DNA of 64,000 nt, taken from NCBI RefSeq assembly GCF_900090265.1, contig NZ_LT607752.1:3782001-3846000 (forward strand), in the 5' to 3' direction. Shown here one piece after another: positions 1 through 64,000 of the stretch (position 1 is the first letter of the stretch; each line of letters starts with the position of its first letter). Position numbers and translations under genes: made by a program. The stretch is from Micromonospora rifamycinica. Its GTDB lineage: Bacteria > Actinomycetota > Actinomycetes > Mycobacteriales > Micromonosporaceae. The notes beneath the pieces were generated by a model, which ran no database searches, was not told the DNA's origin, and saw only the letters and a list, made by a program, of their open reading frames with translations.

Positions 1-234
1 CTCCAGGCGCTCGTCGACGGTTACCGGGCCGCCGGAACCGTCAGCGCGGGCAACGCCGACAAGCTGACCACCAGCCTCGGCAAGGCCGGCGTGGCGGCCT
101 CCGCAGGCCAGCCGGCGGAGGCGGTCGGGCACCTGACCACCTTCCTCGACCAGGCCCGCGCGCTGAACGCCGTCGGGGCGCGCACCCTGCTGGTCCGCGA
201 CGCCCAGGCGCTGATCGACCAGTTCGACAGGTGA
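1..234 (+). CDS. C-terminal end of a truncated protein, FIMAH-like helical domain
   Basis: Frame 1 is open from the window edge to a TGA, giving the last 77 residues. The piece is alanine- and leucine-rich and looks like a small helical bundle, with segments such as GNADKLTTSLGKA and LTTFLDQARAL and an ending near LLVRDAQALIDQF. This pattern resembles the FIMAH-type C-terminal domain found on secreted carbohydrate-active or ThuA-type proteins of actinomycetes; that is recall, not a search. The catalytic part lies outside the window. A strong hairpin follows the stop. The neighbouring secreted sugar-related protein at 1331 fits a carbohydrate context, but no function can be assigned from this fragment. 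Confidence 0.6.
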   Translation, partial: LQALVDGYRAAGTVSAGNADKLTTSLGKAGVAASAGQPAEAVGHLTTFLDQARALNAVGARTLLVRDAQALIDQFDR

Positions 235-271
235 GCCGCCCGGCCCGACCGGGCCGCCGGAACCCCTGAAC

Positions 272-306
272 CCGGGGCCTGCCCAGCACCGTTGGGCAGG
301 CCCCGG
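272..306. terminator. Convergent intrinsic terminator hairpin
   Basis: A perfect 14-bp stem (272-285 with 293-306) closes a 7-nt loop between the rightward fragment and the leftward DUF305 gene. There is no T-run, as is usual in actinomycetes. Its position between convergent genes suggests it serves both. Confidence 0.75.
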
Positions 307-377
307 CCGTTCCCCGGCCGAGCCGGCCCGGGCCGACGCCGGGGCCCTCGCCGGGCGGGCGCGGGCCCGCGGCCCGG

Positions 378-1064
378 TCAGCCGAGCTTGACCAGCATCT
401 GCTGCATCCGCTGGATCTCGATGCCCTGGTCGGCGTTGACCTCGCGGGCGAACTGGTCGCTGGCCGGTTCGAGCCCGCCACCGGTGGCGTAGAGCTGCTC
501 CACCATGGACAGCGCGCCCTGGTGGTGACGGATCATCGCGGTCAGGAAGAGCCGGTCGAACTCCGCGCCGCGCGCCTGCCTGAGCTGGTCGAGCTGCGCG
601 GGGGTGAGCATCCCCGGCATCAGCGCGTCGTGCGCCCCGCCGCCGTGTGCCGCGCCTCCGTGCGGACCGGCGGTCGGCACGCTCCGCTCCGCGAGCCACT
701 GCCGCATCCGCGCGATCTCGTCGCCCTGCGACACCTCGATCCGCTTGGCGAGCAGCGTCAGGTCCGGGCTGGTGGTCCGCCCGGCCAGCAGCGCGGTCAT
801 CTCCAGGGCCTGCGTGTGGTGCGGGATCATGCCCTGCACGAACAGGCTGTCGGCCGCGGTGAACCCGGGCGGCGAGAGCTGCGACAGGTCGGTGCCGGAC
901 AGTTCCCGGGCCGGCTGGCCGGGCGCTCCCGGCTGCACCACCCGCGACGTCGGCGGCTGGTACGCCGGGTCGTCCCGACCCGCCCAGAGGACCGCGCCCA
1001 CCACCGAGCCGAGAACGACGGTGGCGACCACACCGGAAACGACCACGCGACGGGGCAGCGGCAC
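378..1064 (-). CDS. DUF305 family exported protein
   Basis: 228 residues starting at GTG. An N-terminal hydrophobic segment (about residues 8-28, ending GAVLWAG) should anchor or export the protein. The rest carries the DUF305 pattern twice: MIPHHTQALEM near residue 78 and MIRHHQGALSMVEQL near residue 177. Each has a His-His pair followed by Met, and the protein ends with the family's DQGIEIQRMQQML helix. A His- and Gly-rich linker (about 130-147) joins the halves. DUF305 proteins are ferritin-like helical bundles often linked to copper or metal handling; His/Met metal binding is inference here. It is transcribed alone and ends at the shared terminator. Confidence 0.88.
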   Translation of the reverse strand: MPLPRRVVVSGVVATVVLGSVVGAVLWAGRDDPAYQPPTSRVVQPGAPGQPARELSGTDLSQLSPPGFTAADSLFVQGMIPHHTQALEMTALLAGRTTSPDLTLLAKRIEVSQGDEIARMRQWLAERSVPTAGPHGGAAHGGGAHDALMPGMLTPAQLDQLRQARGAEFDRLFLTAMIRHHQGALSMVEQLYATGGGLEPASDQFAREVNADQGIEIQRMQQMLVKLG

Positions 1065-1187
1065 GATTCACCTACCAGTCCGGGCTTGAGCTGCGCATAG
1101 TCCATGGGCATAGTGCCTGAAACGCGGCCCACCCACCAGCCCACGAGCCGGTGCGATCCGGCCCACCCCGGGCCACTTTTGTCACTG

Positions 1188-1246
1188 CATCGAAAAGTTT
1201 CCCCGAATCGATCAAAAGTGCTAGGGTCTGCGATCAATCTTCGATG
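1188..1246 (+). promoter_or_regulatory. Likely promoter and inverted-repeat operator for the 1000-residue secreted protein
   Basis: An AT-richer island lies about 85-140 bp before the start at 1331. CATCGAA (1188-1194) is repeated in inverted orientation as TTCGATG (1240-1246), and CGATCAA occurs twice between them (near 1209 and 1231). TAGGGT at 1222-1227 could be a -10 box. A TTCCCC 17 bp upstream would be only a weak -35. The flanking inverted repeat suggests a regulator site, but no adjacent regulator gene is visible. Confidence 0.45.
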
Positions 1247-1330
1247 TGACGAGTTCCACACCGGAGCACCACCGGAAAACAGTGGCGCGGTCCCTCCCGG
1301 CCGGGCCAGGCCCCACCCACAGGAGGCACC

Positions 1331-4300
1331 GTGACCACCCCGCACCGTCGGCGCTGGCGTCCCCGACCCGTCCTCGTGGCCGCCGGCACCGCCCTGGCGA
1401 CCGTCCTCGCCAGCGCCTCCGTCACCCCGGCCACCGCCGCACCCGCCGCCGACGTCCCACCGCAGGAACCCGGCGTCACCCTGCGCGCGTACGACATGGG
1501 CACCCCGCTGTCGGCACTGTGCACCCTCAAGCCCGCACAGACCCCGAACGTCGACAAGCTCATGCCGCAGATCAACTGGACCAGCACCGAGGACTTCGGG
1601 CTCGCCGACCGGTTCGTCACCCACGTCACCGGCAACCTCGCCGTACCCGTGGACGGCAGCTACGCCTTCCGCCTCACCAGCGACGACGGCTCCCGGCTGA
1701 CCATCGGCGACACGGTCGTCGTCGACCACGACGGGTTGCACGGTGAGACCGCCGAGGAGGGGTCGGCCACCCTCACCGCCGGCCTGCACCCGTTGCGCGT
1801 CGAGCACTTCGACGACGGGGGCGGCCAGGTGCTGCGGCTGGAATGGCGGCCACCGGGGGCCGCCGGCTTCACCCTGGTGCCGACCTCCGCGTTGAGCACC
1901 GACGCCGGGGTCGTCCGGGTCACCGCCCCGGGCTGGAAGTACTGCGAGGGAGCCACCGACTCGGCCGGCGACGGCCTGCCGCTCGACCGGGTGCACCCCG
2001 GCTACACCCTGACCGACCTGCGCCCCGACGGGTTCCGGCCGCAGGTCACCGGGATGGCGTTCCGCCCCGACGGCACTCTGGTGCTGAGCACCTGGGGTGG
2101 CACCGACAACGCCACCGGCGAGATCTACCTGGTCGAGGGGGCCACCGGTGCGACCGGCCCCGACCGGGTGACCTACCGCAGGTTCGCCGACGGGCTGCGC
2201 GAGCCGCAGGGCGTCGCCGTGGTCGACGGCACCGTCTACGTCAGCCAGAAGCACGAGCTGACCGCGCTGCGCGACACCGACGGCGACGGCGTCGCCGACG
2301 ACCGGTGTACGGTCGCCACCTGGCCGTGGGGCGGCAACTTCCACGAGTTCGCCTTCGGCCTGCTCTACCGGGACGGGTTCTTCCACCTCAACCTGTCGGT
2401 CGCGATCAACCAGGGCGGCGCCACCACCGTGCCGCAGCCCGCACCGAACCGGGGCACCTCGATCAAGGTCAACGCCCGGACCGGCAAGATCACCTACCTG
2501 GCCGGCGGGCTGCGTACCCCGAACGGGATCGGCTGGGGGCCGCGCGGCGAGGTCCTCGTCACCGACAACCAGGGCGGCTGGCTGCCCGCGTCCAAGCTGG
2601 TCCAGATCCGGCAGGGAGCCTTCTTCAACCACTACACCAGCCCCGACGGGCCGTTCGACGACAAGCCGGTGACCCGACCGATCGTCTGGCTGCCGCAGAA
2701 CGAGGTCGGCAACTCGCCGTCCACCCCCGTGCTGCTCGCGCAGGGGCCGTACGCCGGTCAGCTCGTCGTCGGCGACGTCACCTACGGCGGCCTGCAACGG
2801 GTCTACCTCGACGAGGTGGAGGGGCAGTATCAGGGGGCGGTGTTCCGGCACACGCAGGGCCTGGAGGCCGGCGTCAACGAGGTCACCCTCGGCCCCGACG
2901 GCGCGGTCTACGTGGGCGGCGTGGGGGCCGGCGGCAACTGGGGCCAGGAGGGCAAACTCAGCTACGGCCTGCAGAAGCTCACCCCCAACGGCACCTCGAC
3001 GTTCGAGGTCAAGCAGATGCGGGCCACCGCCAACGGGTTCGACCTGGAGTACACCGAGCCGGTCTCGGCCGAGACCGCCGCGCGGCTCGCCGAGGCGTAC
3101 CAGGTGACGCAGTGGCGCTACGGGGCGACCAGCCAGTACGGCGGTCCCAAGCTCGACCTGGAGAAGCTCACCGTGACCAGGGCGGTGCTGGCGGCCAACG
3201 GTCGCACCGTCCGGCTGCGGATCCCGGGCCTGAAGGAGAACCGGGTGGTGCACGTCCGCTCCCCGCGCCCCTTCTCCGCCGCCGACGGCGAGCAGCTGTG
3301 GAACACCGAGGCCTGGTACACCCTCAACGAGATCCCCGGCCGGGTTGCCCAGCCGCAGACCTTCTTCGAGGCCGAGGAGGGTCGCACCGTCGGCGTCGGG
3401 ATGGCCACCGACCACGCCGCCTACTCCGGTGCCGGGTTCGCCGCCGGGTTCGCCGACGATGGCGCGTCGACCCGGATCTCCGTCGACGTCCCCGAGGCCG
3501 GCAACCACGACCTGGCCATGCGCTACAGCAACGGCCCGAACCCGTTCTCCGGCCCGAAACAGCTCAGCCTGTACGTCAACGGCAAGCGGATAGAGCAGAC
3601 CGTCTTCCCCTCCACCGTCACCTGGGAGGAGTGGGGCACCGTCACCACCAGGGCACACCTGCGGCGGGGCCGCAACATCGTCGAGTACCGCAAGGAGAGC
3701 GCCGACTCCGGGCACGTCAACCTGGACGTGCTCGCCGTCCGGCCACGCGGGGAACGGATCACCCTGTTCGACGGCGGCGACCTCACCGAGTGGCAGCACA
3801 CCGACGGGCGCGAACCGGAGTGGACCCGCGACGGCAACACCATGACCGTCCAGGGCGGCGACCTGCGGACCGTGCAGGCGTTCGGCGACTTCCGGCTGCA
3901 CGTCGAGTTCAACCTGCCGCTCTACCCGCCGGAGGTGACCGGCCAGCAGCGCGCCAACAGCGGCGTCTACCTCCAGGACCGCTACGAGATCCAGGTGCTC
4001 GACTCGTTCGGCGTCGACCCGCCGCAGAACAACGACGCCGCCGCCATCTACACCCAGAAGGCGCCCGACGTGAACGCGGCCCGACCGCCGCAGACCTGGC
4101 AGACGTACGACATCGAGTACCGCCAGGCGCGCTACGACGCGGCCGGCGTCAAGGTGGCCAACCCCCGGGTCACCGTGGTGTGGAACGGCGTCACCGTGCA
4201 CGACGACGTGGAGATCCTCGGCCCGACCGGCGGCAGCCGGCCGGAGGGTCCGGCGGCCGGCGCGATCCGGCTCCAGGACCACGGCAACCCGGTCCGGTAC

Positions 4301-4333
4301 CGCAACATCTGGATCAAGCCCCTCGACGGGTGA
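1331..4333 (+). CDS. Secreted PA14 / beta-propeller / CBM / 3-keto-disaccharide hydrolase-like protein
   Basis: 1000 residues from a GTG 4 nt after AGGAGG. Residues 1-37 are a signal peptide with an Arg-rich N-region. Domains in order: PA14 (about 50-195), a six-bladed propeller of the sorbosone/glucose dehydrogenase type (about 215-550), a linking beta domain (555-665), a CBM6/35-like module beginning FFEAEEG (677-806), and a C-terminal DUF1080 / 3-keto-disaccharide hydrolase fold (810-1000) beginning ITLFDGGDLTEW with NSGVYLQDRYEIQVLD. Such modules act on extracellular polysaccharides or their oxidised sugars; the exact substrate is unknown. It stands alone, with its own upstream palindrome and a strong terminator behind it. 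Confidence 0.87.
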   Translation: MTTPHRRRWRPRPVLVAAGTALATVLASASVTPATAAPAADVPPQEPGVTLRAYDMGTPLSALCTLKPAQTPNVDKLMPQINWTSTEDFGLADRFVTHVTGNLAVPVDGSYAFRLTSDDGSRLTIGDTVVVDHDGLHGETAEEGSATLTAGLHPLRVEHFDDGGGQVLRLEWRPPGAAGFTLVPTSALSTDAGVVRVTAPGWKYCEGATDSAGDGLPLDRVHPGYTLTDLRPDGFRPQVTGMAFRPDGTLVLSTWGGTDNATGEIYLVEGATGATGPDRVTYRRFADGLREPQGVAVVDGTVYVSQKHELTALRDTDGDGVADDRCTVATWPWGGNFHEFAFGLLYRDGFFHLNLSVAINQGGATTVPQPAPNRGTSIKVNARTGKITYLAGGLRTPNGIGWGPRGEVLVTDNQGGWLPASKLVQIRQGAFFNHYTSPDGPFDDKPVTRPIVWLPQNEVGNSPSTPVLLAQGPYAGQLVVGDVTYGGLQRVYLDEVEGQYQGAVFRHTQGLEAGVNEVTLGPDGAVYVGGVGAGGNWGQEGKLSYGLQKLTPNGTSTFEVKQMRATANGFDLEYTEPVSAETAARLAEAYQVTQWRYGATSQYGGPKLDLEKLTVTRAVLAANGRTVRLRIPGLKENRVVHVRSPRPFSAADGEQLWNTEAWYTLNEIPGRVAQPQTFFEAEEGRTVGVGMATDHAAYSGAGFAAGFADDGASTRISVDVPEAGNHDLAMRYSNGPNPFSGPKQLSLYVNGKRIEQTVFPSTVTWEEWGTVTTRAHLRRGRNIVEYRKESADSGHVNLDVLAVRPRGERITLFDGGDLTEWQHTDGREPEWTRDGNTMTVQGGDLRTVQAFGDFRLHVEFNLPLYPPEVTGQQRANSGVYLQDRYEIQVLDSFGVDPPQNNDAAAIYTQKAPDVNAARPPQTWQTYDIEYRQARYDAAGVKVANPRVTVVWNGVTVHDDVEILGPTGGSRPEGPAAGAIRLQDHGNPVRYRNIWIKPLDG

Positions 4334-4345
4334 CCCCGGGCAGGA

Positions 4346-4383
4346 GACGCGGCCGGGACCGTCACGGCGGTCCCGGCCGCGTC
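4346..4383 (+). terminator. Intrinsic terminator hairpin
   Basis: A perfect 15-bp GC stem (4346-4360 with 4369-4383) with an 8-nt loop begins 12 nt after the stop of the 1000-residue protein. There is no T-run. Confidence 0.72.
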
Positions 4384-4515
4384 GCGGCGCAGCCCCGGCC
4401 GGCCCGTCGTGACGACATCCACCGCGACCGGCGGACCCACCGCACCGGAGACCCGGACCACCAGTGTGACGCCCGCACCAGGTACCGTCCGGATAGGACA
4501 GTGGAGAGGGGTGCC

Positions 4516-5748
4516 ATGACGTCCGGGGAGTGGTCCCCCGCCCCCGTCGGCATCGACGCCGACCGGTGGGTGAGCCGGTCGGGTTGCCGGACGGTCCTCG
4601 TCGTGACCCACACCGTTGCGAGCTGCCACCGGCTGCTGGACGTCATCGGGTACGTCGAGAGCGACCCCCGGGTGCAGGTGGTCTTCACGGTGGCGCCGGA
4701 CGTCTTCAACCACCAAATGGAACAGCTTCTCGACAGGCTCGGCGCGCTCGTCCTGCCGTGGCAGCAGGCCGTCCGGGAACGCTTCGACCTCGGCCTCGCC
4801 GCCGCCTACGGCGGGCTGCACCAGCTCCACGCGCCCCTACTGCTGATGGCGCACGGAGCCGGGCACGGCAAACGGGTGCGATCCGTCCCGGACGGCGGAT
4901 CCCCACCCGCCGACGCACCCGTGTACGGCCTCGACGCGCAACGGCTCACCCACGACGGGCGGGTGATCCCGGCGGTCCTCGCCCTCGCCCACGACGCCGA
5001 GGTGGCGGTGCTTCGCCGGCAGTGTCCGGAGGCGGTCGGGACGGCGGTGGTCGTCGGTGACCCCTGCGTCGACCGGCTCGTCGCCAGCCTCCCCCGACGC
5101 CCGGACTACCGACGGGCCGTCGGGCTGGACGAACAGCAGGAACTCGTGGTGGTCGCCTCCACCTGGGGCCGGAACGGCAGCTTCGGCCGCTGGCCCGACC
5201 TGCTGACACGGCTGACGACACAGCTCCCGGCCGACCGGTACCGGGTCGCCGCGCTGTTACACCCGGCGATCTGGGCCGCCCACGGAACCCGTCAGCTCCG
5301 CGCCTGGCTCCGGGACAGCCTCGACGTCGGGTTGCTACTGCCCGAGCCGGCCGAGGACTGGCGGGTAGCGGTGATCGCCGCCGACCACGTCATCGGCGAT
5401 CACGGTTCCGTCACCGCCTACGCCGCCGCCGTCGGACGCCGGACCCTGCTGCTCCCCGGACCGGAGGCGGCACCCGCCCCCGGCACGCCCCAACACGTGC
5501 TCGCCCTCCACGCGGCCCGCCTGGACCCGCAGCAGCCCCTGCTGCCCCAGCTCGCCCTGGCCGGCGAGGTCGACCGGACGGCGGTGATGGGCGCGTTGAC
5601 GGCCCGTCCAGGCGCTGCCGCGGGGCTGCTGCGGCGCGCCATGTACCGCCTGCTCCGGCTCCCCGAGCCCGACCGACCCCCGCGGACCGATCCGGTGCCG
5701 CTGCCCCGCCCGGGCCATCGGGACGGCGGGCACGGCCCGGCCGGGTGA
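4516..5748 (+). CDS. Conserved GT-B-fold-like protein of unknown function
   Basis: 410 residues. I chose the ATG at 4516 because GAGAGGGG sits just upstream and the Rossmann-like core (TVLVVTHTVASCHRL) begins soon after. The C-terminal half has features of GT-B glycosyl or glycerophosphate transferases: a strand with VVASTWGRNGS, then the acceptor-like motif IAADHVIGDHGSVTAYAAA and a following RRTLLLPGPE, resembling nucleotide-sugar binding C-lobes. No signal peptide or membrane segment is seen. The proline-rich tail (about 380-410) is probably disordered. I cannot name a substrate. It is monocistronic and ends about 50 bp before the convergent phosphatase gene. Confidence 0.75.
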   Translation: MTSGEWSPAPVGIDADRWVSRSGCRTVLVVTHTVASCHRLLDVIGYVESDPRVQVVFTVAPDVFNHQMEQLLDRLGALVLPWQQAVRERFDLGLAAAYGGLHQLHAPLLLMAHGAGHGKRVRSVPDGGSPPADAPVYGLDAQRLTHDGRVIPAVLALAHDAEVAVLRRQCPEAVGTAVVVGDPCVDRLVASLPRRPDYRRAVGLDEQQELVVVASTWGRNGSFGRWPDLLTRLTTQLPADRYRVAALLHPAIWAAHGTRQLRAWLRDSLDVGLLLPEPAEDWRVAVIAADHVIGDHGSVTAYAAAVGRRTLLLPGPEAAPAPGTPQHVLALHAARLDPQQPLLPQLALAGEVDRTAVMGALTARPGAAAGLLRRAMYRLLRLPEPDRPPRTDPVPLPRPGHRDGGHGPAG

Positions 5749-5795
5749 CCCGCCTCCCCGGTGGCCGGTCGGCCCCGCCCCGCGCGACGGTCGGT

Positions 5796-7037
5796 TCAGA
5801 AGCCCGGGGTCGGGTGCCCGTCCAGGTGGGGCAGCGGCGCACGCGGCGGACGCCACTCCAGCAGCAGCGCCGTCGCATCGTCGTCGAGCTGTCCCTCCTG
5901 GTAGGCGACCACCGCGCGGACCAGCCGACGCATCGTCTCCGGGGTGGCGAGTTGGTCGTTGAGGGCACGGTTGACGAAGTCGACCAGCCGCTTCAACCCG
6001 AACCGTTCCCCGTCGCCGCCCCGCGCGTCGGTGACGCCGTCGGTGTAGGCGAGGATGCGGTCCCCGGGGTGCAGCTCCTCCTCGTACACCTCGGGGCGGC
6101 GGGTCGCCAGGTGGCCCAGGCCGAGCGGGAGCGCGGTCGGGCCGGGCAGCTCCCGGATCGCCTTGCCGTCCCGCAGCAGCAGGGCTCCCGGGTGCCCCGC
6201 GTTGATCACCCGGAGCCGGCCGGTGCTGCGCTCCAGCTCGACCAGGAGCGCCGTGGCGAACAGGTGCGGATGCTCCGAGCGTACCCACTTGTCGATGCTC
6301 AGGGCCGTGTCGACCAGGTCGAGGCCGCACCGGCGGGCGTTGCGGTAGGCGCTGACCACGAGTGAGGCCAGGGTGCTCGCCCTGATGCCGTGCCCGCAGG
6401 TGTCGAACAGCCCGATACTGAGCACGTCGCCGTTGAGCGCGTAGTCGAAGATGTCGCCGCCGACGTCGTAGCACGGTTCGAGGATGGTGGTGAGCACCGT
6501 GTCCTCGGTGGCGAAGGTCAGCGGGGGCAGCAGGCCCCAGACGATCTCGGCGGCGACCTGCATCGGTAGCCGACGCCGCAGCCGCTCGACCACGTCGCCG
6601 TACGGCCGGCGGTTCACCACCAGTTGCCCCACGCAGGTCGCCAGCTCCCAGGCCGGCCCGTCGATGGCCCGCTCCCCGGCGGCCGGCGAGACGATCTCCA
6701 GCACACCCATCCGCTCGCACCCTACGAGCAGCGGCACCCAGACCCGGTCCGGGCTGTCGGCCGCCCGCTGCACGTCGAGACCGGTGAACGCCCGACCGGC
6801 GAGGGTCGTCTCGATCGACAGCTCCCCGCGGTCGAGACCGGCACCGAGCAGCGGAACGAGGCTGGCCTGCTGGTAGTCCGCCAGGTAGATCACGATCTCG
6901 GTGGCCGCCAGGGCCGGCGCGGCCCGGTTCACCAGCAGGGGCAGGTCGTCCGGCCCGCCGCGGGGTGCGGTGAGCTGGAGCCAACGCACCGCGTCACCCG
7001 CGTCGAGCAACCTGAACCTCCCCCACGTCTCCCCCAC
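5796..7037 (-). CDS. SpoIIE/PP2C-type serine phosphatase with N-terminal sensor-like region
   Basis: About 413 residues if it starts at the GTG at 7037; a TTG at 7010 with a better-placed GGGAGG is an alternative. The C-terminal 240 residues are a SpoIIE-type PP2C phosphatase: YDVGGDIFDY, DTCGHGIRAS, INAGHPGALLL, YTDGVTDARG and a final DDDATALLLEW carry the metal-binding aspartates. The N-terminal 150 residues look GAF-like (VWVPLLVGCERMGVLEIVSP). Such proteins dephosphorylate anti-anti-sigma factors in partner-switching cascades, so this one may oppose a kinase like that at 18100. That pairing is inference. Confidence 0.88.
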   Translation of the reverse strand: MGETWGRFRLLDAGDAVRWLQLTAPRGGPDDLPLLVNRAAPALAATEIVIYLADYQQASLVPLLGAGLDRGELSIETTLAGRAFTGLDVQRAADSPDRVWVPLLVGCERMGVLEIVSPAAGERAIDGPAWELATCVGQLVVNRRPYGDVVERLRRRLPMQVAAEIVWGLLPPLTFATEDTVLTTILEPCYDVGGDIFDYALNGDVLSIGLFDTCGHGIRASTLASLVVSAYRNARRCGLDLVDTALSIDKWVRSEHPHLFATALLVELERSTGRLRVINAGHPGALLLRDGKAIRELPGPTALPLGLGHLATRRPEVYEEELHPGDRILAYTDGVTDARGGDGERFGLKRLVDFVNRALNDQLATPETMRRLVRAVVAYQEGQLDDDATALLLEWRPPRAPLPHLDGHPTPGF

Positions 7038-7145
7038 CGTAGGAGGCGCACGGGAAACCCGCCACCACCTGATTCGGGGCACGGCGGACAGGAAGAATGA
7101 CGGTGGCGGACATCTCCGTTCCGCGCGAACCGAGGAGGCAGGGTC

Positions 7146-7535
7146 GTGGTCGTCACAGGGCTCGTCCTGGCCGGCGTCGCCGGCCTCATCCACGTCTACA
7201 TCTTCTTCCTGGAGTCGGTCGTCTGGACCAGCGCCCGCGCCCGCGCGGTCTTCGGCACCAGCCGCGAGGAGGCGGAGGTGACCCGGCAGCTCGCCTTCAA
7301 CCAGGGCTTCTACAACCTGTTCCTGGCCGTCGCGGTCGTCGTCGGCATCGTCGCGTACGCCGTGGGCGCGCACACCGTCGGCGCGACCCTGGTCTTCGTC
7401 GGCGCCGGGTCGATGGTCGCCGCCGGGCTGGTGCTGCTGGTCTCGGCACCGTCGAAGGCCAGCGCCGCGCTCAAGCAGCTCGTCCCCCCGCTGCTCGCCG
7501 TCGTCGCCCTGGCGATCGGCCTCGTCCTCCGCTGA
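7146..7535 (+). CDS. DUF1304 small membrane protein
   Basis: 129 residues from a GTG preceded by GAGGAGG. Four hydrophobic segments are visible: about 2-24, 50-70, 75-97 and 107-128. The N-terminal signature HVYIFFLESVVW and the central FNQGFYNLFLA match the DUF1304 family of small integral membrane proteins. No biochemical role is established that I know of. It is divergent from the phosphatase gene and is followed immediately by a tandem repeat that begins on its own stop codon. Confidence 0.88.
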   Translation: MVVTGLVLAGVAGLIHVYIFFLESVVWTSARARAVFGTSREEAEVTRQLAFNQGFYNLFLAVAVVVGIVAYAVGAHTVGATLVFVGAGSMVAAGLVLLVSAPSKASAALKQLVPPLLAVVALAIGLVLR

Positions 7536-7672
7536 GCCGGCGGGCCGACGACAGGGCCAGCCTGAGCCGGCGGGCCGACGACAGGGCCAGCCTGAGCCGG
7601 CGGGCCGACGGCTGAGCCGGCGGGCCTGCGAGCGAGCCGGCAGAGCACGACCGAGCCGGCGGGCCACGCCGG
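7533..7672. repeat. 30-bp tandem repeat starting on a stop codon, decaying into shorter units
   Basis: A 30-bp unit occupies 7533-7562 and 7563-7592 exactly, then a 20-bp truncated copy (7593-7612) and three degenerate copies up to 7660. All share the core GAGCCGGCGGGCC. Each full unit begins with the TGA that ends the DUF1304 gene. The array fills the space to the kdpE stop codon. I see no hairpin or T-run clearly acting as a terminator. Confidence 0.9.
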
Positions 7673-8356
7673 TCAGGGGCGGTAGCGGTAGCCCATGCCC
7701 GGCTCGGTGACCAGGTGCCGGGGCCGGGCCGGGTCGTCCTCCAGCTTGCGCCGCAGCTGCGCCAGGTACTGCCGCAGGTAGTTGGTCTCCTGCTGGTACT
7801 CCGGCCCCCACACCTCGTGCAGGAGCTGGCGCTGGCTGATCAGCTTCCCGGGGTGGCGCAGCAGCCGCTCCAGCACCGCCCACTGGGTCGGGGTGAGCCG
7901 GACCTCGACGCCGTCGTCGCGCACGACGGTACGGGCGGCGAGGTCGACGGTGTGCCGTCCCACCCGGGCCACGGCGGTGGCGTCGACCGGCGCGGCGGTG
8001 AGCCGACGGGTGACGGCGCGGATCCGGGCGAGGAGTTCGTCGATCCCGAACGGCTTGGTCACGTAGTCGTCGGCACCGGCGTCGAGGGCGGCGACCTTGT
8101 CCGCGCTGCCGGCCCGGCCGGAGAGCACGATGACCGGGATCGTGGTCCAGCCGCGCAGGCCCCGGATGACCTCGACGCCGTCCAGGTCGGGCAGGCCGAG
8201 GTCGAGCACCACCAGGTCCGGTGGGTGGCCGGCGGCGGCCTTCAGCGCGGCCGTGCCGGTCCCGGCGACCTCGACGTCGTACCCCCGGGCGCGCAGGTTG
8301 ATCCGCAGCGCGCGGAGGATCTGCGGTTCGTCGTCGACGACCAGGATGCGGGTCAC
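7673..8356 (-). CDS. kdpE: KdpE, response regulator of the potassium-uptake operon
   Basis: 227 residues. The receiver domain (1-120) has acidic residues DD at 8-9, phospho-acceptor Asp52 (VVLDLGLPD) and Lys101 (YVTKPFG). The OmpR/PhoB winged helix (about 130-225) has RLTPTQWAVLERLLRHPGK and a terminal GMGYRYRP. It is the output partner of KdpD and activates kdp transcription when potassium or turgor is low. Its start overlaps the kdpD stop by 4 nt, so the two are translationally coupled. It is the last gene of the leftward kdp operon. Confidence 0.97.
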   Translation of the reverse strand: MTRILVVDDEPQILRALRINLRARGYDVEVAGTGTAALKAAAGHPPDLVVLDLGLPDLDGVEVIRGLRGWTTIPVIVLSGRAGSADKVAALDAGADDYVTKPFGIDELLARIRAVTRRLTAAPVDATAVARVGRHTVDLAARTVVRDDGVEVRLTPTQWAVLERLLRHPGKLISQRQLLHEVWGPEYQQETNYLRQYLAQLRRKLEDDPARPRHLVTEPGMGYRYRP

Positions 8357-10893
8357 CGGTCCGGCCTCTCGTCGGCGGCGGGCAGCCGCAGCACCATGGT
8401 CAACCCCCCGCCGGGGGTGGTCTCCGGGGTGATGCTGCCACCCATCGCCTCGGCCAGCCCCCGGGACAGCGCGAGCCCGAGCCCCACCCCGGTCTGGTTG
8501 TCCCGGTCACCGAGCCGCTGGAACGGCAGGAAGACATGCTCCCAGCGGTCCTCGGGGATGCCGGGACCGGTGTCGATGACCCGTAGCTCCACCTGCCCGG
8601 CGTGGGTGCTGGCGGTGATCGTGGGCGGTCGTCCCGGCGGGCTGTGCCGCAGGGCGTTCGCAACGATGTTGACCAGCACCCGTTCCAACAGCCCCGGGTC
8701 GGCGTCGACCGCCGGCAGGGCGGCGGGGATGTCGGTCCGCACGTCGGCGGCGGCCGGTCCCAACTCGTCCAGGGCCAGCGGTACGGCGTCCTCCAGGCCG
8801 ATCGCGGTGCGGGTGACCCCCAGCGCGCCGGCCTGCAACCGGCTCATGTCGAGCAGGTTCGCCACCAGCCGGCCGAGCCGGTCCAGCGACTCGTCGGCGG
8901 TGGCCAACAACTCGGCCCGGTCCTCCGGGTCGAACTCGACGTCCGGGCTGCGCAGGCTGCTCACCGCCGCCTTCGCCGAGGCCAGCGGGGTACGCAGGTC
9001 GTGGCTGACGGCGGCGAGCAGCGCGGTGCGCAGCCGGTCGGCCTCGGCGAGCGGGCGGGCGGTGGCCGCCTCCTCGGCGAGCCGTTCCTGGCGCAGCGCG
9101 ACGGCGGCCTGGGCGGCGAACGCCTCGACGATGCGCCGGTCGGCGGCCTCCAGCCGCCGACCGCTGAGCACCACGGTCAGCCGGTCGTCGACCGGTACCG
9201 TGGTCTCCCCCGCGCCGGGGCTGCCCGCCGGGTCCACGCCGACACCGGCGACCCGACGCCAGGCGCCCTCCTCGTGGATCCGGCCGGGCCGCCCCCGCGC
9301 GTCGGGGTCGAGTTCCAGCACGCTGACCGCGCGCAGCGCGAAGGTCTCCCGCAGCCGGTCCAGCAGCGCCGGCAGCGGTCGTTCGCCGCGCAGCACGCTG
9401 CCGGCGACGGTGGCCAGGGTCTGCGCGTCGGCGGCGGCGCGGGCCGCCTCCCGGGTACGCCGGGCCGCCACGTCCACCACCCCGCTCACCGCGACCGCCA
9501 CCGCGACGAAGACGCCCAGCGCGAGCAGGTTGTCCGCCTCGGCGATGGTCAGCGTGCGGTACGGCGGGGTGAAGAACCAGTTCAGCAGCAACGATCCGCC
9601 GAGCGCGGCGACCAGCGCCGGCCACAGCCCACCGACCAGCGCCACCCCGACCACCCCGGCCAGGAAGATCAGGATGTCGTTGGTCAGGGTGAGGTCCGGC
9701 AGCACCGACAGCAGCAGGGTGAGCAGCGGCAGGCCCAGCCCGGCCAGGGCGAACCCGAGCAGTCGACGCCGACGGGACAGCGCGGCCGGCACCCCGGCCC
9801 CGCGCCGGCCCCGCCCGGCCTGCGGATGGGTGACCAGGTGCACGTCGATCGCCCCGGAGCGGGCCGTGGTGGTGACGCCGACGCCCCGGGCGAACAGCTG
9901 GGCGAACCGGCCGCGCCGGCTCGCCCCGAGCACCAGCTGGGTGGCGTTGACGCCCCGGGCGAAGTCGAGCAGCGCGGCCGGCACGTCCCCGCCGAGCACC
10001 TGGTGGTAGCTGCCGCCGAGGCTCTCCACCAGGACCCGCTGCCGGGCGAGCTGGGCCGGGTCCACGCCGGTCAACCCGTCGTTACGGGCCACGTGCACGG
10101 CGAGCAGGTCGGCCCCCTTGCTCCGGGCGGCGATCCGGGCGGCCCGGCGGATCAGCGTCTCCCCCTCCGGGCCGCCGGTGAGGGCGACCACGACCCGTTC
10201 CCGGGCCTCCCAGGTGGCCGAGATGCCCTGCTGCGCCCGGTACCGGTCGAGCTGGTCGTCGACCTTGTCGGCCAGCCAGAGCAGGGCCAGCTCGCGGAGT
10301 GCGGTGAGGTTGCCGACCCGGAAGTAGTTGCCCAGCGCCGCGTCGATCCGGTCCGGCCGGTAGATGTTGCCGTGCGCCATCCGGCGGCGTAGCGCCTCCG
10401 GGGTCATGTCGACCAGTTCGACCTGCCCGGCGGCGCGGACGACGGCGTCGGGGACGGTCTCCCGCTGGGTGGTGCCGGTGATCCGGGCCACCACGTCGTT
10501 GATCGACTCCAGGTGCTGGACGTTGACCGTCGACAGCACCGAGATGCCCGCGTCGAGCAGCTCCTGGACGTCCTGCCAGCGCTTGTCGTGCCGGGAGCCG
10601 GGCACGTTGGTGTGGGCCAGCTCGTCGACCACGACCAGCTCCGGGCGGCGGGCCAGCACGGCGTCGAGGTCCAGCTCGGTGAACTCGGTGCCCCGGTGCA
10701 GCAGCGTGCGGCGGGGCAGCACCGGCAGGTCGCCGATCATCGCGGCGGTGTGTGGTCGACCGTGCGTCTCCACCAGGCCGATCACCACGTCGGTGCCGCG
10801 TTCGGCACGCCGTCGGGCCTCCTCCAGCATGGCGTACGTCTTGCCGACACCGGGGGCGGCACCCAGGTAGATACGCAGTTCACCTCGGGGCAC
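8353..10893 (-). CDS. kdpD: KdpD, osmosensitive potassium sensor histidine kinase
   Basis: 846 residues with the full KdpD layout. The N-terminal KdpD domain has a Walker A (GAAPGVGKTYAM, about 11-22) and VVDELAHTNVPGSRH. A universal-stress-like domain covers about 245-365, four closely spaced membrane segments about 395-495 (DUF4118), a GAF-like region about 510-600, HisKA with HDLRTPLASAK (His near 631), then HATPase with NALRHSPPG and DTGPGIPED. It phosphorylates KdpE in the membrane. It lies 83 bp after kdpC and overlaps kdpE by 4 nt. In other bacteria the universal-stress domain of some KdpD proteins binds c-di-AMP; whether this one does cannot be read from sequence. Confidence 0.97.
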   Translation of the reverse strand: MPRGELRIYLGAAPGVGKTYAMLEEARRRAERGTDVVIGLVETHGRPHTAAMIGDLPVLPRRTLLHRGTEFTELDLDAVLARRPELVVVDELAHTNVPGSRHDKRWQDVQELLDAGISVLSTVNVQHLESINDVVARITGTTQRETVPDAVVRAAGQVELVDMTPEALRRRMAHGNIYRPDRIDAALGNYFRVGNLTALRELALLWLADKVDDQLDRYRAQQGISATWEARERVVVALTGGPEGETLIRRAARIAARSKGADLLAVHVARNDGLTGVDPAQLARQRVLVESLGGSYHQVLGGDVPAALLDFARGVNATQLVLGASRRGRFAQLFARGVGVTTTARSGAIDVHLVTHPQAGRGRRGAGVPAALSRRRRLLGFALAGLGLPLLTLLLSVLPDLTLTNDILIFLAGVVGVALVGGLWPALVAALGGSLLLNWFFTPPYRTLTIAEADNLLALGVFVAVAVAVSGVVDVAARRTREAARAAADAQTLATVAGSVLRGERPLPALLDRLRETFALRAVSVLELDPDARGRPGRIHEEGAWRRVAGVGVDPAGSPGAGETTVPVDDRLTVVLSGRRLEAADRRIVEAFAAQAAVALRQERLAEEAATARPLAEADRLRTALLAAVSHDLRTPLASAKAAVSSLRSPDVEFDPEDRAELLATADESLDRLGRLVANLLDMSRLQAGALGVTRTAIGLEDAVPLALDELGPAAADVRTDIPAALPAVDADPGLLERVLVNIVANALRHSPPGRPPTITASTHAGQVELRVIDTGPGIPEDRWEHVFLPFQRLGDRDNQTGVGLGLALSRGLAEAMGGSITPETTPGGGLTMVLRLPAADERPDR

Positions 10894-10976
10894 GGGACCA
10901 TCCTCTCGCTAGGCGTACCGCCCCGGGGCGCGACCGCCGGGCCGGCACCCCCGGGGCGGGGGTGCCGGCAGCGGGG

Positions 10977-11857
10977 TCAGCGGACGGCAAGGTTCCGGTC
11001 GAGGGCCAGGTTCAGCTCCAGCACGTTCACCGCGGGGGCGCCCATGAAGCCGAGCGTCCGACCGGTGGTGTGCTCCCGGACCAGCCGCCGGACCACCGCC
11101 GGGTCCATGCCCCGCTCCCGCGCCACCCGGGCCACCTGGATCCCGGCGTACGCCGGACTGATGTGCGGGTCGAGGCCGCTGCCGCTGGCGGTGACCGCGT
11201 CGGCGGGGACGGCGGGGTGCTCCGGGGCGTCCCCCCGGACCGGGGTGACCAGTCCACCGGCCGCCCGGTAGTCCTCGCCGGGCTGCGCCAGCTCCACCGG
11301 CACCCCCAGCCAGGAGGAGACGAACGGGGTGGCCGGGGCGGTCTGGTTGACGCTGACCACCCGGGTGACCGGGCCGGTCAGCCCGTCGGCGCGGAACACC
11401 GCCAGCACCGCCCCCACCCCGTCCGGCGTGCAGTACGGCCGCCGGCCGTCCACGCCGTCGAGGGCACCGACCGCCAGGCTGCGGGCGCAGACCTGGCTGA
11501 GCAGGCTCCGGGTCGAGTCCTCCGGGTCGACGGCGAGGGTGTCCAGCACGCTCTCCGGGCCGAGGTTCGAGGCGGCGGAGGCGGTCGGGTCGTAGCCGTC
11601 GCCGGCCGCCGAGGGGCGGGACTGGAAGTAGCGCGGGACGGGGTTGCCGTCGGCGTCGGTGAAGGACTGCCCGACCAGGGCGCTGCCGACGCTGCGGCCG
11701 TCCACGGTCAGCAGCGAACCGTCCGCCTTCGCGTCGAGGCCGGGGAGCCGACCGACGGCGACCAGGGTGAGCGGGTAGGCGACGCCGAGCAGCGCGGTGA
11801 AGACGAGCAGGGCACGCAGGGCGGCGAGGTGTTGGGCGAGCCAGGCGGGTAGACGCA

Positions 11858-11858
<1 letters not shown>
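10977..11858 (-). CDS. kdpC: KdpC, potassium-transporting ATPase subunit C
   Basis: 293 residues, longer than the usual 190-220. There is one N-terminal membrane helix (about 13-33, LVFTALLGVAYPLTLVAVG), then YFQSRPSAAGDGYDPTASAASNLGP and a C-terminal LDPHISPAYAGIQVARVAR plus NVLELNLAL, all family hallmarks. The extra length is an insert between about residues 95 and 195 with two Cys (VCARSL, YCTPDG). KdpC stabilises ATP binding by KdpB. Start and stop are linked to kdpB by a TGATG overlap of one base. Confidence 0.95.
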
Positions 11859-14062
<2,204 letters not shown>

Positions 14063-14067
14063 ACGGG

Positions 14068-15723
14068 TCACAACCCTTCGGCCAACGGGCCGAGCGCGAG
14101 CGCGGGCAGGAAGGTGAGCGCCACCAGGACCACCGTGACGCCGACGACCATCCCGACGAAGAGCGGTCGGTGCGTCGGCAGGGTGCCCTCGGAGGCGGGG
14201 ACGGGTGCCTGGCGGGCGAGCGAGCCGGCCAGGGCGAGCACGAAGATGATCGGCAGGAACCGGCCCAGCAGCATGCACAGGCCCAGCGCGGTGTTCCACC
14301 ACGCGGTGTTCACGGTGATCCCGGCGAACGCCGAGCCGTTGTTGTTGCTCGCCGAGGTGAACGCGTAGAGCACTTCGGTCAGGCCGTGCGGGCCGGTGTT
14401 CAGCGCGGTCGCGTCGTTGCCGGTGGCGAAGGCGGTGGCGGTTCCCGTCAGCACCAGGGCCGGGGTGACCAGGAAGTACAGCGAGGCGAAGGTGATCTCC
14501 CGGGTGCCGATCTTCTTACCCAGGTACTCCGGCGTCCGGCCGACCATCAGGCCGGCGACGAACACCGTGATCACCGCGAGGACCAGCAGCCCGTACAGGC
14601 CCGCGCCGACCCCGCCGGGGGCGACCTCGCCGAGCATCATGTTGCCCAGCGTCATCATTCCGCCCAGCGCGGTGTACGAGTCGTGGAACGAGTTGACCGC
14701 ACCGGTCGAGGTCAGCGTGGTGACCGCCCCGAACGTCGCCGAGTCCGACACGCCGAAGCGGACCTCCTTACCCTCCAGTGCCGCGCCGACCGCCTGCGGC
14801 ACGGTGCCCTGCCCGGCCGACTCGAAGCCGGTGGTGAGGGCGACGCTGCCGAGCGCCAGGACGGCCATCACCGCGACGACGGCGTAGCCCTGCCGCTGCT
14901 GCCCGACCATCCGGCCGAGGACCCGGGGCAGGCTGAACGGGATCAGCAGGATCAGGAACAGCTCGACCCAGTTCGTCCAGGCGGTGGGGTTCTCGAACGG
15001 GTGGGCGCTGTTGGCGTTGTAGAAGCCACCGCCGTTGGTGCCCAACTCCTTGATCACCTCCTGACTGGCCACCGGGCCTCCGGGGAGGCTCTGGCCGCCG
15101 CCGGTCAGGGTGGTCACGTCGGTGCCGGCGGAGAGGTTCTGGACCACGCCGCCGAGCATCAGCACCAGCGCGCCGAGCACCGCGACCGGCAGCAGCACCC
15201 GCAGCACGATCCGCACCAGGTCGACCCAGAAGTTGCCCACCTCGCCCGTACGGCTGCGGGCGAAACCCCGGATCAGCGCCACCGCCACGGCGATGCCCAC
15301 CGCGGCGGAGACGAAGTTCTGCACCGCCAGCCCGGCCATCTGCACCAGGTGCCCCATGGTCGACTCGCCCGAATACCACTGCCAGTTCGTGTTGGTCACG
15401 AAGGACACCGCGGTGTTCCAGGCCCCGTGCGGGACCACCGGGTCGAAGCCCAGCGACAGCCACAGGTGGTTCTGCCACCGCTGGAGGGCGTAGAGGAACA
15501 GCACCGAGACGGCAGAGAAGGCCAGCACGCTGCGGGCGTAGACGCCCCACGACTGTTCGGCGGCCGGGTTCACCCCGACCAGCCGGAACACCCCACGCTC
15601 CACCCGGGACTGGCGGGTGCCGGCGACCGACCGGTACAGGTGGTCGCCGACCGGGCGGTACGCGACGGCGAGCGCCACCACCAGGGACAACACGAAAACG
15701 ATGCCGGCTGTCCTCGTGGTCAT
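14068..15723 (-). CDS. kdpA: KdpA, potassium-binding and channel subunit
   Basis: 551 residues with about ten membrane helices. The four selectivity-filter-like loops typical of this superfamily of potassium transporters are visible: [39 protein letters not shown] and [12 protein letters not shown]. The length matches KdpA from other bacteria. The start codon overlaps the kdpF stop by one base (TGATG), and kdpB starts just behind it. Confidence 0.97.
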
Positions 15724-15812
15724 CAGAAGCGCTCCGGAAACAGCAGCGCGACGACCATGAACACACCCAGACCGATCGCCAGCACCAGGCCGACGGCGTT
15801 GACGGCGTTCAC
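15723..15812 (-). CDS. kdpF: KdpF, small stabilising peptide of the Kdp complex
   Basis: 29 residues from a GTG with GGAG 6 nt upstream. It is one hydrophobic helix ([19 protein letters not shown]) ending PERF, the conserved KdpF tail. KdpF is a membrane peptide that stabilises KdpABC. Its stop overlaps the kdpA start by one base. Its start overlaps the stop of the upstream 27-residue gene by 4 nt (GTGA). Confidence 0.93.
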
Positions 15813-15892
15813 CGCTTCTCCACGCCCCTCACCACGAGGGCGAGCGCCGCGAACAGCACCACCGTCACCAGCACGAACACCACGTCAGACAC
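15809..15892 (-). CDS. Small single-helix membrane peptide at the head of the kdp operon
   Basis: 27 residues from a GTG with GGAG 5 nt upstream. The product is one membrane helix ([18 protein letters not shown]) followed by RGVEKR. It is translationally coupled to kdpF by a 4-nt GTGA overlap, so it is very probably a real first gene. I recall similar short unannotated peptides before kdpF in other actinobacteria, but no role is established. Its charged C-terminus and helix length suggest a second KdpF-like accessory subunit (inference). A longer reading starting at 16030 has a basic, non-conserved-looking leader and is less likely. Confidence 0.7.
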
Positions 15893-16047
15893 GCGGACTC
15901 CCTCAACGGACGCGTACGTCGTGACCGCCTTCCGGCCACGCCGGGCAATCACAACGCGCCGTCGTCCGGACGGGCAGGGTCCATAACGCGACCGTGACGC
16001 GCAACCCCGGTTTCTTGACGCGTTCTTCACGCCGGCCGCCCGGGTCG

Positions 16048-16130
16048 GTGACCGTGGTCACGGCGGTGCCGGGGCGGTGGCGCTGGTCACGACCGTGCAG
16101 GGGCAGCGACGGTGGTCACGGCGGTGCCGG
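16048..16130. repeat. Three GGTCAC-centred repeats at exact 29-bp spacing upstream of kdp
   Basis: GGTCAC occurs at 16056, 16085 and 16114, exactly 29 bp apart. The outer copies share 19 identical bases (16054-16072 and 16112-16130); the middle copy is degenerate. The first lies in a palindrome, GTGACC-GT-GGTCAC (16048-16061). The block lies 156-239 bp upstream of the first kdp gene and 51 bp after the end of the next leftward gene. Confidence 0.85.
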
Positions 16131-16180
16131 TCCCGCTGCGGGCGGGCCGGGCCGGGTCGGCGGGGTGGCCGCCGGACCGG

Positions 16181-17716
16181 TCAGCGGCGGATGGCCCGCC
16201 GGATCGACTCGGGCACCCTACGGGCCACCGCCCGGCGCAGCCGGAAACGCAGGCTGCCCGGATGCGGCACGACGACCGGTGGGGCACCGCCGGCCGCGCA
16301 GCGGAACGCCACCGGGAGCAGGGTGTCCTCGGTCCAGCCGCAACTGGTGACCCGGGCCTTCAGGTCCCAGGTGCCCCGGCTGCGGCCCCCGTTGAGCGTG
16401 CCGCTGTCGAGCCGGGCGGTGCCGTGCTGGACCAGCCGCACCGTGCCGTCGTCCGACGGGACCAGCTCCACCGTCCCGGTCACCGGCACGAAGAACTCCT
16501 CCCGGGTGTCCCGCCGTCGGGCGACCACGTCGAGCCGGGACTGCTTGACCCCGGTGGTCGCGTCCCGCAGGTCGGCCGGCAGGTCGTCCACCGGAACCAC
16601 CAGCAGCCGCTGTTCACCGTCGGCGGTGAGGGTGAGCGGCCGGTCGCCGGAGCACAGCTCGGCGGTGAGGGAGACGGTCAGGGTGGTGCCCGCCGGCGCG
16701 ACCCGTTGCACGGTGGCGGTGGCCCGGACGGCCGTCTCCCACCGGGCCAGCCGGCGCAGGTCGGCCGTGCGGCCCTGCTCGATCAGCCGGGTGATGATCC
16801 GCTGCAGCGGCGGCAGGCCGGCGGCGACGCCCGGGGCGAACCGGTCCCGGATCACCCGCCGCGCCTCGTCCACCAGCTGGTCCACCCAGTCGGCGGGCGC
16901 GTCGAGCAGCCGCCGACCGCGCAGCCGGGAGACCATCTCGTTACGCAGCCACCGCCGGTGCAGCCGGTCGCGCAGCGGGCCGGGGTCGGTGTGGGCGTCG
17001 ACGATGTCGAGCGCCTCGCGGAGGTTGACGAAGTAGCCGGCCGGCTCCAGCGCGGTGGCGGTGACGTTGCCGGCGTCGGTGCGCCGCTGGTGGTGGTAGC
17101 AGACGTAGTCGGCCAGCACGCAGGTGCGTCGGGACAGGAAGTAGGCCCGGGTGACCAGTACGTGGTCCTCCAGCCGCCGCTTGCCCTCCGGGAAACGCAG
17201 GTCGTGCTCGACGAGAAAGGAGCGCCGGAACAGCTTGTGCGCGGTGAGGCTGTCGATCAGGGGCGCGTTCTCCAGGGTGGCGTCGAACCGGTTGCGCCGG
17301 AACAGCTCGCGCGGCACCGACCGACGGTGTCCGGCCATCTTGCCGATCACCAGGTCCGCGTCGTGCGCGGTCGCGCAGGCGTACAGGCGCTCCAGGGCCT
17401 CCTCGCCGAACCAGTCGTCGTCGTCGGCAAAGAAGACGTACTCGCCGCGGGCGTGCTCGACACCGAGGTTGCGGGGCCGCGACGGCCAGCCGGAGTTGTC
17501 GATGTGCAGCACCCGGAAGTGCGGGTGGGCGGCGGCCAGTTCGTCGAGCCGGGCGCCGGTCGAGTCGGTCGAGCCGTCGTCGACGAACATCGCCTCGAAC
17601 TCGCCGGCCGGCAGCGACTGCCGCAGCAACGAGGTGACGAGCTTCTCGATGTGCGGTCCCGAGTTGTACGCGGGGACCACGACGGTCACCTTCGGGGCAT
17701 TCGTACTGGCGGTCAT
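16181..17716 (-). CDS. Family-2 glycosyltransferase with C-terminal accessory domain
   Basis: 511 residues; the ATG at 17716 has AGGAAG 7 nt upstream. The N-terminal 220 residues are a GT2 GT-A fold: VTVVVPAYNSGPHIEKL, FVDDGSTDSTG and the DxD-like FADDDDW. Residues 230-320 are helical. The C-terminal 180 residues are beta-rich with paired strands, as in teichoic-acid glycosyltransferases of the TarS type (similarity of plan only). It probably adds sugars to a surface polymer in the cytoplasm or at the membrane. It stands alone, unlike the polymer operon at 44-50 kb to which it could contribute. Confidence 0.86.
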   Translation of the reverse strand: MTASTNAPKVTVVVPAYNSGPHIEKLVTSLLRQSLPAGEFEAMFVDDGSTDSTGARLDELAAAHPHFRVLHIDNSGWPSRPRNLGVEHARGEYVFFADDDDWFGEEALERLYACATAHDADLVIGKMAGHRRSVPRELFRRNRFDATLENAPLIDSLTAHKLFRRSFLVEHDLRFPEGKRRLEDHVLVTRAYFLSRRTCVLADYVCYHHQRRTDAGNVTATALEPAGYFVNLREALDIVDAHTDPGPLRDRLHRRWLRNEMVSRLRGRRLLDAPADWVDQLVDEARRVIRDRFAPGVAAGLPPLQRIITRLIEQGRTADLRRLARWETAVRATATVQRVAPAGTTLTVSLTAELCSGDRPLTLTADGEQRLLVVPVDDLPADLRDATTGVKQSRLDVVARRRDTREEFFVPVTGTVELVPSDDGTVRLVQHGTARLDSGTLNGGRSRGTWDLKARVTSCGWTEDTLLPVAFRCAAGGAPPVVVPHPGSLRFRLRRAVARRVPESIRRAIRR

Positions 17717-18099
17717 GGCTCTTCCTGAGGCGGTCCGCGAGCCGGCGCGGGGGTGCGCCCAACCGTGCGGACGGGCACCCGCAACCGGGGCGTTCCGTCG
17801 CCGAGATGGCCCGTTCAGTTTGCGGACTTTACGCGACCGTGAGCGCTGACGGCAGGGCGGCACCGGCTGATTCCTCCGGTAGTCGGCGGACCGGCGGAGC
17901 ACCACCCGTTCCGGCCTGGCCGACCATCCTCGACAGTGGTCCGAACCACATTTTCCCGCCGCACCCCGACGCCCGGCGGGCCGCCCGCCGACCGGCCCGG
18001 ACGGATGTCGTACGACGCACCTCCCGGCGGCCCGGAGACGACGAATCCCCGACCGCCGGGGCCGGCATAGGAGACCGCTACGCAGGGTAAACCGGTGTC
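17717..18099. other. Intergenic region, no gene seen
   Basis: This 383-bp divergent region separates the glycosyltransferase from the ATPase gene. No convincing ORF or structured RNA is visible. GGGTAA at 18085-18090 resembles a sigma-B-type -10 box for the following gene, but I find no matching -35, so I do not call a promoter. Confidence 0.5.
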
Positions 18100-18528
18100 A
18101 TGGCACAGCTGCTCACCTCGCCGCCCCCGCCGCAGGCCACCGAACTGCGCCGCTGGGAGCTGGCCGACCCCGCCGGTCTGCGGGACCTGCGGGCGTCCCT
18201 GCACGAGGCCCTGACCGGCGAGCGGCTCCTCGACGGGCAGCGCATGGACGAGGTGCCCGAGCTGATCGTCCTGGTCGCCACCGAACTGGCCACCAATGCC
18301 CTCAAGCATGGTATTCCGCCAACGATTGTCCGTTTACTCACCGTTGACGACTCGCTCATCCTCGACGTGGCCGACCACGATCTCAGCACCATCCCCGAGC
18401 TGGCCGACACCCGGCCGATGGGAGCGGGCGGCCGGGGGCTCCAGATCGCCATGGCGGTCTCCCTGGAGGTCGGCTGGTACGCCACCGACCGCACCAAGAA
18501 CATCTGGGCGTCCTTCCCCCGCCGCTGA
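18100..18528 (+). CDS. HATPase-type anti-sigma factor kinase-like protein
   Basis: 142 residues. It is a single GHKL ATPase domain of the RsbW/SpoIIAB class, with N-box ELIVLVATELATNALKHG (about 54-71), LDVADHD (about 88-94) and a Gly-rich lid MGAGGRGLQIAMA (about 107-119). Such proteins bind or phosphorylate partners to control sigma factors. No sigma factor or antagonist gene lies beside it; the SpoIIE-type phosphatase at 5796 is the nearest potential opponent. The ribosome site is weak. The stop codon lies inside a 26-bp tandem duplication. Confidence 0.85.
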   Translation: MAQLLTSPPPPQATELRRWELADPAGLRDLRASLHEALTGERLLDGQRMDEVPELIVLVATELATNALKHGIPPTIVRLLTVDDSLILDVADHDLSTIPELADTRPMGAGGRGLQIAMAVSLEVGWYATDRTKNIWASFPRR

Positions 18529-18572
18529 CCGGGACCGGGCGGCTCAGCCGCTGACCGGGACCGGGCGGCTCA
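18521..18572. repeat. 26-bp perfect tandem duplication spanning two convergent stop codons
   Basis: The unit at 18521-18546 is repeated without change at 18547-18572. Each copy contains a TGA for the rightward gene frame and a TCA (the TGA of the leftward gene). The rightward ATPase gene uses the stop in copy 1, and the leftward DUF3152 gene uses the stop in copy 2. Thus the whole original gene-to-gene junction has been doubled. Confidence 0.95.
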
Positions 18573-19442
18573 GTCGCCGGCCGGGATGGGGTCGTCGTAC
18601 TCCCCGGCGGGGCCGGTGAACAGGCTGCCGCCCACCGTCGGCCAGGGGTTCGGGCGGCAACCGTGCAGGCCGAGGGTCTGCTGCTGCATCACCGGCGCCG
18701 GTCCGCCCGCCGCCGGGCAGCGTTCGTGGCCCCGGCCCAGCCGGTGCCCCACCTCGTGGTTCAGCACGTACGACCGGTAGCTGCCGAGGTCGCCCCGGAA
18801 ATCCGGCACCCCACGCGCCCACCGGGCCACGTTGATCACCACCCGGTCGCCGTTGCGGCAGGAGGTGTACCGGTCCGAGGTGTCCCCGCACAGCTCGCCC
18901 CGGGTGACCGGGGTGGTCAGCAGCACGGTGAAGTCGGCCGGGGCGTCGGCACCGACCCGCTGCAGCCGCCACCGGCCATCGGCGGTCCAACCCCGGCGGT
19001 CGGCGAGCACCACCGCCACCTCCCGGCCGAACCGTTCCGGGTCCACGTCGTCGATGCCGCCCTCCACCGCCACCCGGTAGCGCAGCAACTGGCCGCTCCG
19101 CCCGGCGACCGCACCCTGGGCGGTCGCCGTCCGCCAGGTACCGGTGCCGCGCTGCGGGTAGCGCACCGCCGGGGCGGGGGCGGGCGATCCGGCCGCGGCC
19201 GGGACCTCCCCCCGGGGCGGCGCGGGCGGCACCGCGGCGGCGGCCGGCCGCACCGGTTCCCGTCGTACGTCGCCGACGAGTGCTCCCAGGTCGACGCCCT
19301 GCCGTTGGGCCACCACCGCGCCACCGGCGGCCAGGGCGGCCACCACCAGCACCGCCGTCAGCACACCGGCCGGGGTGGCACGCCGGCGGCGTCCCCGGTG
19401 CCGGCCCCGGTCGGCGGCCTCGCTCACCGTCAGGGTGCTCAC
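18570..19442 (-). CDS. DUF3152 zincin-like exported protein
   Basis: About 290 residues from the GTG at 19442, chosen because GGGAGG lies 6 nt upstream; the longer reading to 19568 adds an unlikely Pro-rich leader. Residues about 20-45 form a membrane anchor after an Arg-rich stretch (GRHRGRRRR). After a Pro/Ala-rich linker, the C-terminal DUF3152 domain has YVLNHEVGHRLGRGHERC, an HExxHxxGxxH zinc-protease motif near residue 227, plus four Cys that could form disulfides. Predicted location is outside the membrane. The substrate is unknown; peptidase activity is inference from the motif. Confidence 0.87.
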   Translation of the reverse strand: MSTLTVSEAADRGRHRGRRRRATPAGVLTAVLVVAALAAGGAVVAQRQGVDLGALVGDVRREPVRPAAAAVPPAPPRGEVPAAAGSPAPAPAVRYPQRGTGTWRTATAQGAVAGRSGQLLRYRVAVEGGIDDVDPERFGREVAVVLADRRGWTADGRWRLQRVGADAPADFTVLLTTPVTRGELCGDTSDRYTSCRNGDRVVINVARWARGVPDFRGDLGSYRSYVLNHEVGHRLGRGHERCPAAGGPAPVMQQQTLGLHGCRPNPWPTVGGSLFTGPAGEYDDPIPAGD

Positions 19443-19607
19443 CGTTCGCCTCCCCGTCCACCTCGGTCCACTCCGGGCAGGAGTACGGGCGGGAGGGCCG
19501 TACGGATGAGTCCCCGGGGTAGGCAATCCGGGTACGGGTACCGTGGCCGGGCAGACACTCCCGACCATCCGGACATCACCCGGTCGCCAGCTCCGAGGAA
19601 GGACCCC

Positions 19608-20834
19608 GTGGACGCCGACGCCCTCATCACCGCCGCGGTCGCGGCGGTCCGCGGCTCCGACGTACGCGACGCGGAGCGGAAGCTGGACCTGCTGGTGGTC
19701 GGCGGCGGCCCGGCGGGGGTCGGCGACGACGGCGGCCCGGCGGCGGTGGACGCCGCGCTGCGCGACCGGCTGGTCGCCGCCCTCGCCCGGCTCTGGCCGC
19801 GCGGCTGGCAGCCGACCGACGTGGCCCGGATCGTGACCCGCCGGCTCGGCGCACGCCCCGGCCGGCTGCTGGCCGACGCGCTCGCCGCCGACCGCGCGGC
19901 CCGGCCCGGCCCGGTGCCGCAGTGGTGGGACGACCAGTTGACCAGCCTGGACGCCCGGTTCCGCGGTGACGACGACGCCGGCCGGGCGGGCCGGGAGGGA
20001 ACGGACCGGATCACCGCGCTGCGCGACGGGGTCGAGATGCTGGCCCTGCTGACCGGGCTGCCGCCGGTCGCGGTGCTCCGCCCGCCGCCCGGCGGCTCCG
20101 GCGGCGCGACCGGGTCCGGGCCGAGCGGATCACGCGTCCTCGACCGGGTACGGGCGCTGCTGGCCAAGGCGGAGTCCACCACCTTCCCCGCCGAGGCGGA
20201 GGCGTTCACCGGCAAGGCCCAGGAGCTGATCGCCCGGCACAGCCTGGAACAGGCGCTGGTCGAGGCCACCGCCGCCCACCCGGACCGGCCCGGCGGGATC
20301 CGGATCGGCACCGACGCGCCGTACGCGGGGGCGAAGGCGCTGCTGGTGCAGGAGGTGGCGACGGCGAACCGGTGCGAGTCGGTCTGGTCGGACGACCTCG
20401 GCTTCGCCACCGTGCTCGGCTTCCCCGCCGACCTGGCGGCCGTGGAGCTGCTGCACACCTCGCTGCTGGTGCAGGCCACCGCCGCGATGCTGCGCGGACG
20501 CCGGGAACGCCGGGGCGGCGGCCGGCGCACCAGGGCCTACGACGAGGCGTTCCTGCACGCGTTCGCCCAGCGGATCGGCGAACGGCTGCGGGCCGCGACC
20601 GAGGAGGCGAGCCGGCAGGCGACGGCGGCCGCCGGGCCGGACCGGCTGCTCCCGGTGCTCGCCGCCCGTTCCGACGCGGTACGCGAGCGGATGGACACCC
20701 TCTTCCCCGGTGCCACCCGGGCCCGGCTCAACGTGCGGGACGTCGAAGGGTGGCAGTCCGGCACCGCCGCCGCCGACCGCGCCTCGCTGGCCGGGGACGC
20801 CCCGGCGAACCGGCCGCTGCCCGGCCGACGCTGA
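19608..20834 (+). CDS. DUF2786 domain protein
   Basis: 408 residues. The GTG at 19608 follows GAGGAAGG by 5 nt. The N-terminal 170 residues are Ala/Arg-rich and helical (WPRGWQPTDVARIVTRRLG). DUF2786 is recognisable from VLDRVRALLAKAESTTFPAEAEAFTGKAQELIARHSLEQAL (about 180-225). A later ATANRCESVWSDD and VELLHTSLLVQATAAM continue the family pattern. No membrane or signal sequence is present. The function is not known to me; similar proteins occur across actinobacteria. It is divergent from the DUF3152 gene. Confidence 0.85.
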   Translation: MDADALITAAVAAVRGSDVRDAERKLDLLVVGGGPAGVGDDGGPAAVDAALRDRLVAALARLWPRGWQPTDVARIVTRRLGARPGRLLADALAADRAARPGPVPQWWDDQLTSLDARFRGDDDAGRAGREGTDRITALRDGVEMLALLTGLPPVAVLRPPPGGSGGATGSGPSGSRVLDRVRALLAKAESTTFPAEAEAFTGKAQELIARHSLEQALVEATAAHPDRPGGIRIGTDAPYAGAKALLVQEVATANRCESVWSDDLGFATVLGFPADLAAVELLHTSLLVQATAAMLRGRRERRGGGRRTRAYDEAFLHAFAQRIGERLRAATEEASRQATAAAGPDRLLPVLAARSDAVRERMDTLFPGATRARLNVRDVEGWQSGTAAADRASLAGDAPANRPLPGRR

Positions 20835-20927
20835 CCCACCCGCCACGGGCCGGCCGACGCCGGGAAGACCGGCCCACCGGACACCGCCCGGCCCCCGGGC
20901 TCTGCGGGCCGGCCGCGTGGGGGTGAC

Positions 20928-21446
<519 letters not shown>

Positions 21447-21529
21447 CGACTTCCCCGTTTCGATGTGGCGGCGGTACCCCGGACACGATGCCGTACGACC
21501 CGGCGGGCCGACGGCGCACCCCCGACGCG

Positions 21530-21567
21530 CCGCACGCCGGACCGACGGCTGTCGGTCCGGCGTGCGG
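21530..21567. terminator. Strong terminator hairpin after the CsbD-like gene
   Basis: A perfect 17-bp stem (21530-21546 with 21551-21567) closes a GGCT tetraloop 12 nt beyond the stop of the leftward CsbD-like gene. Confidence 0.85.
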
Positions 21568-21578
21568 AAGGGCGTGGG

Positions 21579-21752
21579 TCAGCTCTTGAAGGCGTCCTTG
21601 ACCTTCTCGGCGGCCTGCTTGAGGCTGGACTTGGCCTGGTCGTTGCGACCCTCGGCCTCCAGGCGCTCGTTGTCGGTCGCCCGGCCCACACCCTCCTTGA
21701 TCTTGCCGGCGGTGTTCTCGGTCGTGTTTTCGATCTTGTCGTCGAATCCCAT
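21579..21752 (-). CDS. CsbD-like stress protein
   Basis: 57 residues from the ATG at 21752 with GGAGG 8 nt upstream; an upstream extension to 21830 is less likely. The sequence is a short, charged, helical CsbD family member, with DDKIENTTENTAGKIKEGVG then NERLEAEGRNDQAKSSLK. CsbD proteins accumulate under general stress; their molecular role is unclear. It is monocistronic with its own strong terminator. Confidence 0.9.
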   Translation of the reverse strand: MGFDDKIENTTENTAGKIKEGVGRATDNERLEAEGRNDQAKSSLKQAAEKVKDAFKS

Positions 21753-21918
21753 GAGAGCCTCCCGTACGAGCATGTCTTCCAACACCACCTGAACTACCCC
21801 CGACCCCCACCCCCAAAACTCCCGACCCACCGTCTTGCCGGGTCGATCAGGAGGTCTGCGTCACCCACCGCGGACCGTGGGCGGCCGTGGACCGCCCGAT
21901 CCGACACCGGCGGCCGGA

Positions 21919-24180
21919 TCACCGCAGAACGGTCGCCGGGAACCGGCGGAGGCGGAGGCTGTTGGCGACCACGAAGACCGACGAGAAGGCCATCGCCGCC
22001 CCGGCGATCATCGGGTTGAGCAGTCCGGCGGCGGCCAGCGGCAGGGCGGCCACGTTGTAGGCGAACGCCCAGAACAGGTTTCCCTTGATCACGGCGAGCG
22101 TGCGCCGGGAGAGCCGGATCGCGTCCACCGCGGCGACCAGGTCGCCCCGGACCAGGGTGAGGTCGGACGCCTCGATCGCCACGTCGGTGCCGGTGCCCAT
22201 GGCCAGCCCCAGGTCGGCCCGGGCCAGCGCGGCGGCGTCGTTGATCCCGTCGCCGACCATGGCGACCGTACGACCCTGCTCCTGGAGCCGGCGCACCTCG
22301 TCGACCTTGTCGGCCGGCAGCACCCCGGCGGTCACCCGGTCGATGCCCACCTCGGCGGCCACCGCCCGCGCGACGGTCGCGTTGTCCCCGGTGAGCAGCA
22401 CCGGAGTGAGGCCCAGGTCGCGCAGCGCGCCGATCGCCGCCCGGCTGGTGGGCCGGACCACGTCGGCGACCGCGAGGACGCCCCGGGCCTGCCCGGCCCA
22501 ACCCGCCACCACCGCCGTCCGACCGGCGGCCTCCGCCTCGGTCACCGCCCGGACCACCTCGTCCGGTACGTCCAGACCGCGCTCGCGGAGCAGCCTCGGC
22601 CGCCCGACGACCAGGTCGTGGCCGTCGACGGTGCCGGTGACGCCGAGCCCCTCGGCGGCGGCGAACCCGGTGACCGGCGGCAGTTCACCGGCCTCGGCGG
22701 CAGCGGTCGCCACCGCACGGGCGATCGGGTGCTCCGAGCCGGCCTCCACCGCCCCGGTGAGCCGGAGCAGTTCGGCCCGGTCCTGCCCCTCGGCGGGACG
22801 GACGTCGACCAGGGTCATCCGCCCGGTGGTGACCGTGCCGGTCTTGTCCAGCACCACCGTGTCGACCTGCCGGGTCGACTCCAGCACCTCCGGCCCCTTG
22901 ATCAGGATGCCGAGCTGGGCACCCCGCCCGGTGCCCACCAGCAGCGCGGTCGGGGTGGCCAGGCCGAGCGCGCACGGGCAGGCGATGATCAGCACCGCCA
23001 CGGCGGCGGTGAAGGCGGCGGTCGGGCCGGCGCCGGTCCCCAGCCACCAGCCCAGCGTGCCGACGGCCAACGCGATCACCACCGGCACGAACACCCCGGA
23101 GATCCGGTCGGCCAGCCGCTGCACGGCCGCCTTGCCGGTCTGCGCCGCCTCCACCAGCCGGGCCATCTGGGCGAGCTGGGTGTCCGCACCGACCCGGGTG
23201 GCGGTGACCACCAGCCGGCCGCCCGCGTTCACGGTGGCACCGGCCACCACGTCGCCGGGGCCGACCTCGACCGGGACCGACTCGCCGGTGAGCATGCTGG
23301 CGTCGACCGCCGAGGTGCCCTCCTCGACCCGCCCGTCGGTGGCGATCTTCTCCCCGGGCCGGACCACGAACCGGTCGCCCACCACGAGCTGGTCGACCGG
23401 GATCCGGGCTTCCACCCCACCGCGCAGCACGGCGACGTCCCGCGCGCCGAGTTCGAGCAGGGCACGCAGGGCCGCCCCGGCGGTCCGCTTGGACCGGGCC
23501 TCGAAGTAGCGGCCGGCGAGGAGGAACACGGTCACCCCGGCGGCGGTCTCCAGGTAGATGTTGCCGGTGCCGTCGGTGCGGGTCACGTCCAGCCGGAAGG
23601 GGTGGGTCATCCCGGGCGTCCCGGCGTCGCCGAGGAAGAGTGCCCACAGCGACCAGCCGAACGCGGCGAGGGTGCCGAGCGACACCAGGGTGTCCATGGT
23701 CGCCGCGCCGTGCCGCAGGTTGGTCCAGGCCGCCCGGTGGAACGGCAGTCCGCCGTACGCCACCACCGGGGCGGCCAGGGTCAGCGACAGCCACTGCCAG
23801 TAGGTGAACTGCCAGGCCGGCACCATCGCCAGCACGATCACCGGCACGGTCAGCACGGCCGACACCCGCAGCCGGGTACGCAGGGCGGCCAGCGCGTCCA
23901 CCGGTTCGCCGGCCGGTTCCGCCCCGGCCGGGGCGGGCGGCGGCGGCACGACGGCGGTGTAGCCGGTCTTCTCGACGGTGGCGATCAGGTCGTCCGGGGT
24001 GATCCGGTCGGCGTACCGGACGGTGGCCTTCTCGGTGGCGTAGTTGACGCTCGCCTCGACCCCGTCCATCCGGTTGAGCTTCTTCTCGATCCGGGCGGCG
24101 CAGGACGCGCAGGTCATGCCGCCGATGGCGAGTTCGATCAGGTGCGGGGCGGTGGGCGGGTTGCTCGTGGTGGGGGTCAT
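21919..24180 (-). CDS. copA: CopA, copper-exporting P1B-type ATPase
   Basis: 753 residues. The N-terminal metal-binding domain has [15 protein letters not shown] (about 19-33). The membrane core holds the CPC motif ([15 protein letters not shown], near 400). The catalytic Asp lies in DKTGTVTTG, the SEHPIARAV motif is present, and the hinge is [12 protein letters not shown]. These are P1B-1 (monovalent copper) features. It pumps Cu(I) out of the cytoplasm. It is the last gene of copZ - small membrane protein - copA, overlapping the middle gene by 4 nt, under the CsoR operators. Confidence 0.95.
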
Positions 24181-24404
24181 CGCGGCGCCTCCGGTCGACC
24201 GTGCGGGTGCCCGGGGCCGTCGGTGCCGGTCGGCGTCGGGCGGGGGACGTCGGTGACGGTGGGGGACGCCGGGGTGTGCGCGGGGTCGTGGCGGGTGTCG
24301 GCGGGTGGCGCGACGGGGCCGGCCAGCTGACCGCCCCCGTACGCCGCGCCGAACACCGCCGCGAGCAGGAGGGCGAAGCCGCCCAGCCTGGTCGCCGTGT
24401 TCAT
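24177..24404 (-). CDS. Small membrane-anchored protein within the copper operon
   Basis: 75 residues from the ATG at 24404. One hydrophobic N-terminal helix ([22 protein letters not shown]) is followed by a Pro/Thr-rich, probably extracytoplasmic tail with a few His ([19 protein letters not shown]). It overlaps copA by 4 nt and follows copZ by 34 nt, so it is clearly an operon member. Longer relatives with an added periplasmic-type domain occur, as I recall, in other actinomycete copper operons; this copy looks short. A copper-delivery or sensing role is a guess. Confidence 0.7.
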
Positions 24405-24438
24405 CGGTCCACCCCGGTCTCCCGCCGCGACCGCCCGG

Positions 24439-24645
24439 TCACGCCTCGACGAGGTCGTAGCCGGCCTCGTCGACGGCGGCCCGCACGTCACCGGTGTCCA
24501 ACGGACCGGCGCTGGTGACGGTCACCCGGCCGGAGGCCAGGTCCACCTGCACCTCGGTCACCCCGTCCAGCGCGGCCAGTTCGGCGCTCACCGCACTGAC
24601 GCAGTGCCCGCAGGTCATGCCCTTCACCTGGTAGTTCGTGATCAT
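24439..24645 (-). CDS. copZ: CopZ-like copper chaperone
   Basis: 68 residues from the ATG at 24645 with GGAGGGA upstream. It is a single heavy-metal-associated domain with the GMTCGHC motif (Cys12 and Cys15) and the expected beta-alpha-beta order. It carries Cu(I) to CopA. It is the first gene after the CsoR-type operator at 24673-24687. Confidence 0.95.
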   Translation of the reverse strand: MITNYQVKGMTCGHCVSAVSAELAALDGVTEVQVDLASGRVTVTSAGPLDTGDVRAAVDEAGYDLVEA

Positions 24646-24672
24646 GGCGTGCTCCCTCCCTCTCCTCCAATA

Positions 24673-24687
24673 TACCCCCCAGGGGTA
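24673..24687 (-). promoter_or_regulatory. CsoR-type operator for copZ-copA
   Basis: The 15-bp palindrome TACCCC-CCA-GGGGTA matches the known CsoR consensus. On the minus strand TATATT (24669-24674) fits a -10 box touching the operator edge, so bound CsoR would block the copZ promoter. The -35 is not clear. Confidence 0.88.
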
Positions 24688-24708
24688 CCCTGCCCGACGA
24701 CCGTAACA

Positions 24709-24723
24709 TACCCCCCGGGGGTA
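24709..24723 (+). promoter_or_regulatory. CsoR-type operator for csoR itself
   Basis: The 15-bp palindrome TACCCC-CCG-GGGGTA overlaps TAGGCT (24722-24727), a good -10 box for csoR. Transcription should start near 24734, so the csoR message is leaderless or nearly so. Autorepression by CsoR is the natural reading. Confidence 0.88.
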
Positions 24724-24739
24724 GGCTATCGTGGTGGCC

Positions 24740-25039
24740 ATGACCACACCGAGCAACCCCGTCCGGGGCTACACCGCCAGCAAGGACCAGCTGCTCGCGC
24801 GGCTGCGCCGCGTGGAGGGGCAGGTCCGGGGCATCGAGAAGATGGTCGACGACGACCGGTACTGCATCGACGTGCTCACCCAGATCTCCGCCGTCCAGGC
24901 CGCCCTGGACAAGGTCGCCCTCGGCCTGCTCGACGGCCACGCCCGGCACTGCATGCACGAGGGGGCCGCCGAGGGCCGGGCCGACGAGATGGCCGCCGAG
25001 ATGATGGCCGCCGTCGGCCGGCTGATGAAGCGCGGCTGA
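24740..25039 (+). CDS. csoR: CsoR, copper-sensing repressor
   Basis: About 99 residues from ATG 24740; in-frame GTGs at 24731 and 24734 are possible leaderless starts. It is an all-helical DUF156 protein with the Cu(I) ligands Cys42, His67 and Cys71 at the exact spacing (25 and 4) of classic CsoR, and RLRRVEGQVRGIEKM for DNA contact. It releases its operators when it binds Cu(I). Two perfect operators lie in the 94-bp region shared with copZ. Confidence 0.96.
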   Translation: MTTPSNPVRGYTASKDQLLARLRRVEGQVRGIEKMVDDDRYCIDVLTQISAVQAALDKVALGLLDGHARHCMHEGAAEGRADEMAAEMMAAVGRLMKRG

Positions 25040-25207
25040 CCCGCCGCGGCCGGGGGTGAACGCACCCCTCGGCATACCGTGGGCAGGGCTAACCCGGCGG
25101 GCCGGGGTGGTGGCTACCATCGTCCGACGACGACCGCCGCCCGCGGGATGAACCGGTCGGCCGGCCGACCGGTATCCCGTCCCGGACCGTTGGGAGAACT
25201 CGCACGC

Positions 25208-26551
25208 ATGGGCGCCGACCACACCCGTACCGCTCCGTCCACCCCGCCCCGGGTGCGGCGGATACTCGTCCTGACGGTGGTTCCGCTCATCGTCGTCACG
25301 GTGGTCGCCACGCTGCTGCTCTGGCCGGGCGAGACCCGGCGGATCGACCAGGGCGAGCAGGTGCCCCGCCACCACGGCACGGTGACCCGGGTGGTGACCG
25401 AACCCTGCCCGCCCGCGCCGGAGACCCCCGACGGGCCGTCCGGGGCGGACGCCGGCCCGTGCGGCACGGTGACGGTCGCCGTCGAGCAGGGGCCGGACAG
25501 CGGTGAGCAGGTCGAGACGCCGGTCCCGTCCGGGCCGGGGGCACCGACGGTGGCCGTCGGTGACGAGGTGGTGCTGGTCGCGCTGACCGACCCGACCGAC
25601 CCGGTGGCGGTCAGCTACCACATCGCCGAGCACCAGCGGGGTACGCCGCTGCTCTGGCTGGTCGCCCTGTTCGCGGCGGCGATCGTGGCGTTCGGCCGGC
25701 TCCGTGGGCTGGCCGCCCTGGCCGGTCTCGGCGCCAGCTTCGCCATCCTGCTGACCTTCGTGGTGCCGGGCATCTCCGCCGGGGGCGCACCGCTGCCCAT
25801 CGCGATCACCGGCGCCGCGCTGATCATGTTCGTGGTGCTGTACCTGACCCACGGGATCACCGCGCAGACCTCGGTGGCGGTCCTCGGCACCCTGGGCAGC
25901 CTGGTGCTGACCGGGGTCCTGGGCACGCTGGCCACCGCCGCCACCCACCTGACCGGGTACGGCAGCGAGGAGGCCACCACGCTGTCGATGTACCAGCGCG
26001 ACGTGGACCTGCACGGCCTGCTGCTGGCCGGGATCATCATCGGCTCGCTCGGCGTGCTGGACGACGTGACCGTCACCCAGGCGGCCACCGTCACCGAGTT
26101 GGCCCACGCCAATCCCGGGCTCTCCCGGTTGCAGCTCTACCGGGCCGCCACCCGGGTCGGCCGGGCGCACATCGCCTCCACGGTGAACACCATCGTGCTG
26201 GCGTACGCGGGGGCTTCGCTGCCGCTGCTGCTCCTGCTCACCGCCGACAGCCGGCCGCTGGGGCAGATCCTCACCAGCGAGTTCCTGGCCCAGGAGATCG
26301 TCCGGAGCGCGGTGGCCACCCTCGGGCTGGTGGCGGCGGTGCCGCTGACGACCGGGCTGGCCGCGCTGGTCACCACCGCCGGCCGCGGCCCCGCCGACGC
26401 CGCCGCGGCCGGGCCGCCGCCCACCCCGCGCCCGGCTCCCGACCGGGCCGAGGCGTGGCAGGCGCTGGGCGCGCCCCGACCCGGCGGACCGTCCACCCCG
26501 GCCCCCGCCCGGTGGGCGGATCCGGAGGGGAACACGGAAGCGGCATGGTGA
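25208..26551 (+). CDS. YibE/F family multi-spanning membrane protein
   Basis: 447 residues from the ATG at 25208. An N-terminal helix (about 20-40) leads to an external domain with Cys (TEPCPPAPE, AGPCGT). Then come about seven membrane helices (145-410) with the family signatures GITAQTSVAVLGT and GSLGVLDDVTVTQAA. The Pro-rich tail is cytoplasmic or disordered. The family is a putative transporter with no settled substrate. TACCAT at 25115-25120 could be a -10 box. It is separated from csoR by 168 bp and is probably transcribed alone. Confidence 0.87.
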   Translation: MGADHTRTAPSTPPRVRRILVLTVVPLIVVTVVATLLLWPGETRRIDQGEQVPRHHGTVTRVVTEPCPPAPETPDGPSGADAGPCGTVTVAVEQGPDSGEQVETPVPSGPGAPTVAVGDEVVLVALTDPTDPVAVSYHIAEHQRGTPLLWLVALFAAAIVAFGRLRGLAALAGLGASFAILLTFVVPGISAGGAPLPIAITGAALIMFVVLYLTHGITAQTSVAVLGTLGSLVLTGVLGTLATAATHLTGYGSEEATTLSMYQRDVDLHGLLLAGIIIGSLGVLDDVTVTQAATVTELAHANPGLSRLQLYRAATRVGRAHIASTVNTIVLAYAGASLPLLLLLTADSRPLGQILTSEFLAQEIVRSAVATLGLVAAVPLTTGLAALVTTAGRGPADAAAAGPPPTPRPAPDRAEAWQALGAPRPGGPSTPAPARWADPEGNTEAAW

Positions 26552-26622
26552 CACTCCGCTTCGTGACCGGAGGCGGGGTCACCACTGTCGATCCCGCCGC
26601 TGGTCACCGGCCGCTATCGGGA

Positions 26623-26634
26623 AAATACGTATTT
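26623..26634. promoter_or_regulatory. AT-rich 12-bp palindrome upstream of the riboswitch
   Basis: AAATACGTATTT is a perfect palindrome and one of the most AT-rich stretches in the window. It lies about 60 bp before the riboswitch. It could be a regulator site or part of the promoter; no regulator is adjacent. Confidence 0.4.
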
Positions 26635-26684
26635 CGCCGGGTTGTGGCCGTAGATTCCTGCTACGACTCTCGGGTAACCTCGCT

Positions 26685-26845
26685 GCCGGTCACCGCCGAA
26701 GGCGCCCACCGGCGCCAGCGGGGCCACCGCCCAATCGCCGTACGGCGAGCCGGGGAACCGAGCACCTGGGGTGAATCCGCGCCAGCGGTAGGGGCCACTT
26801 CCGTCCCGAACCCGTCAGCTAACCCGGTCGGCGGTCGACGGAAGG
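26685..26845 (+). promoter_or_regulatory. ydaO-type c-di-AMP riboswitch
   Basis: The leader carries the conserved blocks of the ydaO/yuaA class in order: CCGGGGAACC (about 26750), ACCTGGGGTGAATCCGC (about 26765), and CCCGAACCCGTCAGCTAACC (about 26807), followed by a GGCGGTCGACGGAAGG closing segment that runs into the ribosome site of the gene at 26853. In actinobacteria this class typically sits before cell-wall hydrolase and resuscitation genes and turns them down when c-di-AMP is high. Boundaries are approximate. A covariance-model search would settle them. Confidence 0.9.
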
Positions 26846-26852
26846 GAAAACT

Positions 26853-27878
26853 GTGACGGCACCCCTACGCCGCTGGCTGACGCCGGCAGTGGCCGTGCTC
26901 GCCGCCCTGGCGATCGTCGCCGGGCCCACCGCCGCCCCCGCGACGGCGGCACCCAACGCACCCTCCCCCTCGGGCCACGAGGAGGACGAGGAGCCGAAGC
27001 TGCTCACCGACGTCATCGAGGCCACCAACCGGGAGTACTCGGCGGCGAAGAACCGGCTGGAGAAGTCCAAGAAGCGCCAGCTCGAGTACGCCATCGAGGT
27101 GGAGAAGGCCGAGCAGGAGCTGACCGCGCTGGCCCCGCAGGTCAACGAGATCGCCGCCCAGTCGTACCGGACGGGTCGGGTCGGCGCGGTCGCCGCCCTG
27201 CTGGAGAGCGACGCCCCGGACGCCTTCGTCCGGCGGGCCGCCGCCCTGGACGAGCTGAACATGGTCAACGCCGGCAAGCTGGCCGAGGTCAACGAGGTGA
27301 GGACCCGGGCCGAGAAGGCCAAGCTCGCCGTCGACGCCGAGGTCCGTGAGCAGCAGAAGCAGACCAACCTGATGGCCAAGAAGAAGACCGAGGCGGACAA
27401 GGCACTGGCCCTGGTCGGTGGCCGGGGCTTCACCGGCGGCCTGGTCGACGCCACCTCGCCGGTGGCCCGCATCGCGCCGGGCCAGACGGCCGACGGCGAC
27501 TGGCGTGCCGAGTCGTGCAGCGAGAACGACCCGACCACGTCCGGTTGCATCACCCCGCGCACGTTGCACATGTACAAGGAGGTCAAGCGGGCCGGCTTCA
27601 ACCGGTTCGTCGGCTGCTACCGTCCCGGTGGTCCCTGGGAGCACCCCAAGGGCAAGGCGTGTGACTGGTCGTTGCAGAAGAGCGGCTTCAGCCCGTGGCA
27701 CAACAACGACACCCGGATGTACGGCAACAACCTCGCCGCGTTCCTGCTCCGCAACGCGGACCGGCTGGGCATCTACTACGTGATCTGGAACCGGCAGATC
27801 TGGTTCCCGGCCAACGGATGGAGTTCCTACTCCGGCCCGTCCAACCACACCGACCACGTACACGTGTCCCTGTTGTAG
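26853..27878 (+). CDS. Secreted coiled-coil protein with ARB-07466-like C-terminal domain
   Basis: 341 residues from a GTG with AAGGGA upstream. Residues 1-33 are a signal peptide (PATAA cleavage region). Residues 48-190 form a long coiled coil like the helical domains of NlpC/P60-type wall hydrolases (RLEKSKKRQLEYAIEVEKAEQELTAL region). Residues 215-341 are a small globular domain with Cys at CSEND, GCITPR, VGCYRP and KACDW and an ending NHTDHVHVSLL, matching ARB-07466-type domains. No NlpC catalytic triad is visible. The riboswitch ties it to c-di-AMP and so to wall or osmotic state. It ends 66 bp before a strong terminator. Confidence 0.88.
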   Translation: MTAPLRRWLTPAVAVLAALAIVAGPTAAPATAAPNAPSPSGHEEDEEPKLLTDVIEATNREYSAAKNRLEKSKKRQLEYAIEVEKAEQELTALAPQVNEIAAQSYRTGRVGAVAALLESDAPDAFVRRAAALDELNMVNAGKLAEVNEVRTRAEKAKLAVDAEVREQQKQTNLMAKKKTEADKALALVGGRGFTGGLVDATSPVARIAPGQTADGDWRAESCSENDPTTSGCITPRTLHMYKEVKRAGFNRFVGCYRPGGPWEHPKGKACDWSLQKSGFSPWHNNDTRMYGNNLAAFLLRNADRLGIYYVIWNRQIWFPANGWSSYSGPSNHTDHVHVSLL

Positions 27879-27943
27879 CGACGCGACGACGCGGCATCCG
27901 AATCCCGGACACCGCGTCCTCGACCCGGTGGGTCGAGCGAGCA

Positions 27944-27990
27944 CTCACGGCGGAGGCCGCCCGGTCGAACCGGGCGGCCTCCGCCGTGAG
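27944..27990. terminator. Long convergent terminator hairpin
   Basis: A perfect 22-bp stem (27944-27965 with 27969-27990) with a 3-nt CGA loop separates the secreted-protein gene and the convergent carbonic anhydrase gene. It is the longest perfect GC hairpin among the terminators here. Confidence 0.88.
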
Positions 27991-28012
27991 CGGGTCTCGG
28001 CCGGACGGCCGT

Positions 28013-28074
28013 CGACGGGCGTGCCCCAGCCGGCGACGGCCGGCGACGGGCGTGCCTCAGCCGGCGACGGCCGC
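28013..28074. repeat. 31-bp tandem duplication over the end of the carbonic anhydrase gene
   Basis: Units at 28013-28043 and 28044-28074 differ at only two positions. The second copy contains the TCA (28057-28059) that is the stop codon of the leftward carbonic anhydrase gene; in the first copy that position reads CCA. The first copy therefore lies wholly beyond the gene. Confidence 0.88.
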
Positions 28075-28746
28075 CGGAGCGGCGTCGGCACCCGCCGGCA
28101 CCACGGCAGGCCCGGGGACGGCGGCGGTGAGGGCGGCCGGAGCGTGCGCCGGGGCCACCTGGCGGACCTCACCGGCGGCGAGCCGGTAGGACATGCCGAC
28201 CACCGCGCACCGCCCGGCGGCCACCTCGGCGGCGATCACCGGCGAGTTGCCGAGCAGCACCTCGACGGTCTGCGCGATGTGGATGTCGACGATCCCGTCG
28301 ATGTCGTGCACCCCCTGCTGGGCCGCCCGGCGCAGGCTCGGCCCGACGGCGGCGACCACCGAGTAGAGGTGCCCCGGGGGCTGGGTGCCGGTGCGGGCCG
28401 CCTCCCGGGCGGCCTGTACCGCACCGCAGGAGTCGTGCCCGAGCACCACCACCAGCGGCGTGCCCAGGACGGTCACCGCGTACTCGACGCTGCCGAGCAC
28501 CTCGGGGCCGGCGGTGTGCCCGGCGGTCCGGACCACGAAGAGGTCACCCAGACCCCGGTCGAAGATGATCTCGGCGGCGAGCCGGGAGTCGGAGCAGCCG
28601 ACGATGACCGCGAAGGGGTGCTGGCCGTCGGCGACGGCCGCCCGGTGGACCGCGCCCTGGTTGGGGTGGCGGGGCTCACCGGCGACGAAACGCCGGTTGC
28701 CGGCCTGCAACTCGGCCAGCGCCTGGGTCGGAGTGATCGGGCCCAT
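28057..28746 (-). CDS. Beta-class carbonic anhydrase
   Basis: 229 residues. The zinc ligands and catalytic dyad are clear: Cys51 with Asp53 and Arg55 (GCSDSR), and His104 with Cys107 (GHDSCGAV). It interconverts CO2 and bicarbonate in the cytoplasm. After about residue 185 the sequence becomes Ala/Pro-rich (PAHAPAALTAAVPGPAVV) and is probably a disordered tail, not part of the fold. It is monocistronic. Confidence 0.94.
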   Translation of the reverse strand: MGPITPTQALAELQAGNRRFVAGEPRHPNQGAVHRAAVADGQHPFAVIVGCSDSRLAAEIIFDRGLGDLFVVRTAGHTAGPEVLGSVEYAVTVLGTPLVVVLGHDSCGAVQAAREAARTGTQPPGHLYSVVAAVGPSLRRAAQQGVHDIDGIVDIHIAQTVEVLLGNSPVIAAEVAAGRCAVVGMSYRLAAGEVRQVAPAHAPAALTAAVPGPAVVPAGADAAPAAVAG

Positions 28747-28953
28747 TGCCTCACCTCGGTCCGGAATCGTGCCTGCTCACGCCGGCCGGCGGCACCGACG
28801 GCCGTGTTCCCACGGTCACACGCAGCTAAAGGTACGTCAAGATTTCGTGATACACGTTTCAGGCTTTGGTCGCAGCGATGTCGGCGGCGGGTCGACAGCC
28901 GGCCGGGACGGACGCGAACGCCGGCCGACGGCGGGTTCCCCGCGCTCGGGCCA

Positions 28954-28959
28954 TACGAT
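28954..28959 (+). promoter_or_regulatory. -10 box of a leaderless gene
   Basis: TACGAT ends 7 nt before the ATG at 28967. With no Shine-Dalgarno sequence present, this spacing predicts transcription starting on or next to the A of the start codon. Confidence 0.6.
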
Positions 28960-28966
28960 GACCGGT

Positions 28967-29290
28967 ATGGCGAAGACCACGGACAGCGCCGGGAGCGCCC
29001 GCAACTGGACGTTCCTCACCAACCACGGTCACGTGCTGCTGGCCATCGCCCGCAACCCCACCGCCCGGCTCCGGGACGTCGCCGAGGAGGTCGGGGTGAC
29101 CGAACGGGCCGCCCAGGCCATCGTCGCGGACCTGGAGTCCGGCGGCTACCTGCGGCGGACCCGGGTCGGTCGGCGCAACGAATACACCATCGACCCGAGC
29201 GGGCACTTCCGGCACCCCGCCGAGGCCGACCGTCAGGTCGGTGACCTGCTCGCCCTCTTCACCCCCGACCACGCCGACCAGGACGGCTGA
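28967..29290 (+). CDS. Winged-helix (MarR/HTH-type) transcriptional regulator
   Basis: 107 residues, leaderless start at 28967. The helix-turn-helix is visible as LRDVAEEVGVTERAAQAIVADLESGGYLRRTRVGRRNEYTI (about 34-72), a winged helix with the wing at RVGRRNEY. A helical tail (VGDLLALF) may dimerise. Ligand and targets are unknown. The divergent carbonic anhydrase gene is 220 bp away and could be a target, but nothing in the sequence proves it. Confidence 0.85.
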   Translation: MAKTTDSAGSARNWTFLTNHGHVLLAIARNPTARLRDVAEEVGVTERAAQAIVADLESGGYLRRTRVGRRNEYTIDPSGHFRHPAEADRQVGDLLALFTPDHADQDG

Positions 29291-29490
29291 CCCGACGGCC
29301 CACCCCGCCCCGGGCATGCCCGGGCCGCCAGGGAGCCCGGCGGCCCACCGCGCCACCCGACCGGGTCGAGCCACCGGACCGAGCCGGTCCGGGACACCAC
29401 ACCGGGTCGAGGCACCGCATGCGGTCGGGCCGGGCCACCGCACGGGGCGGCGACCCGGCCCTGCGGACGACCGCCGGGTCGGCGGCCCGC

Positions 29491-30111
29491 TCAGCAGAAG
29501 CTGCCGGCCTGCCCGCCGCCGTCCTGCCGGGTGGTGCGGAAGTCGCAGAGGTCGTAGCCGTTGGCGGTGAGCGCCGCCTTCGCCGCCGTCGTCTGCGCCC
29601 CGGTCAGCGCGGGCTCGCGGGACAGGACGAAGCCGGTGCTGCGGTCCGGGTCACCGACGACCGCCCACCGGTAGTCGGGGTCGAGCCCGATCACCACGTA
29701 GTTCGGACCGCCCAGGTAGATCCAGCGGCTGCCGAGCTTGAGGAACGACACGGTCAGCGCCGAGTCGGCCGGCGGGTTCTCGCTGCGCGCCCGACCGGTC
29801 ACCGCGCTGGTGGTGCCGACGATGGTCTGGCAGGTGTTGCGCACCCCGACGGTTCCGTCGGGCTGTACGTCGTAGCGGGCCCGGACGTTCTTGTAGCACT
29901 GGATCTCGAAGATCGCCGGAACGGCGGCGACCTGGTACCAGTCACCCGCGTACCGCTCGACGTCGACCTCGGCGACCGGGGTGAGCGGTCCGGTGTCGAC
30001 GGTGGTCGGCGCGGCCTGCGCGGGTACGGCGGTGGCCAGCACCGTCGTGGTGGCGACGGCGGTGGCCAGCACCTTCGCGGTGGCGACGGCGGCCTGACGA
30101 CGTACTCCCAT
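29491..30111 (-). CDS. Secreted lipocalin family protein
   Basis: 206 residues from the ATG at 30111 with GGAGGA upstream. The signal peptide (1-33) has a core built from a tandem 10-residue repeat. The mature part is a bacterial lipocalin: VERYAGDWYQVAAVP (the GxW motif), CYKNVRARYDV, then LKLGSRWIYLGGPNYVVIGLDPDYRWAVVGDP and a C-terminal Cys pair (LCDF and GSFC). Lipocalins bind small hydrophobic molecules. It is exported; the ligand is unknown. It stands alone. Confidence 0.9.
   Translation of the reverse strand: MGVRRQAAVATAKVLATAVATTTVLATAVPAQAAPTTVDTGPLTPVAEVDVERYAGDWYQVAAVPAIFEIQCYKNVRARYDVQPDGTVGVRNTCQTIVGTTSAVTGRARSENPPADSALTVSFLKLGSRWIYLGGPNYVVIGLDPDYRWAVVGDPDRSTGFVLSREPALTGAQTTAAKAALTANGYDLCDFRTTRQDGGGQAGSFC
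30031..30090. repeat. 30-bp tandem duplication inside a signal peptide
   Basis: The unit at 30031-30060 is repeated at 30061-30090 with two differences. It codes, on the minus strand, two consecutive ten-residue blocks (AVATAKVLAT then AVATTTVLAT) of the lipocalin signal peptide, so it keeps frame and lengthens the hydrophobic core. Confidence 0.93.
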
Positions 30112-30341
30112 TGGATGGTCTCCTCCGGTCTGTCGGTCCCGGCGCGGCGGGGCGTCGCGCCGTCGGGGAAGTTCCCGGACCGAGCGGGGGGAAACTGTCG
30201 GCCTTGTCATCCCTGTCGATGCATCCAGGAGCAGGTCGGCGTACGTATCCCGGGTGGGAACGGTCCGTCCACAGGGCACACCGTGGCCCGGGTCACCTGG
30301 CCGACCGGGTCGCCGACGCTGCGCGGACGGTCAGGTAGGGA

Positions 30342-30347
30342 TAGGTT
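30342..30347 (+). promoter_or_regulatory. -10 box of a leaderless gene
   Basis: TAGGTT ends 6 nt before the GTG at 30354; no ribosome site is visible. Confidence 0.55.
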
Positions 30348-30353
30348 GGACGG

Positions 30354-30731
30354 GTGATCCGCGTAGCCTCCACCCGGCCCGTCTGGGTGTCGAGGCTGCG
30401 CGACCTGACCCGGCTGGCGGTCACCGCGCTGGTGCTCGCCGTCGGCCTCGGCGGCCTGTTCGCCGCCACCACCGACGGCCCGGCCGCCGCTGCCACCCGC
30501 CCGCCCGTGGTGACCTCCCGGGTGGCTGCGCTACCCACCGACACCCGGCCCGGTGACGACCGACCCGTGGACACCCGTCCCGGGTCCGGGCGGCCCGCCC
30601 CCGATCCCATCCGGCCGCTGCCGGCCGGGTCCGCCGCCGAGCCCACGGTCCGACCCGCCGCGCGGGTGGACGTGGCGACGCCGGACCCGCTCCGGGACGC
30701 CACCGGCCGGCGCGGCCCGCCCCGGAGCTGA
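30354..30731 (+). CDS. Hypothetical exported Pro/Arg-rich protein
   Basis: 125 residues with a leaderless GTG start. An N-terminal membrane segment (LAVTALVLAVGLGGLFAAT, about 21-40) precedes a low-complexity tail of Pro, Thr, Asp and Arg (TDTRPGDDRPVDTRPG). No domain is recognisable. The tail may be disordered on the outer face of the membrane. The reading frame shows normal GC-rich third positions, but conservation cannot be judged here. Confidence 0.55.
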   Translation: MIRVASTRPVWVSRLRDLTRLAVTALVLAVGLGGLFAATTDGPAAAATRPPVVTSRVAALPTDTRPGDDRPVDTRPGSGRPAPDPIRPLPAGSAAEPTVRPAARVDVATPDPLRDATGRRGPPRS

Positions 30732-31019
30732 GCGGGGCGGCACCCCTCGGCACCCCCGTGCCCGTCCGACCGGCGCGCCCGGACCGACCCGACCGCGCCC
30801 GGGTCCGAGCCCGAGCCTGAGCCGAGTCCGGCCCTGAGCCAGGTCCCGAGCCAGGTACGGGTCAGGCACCGGTCCGAGCCGGTCGAACCCGGCCCGAGCC
30901 CGATCCGGACCGGGCTGGACCGGGTCCGGTCCGCTCAGGACACGCCGCCCGCAGCTCCCGCCCCTACCGGCCAGGTTCCCCTTCCGTCCACGTCGATGTC
31001 CCACCGTGAGGTGCTGGTG
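30732..31019. other. Low-complexity intergenic region
   Basis: From about 30790 to 30930 this holds degenerate GAGCC / GGTCCG repeats (for example CCGAGCCCGAGCCTGAGCC) with no open gene that I trust. No promoter or terminator is obvious. Confidence 0.55.
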
Positions 31020-31817
31020 ATGCAGACCGTCTTCTCCGCCGTCCTACCCGACGTCCCCGCCGCCGCCGGAATCTGGCTGATCCTGCTCGCCGTCGCGGCC
31101 GTCGCCGTCGCGGTCCTGGTGGTCCGCCCCGACCGGTTCCGGCCGGCGGTGGGCGGCCGGTTCCGGGCCGCCGCCCTGCCCACCGACCCCGAGCGCGCCG
31201 AGCAGCTCCGGGAGCACACCCGGTACGCCGAGGAGGTCGCCGTGGCGGCCGAGCGGGCGGGCACCACCGCCGACCGGCTGCGCGCCGAGTGGCTGACCGC
31301 CCAGGAGGAGGTCGAGTCGGCCTGGACGGCGCTGGAGGGGGCCGAGGCGCACCTGCGCCGGCTCGCCGCCGCCGCGGTCATGCCGCTGCCGCACACCGGC
31401 CAGACCCCGGCCGAGTACGCCGACCGGGAGCGCTGGCTGCACCGGGCCGCCGTGGACGCGCACCGTCGGGGCGAGCTGTCGGACGCGCAGCTCGACGACG
31501 TCTTCGCGCACCGCGCCGGCTGGGATCCGCGCCGGCACCCGGTGGAGCAGGAGCTGGTGCTGCGTCGCGCGACGCGGGACCACCTGGCGGCCCGGCACCG
31601 GACGGCGGTCGCCCGGGAGCAGGCGGCCTGGCGGGCCGCCGACCTGGCCGGCGCGGCGGCCCGCAGCCTGCGGGACGAGGCGTTCGCCGCGCGCGACCGC
31701 CGACCGGAGCGGGCCGAGTCGGTGCTGCCGATGTCGGAGAGCCCGCGCCCGTCGGCGGAAACCACCCGGGAGAATCCCACCGTGGCCCGCGGCCGGGCCG
31801 CCGTGGCCGCCTACTGA
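31020..31817 (+). CDS. Membrane-anchored helical protein of unknown function
   Basis: 265 residues from ATG 31020 (an ATG at 30996 is possible). One N-terminal membrane helix (WLILLAVAAVAVAVLVV) is followed by long Ala/Glu/Arg-rich helices likely to form a coiled coil (YAEEVAVAAERAG, LTAQEEVESAWTALEGAEAHL). A conserved-looking block (ERWLHRAAVDAHRRGELSDAQL, then HRAGWDPRRHPVEQEL) lies in the middle. I do not recognise the family. It faces the cytoplasm or cell surface depending on orientation, which is unclear. Confidence 0.75.
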   Translation: MQTVFSAVLPDVPAAAGIWLILLAVAAVAVAVLVVRPDRFRPAVGGRFRAAALPTDPERAEQLREHTRYAEEVAVAAERAGTTADRLRAEWLTAQEEVESAWTALEGAEAHLRRLAAAAVMPLPHTGQTPAEYADRERWLHRAAVDAHRRGELSDAQLDDVFAHRAGWDPRRHPVEQELVLRRATRDHLAARHRTAVAREQAAWRAADLAGAAARSLRDEAFAARDRRPERAESVLPMSESPRPSAETTRENPTVARGRAAVAAY

Positions 31818-31913
31818 ACCGACCCGCCGTAGGCCCGCCCGCCGTAGGCTCACCGGTCATAGGCCCGCCCGTCGCATCGACCACGGACGGCGGCGCGGTG
31901 CCCGGTGCTCGGC

Positions 31914-31919
31914 TAGCGT
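31914..31919 (+). promoter_or_regulatory. -10 box of a leaderless gene
   Basis: TAGCGT ends 7 nt before the ATG at 31927, with no Shine-Dalgarno sequence. Confidence 0.58.
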
Positions 31920-31926
31920 TGCGGGC

Positions 31927-32292
31927 ATGTCCGGGGAGATGTGGGCGCTCGTGGTGGTCGGTGGCGTCCTGGCGCTGGCGACGTTGGTCGGTGCGGTGCT
32001 GCTGGCGGTACGGGTGGTCCGCACCCGACGGTTGCTGGGCACGCTCGGCGTGGGCGGCAGGGTGGCCTTCTACGGCGCGTTGATCTACACGGTCCTCCCC
32101 GTCGACGTGTTGCCCGACCCGATCTACCTGGACGACATGGGTGTGCTGGCCGGCGCGCTGTTCTACCTGACCCGGCTGGTCCACCGGCGCCGGACGGCCG
32201 ACCGCCGGGTGCCCGGCCAGCCGGACACCGCGCTCCCGGGCCGCTCCGGTGTCCCGCCAGAGCCGGGCCAGGCCCGCCGGATCGTGTCATGA
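31927..32292 (+). CDS. DUF1232 membrane protein
   Basis: 121 residues, leaderless start. The N-terminal membrane helix (about 6-29) is followed by the DUF1232 core with its signature YTVLPVDVLPDPIYLDDMGVL (about 54-74). A second hydrophobic stretch ends near ALFYL, and the tail is polar and Pro-rich. DUF1232 proteins are small membrane proteins without a proven activity. The next gene begins 46 nt later. Confidence 0.87.
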   Translation: MSGEMWALVVVGGVLALATLVGAVLLAVRVVRTRRLLGTLGVGGRVAFYGALIYTVLPVDVLPDPIYLDDMGVLAGALFYLTRLVHRRRTADRRVPGQPDTALPGRSGVPPEPGQARRIVS

Positions 32293-32338
32293 TCAGAGCC
32301 GAGCCGGGGCGACGTCGGCCACGAGACGGGGAACGGAC

Positions 32339-32764
32339 ATGGCCGGTAGGCATCGGTTGGACCGCTACGACGAGCGGGTTCTCGCGTTCTGCCGGGAACG
32401 GCACCTGGCCACGCTGACCACGCTGCGCGCCGACGGCACACCGCACGTGGTACCGGTCGGGGTGACCTACGACCCGGCGGCCGGGCTGGCCCGGGTGATC
32501 ACGTCCGGCGGCTCGGCCAAGGCCCGGCTGGTCGCCGCCGCCGGCCCGGCGGGGGTGCCGGTGGCCGCCTGCCACGTCGACGGCCGTCGGTGGCTGACCA
32601 TCGAGGGGCGGGCGGTGCTGCGCACGGACGCCGCCGCGGTGGCCGAGGCGGAGCGCCGGTACGCCGAGCGCTACCGGCAGCCGCGCCCCAACCCGGAGCG
32701 GGTGGTCATCGAGATCACCGTGACCCGCCTGCTCGGCGCCCTCCCGCCTCCGGTATCGGTCTGA
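32339..32764 (+). CDS. PPOX-class flavin/F420-dependent oxidoreductase
   Basis: 141 residues from ATG 32339 with GGGGAA 5 nt upstream. It is a split-barrel PNPOx-like fold, with LATLTTLRADGTPHVVPVGVTYD (about 23-45) and later CHVDGRRWLTIEGRAVLRTD. The family includes F420-dependent enzymes, and actinomycetes make F420, so F420 use is plausible but unproven. It is probably co-transcribed with the DUF1232 gene. Confidence 0.85.
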   Translation: MAGRHRLDRYDERVLAFCRERHLATLTTLRADGTPHVVPVGVTYDPAAGLARVITSGGSAKARLVAAAGPAGVPVAACHVDGRRWLTIEGRAVLRTDAAAVAEAERRYAERYRQPRPNPERVVIEITVTRLLGALPPPVSV

Positions 32765-32942
32765 CGTCCGTCCCCACCGGACGGACCGGCCACCCACGCG
32801 GACCGGCCACCCACGCGGACCGGTCGGGACGGCTGCGGGTGCCGGCCGTTCACTCATCGACGGCGGCGGGTTCGGCCGACCCGGGATGGGTACAGGCCCC
32901 GGCAGGGAGCCGATCCGTCCGCAACCGGTAAGGGGCACCGAG

Positions 32943-33569
32943 ATGAGCAACGCACAGGCCGGCACGGAACAGGACGTCGTCGATGTGCTGACCGCCGACC
33001 ACCACGAGATAGCGACGATCCTGGTAGAGCTGGAGTCCCGGCAGGGCAGCGCGGAACACCGCCGCCGACTGGCCGACGTGCTGATCGCCGAGCTGGTCCG
33101 GCACGCGGTCGCCGAGGAGATGTACGTCTATCCGGCTGCCCGCCGGGCGTTGCCCGACGGTGACCAGCTCGCCGAACACGAGATCGCCGAACACGCCGCG
33201 GCCGAGCGGACGCTGAAGGAACTGGAGCCGCTGGACCCGTCCTCGGCCCGCTTCGAGCCGCTGATCAGCCATCTCACCAAGACCATCCGGCACCACGTGC
33301 GCGAGGAGGAGGCGGAGCTCTTCCCCCGGCTGCGGGCCGCCGTCGCCCATGAGGAACTCGTCGAGCTGGCCGAGCGGGTACAGGCGGCCAAGCGGCACCT
33401 GCCGACCCGCCCGCATCCCGGCACCCCGGACCACCCGCCGGCGAACCGGCTGCTGCACCCCGGCGCCGGTCTGGTCGACCGGATCAGGGACGCGCTGAGC
33501 GGGCGCCCCACCACCCTGGCCGAGCTGGCCGACCCGCAGGACTCCGAGCTGGCCGACCCGCGGGGCTGA
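32943..33569 (+). CDS. Hemerythrin-like HHE domain protein
   Basis: 208 residues from ATG 32943 with AGGGG upstream. The four-helix HHE domain (about 12-150) supplies di-iron ligands at DHHEI (His20-21), RHAVAEEMYVYP, EHEIAEHAAAE and HHVREEEAELFP. It could sense or scavenge oxygen or reactive species in the cytoplasm. The C-terminal end contains a 24-bp tandem duplication (33522-33545 and onward) giving ELADP twice just before the stop. Confidence 0.92.
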   Translation: MSNAQAGTEQDVVDVLTADHHEIATILVELESRQGSAEHRRRLADVLIAELVRHAVAEEMYVYPAARRALPDGDQLAEHEIAEHAAAERTLKELEPLDPSSARFEPLISHLTKTIRHHVREEEAELFPRLRAAVAHEELVELAERVQAAKRHLPTRPHPGTPDHPPANRLLHPGAGLVDRIRDALSGRPTTLAELADPQDSELADPRG

Positions 33570-33571
33570 GG

Positions 33572-33617
33572 GGGCGGTGGTCGCCGCCGGGTACCCCGCC
33601 GGAGGCGACCACCGCCC
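33572..33617. terminator. Convergent terminator hairpin
   Basis: A perfect 14-bp stem (33572-33585 with 33604-33617) lies between the hemerythrin-like gene and the convergent ferredoxin gene, only 3 bp from each stop codon. The loop is itself partly self-complementary. Confidence 0.8.
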
Positions 33618-33619
33618 GG

Positions 33620-33850
33620 TCACGGTTCCGGAGCGATCCGGCTGTCGTCCGCCGCGTCGGACACCACGATCGCCTCCATCGGGCACGACTCGGCCGCGTT
33701 CAGCACCGGGTCCGCCGGGGCGATCCGCTCGGCCAGTGGTCGGGACAACCCGTCCACCAGTACGAAGTGGGCCGGGGCGTAGCCCGCGCAGATCCCCGCC
33801 CCGATGCACCGGGCCGGGTCCACGTGCACCCGCCAGCCCTGCTCCCCCAT
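33620..33850 (-). CDS. [3Fe-4S]-type ferredoxin paired with a cytochrome P450
   Basis: 76 residues from the ATG at 33850, chosen because AAGGAAGG lies 8 nt upstream (a GTG at 33859 is also in frame). Cluster ligands are Cys15 and Cys21 (CIGAGIC) and Cys56 (SCP). The second Cys of a 4Fe motif is replaced by Ala18, as usual for P450 ferredoxins. It should pass electrons to the P450 encoded 20 bp upstream in the same operon. No reductase gene is nearby. Confidence 0.93.
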   Translation of the reverse strand: MGEQGWRVHVDPARCIGAGICAGYAPAHFVLVDGLSRPLAERIAPADPVLNAAESCPMEAIVVSDAADDSRIAPEP

Positions 33851-33869
33851 CTGCCCCACCTTCCTTCCG

Positions 33870-35078
33870 CTACCAGCCGACGGGCAACGCCGTCAGGCCC
33901 CGGACCAACAGACCGGTCTTCCAGGTCAGTGCCGACTCGGGCACGGCGAGCCGCAGGCCCGGCGTACGGTCCAGCAGCGTCTCCAGGACCACCTGGAGTT
34001 CCATCCGGGCCAGCTGGGCGCCGATGCAGTGGTGCGGGCCGTGCCCGAAGGCGAGGTGCGGGTTCGTCTCCCGGCCGAGGTCCAACCGGTCGGCGTCGGG
34101 GAACACCGTCTCGTCCCGGTTGGCCGAGGGGATGGAGACCAGCACCGGCTCACCGGCCCGGACCAGCACCCCACCGAGTTCGACGTCCACCAGGGCGTAC
34201 CGGGCGAACGCGGCGGTGGCGCCCAGCGGGACGAAGCGCAGCAGTTCCTCCACGGCGGACGGCACCAGGGCCGGGTCGGCGCACAACCGCTGCCAGGCGT
34301 CCGGCTCGGTGAGCAGGACGTAGACCAGGTTGGGGATCTGGGTCACGGTGGTCTCGTGCCCGGCGGCCAGCAGCCCCGCCGCGAGGCGCACCATCTCCTC
34401 CTCGGTGAGCCGGTCGGCGTTCTCGTCCCGGGCCCGGACCATCGCCCCGATCAGGTCGTCGGTGGGCGTCACCCGCCGCTGGGCGATCAGCCCCGCCATG
34501 TACGACAGGAGCTGGTCGAGGTAGCTCTGCGCCACCTCCGGCCGCAGCGACGTGGTCGACACGATCGCCTCCGACCAGGTGTGGAACCGGTCCTGGTCGG
34601 CCACCGGCACCCCGAGCAGGTCGCAGATCACCCGGATGGGCAGCGGGGTGGCGAGGTGCGTGACGAGATCGGCGGGCGACCCGGCGGCGAGCATGCCGGT
34701 GACCAGCTCCTCGGCCAGCTCCCGGGTACGCGGACGCAGCTCCTCGACCCGGCGGGCGGTGAACGCCTTGGCCGCCAACCGACGCAGTCGACTGTGCTCG
34801 GGCGGGTCCATCCCGAGGATGCCGGCCTCCCGCTGGTAGGGGACGCTGCGCGGTTCGTCGCGCCCGACGGCGGCGGCCCGGCTGAACCGCAGGTCACCCA
34901 GGACGGTCCGCACGTCGGCGTGCCGGGTGGCCAGCCAGGCCGGCTCCCCGAACGGGAGCTGGACCCGGACCAGCGGCTCGTCGCGGCGCAGCTCGGCCAG
35001 GCGGGGGTCGACGTCGAGCCGGTGCGGATCGCTGAACGGATAGGGCCGGGCGATCGTGGCGTGCGTTGTCTCGGTCAC
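33870..35078 (-). CDS. Cytochrome P450 monooxygenase
   Basis: 402 residues from a GTG behind GAGGGAG. It has all P450 hallmarks: I-helix AGHETT, K-helix ExxR (EELLR), and the heme loop FGHGPHHCIGAQLAR with Cys near 350. Size and motifs fit the soluble bacterial CYP105/107 type that hydroxylates secondary metabolites or xenobiotics. No biosynthetic cluster surrounds it, so the substrate is unknown. The ferredoxin follows in the same transcript. Confidence 0.95.
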   Translation of the reverse strand: MTETTHATIARPYPFSDPHRLDVDPRLAELRRDEPLVRVQLPFGEPAWLATRHADVRTVLGDLRFSRAAAVGRDEPRSVPYQREAGILGMDPPEHSRLRRLAAKAFTARRVEELRPRTRELAEELVTGMLAAGSPADLVTHLATPLPIRVICDLLGVPVADQDRFHTWSEAIVSTTSLRPEVAQSYLDQLLSYMAGLIAQRRVTPTDDLIGAMVRARDENADRLTEEEMVRLAAGLLAAGHETTVTQIPNLVYVLLTEPDAWQRLCADPALVPSAVEELLRFVPLGATAAFARYALVDVELGGVLVRAGEPVLVSIPSANRDETVFPDADRLDLGRETNPHLAFGHGPHHCIGAQLARMELQVVLETLLDRTPGLRLAVPESALTWKTGLLVRGLTALPVGW

Positions 35079-35079
35079 C

Positions 35080-35207
35080 GGGGTGCTCCCTCTTGTCGAC
35101 GGCCCGCGGTGCCGCGCGCCGACCCACTCCGCACAACTCCACGGTGAGTCATGCCCCGACTGCGGATAGTAGCGAGATCCGTCGATAGTTGCCAGGGGTG
35201 CTCCCTC
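35080..35207. repeat. Separated 13-bp direct repeat duplicating the P450 ribosome-binding segment
   Basis: GGGGTGCTCCCTC occurs at 35080-35092, where its complement holds the GAGGGAG ribosome site of the P450 gene, and again at 35195-35207 in the upstream region. GTCGAC follows each within 2 nt. The rest of the 290-bp divergent region shows TACTAT as a possible P450 -10 (minus strand, about 35168) and nothing else clear. Confidence 0.7.
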
Positions 35208-35368
35208 GTCGACACCACCCTGCCGGTCCCTGACGACGTGCGGGTGTGGCCCGCCGTCCGGGTGGGACCGTCCTGAACGGAACCGACCCGCCGGCGCGGC
35301 GTTGAGTCACCGGGTGTCGCGGCCGACCGGGTCGGGTATCGACCCCGCCGACACCGAGGAGGATCGAC

Positions 35369-36535
35369 GTGGTCGAGGACGATGCCGGGCGGACGCCCGA
35401 GGTGACGGCTGCGGGTGCCCGCCCGAGCCCACGGCAGGCCTGGGCGGCGCTGCCCTGGCTGGTCCGTACGGCGGTGGTGTGGAGCGCCTGCCTGGTGGTC
35501 GTGGTGGTCGGGCTCTACCTGCTGGGGAAGGTCGCGGTGCTGCTGGCCCCGCTGGCCATCGCGGTGGCGGTGACCCTCTTCCTCACCGCGTTGCTGGACC
35601 CGGTGCTGCTGGGCCTGCGTCGGTTGCGGGTGCCCGCCGCGCCCGCCGCGCTGCTGACCGTCCTGCTGCTTCTCGGGGTACTGGTCGGGGTGGGGGTGCT
35701 GGTGTGGAACCTGACCGCCGCCCAGTTCGGTGAGTTGAGCCAGCAGCTCGACGAGGGGCTGCAACGCTCCCGCGACGTCGTCACCGGGACGCTGCCGGTC
35801 AGTGACGCCCAACTCGACAAGCTGGTCGGGCAGGTCCGCGACGGTCTGGGCGGCGGCACCCCCGATCCGGTCGGCGGGGCGCGGACGGCCGCCGAGGTGT
35901 TCGGCTCCGCCCTGCTCGCCCTGGTGCTGCTGTTCTTCCTGCTCAAGGACGGCCGGTCGATGTGGCACTGGGTGTTGCGCCGGTTGACCGGTCCGAACCG
36001 TACGGTGACCGCCGAGGCGGGCCGGGTCGGCTGGCGCACCCTGGGCTCGTACAGCCGGGGCACGATGATCATCGCGGCCATCGACGCGATCGGCATCGGG
36101 CTGGCGCTGGTGCTGCTCGGGGTGCCGTTGGCGCTGCCGCTGGCGCTGATCACCTTCCTGGGCGGCTTCGTCCCGATCATCGGGGCGACGGTGGCCGGGG
36201 CGGTCGCCGTGCTGGTGGCGTTGGCCGCCAATGGTCCGACGACCGCGCTGCTGGTGCTGGCGGCGGTGATCGCCGTGCAGCAGGTCGAGGGCAACCTGCT
36301 GGAGCCGTTGATCATGAAGCGGCAGGTGCAGCTGCACCCCGCGGTGATCCTGGTGGTGGTCACGGCGGGCACGCTGATCGCCGGCGTCGCCGGCGCGTTC
36401 GTCTCGGTGCCGATCGCGGCGGTCGCCTACCGGGTGGTCGACACCGTTCAGCGGCACCGCGAGCGGGCCGCGTCGACCCCGCCGGAGGACCGGCCGCACC
36501 ACGGCCGCGACGACCCGCCCGCCGCCCCGGCCTGA
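35369..36535 (+). CDS. AI-2E family transporter
   Basis: 388 residues from a GTG with GAGGAGG 6 nt upstream. About eight membrane helices in the family's arrangement: a helix near 38-55, a hydrophobic pair 60-80 and 90-115, a soluble middle part (about 118-180), then FGSALLALVLLFFLLKDG and a bundle of helices with FLGGFVPIIGATVAGA and QQVEGNLLEPLIMKRQVQLHP. Members export quorum signals or act as sodium/proton antiporters; the role here is open. It is divergent from the P450 gene. Confidence 0.92.
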   Translation: MVEDDAGRTPEVTAAGARPSPRQAWAALPWLVRTAVVWSACLVVVVVGLYLLGKVAVLLAPLAIAVAVTLFLTALLDPVLLGLRRLRVPAAPAALLTVLLLLGVLVGVGVLVWNLTAAQFGELSQQLDEGLQRSRDVVTGTLPVSDAQLDKLVGQVRDGLGGGTPDPVGGARTAAEVFGSALLALVLLFFLLKDGRSMWHWVLRRLTGPNRTVTAEAGRVGWRTLGSYSRGTMIIAAIDAIGIGLALVLLGVPLALPLALITFLGGFVPIIGATVAGAVAVLVALAANGPTTALLVLAAVIAVQQVEGNLLEPLIMKRQVQLHPAVILVVVTAGTLIAGVAGAFVSVPIAAVAYRVVDTVQRHRERAASTPPEDRPHHGRDDPPAAPA

Positions 36536-36557
36536 GCCCGCCCCACGATCGTCACCA

Positions 36558-36606
36558 GGGGGCGACGTCGTGGTGTCCAAAGCCCGGACACCACCACGTC
36601 GCCCCC
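36558..36606. terminator. Convergent terminator hairpin
   Basis: 21-bp arms (36558-36578 with 36586-36606) pair with one mismatch around a 7-nt loop, between the AI-2E-family gene and the convergent hydrolase gene. Confidence 0.85.
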
Positions 36607-36631
36607 GTCGCGCGTCGCCCTCCCGGCGCGG

Positions 36632-37288
36632 TCAGGCCGGGACGGGGAGGTGCCGGGTGAACCACTCGGCGGCGGCGTCCGCGACCTGGTCGAGGGTGCC
36701 CGGCTCCTCGAACAGGTGGCCGGCACCGGGCACCATCCGCAGTTCGTGCGGGGCGGCCAGCCGCTCGGCGGCCTGCTCGTTCAGCGCGATCACCTGGTCG
36801 TCGCGGCCACCCACCAGCAGCAGCGTCGGCGCGCGTACCCCGGCCAGGGCCGGACCGGCCAGATCCGGCCGGCCGCCCCGGGACACCACCGCGGCGATCC
36901 GCTGCGGGCGTCCGGCGGCGGTCACCAGGGCGGCGGCGGCACCGGTGCTCGCCCCGAACAGGCCGACCGGCAGCCGACCCAGCGCGGGTTCGGCGGTGAG
37001 CCAGTCGACGGTCCCGGCGAGCCGACCGGCCAGCAGGTCGATGTCGAAACGCTGAACGGCGGTCCGGGCGTCGATCGCCTCCTCCTCCGCGGTGAGCAGG
37101 TCCACCAGCACGGTCACCAGCCTGCGGCGCTGGAGCACCCGGGCCACCGCCACGTTGCGCGGGCTGTGCCGGGAACTGCCGCTGCCGTGGGCGAAGAGCA
37201 CCACCCCCGTCGCGTCGTCCGGCCCGTCGACGTCCGCCGGCAGCCTGGCGTCCCGCAGCGACACCGTCGCCTCGGCGCGTACCCCCAT
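36632..37288 (-). CDS. Alpha/beta hydrolase (dienelactone hydrolase-like)
   Basis: 218 residues. The oxyanion loop FAHGSGSS, nucleophile elbow GASTG (Ser about 116), acid in GGRDDQV and His in GAGHLFEE complete a catalytic triad. The pattern matches the dienelactone-hydrolase-like proteins that in some actinobacteria are fused to a phosphoribosyltransferase; here it stands alone. The substrate is unknown. It is divergent from the MerR gene and shares its 124-bp promoter region. Confidence 0.88.
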   Translation of the reverse strand: MGVRAEATVSLRDARLPADVDGPDDATGVVLFAHGSGSSRHSPRNVAVARVLQRRRLVTVLVDLLTAEEEAIDARTAVQRFDIDLLAGRLAGTVDWLTAEPALGRLPVGLFGASTGAAAALVTAAGRPQRIAAVVSRGGRPDLAGPALAGVRAPTLLLVGGRDDQVIALNEQAAERLAAPHELRMVPGAGHLFEEPGTLDQVADAAAEWFTRHLPVPA

Positions 37289-37352
37289 GGTGCCGCCCCC
37301 TCCCGGTCGTGCGGTCGGCCGTGGTTACCCGCCCGGTGGACGCTCTCACCCG

Positions 37353-37383
37353 TTGCCTTGACACCGGCGACAAGGTCTAGCGT
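37353..37383 (+). promoter_or_regulatory. MerR-type promoter with a 19-bp spacer and central dyad operator
   Basis: TTGCCT (37353-37358) and TAGCGT (37378-37383) are separated by 19 bp, the over-long spacer that MerR activators correct by twisting DNA. The dyad CCTTG-N10-CAAGG (37356-37375), with CCGG at its centre, lies over the spacer. This is the layout expected for autoregulation by the MerR protein encoded 30 bp downstream. Confidence 0.78.
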
Positions 37384-37412
37384 GACCTCGGGAACGCCGC
37401 CGAGGAGGTCGG

Positions 37413-37805
37413 ATGCTGATCGGTGAGCTGGCGGAACGGGCCGGCACGAGCACCCGGACGCTGCGCTACTACGAGACGCACGGACTGGTCCGGCCGCGCC
37501 GCTCGGCCAACGGCTACCGGGTGTACGACGAGGCCGAGCTGCGGGTGGTGCACGAGATCCGGGCACTGCTGGCGGTCGGTTTCGGCCTGGACGACATCCG
37601 GCCGTTCGTGGCCTGCCTGCGGGCCGGTCACCCCTCGGGGGACGCCTGCCCGGACTCGGTCGCCGTGCTGCGCCGCAAGCTGGCCGAGGTGGACGCCTAC
37701 CTCGACCGGCTGGGCACGGTACGCCGGCACCTGCACGAACAGCTCACCCAGGCCATCACGCAACGGGAGGAAACATGCCTCAGGACACGGCAGCGGGAGC
37801 ACTGA
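37413..37805 (+). CDS. MerR family transcriptional regulator
   Basis: 130 residues from ATG with GAGGAGG 4 nt upstream. The MerR DNA-binding domain is canonical (GELAERAGTSTRTLRYYETHGLVRP, then NGYRVYDE). The dimer helix covers about 80-115. Cys68 and Cys79 (VACL, DACP) and a late Cys near 124 could sense redox state or a thiol, but the SoxR four-Cys cluster is absent. The gene overlaps the following thioredoxin gene by 31 nt, so the two are coupled and the thioredoxin is the likely target. Confidence 0.92.
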   Translation: MLIGELAERAGTSTRTLRYYETHGLVRPRRSANGYRVYDEAELRVVHEIRALLAVGFGLDDIRPFVACLRAGHPSGDACPDSVAVLRRKLAEVDAYLDRLGTVRRHLHEQLTQAITQREETCLRTRQREH

Positions 37806-38122
37806 CCGCCGTCACCGACGCCACCTTCGCCGCCACGGTGCTGGCCGCCGACCGGCCGGTGGTGGTCGACTTCTGGGCGGACTGGTGCCCGCCCTGCGTC
37901 GGCACCTCCCGGCACCTGGCCGAGCTGGCCGAGGAGTTCGGCGACCGGCTGAGGGTGGTCACCGTGGACACCGACGCGAATCCCGCCACCGCCCGCGCCT
38001 ACGGGGTGATGTCGCTGCCCACCATGCTGGTCTTCGTCGGCGGCACGGTGGTCGGCTCGATCGTCGGCGCCCGGCCGAAGAACCACCTGCGGCTCGCCTT
38101 CGCCCGCCACCTCGACGGCTGA
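37775..38122 (+). CDS. Thioredoxin with a WCPPC active site
   Basis: 115 residues. GGGAGGAAAC precedes the ATG, which lies inside the MerR coding sequence (31-nt overlap in another frame). It has a thioredoxin fold with VVDFWADWCPPC (Cys about 37 and 40) and the cis-Pro loop SLPTML. The WCPPC active site replaces the common WCGPC, which should shift the redox potential. No signal peptide, so it is cytoplasmic. Regulation by the coupled MerR protein is likely. Confidence 0.94.
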   Translation: MPQDTAAGALTAVTDATFAATVLAADRPVVVDFWADWCPPCVGTSRHLAELAEEFGDRLRVVTVDTDANPATARAYGVMSLPTMLVFVGGTVVGSIVGARPKNHLRLAFARHLDG

Positions 38123-38210
38123 ACCTCCGTTTGCGGTGGCGACGGGCGGGAAGACGCGGGTGACGTCGGCACCGGCGCATCCGCGCCCCGCACGGATCAC
38201 GAGGTTCGCC

Positions 38211-38390
38211 ATGGCCAAACGGAAGGCACGCCAGCAGACCCGGACCATCACCCAGGAACGCCCCGAACAGGACGCCGAACGCGCTCCCGACTGGGCGGAC
38301 GAGGCGGCGCAGGCCCGTACCCCGGAGGATCCGCGGGCCGTCGCGCCGCGCGACGCCGGTGGCCGCCCCTCCGACGGCCCCCAGTTCTAG
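38211..38390 (+). CDS. Small charged hypothetical protein
   Basis: 59 residues from ATG with GAGG 6 nt upstream. Lys/Arg-rich at the start (MAKRKARQQTRT), then Glu/Asp/Pro-rich and probably disordered. I recall similar short proteins in Micromonospora genomes, without function. The stop is a TAG at the edge of a GC hairpin region. Confidence 0.6.
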   Translation: MAKRKARQQTRTITQERPEQDAERAPDWADEAAQARTPEDPRAVAPRDAGGRPSDGPQF

Positions 38391-38411
38391 CGCCGGCCGA
38401 CGGCCGGCAGA

Positions 38412-38450
38412 TGGTGGGAGGGTCGCCGTCGCGGCAGCGGCCCTCCCCAC
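38412..38450. terminator. Possible imperfect terminator hairpin
   Basis: GGTGGGAGGGTCGC and a complementary CCCTCCCCACC stretch can pair with a bulge and a mismatch, between the small gene and the convergent GH65 gene. Pairing is weaker than in the other terminators of the window. Confidence 0.4.
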
Positions 38451-38529
38451 CGTGCCCGGCCGTCCCGGGCAGGGCGGGCAGCCGACCCACCACGACCGGC
38501 CACCCCGGGCCGGTGACCGGGGCCGGCTG

Positions 38530-40902
38530 TCACGTGCGGGGCTCCGGGAGGCGCAGCAGCGGCGACCGGCCGGCCGGCTGCTCCGGTTCGGGGCCGCGCC
38601 CACCGGCCTGCGGCACGGGGACGGTGACCGGCGCGGCGGAGGTGACCCGGACGGGCTCGCCGTGGTGGCGCAGCTCCACCACCGTGTCCGGGCCGCCGTT
38701 GCGCAGCGAGTAGGTCGTCTGGTGCGGTCGGACGTCCACCCGCAGCCGCATCGACCGCCACTGCAACGAGAACTCCAACCGGCTCAACCCGCTGGACAGC
38801 CGGGGGGCGAACGACAGCGCGCCGTCGTGGTCGCGCAGCCCGCCGAAGCCGGCCACCAACGCGATCCACGCCCCGGCCAGCGACGCCATGTGCACGCCGT
38901 CGCGGGTGTTCTCGTTCAGGTCGTGCAGGTCCATCAGCGCGGCTTCCCGCAGGTAGCTGTGGGCCAGTTCGGGGTGGCCCACCTCGGCCGCGAGCACCGC
39001 CTGGGTGCAGGCCGACAGGGACGAGTCCCGCACCGTACGCCGCTCGTAGTAGAGGAAGTTGCGCAGCTTCTGCGCGTCGGTGAAGGCGTCCCCCCGCCAG
39101 TGCATCGCCAGCACCAGGTCGGCCTGCTTGACCACCTGCTTGCGGTACAGGTCGAAGTAGGGGTAGTGCAGCAGCAGCGGGTACTTCTCGGTCGGGGTGC
39201 GGGCGAAGTCCCACTCCTGGAGCCGGGTGAAGCCCTCCACCTGCTCGTGCACGTCGAGGTCCTCGTCGTACGGGAGGTGCATGGCCTGGGCGGCGTCGCG
39301 CCACTCGGCCGCCTCCTCGTCGGTCACCCCGAGGTCGCGCGCCTCGTCGCGCAGGCGCATCGCACAGTCGGCGGCGGCGAGCAGGTTCCGCTGGGCCATC
39401 AGGTTGGTGTAGATGTTGTCGTTCTTGACCGCGGTGTACTCGTCCGGGCCGGTCACCCCGTCGAGGTGGAACCGGCCGTTGCGGTCGTGGTGGCCCAGCG
39501 AGCGCCACAGCCGGGCCGTCTCCACCAGCAGCTCCAGGCCGATGTCGCGTTCGAGCTGCTCGTCGCCGGTGACCAGGACGTAGCGGCGCAGCGCGTCGGC
39601 GACGTCGGCGGCGATGTGGAAGGCGGCGGTGCCGGCCGGCCAGTACGCCGAGGACTCCGGCCCCTCGATGGTGCGCCACGGGAACGCCGCGCCGGCCAGG
39701 TTCAACGTGCGGGCCCGTTCCCGGGCCTGGTCCAGGGTGGCGTGCCGCCAGTACAGGGCGTCGCGCACCGCGCCCGGCTGGGTGTACGTCAGCACCGGCA
39801 GGACGAACATCTCGGTGTCCCAGAAGGCGTGCCCGTCGTAGCCGGGGCCGGTGAGCCCCTTGGCGGAGATCGGTCGCCGTTCGGCCCGCGCCCCGGCCTG
39901 GAGCACGTGGAACAGTCCGAACCGGACCGCCTGCTGCACCTCCGGGTCGCCCTCGACCCGGACGTCGGCGGCGTCCCAGAACCCGTCGAGGTAGGTGCGC
40001 TGTTCCCGGTGCAGCCCGTCCCAGCCGGTCAGTCGGGCGGCGGCGAGCGCCGCGCCGACCTGGTCGCGCAGTGCGGGCAGCGAGCGCCGGCTGGACCAGC
40101 CGTAGGCGAGGTACTTGACCACCCGCAGCGTCTCGCCGGGCTGGAGCACGCAGCCGATCGTGGTCCGGACCCAGTCCTCGTACCCCTCGGACTCGATGGT
40201 GGTCTTGCCGGGGGCGGTCACGTCGTGGCCCATCCCGGCGGCCACCCGCAGCCCGCTGACCTTGGTGCGGTGGATGAGCAGGCCGCCGTCGCCGGTGGTC
40301 AGCTCCTCCTCGGCCTGCAGCGGCGACTCCAGCACGGCGGCGACCCGGGGATCCCGGCTCTGCGCGGGCAGGTTCTCGTTGGCGACCAGCTCGGACTGGA
40401 GGATCAGCCGCAGCGGGCCGCTGACCGCCTCCACCTCGTAGTGGATCGCGGCGACCGAGCGCTGGGTGAAGGAGACCAGCCGGGTGCTGCGGACCTTCAC
40501 CTCCCGGCCGGCGGGTGAGCGCCAGTGCATCTCCCGCTGCAGGGTGCCGGCCCGCAGGTCGAGGACCCGTTCGTGGCTGAGCAGCTCGCCGTACCGCAGG
40601 TCGAGGGGTTCGTCGTCGACGAGCAGCCGGATCAGCTTGCCGTTGGTGACGTTGACGATCGTCTGTCCCGACTCGGGGAAACCGAAGCCGGCCTCCGCGT
40701 ACGGCAGCGGACGCAGCTCGTAGAACGAGTTGAGGTAGGTGCCGGGCAGGCCGTGCGGCTCGCCCTCGTCGAGGTTGCCGCGCAGCCCGATGTGACCGTT
40801 GGAGAGCGCGAAGACCGACTCGGACTGGGCCAGCACGTCCATGTCGAGGCGGGTCTCCCGGACGTGCCAGGGCTCGACCGGGTAGGCCCTTTCCCGGATC
40901 AC
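38530..40902 (-). CDS. Glycoside hydrolase family 65 protein (disaccharide phosphorylase/hydrolase)
   Basis: 790 residues with the three GH65 parts: an N-terminal beta-sandwich (to about 270; [14 protein letters not shown]), the (alpha/alpha)6 barrel ([29 protein letters not shown]) and a C-terminal beta domain. The general acid is Glu488 in VTGPDEYT. The phosphate-site pattern YEKQ/KQADL appears as [15 protein letters not shown], as in phosphorylases. It overlaps the beta-phosphoglucomutase gene by 4 nt, which strongly favours a phosphorylase that releases beta-glucose 1-phosphate from maltose, trehalose or kojibiose; which one cannot be told. Confidence 0.93.
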
Positions 40903-41648
40903 GCGGCCGGCCCGGTGAGCAGGTCGCCGAGGTCGGTGACGACCACGTCCGCCCCGTGGGCGCGCAGCTCGTCGGCCTGGCCGACCCGGTCGACACCGAT
41001 CACGTACCCGAAGCCGCCGGCCCGGCCGGCGGCCACCCCGGCCAGCGCGTCCTCGAAGACGGCAGCGTCGGCGGGGGCCACCCCGAGCAGCTCGGCGGCG
41101 GCGAGGAAGGTGTCCGGGTGCGGCTTGCCGCGCAACCCCTCGGCGCGGGCGACCAGCCCGTCGACCCGGACCTCCAGCAGCGGTTCCAGGCCGGCGGCGG
41201 CGACCACGTCGCGGCAGTTGGCGCTGGCCGAGACCACCGCGCGGCGCAGCCCGGCCCGCGCGGCCGCCTCCAGGTAGGCCACCGAGCCGGGGTACGCCGC
41301 GACGCCGTCGTGGCGGATCCGGTCCAGCAGGACGACGTTCTTGCGGTTGCCGACGCCGTTGACGGTCTCCGCGTCCGGCGGGTCGTCGGGGCTCCCCTCG
41401 GGCAGGGTGATGCCCCGGGAGGCGAGGAACGAGCGCACCCCGTCGGCGCGCGGTCTCCCGTCGACGTAGCGGCGGTAGTCCGGGCCGGGGTCGAACGGCC
41501 GGAACGGCTCGCCGTCGGCCTCGGCGTGCCGGCGCAACAGGTCGTCGAAGGTCTGTTTCCAGGCGGCGTTGTGCACCGTGGCGGTCGGGGTCAGCACGCC
41601 GTCGAGGTCGAAGAGGCAGGCGGTCACATGACCAGGTAGGCCCAGCAC
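40899..41648 (-). CDS. pgmB: Beta-phosphoglucomutase (HAD superfamily)
   Basis: 249 residues from a leaderless GTG. HAD motifs: LFDLDGVLT (nucleophile Asp14, acid/base Asp16), [23 protein letters not shown] and [16 protein letters not shown]. It converts beta-glucose 1-phosphate to glucose 6-phosphate and so feeds the product of the coupled GH65 enzyme into glycolysis. The two genes overlap by 4 nt. Confidence 0.93.
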
Positions 41649-41654
41649 GCTACG

Positions 41655-41660
41655 AATCTA
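41655..41660 (-). promoter_or_regulatory. -10 box of the pgmB-GH65 operon, leaderless
   Basis: On the minus strand TAGATT ends 6 nt before the GTG at 41648. No Shine-Dalgarno sequence is present, which supports this start. Confidence 0.6.
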
Positions 41661-41697
41661 TCCAGCGCCCCACCCGGGCAAACCCCCGCCACGCGGG

Positions 41698-42165
41698 TCA
41701 GCGGTTGGGGCGCAGCGTCCACAGGACGGTCATGGTGGCGGTGACGGTGCCGTCGGGGGTGCCGATCTCCACCACCACCGGGAACTCCGGGCGCTGCCCG
41801 GCGTCCAGCTCGGCGAGCACCTCGGCCGGGGTGCGACCGAGCCGTGCGGTGGCCCGCACCTCCCCCATCGCCACCTTCCGGTACGCGATGTCGGCCCGCA
41901 CGGCGAGCGGCGTGGCCCGGTCGAGCACCTGCCCGAACGCGGCCATCACCACCGCGCCGGAGGCGGTCTCGCCGAGGGTGAACAGGGCGCCGGCGTGCGG
42001 GCCGCCGACGTGGTTGTGGGTGGCCGGCGTGTCGGGCAGCCGGACGACCGCCCGGACCCCGCCCTCGGCCTCGGGCGCGACCTCGACGATGTCGAGCGCG
42101 AGTGTGCGGGCGAACGGCACGGCCCCGAGGACCTCGGCCGCCACCTGGCGCGAGTCGATGAGCAT
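41698..42165 (-). CDS. Hotdog-fold thioesterase-like protein (PaaI / DUF4442 type)
   Basis: 155 residues. Hotdog features are THNHVGGPHAGALFTLGETASGAVV (central helix) and the strand pattern VRADIAYRKVAMGEVRATARLG. Such proteins hydrolyse acyl-CoA or act as fatty-acid-binding relatives. It is separate from the pgmB operon (50-bp gap). A 16-bp palindrome lies 9-24 bp upstream of its start. Confidence 0.82.
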   Translation of the reverse strand: MLIDSRQVAAEVLGAVPFARTLALDIVEVAPEAEGGVRAVVRLPDTPATHNHVGGPHAGALFTLGETASGAVVMAAFGQVLDRATPLAVRADIAYRKVAMGEVRATARLGRTPAEVLAELDAGQRPEFPVVVEIGTPDGTVTATMTVLWTLRPNR

Positions 42166-42173
42166 GCCTTGAC

Positions 42174-42189
42174 GTTACTATTCAGTAAC
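42174..42189. promoter_or_regulatory. Palindromic candidate operator before the thioesterase gene
   Basis: GTTACT-ATTC-AGTAAC has perfect 6-bp arms in an AT-rich patch immediately upstream of the thioesterase start codon. Size and position suit a TetR- or GntR-type repressor, but none is encoded nearby. TTGTCC at 42195-42200 (minus strand) could be a -35. Confidence 0.5.
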
Positions 42190-42301
42190 TTTAGGGACAA
42201 GGCCACCGGGTCGCGCTCCGGCAGCCGGCGCGGGAAGCCACCCGGGGCGGGGGCCGACCGACCGGCCGATGCGCCCCCGCCGCACTCGGTGTGGGGTGGG
42301 T

Positions 42302-42604
42302 TCAGCTGGCGTTGGAGCAGAGGAACTGGACGTTGGCGGTGTAGTAGTAGTCGCTGATCTTCGTGCTGGAGCTGAAGATGGTGTGGCAGTCGATGATGGG
42401 GTTGAAGCCGCCCAACTGGGCCTTCCACTTGGCGTCGTTCTCCGCCGACCAGACGGCGAACGTGGACGAGGAGCCCGACCCGTAACCCGAGTAGTAGCCG
42501 ACCCCGTTGGCGACGGCGGACGCGGGGGCCGCACCGGCCAGCAGGGTCACCGCGGTCGCGCCGGTGACGGCGGCGGCCGCGAGAATCTTGTGGACCAAGC
42601 GCAT
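42302..42604 (-). CDS. Small secreted protein of unknown function
   Basis: 100 residues from ATG 42604 with GGAG upstream. Signal peptide about 1-30, cleaved near APASA. The mature 70 residues are rich in Tyr, Ser and Gly (GVGYYSGYGSGSSST), with two Cys (IIDCHT and FLCSNAS) that can form one disulfide. No family is recognised. It lies between a thioesterase and an ABC ATPase without an evident link to either. Confidence 0.75.
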   Translation of the reverse strand: MRLVHKILAAAAVTGATAVTLLAGAAPASAVANGVGYYSGYGSGSSSTFAVWSAENDAKWKAQLGGFNPIIDCHTIFSSSTKISDYYYTANVQFLCSNAS

Positions 42605-42753
42605 GACAGCTCCGTTCTGTGTGAGGGGTTCCCTCGAACCTCGCACAGACACCCAGAGTAGGCAATCGATTACCGAATAGTCGACCGCCGTTTGACGGCA
42701 CGGGTGGGAACCGGCCGGCAGGCCCCGGTTGGACGGAAACGGGGCCGGCCGGG

Positions 42754-44061
42754 TCAGCGCCAACCGACGTCGATCCGGTCGCCGCGCTCGTCGAAGAAGT
42801 GCAGGGCGTCCATCCGCACCGCGACCGCCATCGGGTGGCCCGCCGAGATCGCCGGGTACGGCGCGAGCCGTACCGCCAGCTCGGCGGGGCGTCGGTGGTG
42901 CCGGCCGGGGTCGTTGAGCACACTGCCCCGGTTGCCGCCGGGGGTCGTCGGGGCGGGCTGCTCCGGTTCCCCGGCCCGCCCGGTGAGCCGGGACATGACC
43001 TGGCCGAACCGGCGCAGTCCGCGCTGACCCGGGGCGTCGTCCTCGGCGGGGGCGCTCATCTCGTCCACCATGATGGCGGTCGCGCCGATGTCGAGGAAGG
43101 CCAGCGACTCGTGCCCGTGGTGCTCCAGGTAGCGGACCCGACCCTGGAGCACGTCGCCGGGGGTGTCCGGGGCGACCGGGGTGAGCGCCTCGGCCCGCAT
43201 CCCGACGACGATCCGCTCACCGTGGTAGTGCGCCACGGCGCGGCTGCGGATGTCGTCCCACGGCAGGTAGAGCGCCTGGTCACCGAGGGTGAGCGTGACG
43301 TACCGGTCGAGGTGGACGTAGACCGACGCCTCCAGCAGGTTCATCCGGGGGCTGCCGAGGAAGGCGGCGACGTACAGGGTCGCCGGGCGGCCGTACACCT
43401 GGGTGGGGGTGCCGACGTCCTGGAGCACGCCCTTGCGCATGATGGCCACCCGGTCGGCCATGGTCAGCGCCTCGGCCTGGTCGTGGGTGACGTAGATGGT
43501 GGTGACCCCCAGCTCGCGGGTCAGCGCGGAGATCTCGGCGCGCAGCTCGGCGCGCAGGCCGCTGTCCAGGTTGGACAGCGGCTCGTCCATCAGGAAGAGC
43601 CCCGGCCGGCGGACGATCGCCCGGCCCATCGCGACCCGCTGCCGCTGGCCGCCGGAGAGCTGGCTCGGCTTACGGGCGAGCACGTCGCCGATGCCGAGCG
43701 CGCTGGCCACGTCCTGCACCCGCTCACCCCGCGGCACGGGCTCGACCCCGGACAGCTTCAGCGGGAAGCCGATGTTGTCGCCGACCGACATGTGCGGGTA
43801 GAGCGCGAAGTCCTGGAAGACCATGGCGATCCGCCGGTCGCGCGGCGGCAGGTCGTTGGCGACCTCGCCGTCGAGCATCACCGCCCCGGTGGTCGGTTCC
43901 GCCAGGCCCGCGATCATCCGCAGAACGGTCGATTTCCCGCACCCGGACGGGCCGAGCAACACCATGAACTCACCGTCGACGACGTCGAGACTGACGTTGT
44001 CGACGGCGACTGTCCCGTCCGGGAACACCTTTGTGACGTCCTTCAGCGCGACGGTGGTCAC
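42754..44061 (-). CDS. MsiK/UgpC-like sugar ABC transporter ATPase
   Basis: 435 residues. Walker A GPSGCGKST, Q-loop VFQDFALYP, signature LSGGQRQRVAMGRA, Walker B LFLMDEPLSNLD and a His-loop THDQAEAL. The C-terminal half holds TOBE-type domains of the CUT1 (sugar) subfamily, plus an extended Pro/Gly/Arg-rich insert (about 345-395). In actinomycetes a single ATPase of this kind energises many sugar importers, and no permease gene accompanies it here, which fits that role. Confidence 0.92.
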   Translation of the reverse strand: MTTVALKDVTKVFPDGTVAVDNVSLDVVDGEFMVLLGPSGCGKSTVLRMIAGLAEPTTGAVMLDGEVANDLPPRDRRIAMVFQDFALYPHMSVGDNIGFPLKLSGVEPVPRGERVQDVASALGIGDVLARKPSQLSGGQRQRVAMGRAIVRRPGLFLMDEPLSNLDSGLRAELRAEISALTRELGVTTIYVTHDQAEALTMADRVAIMRKGVLQDVGTPTQVYGRPATLYVAAFLGSPRMNLLEASVYVHLDRYVTLTLGDQALYLPWDDIRSRAVAHYHGERIVVGMRAEALTPVAPDTPGDVLQGRVRYLEHHGHESLAFLDIGATAIMVDEMSAPAEDDAPGQRGLRRFGQVMSRLTGRAGEPEQPAPTTPGGNRGSVLNDPGRHHRRPAELAVRLAPYPAISAGHPMAVAVRMDALHFFDERGDRIDVGWR

Positions 44062-44192
44062 CGTCTCCTCCCCCAGCTTGGCCGAACCCCGGGTTGACTG
44101 TGACGAGCATCATCGGGTTAGCACATCGGGTAAACGTGCCATGTTCGACTGATGACAGCCCTATTACGGGCCAGTACGGCGATCCGCCCGGA

Positions 44193-46367
44193 TCACCCAT
44201 GTTCCCCGAGGAAGACCCGCCTGACCACCCGCTCGGCGGCGTACCCGTCGTCCCAGCCGCAGAACCGCTCCCGGAACGCCCGCCGCGCCCCCTCGGCCGC
44301 CGCCCCGGTCACCGCACCGGACCGGAAGAGCGCACACAGCTCGTCGAAGGTCACCGCGACCGCGCCCGGCGCCTCGGCAGTGACGTCGAAGTAGACCCCC
44401 CGGGCCAGCCGGTAGGCGTCCCGGTCCGGCGCGTAGATCACGATCGGCCGGTCCAGCACCGCGTAGTCGAACATCGCCGACGAGTAGTCGGTGACCAGCA
44501 CGTCGGCCGCCAGATAGAGATCCTCGACAGCGGCGACGTCGCTGACGTCGCGCACCCGCCCCCCGGTACGCCGCCGGCCCCGACCCTCCCGGTCGTGGAA
44601 GTAGTGGCTGCGCACCAGCAGCCGCCCGGCCGGCCCGAGCGCCGCCAGCAGCCGGTACGGATCGAACGGCGGCCGGTAGCCCGGCAGGTGCTCCCGGTGG
44701 GTCGGCGCGTAGAGCACCACCCGGTCACCCGGGTCGACGCCGAGTCGCGCCCGCACCGCCCGCACCTCCTCGGCGGTGGCGGTGACCAGCCGGTCGTTGC
44801 GCGGGTAGCCCACCTCCAGCCGGACGTAGTCCGCCGGGTAGGCGCGGTCCCACATCTGGGTGGAGAAGGCGTTCGAGGTGATGCTGTAGTCCCAGCGGTC
44901 CACCCGGCGCAGCAGGCCCGCGAAGTCCGTCCCGACCGCGCCGAGCGGGTACCGCTGCTGGTCCAGCCCCATCACCTTGACCGGGGTGCCGTGGTGGGTC
45001 TGCACGTGCACCTGGCCGGGGCGCTTGCGGACGAAGTCCGGGAAGTTGACGTTGTTGACCAGCCACCGCGCCCGGGCCAGCACCCGCTGGCAGTCACGGG
45101 TGCCGGCGACGACGTACTCGGTGCCGGGCGGGAGGGTGTCGATCCGGTCCCGCCGGACGATCCACACCCCCCGTACGTGCGGGGCCAACCGGCGGGCGGC
45201 GGCGGCGATCGCGGCCGGGTTACAGGCGCACCCGCGGTACCAGTAGGCGGCGTAGACGGCCAGCGTCGGGTCGATCGGCCGGCGCAGCTCGGCCCGGTAG
45301 TACTCGTGCAGCAGCGCGTCCCGGGCCAGCCGGGCGGTCCGCCGGACCACCGGCCGGGCCTGCCGGTCGGCGCTTCGGGCGCGCTCCCGGGCCTGGTGGG
45401 CGGTCCGCAACGCGCGGAAGGTACGCCACCGGCCGGCGGCGACCAGCCGGTGCTTGAGCCCCTCCAGCCCGTCCGGCACCGGGTACCCCCCGGCCGGGCG
45501 GAAGCGCCGGTAGTCGGCGGTGATCCGCCGGAAGAACGCCGGCCGTAACGCCGGGGCGATCCGGTCGCCGTTGCCGAGCACTGTCAGGTAGTGCCAGATC
45601 ATCCGCTCGAAGACGACCGGTCGCAGCCCGGCCAGCTCCGGCCGCTCGTCGAGGAAGCCGAACACCCGGTGCCACTGGTCGAAGACCTCGAAGTGCCGGT
45701 CGTCGAGGGTCCGGGTGATCGCCCCGGAGCGGCGCTGCCGGTAGTTGACGCAGACCCGGTCGAGCACCCCGATCCGCCCGGCGGCCAGCAGCACCGGGTA
45801 GCTGAACGCGACGTCCTCGTACCAGCCGGGGGCGAACCGCAGCCCGAGGCCGGTCAGGAACTCCCGGCGGACCAGCCGGTTCCAGGCGGTGTGCAGCAGG
45901 CGCACCGTCTCCGGCCGCTCCGCCAGCCGGAAGGTCGCCGCGTCCGGCGGTTCACCGAAGACGTCCGACAGGGCGCTGCGGGTGGCGCGTTCGTCCCAGT
46001 GCACCCGTACGTGGTCGACCAGCAGCACGTCCGGGCGGGTGGTGGTGAGCCGGTCGGCGACCTCGGGCAGGCAGTCGGGGGCGAGCCAGTCGTCGCCGTC
46101 GAGGAACCAGACGTACTCGCCGGTGGCCCGGTCCAGCCCGGCGTTGCGGGCCGGACCGAGCCCCACGTTGGCCGGCAGCCGGACCGCCCGGACCCGGGGG
46201 TCGCGGGCGGCGTACTCGTCGAGGATGTCGCCGCAGGCGTCCGGGGAGCCGTCGTCGACCCCGATCACCTCGATCTCCCGGTACGGCTGGCCGAGCAGCG
46301 AGTCCAGGCACTCGCGCAGGTAGCCCTGCACCCGGAAGGCCGGTACGACGAAGCTGATCAGCGTCAT
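44193..46367 (-). CDS. GT2 glycosyltransferase fused to CDP-glycerol glycerophosphotransferase
   Basis: 724 residues. The N-terminal domain (1-230) is a GT2: LISFVVPAFRVQGYLREC, GVDDGSPDAC and the DxD motif LDGDDWLAPD. The middle (250-360) is helical. The C-terminal domain (about 370-720) is TagF-type: HHGTPVKVMG (near 457), YAPTHREH, VLVTDYSSAMFDYAVLDRP and YAPDRDAY. It is expected to polymerise polyol phosphate units from CDP-activated donors and add sugar. It is the last gene of a four-gene leftward operon with the ABC exporter. No membrane segments. Confidence 0.92.
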   Translation of the reverse strand: MTLISFVVPAFRVQGYLRECLDSLLGQPYREIEVIGVDDGSPDACGDILDEYAARDPRVRAVRLPANVGLGPARNAGLDRATGEYVWFLDGDDWLAPDCLPEVADRLTTTRPDVLLVDHVRVHWDERATRSALSDVFGEPPDAATFRLAERPETVRLLHTAWNRLVRREFLTGLGLRFAPGWYEDVAFSYPVLLAAGRIGVLDRVCVNYRQRRSGAITRTLDDRHFEVFDQWHRVFGFLDERPELAGLRPVVFERMIWHYLTVLGNGDRIAPALRPAFFRRITADYRRFRPAGGYPVPDGLEGLKHRLVAAGRWRTFRALRTAHQARERARSADRQARPVVRRTARLARDALLHEYYRAELRRPIDPTLAVYAAYWYRGCACNPAAIAAAARRLAPHVRGVWIVRRDRIDTLPPGTEYVVAGTRDCQRVLARARWLVNNVNFPDFVRKRPGQVHVQTHHGTPVKVMGLDQQRYPLGAVGTDFAGLLRRVDRWDYSITSNAFSTQMWDRAYPADYVRLEVGYPRNDRLVTATAEEVRAVRARLGVDPGDRVVLYAPTHREHLPGYRPPFDPYRLLAALGPAGRLLVRSHYFHDREGRGRRRTGGRVRDVSDVAAVEDLYLAADVLVTDYSSAMFDYAVLDRPIVIYAPDRDAYRLARGVYFDVTAEAPGAVAVTFDELCALFRSGAVTGAAAEGARRAFRERFCGWDDGYAAERVVRRVFLGEHG

Positions 46368-46382
46368 CCGGCCGCCCCCGTC

Positions 46383-48488
46383 TCAGCCCGGCGAACCGCC
46401 CCGCACGGGTACGGCCGCCGCGCGGCCCGCGCGGGCCGGCAGGACGACCCAGGCCAGCACCACACTCGCCACGAAACCCACCAGAAGGTACGCACCGAGT
46501 GTAGCCATGACAGGGCTGGCAAATCCGGCGATCGCCGCCACCGCCAGCAGCACCGAACGCCCCTCCCAGCCCAGCGTCCACCGGTGCAGCGGCGGGGCCG
46601 CCTGCCGCTTCTCCAACCGGGCGGTCAGGTCGTAGTGGTGCACGGTCAGCACGAAGACGTACCCGAAGACCAGCCAGGCCGGCACCCCGCCGACCACCCC
46701 GACCACCGCGGCGAAGAGGTACTCCCCGGCCCGCAGCGCCGCCGGCACCAGCCAGTCCAGCGGTCCGTTGTGCGCCGCGCCCGCGCCCAGCCCGGCCACC
46801 AGCAGCACCAGCAGCGCCACCGGCAGCCACCAGCGCAGACCGCCCGGGTCCCCGTCGCCGGCCACCCGCAGCAGCCCCACCACCAGCAGCACCGCCGGGC
46901 CGAGCGCCCCGAGCACCGCCAGGGTCAACGGACCCATCGGGCGGACCACCGGCAGCCGGGCCGCCACCGGCCCGTCGTCGCGGTGCAGGGTGGCATCCAC
47001 GGTGTCCAGCACCGGCACCCACATCCAACGCGCCCGCAGGGTCCGCAACGCGCCCGTGTACCCGAACGCCAGCACCCCCCACACCAGCACCGAGACCAGG
47101 CTGACCAGCGGCCCGAACAGCGCGGCGGTGACCGCGATCAGCGCCCACCGCTCGCCGATCGGGAAGACCACCGTCCGCTTCAACCAGTACGACACCGAGC
47201 CGGTGTCCGCCTGCACCCGGGTCGACGCGGCGTTCAGCTTCCCGCCGATCCCCCCGGCGGCCGGGGTGACCGGGCGGGGACGCCGGGCCGCCTCGTCGTG
47301 CAGCACCCCGTACCAGGCGTCGGTCATGTGCCGGACGGTCTGCAACGTCATTGCGGCGATGGCCAACGCCCAGCCGTACCGGAACCCGGCGTGCGTCGCG
47401 CCGTAGCCCAGCCCCGCATAGACCAGGTACTCCTTCGCCCGGTCGGCCATCGTGTCCAGCCAGCCGCCCCAGGCGCTGAAGTGCCGGGTGTAGCGGGCCA
47501 GCTGCCCGTCCACACAGTCGAGCACGAACCCCAGGTAGAGCAGGACCCCGCCGGCCACCAGGGCGGGCCGCCCGCCGGCACCGAAGAGCACCGCCGCGAC
47601 CACCGCGAAGAGCACCGAGACCATGGTCACCCCGGTCGGCGTCAGGCCCAGCCGGGCGCACGCCCTGGTCACGTACGGCGACCAGGTGCTGACGAAGTAG
47701 GTGGTGAAGAAGTCGTCGCGTTCCTTCACCGACAGCCGCAGCTCCGCCCGGTCCTCGTCCACCCCGGCCAGGGCCGCCTCGGCGGCGGCCAGCCCGGCCG
47801 GGTCGGTGACCCGGTGCGCCACGAGCAGCCGTACCCGGTGGGCGAAGGTCAGGGTGCCGAGGTCGGTGAACGCGGCGAACAGCCGGTCCACGGCGGACCC
47901 GGCCGCCGGGGCGCCGGTCGCGCCCCCCGCCACCGCGTCCCCCGCCGCAGCGCCGCCCGTCATCGCGTCCCCCGCCGCAGCGCCGCCCGTCATCGCGCCG
48001 CCCGTCATCGCGTCCCCGGCCACCGTGCCCGGGGACAGCCGGGCCGCCACCGGGGCGTGCGCGGCGCGGGCCGCGGCGGCCAGCGCCGGCAGGTCGTCCG
48101 CGCCGACCCGCAGCGCGCCGCCGAAGACGCCGGTCGCGTCGGGCAGCTCCGGGCCGGCGTCGACCACCTGCCCGCGCTCCTCGCGGACCACCGTCCGGCC
48201 GGCGGCCGGCGGGTCGGTGAGCACCAGGGCCACCGTCGGGCCGACCGGGCTGGTCGCCAGGTGCCGCAGTACGGCCGTGTGCGCGACCAGGTCGGCCCCG
48301 GTGACCAGGACCGGGCCGGTGACCGTGTCCACCAGGGCGGCCAGCTCGGCCAGGCCGGTGACGGTGTGCACCCGCTCCGCCCCGGCCCCGCGCAGCTGCC
48401 CGGCGAGCCGGTCGGCCAGCGGTGCGCCGGTCCCGGTGGGCAGGCCCGCGGCCGGCGCACCGGCGGCGAGCACGATCGCCACGGTCAC
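46383..48488 (-). CDS. DUF5941-type fusion: nucleotidyltransferase-like domain plus CDP-alcohol phosphatidyltransferase
   Basis: About 701 residues from the GTG at 48488 (4-nt GTGA overlap with the ATPase gene). The N-terminal 165 residues resemble a degenerate MobA-type nucleotidyltransferase (VAIVLAAG, PLADRLAGQL, VLVTGADLV), but the usual Arg after LAAG is missing. A repetitive Gly/Ala linker follows (about 158-195). The next part has the CDP-alcohol transferase signature DCVDGQLARYTRHFSAWGGW-LDTMAD (near 329) and about ten membrane helices. It should make a lipid or soluble phosphodiester from a CDP-alcohol. GT2/TagF is 15 bp downstream. Confidence 0.87.
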   Translation of the reverse strand: MTVAIVLAAGAPAAGLPTGTGAPLADRLAGQLRGAGAERVHTVTGLAELAALVDTVTGPVLVTGADLVAHTAVLRHLATSPVGPTVALVLTDPPAAGRTVVREERGQVVDAGPELPDATGVFGGALRVGADDLPALAAAARAAHAPVAARLSPGTVAGDAMTGGAMTGGAAAGDAMTGGAAAGDAVAGGATGAPAAGSAVDRLFAAFTDLGTLTFAHRVRLLVAHRVTDPAGLAAAEAALAGVDEDRAELRLSVKERDDFFTTYFVSTWSPYVTRACARLGLTPTGVTMVSVLFAVVAAVLFGAGGRPALVAGGVLLYLGFVLDCVDGQLARYTRHFSAWGGWLDTMADRAKEYLVYAGLGYGATHAGFRYGWALAIAAMTLQTVRHMTDAWYGVLHDEAARRPRPVTPAAGGIGGKLNAASTRVQADTGSVSYWLKRTVVFPIGERWALIAVTAALFGPLVSLVSVLVWGVLAFGYTGALRTLRARWMWVPVLDTVDATLHRDDGPVAARLPVVRPMGPLTLAVLGALGPAVLLVVGLLRVAGDGDPGGLRWWLPVALLVLLVAGLGAGAAHNGPLDWLVPAALRAGEYLFAAVVGVVGGVPAWLVFGYVFVLTVHHYDLTARLEKRQAAPPLHRWTLGWEGRSVLLAVAAIAGFASPVMATLGAYLLVGFVASVVLAWVVLPARAGRAAAVPVRGGSPG
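47941..48015. repeat. 30-bp in-frame tandem repeat in a domain linker
   Basis: The 30-bp unit at 47941-47970 recurs at 47971-48000 with three terminal changes, then as a 15-bp half at 48001-48015. It codes the linker blocks MTGGAAAGDA in the fusion protein, so it changes linker length only. Confidence 0.92.
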
Positions 48489-49228
48489 CGCGGCACCGCG
48501 GCGTGGTACGCGTCGAGCGCCTCGGCGACCGTTCCGTCCACGGTCAGCCGCCCGCCGTCGAGATACAGCCCCCGACGGCAGAACCGGGTCAGGTCCTTCT
48601 CGTTGTGTGACACCAGCACCAAGGTGCGCCCCTCCGCGAGCAGTCGGTCGATCGTCGAATAACACTTCCGGCGGAACTCCGCGTCGCCCACCGCGGTCAC
48701 CTCGTCCATCAGCAGGATCGGGTGCGGCAGGTGCGAGATGATCGCGAACCCGAGCCGGACCTTCATCCCGGACGAGTAGTGCCGCACCGACGTGTCGATG
48801 GCCCGTTCCACCTGCTCACCGGCGAACGAGACGATGTCGTCGAAGTGCCGCCGCAGGTAGCCCGTGGAGAGTCCGTGCAGCCCGCCGACCAGGTAGAGGT
48901 TCTCCCGGCCGGTCAGGTCGTTGGAGAACCCGGCGGAGAGTTCCAGCAGCGGCGCGACGTCACCGCGGACGGTGATCCGCCCCTCGTCGGGGATGAGCAC
49001 CCCGGCGATCAGCCGCAGCAGGGTGCTCTTGCCGGTGCCGTTGCGCCCGATCACGCCGAGCGTGTCGCCCGGCGCGACGGTGAACGAGACGTCCCGCAGC
49101 GGCCAGAACTGGCCGGCGGTGGTGGCCCGGCCGCCCCGGTGGATGAACAGCTCCCGCAGGCGCAGCTGCCGCCGCCGGTTGCGGACGAAGCGGATGCCGA
49201 GACCCTGCGCCTCGATGATCGGCGGCAC
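48485..49228 (-). CDS. Polymer-export ABC transporter ATPase (TagH/Wzt type)
   Basis: 247 residues, starting with GTG directly after the permease TAG stop. Walker A GRNGTGKST, signature YSSGMKVRL, Walker B ILLMDEVTAVGD and His-loop VSHNEK. The YSSGM signature is specific to polysaccharide and teichoic-acid exporters. It lacks the C-terminal glycan-binding extension of long Wzt proteins. With the permease it should move a lipid-linked polymer across the membrane. Confidence 0.93.
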   Translation of the reverse strand: MPPIIEAQGLGIRFVRNRRRQLRLRELFIHRGGRATTAGQFWPLRDVSFTVAPGDTLGVIGRNGTGKSTLLRLIAGVLIPDEGRITVRGDVAPLLELSAGFSNDLTGRENLYLVGGLHGLSTGYLRRHFDDIVSFAGEQVERAIDTSVRHYSSGMKVRLGFAIISHLPHPILLMDEVTAVGDAEFRRKCYSTIDRLLAEGRTLVLVSHNEKDLTRFCRRGLYLDGGRLTVDGTVAEALDAYHAAVPR

Positions 49229-50056
49229 CTAGAGTTCCTTCAGCACGGCCGGTTCGAGCCGGCGGAACGCCCACCAGCCGACCATCAGCACCAGCAGGCT
49301 GCCGACGATCGTGGTGGTCAGCAGCCGGGCGTCCGGGAACTCGTCCGGGTACCAGATGGCGTGCTGGAGCTGGAAGATGCCGACCAGCGGGTTCAGCTCG
49401 TACGCCACCTTCACCCAGCCCGGCATGCCGGACTCCCGGACCAGGCTCAACGGGTAGATGATCGGGGTGGCGTAGAACAGCACCCGGATGACCAGCCGCA
49501 TGAACCGCTCCACGTCGCGCATCAGCACGTTGACCGCCGACAGCAGCAGGGCCAGGCCGATCAGCAGGGTGCCCTGCACGGCGACGGCCAGCGGCAGGCT
49601 CAGCAGCGACCAGCCCAGGTCGATCCGGCCGTGCGCGGCGTAGACGGCGGCGACGGCCAGGAGGATCGGCAGGCCGGCGACGTACTCGGCGAACCGGCCG
49701 GTGACCCGGCCGATCGGGAAGACCTGCCGGGGCAGGTTCATCGTAGTGATCAGGCGGGACTGCCCGGTCAGCGCGTTGGTCGCCTCGCTCAGCGCCGAAC
49801 TGGTCCACATCCAGGCGAAGATGCCGGTGATCAGGAAGAGCGGGTACGACCCGGCGGCCTCGCCGAGGTGCCGGTTGGTCGGCCCGGAGTAGAGCACCCC
49901 GAAGACGAAGAAGTAGATCGCACCCATCCCCAGCGGCTCGATCAGCGACCAGAGGTAACCGAGCACGGACTGCTGGTACTTCACCGCGAGGTCACGCCGG
50001 ACCAGGATGCGCAGCGAGGTGCGGTGCGACCACAACGCCGTGACGCCTGCGGTCAC
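49229..50056 (-). CDS. Polymer-export ABC transporter permease (TagG/Wzm type)
   Basis: 275 residues from the GTG at 50056 with GGGAGG 5 nt upstream; the reading to 50122 would overlap sdaA and is less likely. Six membrane helices of the ABC-2 family, with VKYQQSVLGYLWSLIEPLGM near the start and RVLFYATPIIYPLSLV later. It is the first gene of the operon with the ATPase and the two polymer enzymes. The stop abuts the ATPase start (TAGGTG). Confidence 0.93.
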   Translation of the reverse strand: MTAGVTALWSHRTSLRILVRRDLAVKYQQSVLGYLWSLIEPLGMGAIYFFVFGVLYSGPTNRHLGEAAGSYPLFLITGIFAWMWTSSALSEATNALTGQSRLITTMNLPRQVFPIGRVTGRFAEYVAGLPILLAVAAVYAAHGRIDLGWSLLSLPLAVAVQGTLLIGLALLLSAVNVLMRDVERFMRLVIRVLFYATPIIYPLSLVRESGMPGWVKVAYELNPLVGIFQLQHAIWYPDEFPDARLLTTTIVGSLLVLMVGWWAFRRLEPAVLKEL

Positions 50057-50115
50057 CGTCGCCTCCCGCCTGACAACAACGGACGACAGGTTAGCAGTCG
50101 GTGAACGAACGCCCC

Positions 50116-51486
50116 TCAGCACTCGATCACGTTGACGGCCAGGCCGCCGCGTGCCGTCTCCTTGTACTTGACCTTCATGTCCGCCCCGGTCTCGCGCATG
50201 GTCTTGATGACCTTGTCGAGCGAGACGTGGTGCACCCCGTCGCCGCGCAACGCGAGCCGGGCCGCCGTGATCGCCTTGATGCTAGCCACCGCGTTGCGCT
50301 CGATGCAGGGGATCTGCACCAGCCCCCCGACCGGGTCGCAGGTGAGCCCGAGGTTGTGCTCCATGCCGATCTCGGCGGCGTTCTCCACCTGGCCGGGGGT
50401 GCCGCCGAGCGCCTCGGCCAGCCCGGCGGCGGCCATCGAGCAGGCCGAGCCGACCTCGCCCTGGCAGCCCACCTCGGCCCCGGAGATCGAGGCGTTCTCC
50501 TTGAACAGCACCCCGATCGCCCCGGCGGCCAGCAGGAACCGGACCACCCCCTCGTCGGAGGCCCCCGGCACGAACCGGGTGTAGTAGTGCAGCACCGCCG
50601 GGATGATCCCGGCCGCGCCGTTCGTCGGCGCGGTGACCACCCGGCCACCGGCGGCGTTCTCCTCGTTGACCGCGAGCGCGAACAGGGTCACCCAGTCCAT
50701 CGCGCGCAGCGGGTCGGTCGAGCCGGCGTCGGCCTCCAGGCTGCGGCGCAGCTCGGCGGCCCGGCGGCGGACCCGCAACCCGCCCGGCAGCACCCCGGCC
50801 CGCTCGCCGCCGCGCGCCACGCACTCCCGCATCACCCGCCAGATGTCCAGCAGCCCGGCCCGGACGTCCGCCTCGCTGCGCCAGGACAACTCGTTGGCGA
50901 GCATCACCGCGCTGATCGACAGCCCGGTGCCGGTGGTGACGTCCAGCAGCTCGGCCCCGGTCGAGAAGGGGTGCCGCACGGTCGTGGTGTCCGGCGTGAT
51001 CCGGTCCGCCCCGGCCGCCGCCTCGTCCACCACGAACCCGCCACCGACCGAGTAGTACGTCCGGCTGCGGACCTCGGCCCCGGCCGCGTCCCAGGCCACG
51101 AAGGTCATCCCGTTCGGGTGGTACGGCAGCGACCGGCGGCGGTGCAGCACCAGGTCCCGGTCCGGCGCGAAGTCGATCTCCTGGGCGCCGAGCAGGGCGA
51201 GCCGGCCCCGGGTGCGGATCCCGGCGACCCGGGGACCGACGCTGTCGGTGTCCACCGTCTCCGGGCTCTCGCCGGCCAGCCCGAGCAGCACCGCCCGGTC
51301 GCTGCCGTGGCCGTGGCCGGTCGCGCCCAGCGAGCCGAACAGCTCGGCCCGGACCCGGGTGACGGTGTGCAGCAGCCCGTCGGCCTTCAGCCCGGCGACG
51401 AAGGTGCGCCCGGCGCGCATCGGCCCCACCGTGTGCGAACTGGACGGGCCGATGCCGACACTGAAGAGGTCGAAGACACTGATCAT
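50116..51486 (-). CDS. sdaA: L-serine ammonia-lyase, iron-sulfur type
   Basis: 456 residues. The N-terminal beta domain ([25 protein letters not shown]) and the alpha domain are joined in one chain. Cys for the [4Fe-4S] cluster appear in [12 protein letters not shown] and LTCDPVGG, and the C-terminus ends VNVIEC, a cysteine tail reported to enter the active site in this family. It deaminates L-serine to pyruvate in the cytoplasm. GAGGAAG precedes the ATG. The permease gene begins 59 bp beyond its stop, on the same strand. Confidence 0.96.
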
Positions 51487-51613
51487 CGCTGCGCTTCCTC
51501 GCCGTCGCCCCGGTGGTGCCGGGTCCGGGCCGGGTCCGTGGCCGCCCGGGTCCGCCGGTGACCTGCTGATTCCGCCCGGGGGTGGGGGCGGTGTCGACCG
51601 GCGAGCCTACCCG

Positions 51614-51706
51614 CCCACCCCACCCCACCCCACCCCACTCCTTCCCGTCCCCGCACCCCGCACCCCGCACCCCGCACCCCGCACCCCGCACCCCGCACCC
51701 CGCACC
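51614..51706. repeat. Adjacent 5-bp and 7-bp microsatellites
   Basis: CACCC-type pentamers run in five units from 51614 to 51638. Then seven perfect CACCCCG heptamers fill 51654-51702, ending in a partial copy. They start about 125 bp upstream of the sdaA start codon and run into a large hairpin. Confidence 0.93.
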
Positions 51707-51787
51707 AAGATCGTGCTCGATCCTGGTTGTAGTGGCATCCCTGCGCGGCGAGGCCACTACAACCAGGATCGAGCGTGATCTTGGTGC
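51702..51787. repeat. Large inverted repeat with 35-bp arms
   Basis: Arms 51702-51736 and 51753-51787 pair over 35 bp with two mismatches around a 16-nt loop. Its arms are markedly less GC-rich than the surroundings (GATCCTGGTTGTAGTGG). There is no ORF in it. It resembles a small non-coding mobile or REP-type element; I see no flanking target duplication. Confidence 0.9.
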
Positions 51788-51840
51788 CCGAACGGCCGGG
51801 GTAGGCGGCGCGGGCTGTGGGCAGGGCCACGCCAGGCGCG

Positions 51841-52160
51841 GGCAACGGCCAGGCAGCGCGGGCAACGGCCAGGCAGCGCGGGCAACGGCCAGGCAGCCCG
51901 GGCAACGGCCAGGCAGCCCGGGCAACGGCCAGGCAGCCCGGGCAACGGCCAGGCAGCCCGGGCAACGGCCAGGCAGCCCGGGCAACGGCCAGGCAGCCCG
52001 GGCAACGGCCAGGCAGCCCGGGCAACGGCCAGGCAGCCCGGGCAACGGCCAGGCAGCCCGGGCAACGGCCAGGCAGCCCGGGCAACGGCCAGGCAGCCCG
52101 GGCAACGGCCAGGCAGCCCGGGCAACGGCCAGGCAGCCCGGGCAACGGCCAGGCAGCCCG
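51841..52160. repeat. Sixteen-unit 20-bp minisatellite
   Basis: The 20-bp unit GGCAACGGCCAGGCAGCCCG is repeated sixteen times without a gap. The first two units end GCGCG and the other fourteen are identical. Degenerate copies flank it on both sides (51824-51840 and 52161-52219). All frames are open through it, so long translated readings here are artefacts. It occupies the divergent region between sdaA and pspC. Confidence 0.97.
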
Positions 52161-52359
52161 GGCAGCAGCGGGCAGCGCGGGCAACCGCGGGCAACGGCCA
52201 GGCAGCGCGGGCAGCGCCCGGGGCATCAGCCGGGGCTGACTCGGGTAACCACCTACGGGTACGGGGTCACCGGATCACTCTCGGGACGGAGGGCAAGGTG
52301 GCCACCCCTTCCTACCGTGGAATGCAGCGCGGCGGATCGCCGCAGAGTGGAGTTAGACG

Positions 52360-52566
52360 ATGAGTCGCAAACTGGTCCGACCCCGCGAGGGGCGCATGCT
52401 CGCCGGTGTCTGTGCCGGCCTGGCCCGCCGGTTCAACACCTCAGCCACCCTGGTCCGGCTGCTGTTCCTGCTCTCCCTGCTGCTGCCCGGCACGCAGGTG
52501 GTCGTCTACCTGGTGCTGTGGATCCTGATGCCCAACGAGGACCGCTACGCCACCACCACCTACTGA
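52360..52566 (+). CDS. PspC domain small membrane protein
   Basis: 68 residues from ATG with GGAG 8 nt upstream. It is a single PspC domain, with KLVRPREGRMLAGVCAGLARRFN, a hydrophobic hairpin (LVRLLFLLSLLLPG, VVVYLVLWILMP) and an ending NEDRY. PspC proteins respond to or modulate envelope stress. TACCGT at about 52314 may be its -10 box. Short and isolated, it is divergent from sdaA. Confidence 0.93.
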   Translation: MSRKLVRPREGRMLAGVCAGLARRFNTSATLVRLLFLLSLLLPGTQVVVYLVLWILMPNEDRYATTTY

Positions 52567-52814
52567 CCGCACCGGGCCAATCGGCGAAGACCGCAACGCC
52601 GCCGCCCGACGAGGCGCATCGCTGCCGCCGCGCCGCCCGACGAAGATCGCATCGCTGCCGCCGCGCCGGGCGTCGCCCGGTCACCGTGGATGCCGCCTCC
52701 CGTCCCAGGGAGGCGGCATCCTGGCGTTCCCACCCCCTGACACCAACCCCATCGACATCCACAAGCCCCCACCCGATCAATCACCCGTCGACAGCGTGCA
52801 GGTGGGGTTACACG

Positions 52815-52876
52815 CGGTGATCAAGAGGTTTACGTCAACTTGAAGATCAAGAATGACACAAACCTCTTGATCACCG
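52815..52876. repeat. Inverted repeat with 23-bp arms (GATCAAGAGGTTT type)
   Basis: Arms 52815-52837 and 52854-52876 match with two mismatches; the outer 17 bp are perfect. The loop is 16 nt. The stretch is AT-richer than its surroundings and has no ORF. Its sequence is unrelated to the hairpin at 51702, and it lies directly against an 18-bp minisatellite, sharing its last two bases. Confidence 0.88.
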
Positions 52877-52982
52877 GGAGCAGCCGGGACGCCGGGAGCA
52901 GCCGGGACGCCGGGAGCAGCCGGGACGCCGGGAGCAGCCGGGACGCCGGGAGCAGCCGGGACGCCGGGAGCAGCCGGGACGC
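52875..52982. repeat. Six-unit 18-bp minisatellite
   Basis: CGGGAGCAGCCGGGACGC is repeated six times exactly. With the adjoining hairpin it lies in the 492-bp region between pspC and the convergent DUF4230 gene. The part before it (52567-52810) holds a short direct repeat (CGCATCGCTGCCGCCG, twice) and no gene that I trust. Confidence 0.95.
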
Positions 52983-53058
52983 CGTTGGGCGTGGTGCTGT
53001 GCGCTTGCGGTGAGGGGCTGCGGGTTGGCCGGGGCGCGGACGGTGGGGGCGCTGCGGG

Positions 53059-53826
53059 TCAGGGGGCGGTGTAGGTGATGGTGACCTTCTCGTAGCCGAG
53101 CGAGCGGAGCAGGCCCTCCAGCATCTTGCGGGTGTTCTCCTCGGCGCGCTGGGCCAGCCCGCTGTCCCGGGCCGCCGCGGTGATCCGCTCCTCGGCCATC
53201 CGGTAGACCTGCTGCTGCCGGTTGGGGTCGCCCTTGACCAGGTCGCCGATCCGGTTGAACAGGCCGCGCTCCTCGGCGAAGACGTAGCTCTTGTCCAGGT
53301 CGAGGTTGGTCTGGCCGAGCTGCGGCGCGGGCAGCTTGACCTCGACGGACTTGCCGTCGGCGGACGGTACCACCGCCCCCTCGGCGATCTTGCCGAAGTC
53401 GACGTACGCCTCGACGCTGCCCGCTCCGACGAAGAGGGTCCGCTGGTTGAGCAGGAACTCCGGCACGTTGTTGCGGTCGTTCTGAAGGTCCACCACGACC
53501 TGGAAGTTGCCCTCCGCCGCGACGTAACGGCTGAGATCCTGGATCGACTTGAGCAGCGGCGGCTGACTGCGGTCGGTCTGCTCCTTGGCGAACGGGTTAC
53601 GGAAGTCCGGGAAGATCCCGGTCACCTGGGTGCCGAGCAGCACCACCACGACCAGCGCCGCCGCGCCGAGCACCCAGAGCAGGCCCCGGGCCGGGCCGCC
53701 GCCGGTGCGGGGCGGGTCGGCCGGTGGGGTCGCCGGGTCGGCCGGGTCAGCCGACCGGGTACGCAGTGTGTCGGCGGTCGGGTAGCCGGGGAACTCACTC
53801 TGCGGGGTCTCACCGTCGTGGGCCAT
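53059..53826 (-). CDS. DUF4230 membrane-anchored protein
   Basis: About 255 residues from ATG 53826 (a GTG at 53835 is possible). The Pro/Thr-rich cytoplasmic head is followed by one membrane helix (LLWVLGAAALVVVVLLG, about 50-66) and an external DUF4230 domain: LLKSIQDLSRYVAAEGNFQVVVDL, then VEAYVDFGKIAE and a helical tail with AEENTRKMLEGLLRSLGYEKVTI. The function is not known. It is monocistronic. Confidence 0.88.
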   Translation of the reverse strand: MAHDGETPQSEFPGYPTADTLRTRSADPADPATPPADPPRTGGGPARGLLWVLGAAALVVVVLLGTQVTGIFPDFRNPFAKEQTDRSQPPLLKSIQDLSRYVAAEGNFQVVVDLQNDRNNVPEFLLNQRTLFVGAGSVEAYVDFGKIAEGAVVPSADGKSVEVKLPAPQLGQTNLDLDKSYVFAEERGLFNRIGDLVKGDPNRQQQVYRMAEERITAAARDSGLAQRAEENTRKMLEGLLRSLGYEKVTITYTAP

Positions 53827-53926
53827 CGCCCTCACCGTCCTCGTCAGACACGTGCCTCTGTCGATGACGGTACGGCCACCGTGCGACGCCCGCGCGGCGA
53901 GCGCCCCGAACGGGTGACGGCCGGTC

Positions 53927-55090
53927 TCAGCCGAACGCGGACAACCCGGTGAGCCGCTGCCCGACGACCAGCTGGTGGATCTCGGAGGTGCCCTCGTAGG
54001 TGAGCACGCTCTCCAGGTTGTTGGCGTGCCGCATCACCGGGTACTCGCCGGAGATCCCGTTCGCGCCGAGGATCGTCCGGCACTGCCGGGCGATGGCCAG
54101 CGCCTCCCGGACGTTGTTCAGCTTGCCCACGCTGACCTGCTCCGGTCGCAGCGTGCCCGCGTCGGCCAGCCGGCCCAGGTGCAGCGCGAGCAGCAGTCCC
54201 TTGTTCCACTCCACCGCCATGTCGGCGAGTTTGGCCTGGGTGAGCTGGAACCCGGCCAGCGGGCGGCCGAACTGGGTCCGGGTGGTGGCGTACGCCAGGG
54301 CGGTCTCCAGGCAGTCGCGGGCCGCGCCGAGCGCGCCCCAGACGATGCCCTGCCGGGCCTCGGTCAGGCAGCTCAGCGGCGCCCGGAGCCCGACCGCCTC
54401 CGGCAACCGGGCGTCCGCCGGCAGCCGGACCCCGTCGAGGACGATCTCGCCGGTCACCGAGGCCCGCAGCGACATCTTGCGGCGGATCTCGCCGACCGTC
54501 ACCCCGGGGGCGTCCATCGGCACCAGGAAACCCCGCACCCCCTCGTCGGTACGCGCCCAGACCACCCCGACGTCGGCGACCGGCGCGTTGGTGATCCACA
54601 TCTTCGCGCCGTCGAGGATCCAGTCGTCGCCGTCCCGGCGGGCCCGGGTCACCATCGAGGCCGGGTCGGAGCCGTGGTCCGGCTCGGTCAACCCGAAGCA
54701 GCCGATCGCCTCGCCGGCCGCCATCGCGGGCAGCCAGCGCCGCTTCTGCTCCTCGCTGCCGAAGCGCCAGACGGCGTACATGGCCAGTGAACCCTGCACC
54801 GACACCAGGGACCGGACGCCGGAGTCGCCGGCCTCCAGCTCCAGGCAGGCCAGCCCGTACGCCACGGCCGAGGCGCCGGCGCAGCCGTACCCGGTCAGGT
54901 GCATGCCGAGCAGCCCGAGCCGGCCGAACTCGCGGGCCAGCTCGCGCGCCGGAACCCGGCCGTCCTCGTACCAGCCGGCGACGTGCGGGCGGACCCGGTC
55001 GTCGACGAGCCGGCGGACCACGGCCCGGATCTGCCGCTCCTCCTCGCTCAGCGAGGCGTCGACGTCCAGCAGGTCCAGCGCAGCACCCAT
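53927..55090 (-). CDS. Acyl-CoA dehydrogenase (glutaryl-CoA dehydrogenase-like)
   Basis: 387 residues from ATG 55090, chosen because TAGGGT ends 7 nt upstream (leaderless). It has FAD-enzyme motifs (CFGLTEPDHGSDP, WITNAPVADVGVVWART) and the catalytic Glu near 366 in LTYEGTSEIH, at the glutaryl-CoA dehydrogenase position. It oxidises an acyl-CoA thioester in the cytoplasm. No other beta-oxidation gene is adjacent, so the substrate is uncertain. Confidence 0.93.
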   Translation of the reverse strand: MGAALDLLDVDASLSEEERQIRAVVRRLVDDRVRPHVAGWYEDGRVPARELAREFGRLGLLGMHLTGYGCAGASAVAYGLACLELEAGDSGVRSLVSVQGSLAMYAVWRFGSEEQKRRWLPAMAAGEAIGCFGLTEPDHGSDPASMVTRARRDGDDWILDGAKMWITNAPVADVGVVWARTDEGVRGFLVPMDAPGVTVGEIRRKMSLRASVTGEIVLDGVRLPADARLPEAVGLRAPLSCLTEARQGIVWGALGAARDCLETALAYATTRTQFGRPLAGFQLTQAKLADMAVEWNKGLLLALHLGRLADAGTLRPEQVSVGKLNNVREALAIARQCRTILGANGISGEYPVMRHANNLESVLTYEGTSEIHQLVVGQRLTGLSAFG

Positions 55091-55097
55091 GGCCGCC

Positions 55098-55103
55098 ACC
55101 CTA
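55098..55103 (-). promoter_or_regulatory. -10 box of a leaderless acyl-CoA dehydrogenase gene
   Basis: On the minus strand TAGGGT ends 7 nt before the ATG at 55090; no ribosome site is present. It lies in the 21-bp gap after the upstream 104-residue gene, so it may act as an internal operon promoter. Confidence 0.55.
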
Positions 55104-55111
55104 ACGACTGC

Positions 55112-55426
55112 TCAGGCGGACGTCTCGGGCTGCCCGTTGTAGACCAGCACCCGGGCGTGGATCTGGTTGCGCTGCTGTAACGCCGCCCGCAGCGCCCGGT
55201 GTAGGCCGTCCTCCAGGTAGAGACCGCCGCCCCACTCCACCACGTGCGGGAACAGGTCGCCGTAGAAGGTGGAGTCCTCGGCGAGGAGCTTGTCCAGCGC
55301 CAGCTCGCGCTTGGTGGTGATGAGCTGGTCCAGCCGCAGCGGACGCGGTGGGATCTCCGCCCACTGCTTGAGAGTCAGGTGGTGTTCCGGGTAGGGACGC
55401 CCGTCCCGGACCGCTCTGAAGATCAC
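55112..55426 (-). CDS. Conserved small protein with a ParB-like motif
   Basis: 104 residues from GTG 55426. The sequence has a clear small-domain shape: LTLKQWAEIPPRPLRLDQLITTK, then DSTFYGDLFPHVVEWGGGLYLEDGLHRALRAALQQR. The segment EDGLHRALRA resembles the GxHR motif of ParB/sulfiredoxin-fold proteins; that is similarity by eye. Close relatives are common in actinobacteria, by recollection, without a defined role. It is followed 21 bp later by the acyl-CoA dehydrogenase gene. Confidence 0.78.
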   Translation of the reverse strand: MIFRAVRDGRPYPEHHLTLKQWAEIPPRPLRLDQLITTKRELALDKLLAEDSTFYGDLFPHVVEWGGGLYLEDGLHRALRAALQQRNQIHARVLVYNGQPETSA

Positions 55427-55605
55427 GGCACGCTCCCCTCCCCGTGGCCAGGCCGACCCTCGGCGTGGTGCCGGGTCACGCCGGGATACCGCACTGTGCG
55501 GCACCGATGACGGTGCCAGCCTATCCGCCCCTGCCACACCGCGTTTTGCTCCCCGTTGTCGGTTTCGGTCGCCCCGTCATCCACCGCGCAGGGTACGAAC
55601 CAGCA

Positions 55606-56208
55606 TCAACTCCACCGACCGCGGCGCACCACCTCGTCCACCGGTCGACGCCCCCGCCGCAGCGACGGTGACCGGTGGTCCACCGCCCGGTAACCCACCG
55701 TCAACGCGCCGATCGGATGGTATTCCGCCGGCACCCCGAACGCCTCCCGGTACGCCGGCAACCGGTCGGGCGGGATGCCGAAGAAACACGCCCCCAGCCC
55801 CTCGTCCACGGCGGTCAGCAGCATCAGCAGCGCGGCGAAACCCGTGTCGACGTACCAGTACGGCACCGGCCAGCGGTCCTCGGAGCGGTCCGTCCAGCCC
55901 TTGTCCGGCTCGGCGTACCGCTCCAGGTAGGCCGCCCGGTTGGCGTGCGGCACCACGATCAGCGGGGCCCGGCGCATCCCCGCCAGCCACCGTCGGCGGC
56001 CACCGCCGTCCGGGGTCGCCGCCGTCCAGAACCGCTCCCGGTCCGCCGGCTCCTCCAGCACCAGGAAACCCCAGCCCTGGGCGAAGCCGGCCGACGGCGC
56101 CCGGACCGCGTGGTCGAGCAGCCGGTCCACCACCTCCGGCGGCACCGGCCGGTCCGGGTCGTAGTTGCGCACCATCCGGCGTCGCCGGACCACCTCGGCG
56201 AACTCCAT
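55606..56208 (-). CDS. Nitroreductase family flavoprotein
   Basis: 200 residues from ATG 56208, just 2 nt after the aldose epimerase stop, so translationally coupled. FMN-site residues are in RRRRMVRNYDPDRPV and APSAGFAQGWGF; later GFAALLMLLTAVDEGLGACFFG is the typical dimer-core helix. It probably uses NAD(P)H to reduce a nitro, quinone or other acceptor, perhaps F420-related in this group. The substrate is unknown. Confidence 0.9.
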   Translation of the reverse strand: MEFAEVVRRRRMVRNYDPDRPVPPEVVDRLLDHAVRAPSAGFAQGWGFLVLEEPADRERFWTAATPDGGGRRRWLAGMRRAPLIVVPHANRAAYLERYAEPDKGWTDRSEDRWPVPYWYVDTGFAALLMLLTAVDEGLGACFFGIPPDRLPAYREAFGVPAEYHPIGALTVGYRAVDHRSPSLRRGRRPVDEVVRRGRWS

Positions 56209-56210
56209 GC

Positions 56211-57140
56211 TCAGGCCCCGGGCCGGATGCCCCAGCTGCCCCGCCAGGTCTGCCCCGCGCCCAGCTCGATCACGTCCCGGCCGGACCGGAAGGCGTCCGG
56301 CGGGCAGGTCATCGGCTCCACCGCCACCGACCGGCGGTGCCGTTCCCCGGTGAGCGCGTCGCCGGTGAAGACCTGCCACCAGCCGAACTCGCGGTCCGCC
56401 CAGAGCCGCACGCCATCCGCGTCGTCGGGGGCGGCCAGGGTCACCGACGAGCCGCCGTCGTCGTCCCGGATCACGTCGCCGAAGCAGAGGTCGAGCTGCG
56501 CCTGGCCGATCGGGCGGGGGGTGGTCCAGTCGTACTCGGTGCCGGCCACCGGGGTCGCCCCGATCGGCAGCAGCCGGGCGTCGACCTGGAGCCGGCTGCG
56601 GGCCGGCAGCCGCATCGTGAGGTCGTCCACCGCGACCCCGGCCAGCCGCAGGTACGGGTGCACGGAGAACCCGAACGGCGCGGTCTCGACCCCGGTGTTG
56701 GTCACCTCGTGCTCGGCACGCAGCCCGTCCGCCCCCACGCTCCACCGGCTGCGCAGCCGCAACGGCCACGGGTAGCCGGGGGTCGGCGGCAGGTCGTAGC
56801 CGAGGGTCACCGCGTCGGCCGACTCCTCGACCAGCTCCCAGCGCACCCAGTTGACCAGGCCGTGCAAGGCGACCCCGCGGGCCGGCTCGGTCAGGTCGAG
56901 CTGCAACGACCGGCCGCCGAAGGTGTACTTCCCGTCCCGGATCCGGTTCGGCCAGGGGGCCAGCACGTGCCCGGCGCTACCGGGACTGATCTCGTCCTCG
57001 GCGTAGCCGTCGAGGTAGTCCACCCCGTTCCGCCGGAACGTGCGTACCCCACCGCCGACCTCGACGATGACGGCCTCGTGGCCGTCGGCGGCGATGGTCC
57101 ACTGTGTCCCCGAGGCGGGGCGCCGTGCGGTGTTGTCCAT
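56211..57140 (-). CDS. Aldose 1-epimerase family protein
   Basis: 309 residues, leaderless ATG. The galactose-mutarotase beta-sandwich is shown by VLAPWPNRIRDGKY, catalytic His residues in LHGLVNWVRW and VHPYLRL, and the catalytic Glu in VAVEPMTCPPDA. It interconverts alpha and beta anomers of aldoses in the cytoplasm. It is the first gene of a pair with the nitroreductase. Confidence 0.92.
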   Translation of the reverse strand: MDNTARRPASGTQWTIAADGHEAVIVEVGGGVRTFRRNGVDYLDGYAEDEISPGSAGHVLAPWPNRIRDGKYTFGGRSLQLDLTEPARGVALHGLVNWVRWELVEESADAVTLGYDLPPTPGYPWPLRLRSRWSVGADGLRAEHEVTNTGVETAPFGFSVHPYLRLAGVAVDDLTMRLPARSRLQVDARLLPIGATPVAGTEYDWTTPRPIGQAQLDLCFGDVIRDDDGGSSVTLAAPDDADGVRLWADREFGWWQVFTGDALTGERHRRSVAVEPMTCPPDAFRSGRDVIELGAGQTWRGSWGIRPGA

Positions 57141-57146
57141 GCCGTG

Positions 57147-57152
57147 ACCTTA
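57147..57152 (-). promoter_or_regulatory. -10 box of the leaderless aldose epimerase gene
   Basis: On the minus strand TAAGGT ends 6 nt before the ATG at 57140, with no ribosome site. It lies in the 66-bp gap after the MFS gene stop. Confidence 0.58.
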
Positions 57153-57206
57153 GTCGGTGCCCTGCTCGGCCCGCCGGACCCGGCGCACCGTCCCACCGGG
57201 CGGTGA

Positions 57207-58502
57207 TCAGCGGCGCTGCTCCGGAGGCGCGGTGCCGGCCCGGTAGCGCAGCAGGGCCGGGAAGCTCACCACCAGCAGCACCGCCAACGCCGCCGCGAGC
57301 AACCCGCCACCGACCCAGGCGACACCGGGGCCGAACCCGGCCGCCACCGCCCCCGCCCGCAGGTCGCCGAGGCGCGGGCCACCGGCCACCACCACCGTGT
57401 TCACCCCCTGGAGCCGGCCGCGCATCCGGTCCGGCGCGTAGACCAGCAGCATCGACTGCCGCAGCACCGCGCTGACCAGATCCGCCGCGCCGGCCACCGC
57501 GAGCAGGAGCACCACCAGCCAGAGCTGGCGGGCCAGTCCGGCCGCCGCGATGGCCAGCCCCCAGCCCACCACGGCCACCACCAGGGCGAGCCCCTGCCGG
57601 CGCAGCCGGCCGATCCACCCGGAGGTCAGGCCGCCCAGCATCGCGCCGATCGCGATCGCGCTGTAGAGCCAGCCCACCACCGCGCCGCCGCCGAACCGCT
57701 CCTGCGCCACCTCGGGGAAGAGCGCCCGGGGCATGGCCAGGATCATCGCGATCAGGTCGATGGCGAACGAGGAGAGCAGCACCGGGGTGGCGGCGAGGTA
57801 ACGGAATCCGTCGAGGATGCCGGCCAGGCCGCCCCGCCGGGCCTCGCCCTCGGCGGGTGGGGCCGGCGGCATCGCCGGCAGCCGCAGCGTCGCCACCACC
57901 AGCGCGGTGAACAGCAGCGCGTCGGCGGCGTACGCGACCGGCAGCCCGGCACCGGTGCCGAAGGCGGCGAAGACCAGGCCGGCGGCGAGCGGGCCGGCCA
58001 CCGCCGCGGCGGTGAAGGTGGTGTAGTTCAGGGTGCTGCCGGCCGGGACCAGCTCGGGCGGGAGCAGCCGGGGCAGGATCGCCGACCGGGCCGGCGAGCT
58101 GATGGCGAACGCGATCGAGTGCACGGTCACCAGCGCCAGCAGCAGCACCGGGCTGCCCAGGCCGGACAGCGCGTGCCCGAGCAGGCCGAGCACCGACACC
58201 CACAGCAGCGCCGAGCCGACCAGCAGCACCCGCCGCCGGTCCCGGGCGTCGGCGACCGCCCCGCCCCACAGGCCGAAGACCAGCAGCGGCAGGAAGCCGG
58301 CCACCCCGAGCAGGCCCACCCAGAAGGAGTTCCGGGTCAGCGCGTACATCTCCACCGGCACGGCGACCGCGGTGAACTGGAACCCGAACATCGCCACCGT
58401 GTTGCCGAGCCACATCCGGCGGTACGCGGGGATCCGCAGCGGGCGCAGGTCGATGGCCCAGCGGCGGACGCCACCCGGTCGGGCCTGCTGGACGGCGGTC
58501 AC
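57207..58502 (-). CDS. MFS transporter (EntS/multidrug type)
   Basis: 431 residues from GTG 58502, overlapping the pdxH stop by 4 nt (GTGA). Twelve membrane helices in two halves, with [19 protein letters not shown] as the MFS motif between helices 2 and 3 and [16 protein letters not shown] in the second half. This is the architecture of EntS-type exporters of siderophores or drugs. No biosynthetic genes accompany it. Coupling to pdxH is positional and need not be functional. Confidence 0.92.
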
Positions 58503-59158
58503 GGTGCCAGCCGCTCGACCACCCAGTCGTCCCCGCCGACCCGACGGAACCGCAGCCGGTCGTGCAGCCGACCGGCCCGCCCCTGCCAGAACTCCACCGA
58601 CTCCGGCCGGACCCGGAACCCGCCCCAGTGCGGGGGCGCGGGGACCGGCGTGCCGTCCGGGAAGCGCTCCACCGCCACCCGGTACGCCTCCTCCAGCGCG
58701 GCCCGGTCCGGCACCACCTCGGACTGGGTGCTCGCCCAGGCGCCGAGCTGGGAGCCGCGCGGCCGGGTGGCGAAGTACGCCTCGGTCTCGGCCCGGTCGA
58801 CGGGCGCGACCCGGCCGGTCACCACCACCTGCCGCTGCATCGGGAACCAGGGGAAGACCAGGCTGGCCCACGGGTTGGCGGCCAGCTCGGTGCCCTTGCG
58901 CGAGCCGTGGTTGGTGTAGAAGACGAAGCCCGCCGGGTCGTACTCCTTGAGCAGCACGGTCCGGCCGCTGGGCCGACCGGCGGCGTCGGCGGTGCCGAGG
59001 ACCATCGCGTTCGGCTCGGGCAGCCCGGCCGCGACCGCGTCGGCCAGCCAGTGGCCGAACTGGGTGGGCCAGTCGGCGGCCAGTCCCCGCTCGGTGAGGC
59101 CCCGGTCGGCGGCGTACTCGTTGCGCATGCCCGCCAGGGCGGGTGTGTCGCCCGTCAC
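58499..59158 (-). CDS. pdxH: Pyridoxamine 5'-phosphate oxidase
   Basis: 219 residues from GTG 59158 (GGGGAG upstream); the 256-residue reading adds a non-family leader. PdxH features: [46 protein letters not shown] (FMN and substrate contacts), [15 protein letters not shown] and [15 protein letters not shown]. It makes pyridoxal 5'-phosphate with FMN. SerC at 60792 is a PLP enzyme, so the products meet, although the genes are on opposite strands. Confidence 0.95.
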
Positions 59159-59338
59159 GTCATTCTCCCCTCGCCGGGCGTGCCGCATCCTGTCGACGCT
59201 GGTCAGCCCACCGATCAGTCTCACGCCAGGTGCCCCGGCGTCCAGCGGCGGGGATGTCGCGTGCGGCACAGTGGCAGCGGGTCGCGCGCCTGGTTACTCA
59301 CCAGGCAAGATGGCACGAACACATCCCTGAGGGTCGCC

Positions 59339-59344
59339 TAAGGT
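59339..59344 (+). promoter_or_regulatory. Candidate -10 box for citrate synthase
   Basis: TAAGGT lies 55 nt before the ATG at 59400, which would give a leader of about 50 nt with its own ribosome site. No convincing -35 is visible. Confidence 0.45.
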
Positions 59345-59399
59345 ACCGGGCCGGACCGAGCCCGTGGCGGGCGTACCGAGCCAGAAGCCAGGAGACGAC

Positions 59400-60506
59400 A
59401 TGGCCGACTTCAAACCGGGTCTCGAGGGCGTCGTGGCCTTCGAGACCGAGATCGCCGAACCGGACCGCGAGGGTGGCGCGCTGCGCTACCGGGGCGTGGA
59501 TATCGAGGATCTGATCGGCCAGGTCTCCTTCGGCAACGTCTGGGCGCTGCTGGTCGACGGGCGGTTCGGCCCCGGCCTGCCGCCGGCCGAGCCGTTCCCG
59601 GTGCCGGTGCACTCCGGCGACATCCGCGTCGACGTGCAGTCCGCGGTCGCCATGCTCGCCCCGTACTGGGGGCTCAGTCAGCTGCTGGACATCTCCGACT
59701 CCCAGGCCCGCGCCGACCTGGCCCGGGTCTCGGTGACCGCGCTCTCCTTCGTCGCCCAGTCCGCCCGCGGCCTCGGCCTGCCGGCGGTGCCGCAGAAGGA
59801 GATCGACAAGGCCGAGACGATCGTCGAGCGCTTCATGAAGCGCTGGCGGGGCGAACCGGATCCCCGGCACGTCAAGGCCGTCGACGCGTACTTCATCTCG
59901 GCCGCCGAGCACGGTCTGAACGCCTCCACCTTCACCGCCCGGATCGTCGCCTCCACCGGTGCCGACGCCGCGGCCTGCATCTCGTCGGGCATCGGTGCGC
60001 TCTCCGGCCCGCTGCACGGCGGCGCCCCGTCGCGGGTGCTCACCATGCTGGAGGCCGTCGAGCGCAGCGGCGACGCCGAGGGGTACGTCAAGGGCGTCCT
60101 CGACCGGGGCGAGCGGCTGATGGGCTTCGGCCACCGGGTCTACCGGGCCGAGGACCCGCGTGCCCGGGTGCTCCGGCGGACCGCCCGGGAGCTGGGCGCC
60201 CCGCGTTTCGAGGTGGCCGAGGCGCTGGAGAAGGCCGCGCTGGCCGAGCTCCAGGCCCGCCGCCCGGACCGGGTCCTCGCCACCAACGTCGAGTTCTGGT
60301 CGGCCGTGGTGCTGGACTTCGCCGAGGTGCCGGCGCACATGTTCACCTCGATGTTCACCTGCGCCCGGATGGGCGGCTGGTCCGCGCACATCCTGGAGCA
60401 GAAGAAGCTCCAGCGGCTGGTCCGGCCGTCCGCCCGCTACGTCGGGCCGGAGACCCGCAAGCCGCAGCAGGTCGAGGGCTGGGACGCCATCCCGCACGGC
60501 GTCTGA
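59400..60506 (+). CDS. Citrate synthase
   Basis: 368 residues from ATG 59400 with AGGAGA 4 nt upstream; a GTG at 59364 is in frame but less likely. It is a short, type-II-like citrate synthase with LRYRGVDIEDLI, catalytic His in SGPLHGGAPSRV and in MGFGHRVYRAEDPR, and the CoA-site NVEFWSAVVL region. Several actinomycetes carry two citrate synthases, and this looks like the shorter CitA-type copy. It condenses acetyl-CoA with oxaloacetate (or could act as a methylcitrate synthase). It ends at a palindromic terminator. Confidence 0.93.
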   Translation: MADFKPGLEGVVAFETEIAEPDREGGALRYRGVDIEDLIGQVSFGNVWALLVDGRFGPGLPPAEPFPVPVHSGDIRVDVQSAVAMLAPYWGLSQLLDISDSQARADLARVSVTALSFVAQSARGLGLPAVPQKEIDKAETIVERFMKRWRGEPDPRHVKAVDAYFISAAEHGLNASTFTARIVASTGADAAACISSGIGALSGPLHGGAPSRVLTMLEAVERSGDAEGYVKGVLDRGERLMGFGHRVYRAEDPRARVLRRTARELGAPRFEVAEALEKAALAELQARRPDRVLATNVEFWSAVVLDFAEVPAHMFTSMFTCARMGGWSAHILEQKKLQRLVRPSARYVGPETRKPQQVEGWDAIPHGV

Positions 60507-61919
<1,413 letters not shown>

Positions 61920-61928
61920 TCACACCCG

Positions 61929-61972
61929 TCACGGTGGGTGGTCACAGCGGCTGCCGCGGCCACCCACCGTGA
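61929..61972 (+). terminator. Terminator hairpin after serC
   Basis: A perfect 13-bp stem (61929-61941 with 61960-61972) with an 18-nt loop that can fold further starts 9 nt after the serC stop. Confidence 0.78.
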
Positions 61973-62108
61973 TCATCGCCGCAGCTCAGTCGCGACATGC
62001 GCAAGTCGCATCCCCCACCTGTGGGCAGATGAGCGTACGGTGGTGCGAGGACGCCCGGGTGGCCGGCTCGTGGCGTGACGGCCAGCGAAGCGGGACGGAG
62101 GCTACGCC

Positions 62109-63188
62109 ATGCGCCCAGTACGCTTCGTCGCCCTCTCCGAGGACGGCCAGGCGCTGGTGCTCGCCGACGAGGTGGGGCGCCTGCTCGCCCTCCCCATCGA
62201 CGAACGCATCGCTACCGTGCTGCACGCGGAGCCCGGTACGCCGCCGCTCGCCGTGGTGCCCGCCAGCGCCGACCCGACCCCGTCGCTGTCCCCCCGCGAC
62301 ATCCAGGCCCGGATCCGCTCCGGCGAGTCCGCCGAGGACGTCGCCCGGATCGCCGGTGTCCCCGTCGACCGGGTGCTGCGCTATGCCGGCCCGGTGCTCC
62401 AGGAGCGGGCCATGCTCGCCCAGCACGCCCGGCGCACCCGGCTCAAGGGGGCCGAGAAGGCCACTCCGCTCGCCGAGGTGGTCAACGGCCGGCTGGCCCA
62501 GCACGGCATCGACACCGAGAAGATCTCCTGGGACGCTTTCCGGCGCGACGACGGCACCTGGCGGATCATCGCCACCTGGCCGTCCGGGAAGGCCACCGCC
62601 CAGGCCGTCTGGGATCTCGACAAGCTCCGGCAGAACGTCGCCCCGCACGACGACATGGCGCAGTACCTGTGCGCCGAGCGTCCCACGCCGATCCTCGGCC
62701 AGGAGCCGGCACCGGAGCGGAGCGGTCACGCCCTGCCCGGTCCGTCGCGCGGTGAGCCGAGCCGGGGCGGGCACGGCCTGCCGGCCGCCGGCGACCAGGC
62801 CCGTCCGGGCCGGGATCCGATCCGGGCCGGGCGGGACGCCCTGCTCGCGTCCCTGGACCGTCCCCTCGGCGGCACCTCGGGGCGGGGGCTCGAACCGCGT
62901 TCCCCGGCCGCCTCGGTCGGCTCCGACGCGCCCCGTCAGCGGGTCGTCGGCGGCGGGGCCGCCGCCCTGCTCGGCGGTGGTCAGGGCTCCGCGTTCGACG
63001 ACGACTCGGACGCGCCGAAGGAGGTCCCGGCCGTACCGTCGCTGGCGGTGCTCCGGCCCCGACGCACCGGCCCGGCGGCAGCGGCCGGCGGTGAGTCGAC
63101 GGACGCCTCGGGCAAGCCGCGCAAGCGCCTGCCGAGCTGGGACGACGTCCTCTTCGGCAGCGGCCCGGCCGCCCGCGAGTCATCCTGA
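62109..63188 (+). CDS. sepH: SepH septation protein
   Basis: 359 residues from ATG with GGAGG 7 nt upstream. The N-terminal DUF3071 domain (about 1-195) begins MRPVRFVALSEDGQALVLAD and includes a helix-turn-helix-like ISPRDIQARIRSGESAEDVARIAGVPVDRVLRY region. A long disordered Pro/Gly/Arg linker follows. The extreme C-terminus has the conserved PSWDDVLFG box. SepH binds FtsZ and promotes Z-ring assembly in actinobacteria. It is monocistronic, 61 bp from the following gene. Confidence 0.93.
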   Translation: MRPVRFVALSEDGQALVLADEVGRLLALPIDERIATVLHAEPGTPPLAVVPASADPTPSLSPRDIQARIRSGESAEDVARIAGVPVDRVLRYAGPVLQERAMLAQHARRTRLKGAEKATPLAEVVNGRLAQHGIDTEKISWDAFRRDDGTWRIIATWPSGKATAQAVWDLDKLRQNVAPHDDMAQYLCAERPTPILGQEPAPERSGHALPGPSRGEPSRGGHGLPAAGDQARPGRDPIRAGRDALLASLDRPLGGTSGRGLEPRSPAASVGSDAPRQRVVGGGAAALLGGGQGSAFDDDSDAPKEVPAVPSLAVLRPRRTGPAAAAGGESTDASGKPRKRLPSWDDVLFGSGPAARESS

Positions 63189-63193
63189 TCGAT

Positions 63194-63246
63194 GGACCAC
63201 CCTGACGTCGACCGGCACACCGGGCCGGCACGTGTCAGGGTGGTCC
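63194..63246 (+). promoter_or_regulatory. Hairpin that covers the ribosome site of the aldo/keto reductase gene
   Basis: 13-bp perfect arms (63194-63206 with 63234-63246) enclose a 27-nt loop. The right arm contains AGGGTGG, the only ribosome-site candidate for the ATG at 63248, and ends 1 nt before it. It could be the sepH terminator, a translational lock, or both. Confidence 0.65.
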
Positions 63247-63247
63247 G

Positions 63248-64000
63248 ATGGAGTACACCAATCTGGGACGCACCGGCCTGTCGGTGAGCCGGCTCTGCCT
63301 CGGCACGATGAATTTCGGGCAGCAGACCGACGAGCCGGCCAGCTTCGCGGTCATGGACCGGGCGCTCGACCACGGGATCAACTTCTTCGACACCGCCAAC
63401 GTGTACGGCTGGCAGACCGGTGAGGGGATCACCGAGCAGATCATCGGCCGCTGGTTCGCCCAGGGTGACGGCCGGCGGGACCGGGTCGTCCTGGCCACCA
63501 AGGTCTACGGCACCATGGGCGAGTGGCCCAACGAGCGGGGCCTGAGCGCCCGGCACATCGTCCGGGCCTGCGAGGACTCCCTGCGCCGGCTCCAGACCGA
63601 CGTGATCGACCTGTACCAGATGCACCACGTCTCCCGGACCACCCCGTGGGAGGAGATCTGGCAGGCGATGGAGACGCTGGTCGCCCAGGGCAAGGTGATC
63701 TACGTTGGATCGTCCAACTTCGCCGGCTGGCACATCGCCCAGGCACAGGCCGCCGCCGCACAGCGCAACTTCCTCGGCCTGGTCGCCGAACAGTCCATCT
63801 ACAACCTGCTCACCCGGCATGTGGAGCTGGAGGTGATCCCGGCCGCCCAGCACTACGGGCTGGGGGTGATCCCGTGGTCGCCGCTGCACGGCGGGCTGCT
63901 GGCCGGGCTGCTGCGCAAGATGGCCGAGGGCAGTGCCGCGCGGGGCACCGGTGGTCGCGCCGCCGAGGGGCTCGCCGTACACCGGTCCACCATCGAGGCG
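63248..64000 (+). CDS. Aldo/keto reductase, truncated by the window
   Basis: The first 251 residues, open to the window edge. AKR fold with LGRTGLSVSRLCLGTMNFG, catalytic Asp and Tyr in FFDTANVYGW, Lys in LATKVYG and His in YQMHHVSRTTPWEE. NADPH-binding SSNFAGWHIAQA and IPWSPLHGGLL are present. This is the AKR13/YajO-type small oxidoreductase. The substrate is unknown. A hairpin masks its ribosome site. Confidence 0.92.
   Translation, partial: MEYTNLGRTGLSVSRLCLGTMNFGQQTDEPASFAVMDRALDHGINFFDTANVYGWQTGEGITEQIIGRWFAQGDGRRDRVVLATKVYGTMGEWPNERGLSARHIVRACEDSLRRLQTDVIDLYQMHHVSRTTPWEEIWQAMETLVAQGKVIYVGSSNFAGWHIAQAQAAAAQRNFLGLVAEQSIYNLLTRHVELEVIPAAQHYGLGVIPWSPLHGGLLAGLLRKMAEGSAARGTGGRAAEGLAVHRSTIEA

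Follow-up and report, generated by a model that had tools for sequence, protein, structure and literature searches.

The window (the whole 64-kb stretch of DNA that was analysed) carries, on its forward strand, a gene for a secreted protein of 341 residues that directly follows a riboswitch of the ydaO/yuaA class (Table 1). A cmscan search matches this leader to RF00379 (ydaO/yuaA, c-di-AMP) at 84.5 bits (E 3.1e-18), where the gathering score, the curated cut-off, is 38, and the match spans model positions 1–134 of 134; no other RNA family reaches gathering level in the 64-kb window. The initial annotation had proposed a ydaO-type leader, and the Infernal check with the ydaO–yuaA model bears this out with a covariance match well over the cut-off and over the full model. 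It had also described the leader as reaching the start of the gene, which holds, as 3 bases separate the end of the model from the GTG start codon; its span, however, began too early, the aptamer starting about 33 bases after position 26685. The leader is a genuine c-di-AMP-class riboswitch, and it is predicted to bind c-di-AMP and thereby to change expression of the gene. Upstream, a YibE/F-like gene on the same strand ends at 26551, and downstream lies a carbonic anhydrase gene on the opposite strand, convergent with the riboswitch gene. Between these convergent genes, at 27945–27990, is a long GC-rich inverted repeat (GGCGGAGGCCGCCCGGTCGAACCGGGCGGCCTCCGCC) without a T run, possibly a bidirectional terminator. 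The window also holds the complete kdp set reported earlier (KdpA, KdpB, KdpC, KdpD and KdpE), at about 7.7–15.7 kb on the minus strand.

Table 1. Features of the riboswitch and of the gene behind it; positions are those of the window.
Feature	Position	Strand	Basis or remark
c-di-AMP (ydaO/yuaA) riboswitch aptamer, RF00379	26718..26849	+	cmscan, full model
Aptamer hairpin-loop strand CUUCCGUC of predicted pseudoknot (P7)	26798..26805	+	Perfect complement of 26837–26844
3′ strand GACGGAAG of predicted pseudoknot, most of Shine–Dalgarno inside	26837..26844	+	Conserved in Micromonospora orthologues
Shine–Dalgarno sequence GGAAGGG	26840..26846	+	Sequence; 6 bases 5′ of start codon
CDS, 341 aa: signal peptide, coiled coil, predicted MT3/VldE-type LAS zinc peptidase	26853..27878	+	GTG start
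Sec-type signal peptide, residues 1 to ~33	26853..26951	+	Read by eye, no predictor
Coiled coil, residues 51–189, like FtsX-docking coils of RipC/EnvC/PcsB	27003..27419	+	RipC NCBIfam, profile, Foldseek
Predicted MT3/VldE catalytic domain, residues 207–341 (approximate start)	27471..27875	+	AF2, Foldseek, profile
Putative zinc ligands H264 and D271 (H-x6-D)	27642..27665	+	Align with VldE H301, D308; invariant in 31 diverse MT3 domains
H332, D334, H335, H337 (HTDHVH)	27846..27863	+	Align with VldE H370, D372, H373, H375

The product had been described as lacking a known catalytic site, a description that proves wrong, because all residues essential in VldE align in the window protein. The solved domain of VldE (S. 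pneumoniae) matches the C-terminal domain at E 4e-6 in a single-sequence search, at E 7e-9 with a profile of 12 relatives and at E 1.6e-27 with a profile of 31 diverse MT3 domains. With a domain-only AF2 model (31-sequence alignment, pLDDT 93.5, pTM 0.87), Foldseek returns five crystal structures of VldE (E 4e-8 to 7e-8, TM up to 0.79; 9flk at 3.9e-8), and nothing besides VldE under E 0.001. The initial annotation had called the C-terminus ARB-07466-like and not NlpC; this stands, and the label agrees with the MT3 domain, because an ARB-07466-like protein is the second structural match of the domain in the viral library, where a mycobacteriophage tape measure protein appears further down. Neither the window protein nor the 31 MT3 domains obtained a usable Pfam domain (three weak VanY matches; the Pfam set searched apparently has no MT3 model), so that the identity of the domain rests on the PDB profile, the fold and the residues.

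In VldE, H301, D308 and H375 are zinc ligands, H370, D372 and H373 are likewise needed for activity, with D372A inactive, and R294 stabilizes the catalytic water (PMC11667670). All residues whose loss inactivates VldE are present in the window protein (H264, D271, H332, D334, H335 and H337), together with the active-site arginine R257, which aligns with R294; H337 aligns with the zinc ligand H375. Across the 31-sequence MT3 alignment H264, D271, H332, H335 and H337 never vary, and R257 reaches at least 90% conservation. By residues and modelled fold, then, the C-terminal domain is predicted to be a LAS zinc peptidase (clan MD) of the MT3/VldE type with a complete active site. Such a secreted zinc enzyme would very probably cut cell-wall peptides, as the MT3 motif in proteins of phage TM4 and M. 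smegmatis degrades peptidoglycan (PMC1796659). VldE itself cleaves the stem peptide of peptidoglycan at its L-Ala/D-Glu bond (PMC11667670), likely the bond cut here as well; the target of the protein, earlier considered open, would on the strength of the VldE-type domain lie in the stem peptide.

In the N-terminal half, the signal peptide was recognized by its basic N-terminus, hydrophobic core and ATAA-P cleavage-like site, and the hydrolase-type coiled coil that had been seen on this secreted protein finds support in matches of the RipC/EnvC/PcsB type. The RipC NCBIfam model matches residues 10–165 (E 3e-5) at 23 bits, far below its cut-off of 425, and a profile search matches RipC from the M. 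tuberculosis FtsEX–RipC structure at E 0.004. A first AlphaFold model of the full-length protein (12-sequence alignment) has a low overall pLDDT of 56.8, with parts of two long helices at 70–90, and in a Foldseek search with this model VldE is followed by EnvC–FtsX, RipC–FtsEX and PcsB at E 0.04–0.1. A wall hydrolase of the RipC, NlpC/P60 kind was considered and ruled out, as the RipC model covers those residues only and the product has no Pfam match to the NlpC/P60 catalytic domain. Because the full-length model has low overall confidence, FtsX docking is something we infer: the distant matches at E 0.004 and 0.04 suggest that the coil probably docks on an FtsX-type membrane partner that would keep the enzyme in check.

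Riboswitch and enzyme gene are closely linked. Among 80 orthologues drawn from named Micromonosporaceae genomes (Micromonospora, Verrucosispora and Salinispora), 79 have the riboswitch core no more than 160 bases 5′ of the start. The genome (7.0 Mb, one contig) encodes one DisA-type cyclase and has four RF00379 matches. Three of them stand before the window gene, a 352-residue paralogue and an NlpC/P60 protein; the fourth is followed, after about 290 nt, by the gene of a secreted protein resembling a C39-type peptidase. The NlpC/P60 and C39-type labels come from reading of the sequence, not from a family search. A riboswitch core also immediately precedes an MT3 gene in three genomes that belong to another family; in three more, from a further family, the MT3 gene follows the core at about 160–330 bases. 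By simple motif counts, the riboswitch-controlled genes across the order are mostly NlpC/P60, with the Rpf type and MT3 as minorities. The genome's third MT3 gene (5167498–5167902) has no riboswitch core within the stretch examined. At seven riboswitch–C39-type loci and at seven others, among them the three genomes of the further family, a short open frame of 14–47 codons follows the riboswitch and a Shine–Dalgarno sequence, and the wall-enzyme gene lies 100–400 bases further on. Three of these short peptides (L195, L200 and L207) are alike (VECxLHLPTR...CxPWNVSRLPG), and the frames may possibly be riboswitch-controlled leader peptides.

Within the leader, the loop strand and the 3′ tail strand would form about seven clean pairs, as the last C of CUUCCGUC is also in the hairpin stem. 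Five of the seven Shine–Dalgarno bases lie within the tail strand, and the CUUCCGUC/GACGGAAG duplex is calculated at –11.6 kcal/mol versus –6.2 for the modelled anti-Shine–Dalgarno duplex. The crystallized ydaO RNA has a stable pseudoknot, and in its printed sequence a like complement can be read, with CUCCUUCG in the loop and CGAAGGAG in the tail (PMC5393176). For a covariation test on riboswitches of the whole class, we scored the best contiguous loop–tail pairing with true and with swapped partners over 3000 permutations. The 112 distinct loops have a true mean of 14.7 versus 13.1 when swapped (sd 0.2, z 8.1; 0 of 3000 permutations as high) and the 37 loops without the common CUUCC give z 6.4, as against –1.2 and 1.3 for the controls (loop versus coding bases, and core versus tail), where these z-values are not to be read as probabilities because partner swapping leaves some relatedness in. 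Changes on both sides of the pairing include CCUCUC/GAGAGG, CCUUUCUG/CAGAAAGG and CCCUUCG/CGAAGGG. Of 172 riboswitches with a recognizable Shine–Dalgarno sequence, the strand overlaps it in 93 and adjoins it in 79, usually just upstream. Judged by its bases, the window riboswitch is predicted to have this loop-to-3′-tail pseudoknot.

We propose that c-di-AMP would fold the aptamer such that its 3′-hairpin loop, CUUCCGUC, pairs with the Shine–Dalgarno strand, GACGGAAG, as a pseudoknot; with the Shine–Dalgarno sequence masked, the ribosome could not start. When c-di-AMP drops, the gene would be translated, and the enzyme, its coiled coil docked on an FtsX-type membrane partner, would be held in check there. 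A translational OFF riboswitch for c-di-AMP, controlling a secreted wall peptidase of the MT3/VldE type whose coil is probably FtsX-docked, is the explanation that we favour and consider reasonably probable. What enters this explanation as computed is the riboswitch, the loop–tail pairing with its covariation, the domain fold with its active-site residues, and the linkage of riboswitch and gene; the OFF direction, the level of translation and the bond specificity are carried over from related systems, and the docking is the deduction set out above. A sequestering OFF switch on translation is most likely because the loop–tail pairing, which here takes in the Shine–Dalgarno strand, covaries across the class, and translation is further favoured as the aptamer ends so close to the start codon and an intrinsic-terminator-like site was not found in 26540–28050. 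In C. glutamicum, the nlpC riboswitch was reported to be an OFF switch and most likely translational, mRNA being unchanged in a reporter test, and its authors proposed a CUCC–GGAG pseudoknot with the RBS (PMC9960051). Ligand-free nested folding also buries the Shine–Dalgarno sequence in most constructs tried, such that the computation does not explain the ON state.

It is rather unlikely, in our judgement, that the switch acts instead on transcription, with c-di-AMP ending transcription early, or attenuating it through Rho, within or close to the 5′ coding region. Such action has a precedent in S. coelicolor rpfA, whose riboswitch reportedly works via early transcription termination (PMC10117811), and the 5′ coding bases CCCCUACGCCGCUGG of the window gene are complementary to aptamer bases CCAGCGGUAGGGG within a strong nested fold. 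Against these stand the want of a terminator-like site in the stretch searched and of almost any space before the start codon, the covarying conserved pairing, which involves the Shine–Dalgarno region, and the unchanged mRNA in C. glutamicum (PMC9960051). As to the early codons themselves, codons 4–8 (within 26853–26876) are complementary to CCAGCGGUAGGGG, and among the 80 orthologues changes in the aptamer are not compensated in this pairing. Codon 5 is the rare leucine codon CTA in 51 of the 80, versus 17 of 2019 leucine codons elsewhere in the gene, and is never CTC; low-GC codons near the start are common.

Alternatively, the pseudoknot might be a structural part of the aptamer in which purine-rich bases fall by chance, with control exerted elsewhere, for example by a start-codon hairpin or by mRNA decay. 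This we regard as unlikely: the crystallized ydaO aptamer does itself have a pseudoknot (PMC5393176), the paired strand lies outside the Shine–Dalgarno sequence at many loci, and some lineages have CGCC...NUGGCG around the start codon, but in the window gene the pairing takes up most of the Shine–Dalgarno bases and is more stable than the anti-Shine–Dalgarno duplex, and the start-codon hairpin is weakly enriched relative to shuffled sequences. In 28 of the 112 distinct riboswitches CGCC lies a few bases 5′ of NUGGCG at the start codon, where its possible pairing partners are the start codon and the P1 3′ strand GGCGG. A general start-codon hairpin of this form is striking by eye and beats shuffles only slightly, which is equally true of base-pairing between the P1 3′ strand and the bases before the start; barely above shuffles, both are lineage features at most.

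A further alternative, in which the MT3 domain would have lost or altered its activity and would now serve for wall binding or regulation, appears quite improbable. VldE E368, which coordinates zinc in a latent four-zinc state, is replaced by S330 at the aligned position, and a riboswitch-controlled paralogue group carries N where VldE has D372, the D372A variant of VldE being inactive; yet E368A retains activity in VldE (PMC11667670), the latent site being a feature of VldE that is not established as family-defining, and the window protein keeps every residue that VldE needs, five of them invariant over the 31 diverse domains. The eight paralogue C-termini read DHTNHVH versus NHTDHVH in the window group, an apparent D/N swap at VldE positions 369 and 372, despite the inactivity of D372A.

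The initial annotation had further linked the kdp operon to the riboswitch gene through c-di-AMP, a link that goes unsupported here. No RF00379 match lies near kdp in the 64-kb window, and the window KdpD, which carries a Usp domain, has neither the published c-di-AMP motif of KdpD, (A/G/C)xSxSxxN(Y/F) (PMC8214093), nor any SxSxxN. A messenger shared by some other route is possible because the genome has one DisA-type cyclase. That c-di-AMP controls both loci and so couples potassium uptake to wall turnover is nonetheless highly improbable: the two do share the window, a c-di-AMP riboswitch controls kdp in B. thuringiensis (PMC6488665) and c-di-AMP acts via KdpD in S. aureus (PMC8214093), but beyond the missing riboswitch and motif, all four RF00379 matches of the genome stand before genes for wall-enzyme-like proteins, the window encodes a full KdpDE whereas in a published survey a kdp riboswitch and a functional KdpDE excluded each other (PMC6488665), and about 11 kb with unrelated genes separates the loci.

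Returning to the sequestering switch, we see a wider reading in which we place about as much belief as doubt, namely that in actinobacteria a single element largely serves both as c-di-AMP aptamer and as expression platform, the pseudoknot strand being or abutting the Shine–Dalgarno sequence, and that this element gates an MT3 L,D-endopeptidase on an FtsX-type coil, a wall-enzyme class new to c-di-AMP. SAM-II and preQ1 switches likewise use a pseudoknot strand of the aptamer as the Shine–Dalgarno sequence or as its neighbour. Both the riboswitch class and the enzyme class are known; we found no report of their combination in the literature searched, outside of which several key papers lie. Loop–RBS pairing had been proposed for one Corynebacterium gene, and the enzyme and the pairing are newly worked out for the window gene. 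A protein of unknown target thereby becomes an enzyme that can be tested, with its catalytic residues named and a bond that it likely cuts, and a mechanism so far proposed at a single Corynebacterium gene gains broad comparative support. The L,D-endopeptidase class joins the wall enzymes that are probably under c-di-AMP control in actinomycetes, where c-di-AMP is tied to osmotic balance. Strong conservation and the well-supported pairing make the mechanism directly testable.

Among known systems, C. glutamicum nlpC (cg2402) is similar in having a ydaO-type aptamer before a secreted wall peptidase and an RBS complement inside the aptamer (PMC9960051). It also agrees with the switch proposed here in being OFF and most likely translational, as reporter experiments indicate for nlpC. 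It differs in its enzyme, which is NlpC/P60 rather than MT3/VldE, and in the pairing, a 4-base proposal in contrast to 8 bases here, where covariation was examined on 112 distinct loops. S. coelicolor rpfA has a riboswitch of this class and, likewise in an actinomycete, encodes a wall enzyme, but the enzyme, Rpf, is lysozyme-like, unlike the MT3 enzyme here, and transcription termination is reported for it (PMC10117811). On the protein side, VldE (Spr1875) of S. pneumoniae has in common the MT3 LAS zinc domain, with its ligands, its R, H, D and HxH residues and its fold (PMC11667670); it differs in a LysM N-terminus and VicRK control, in place of the RipC-like coiled coil and c-di-AMP riboswitch, and in E368, which is S in the window protein. 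The MT3 domains of the mycobacteriophage TM4 tape measure protein and of MSMEG3721 and MSMEG0642 belong to the same peptidoglycan-degrading family, but are found in a tape measure or in small proteins, for which the accessible part of the report describes neither a coiled coil of the window type nor a riboswitch (PMC1796659). Finally, RipC with FtsEX in M. tuberculosis (PDB 8idc; PMC10694151) resembles the window protein, by the distant matches given above, in the sequence and modelled fold of its N-terminal coiled coil, to which RipC joins an NlpC/P60 catalytic domain and the window protein a predicted MT3 domain.
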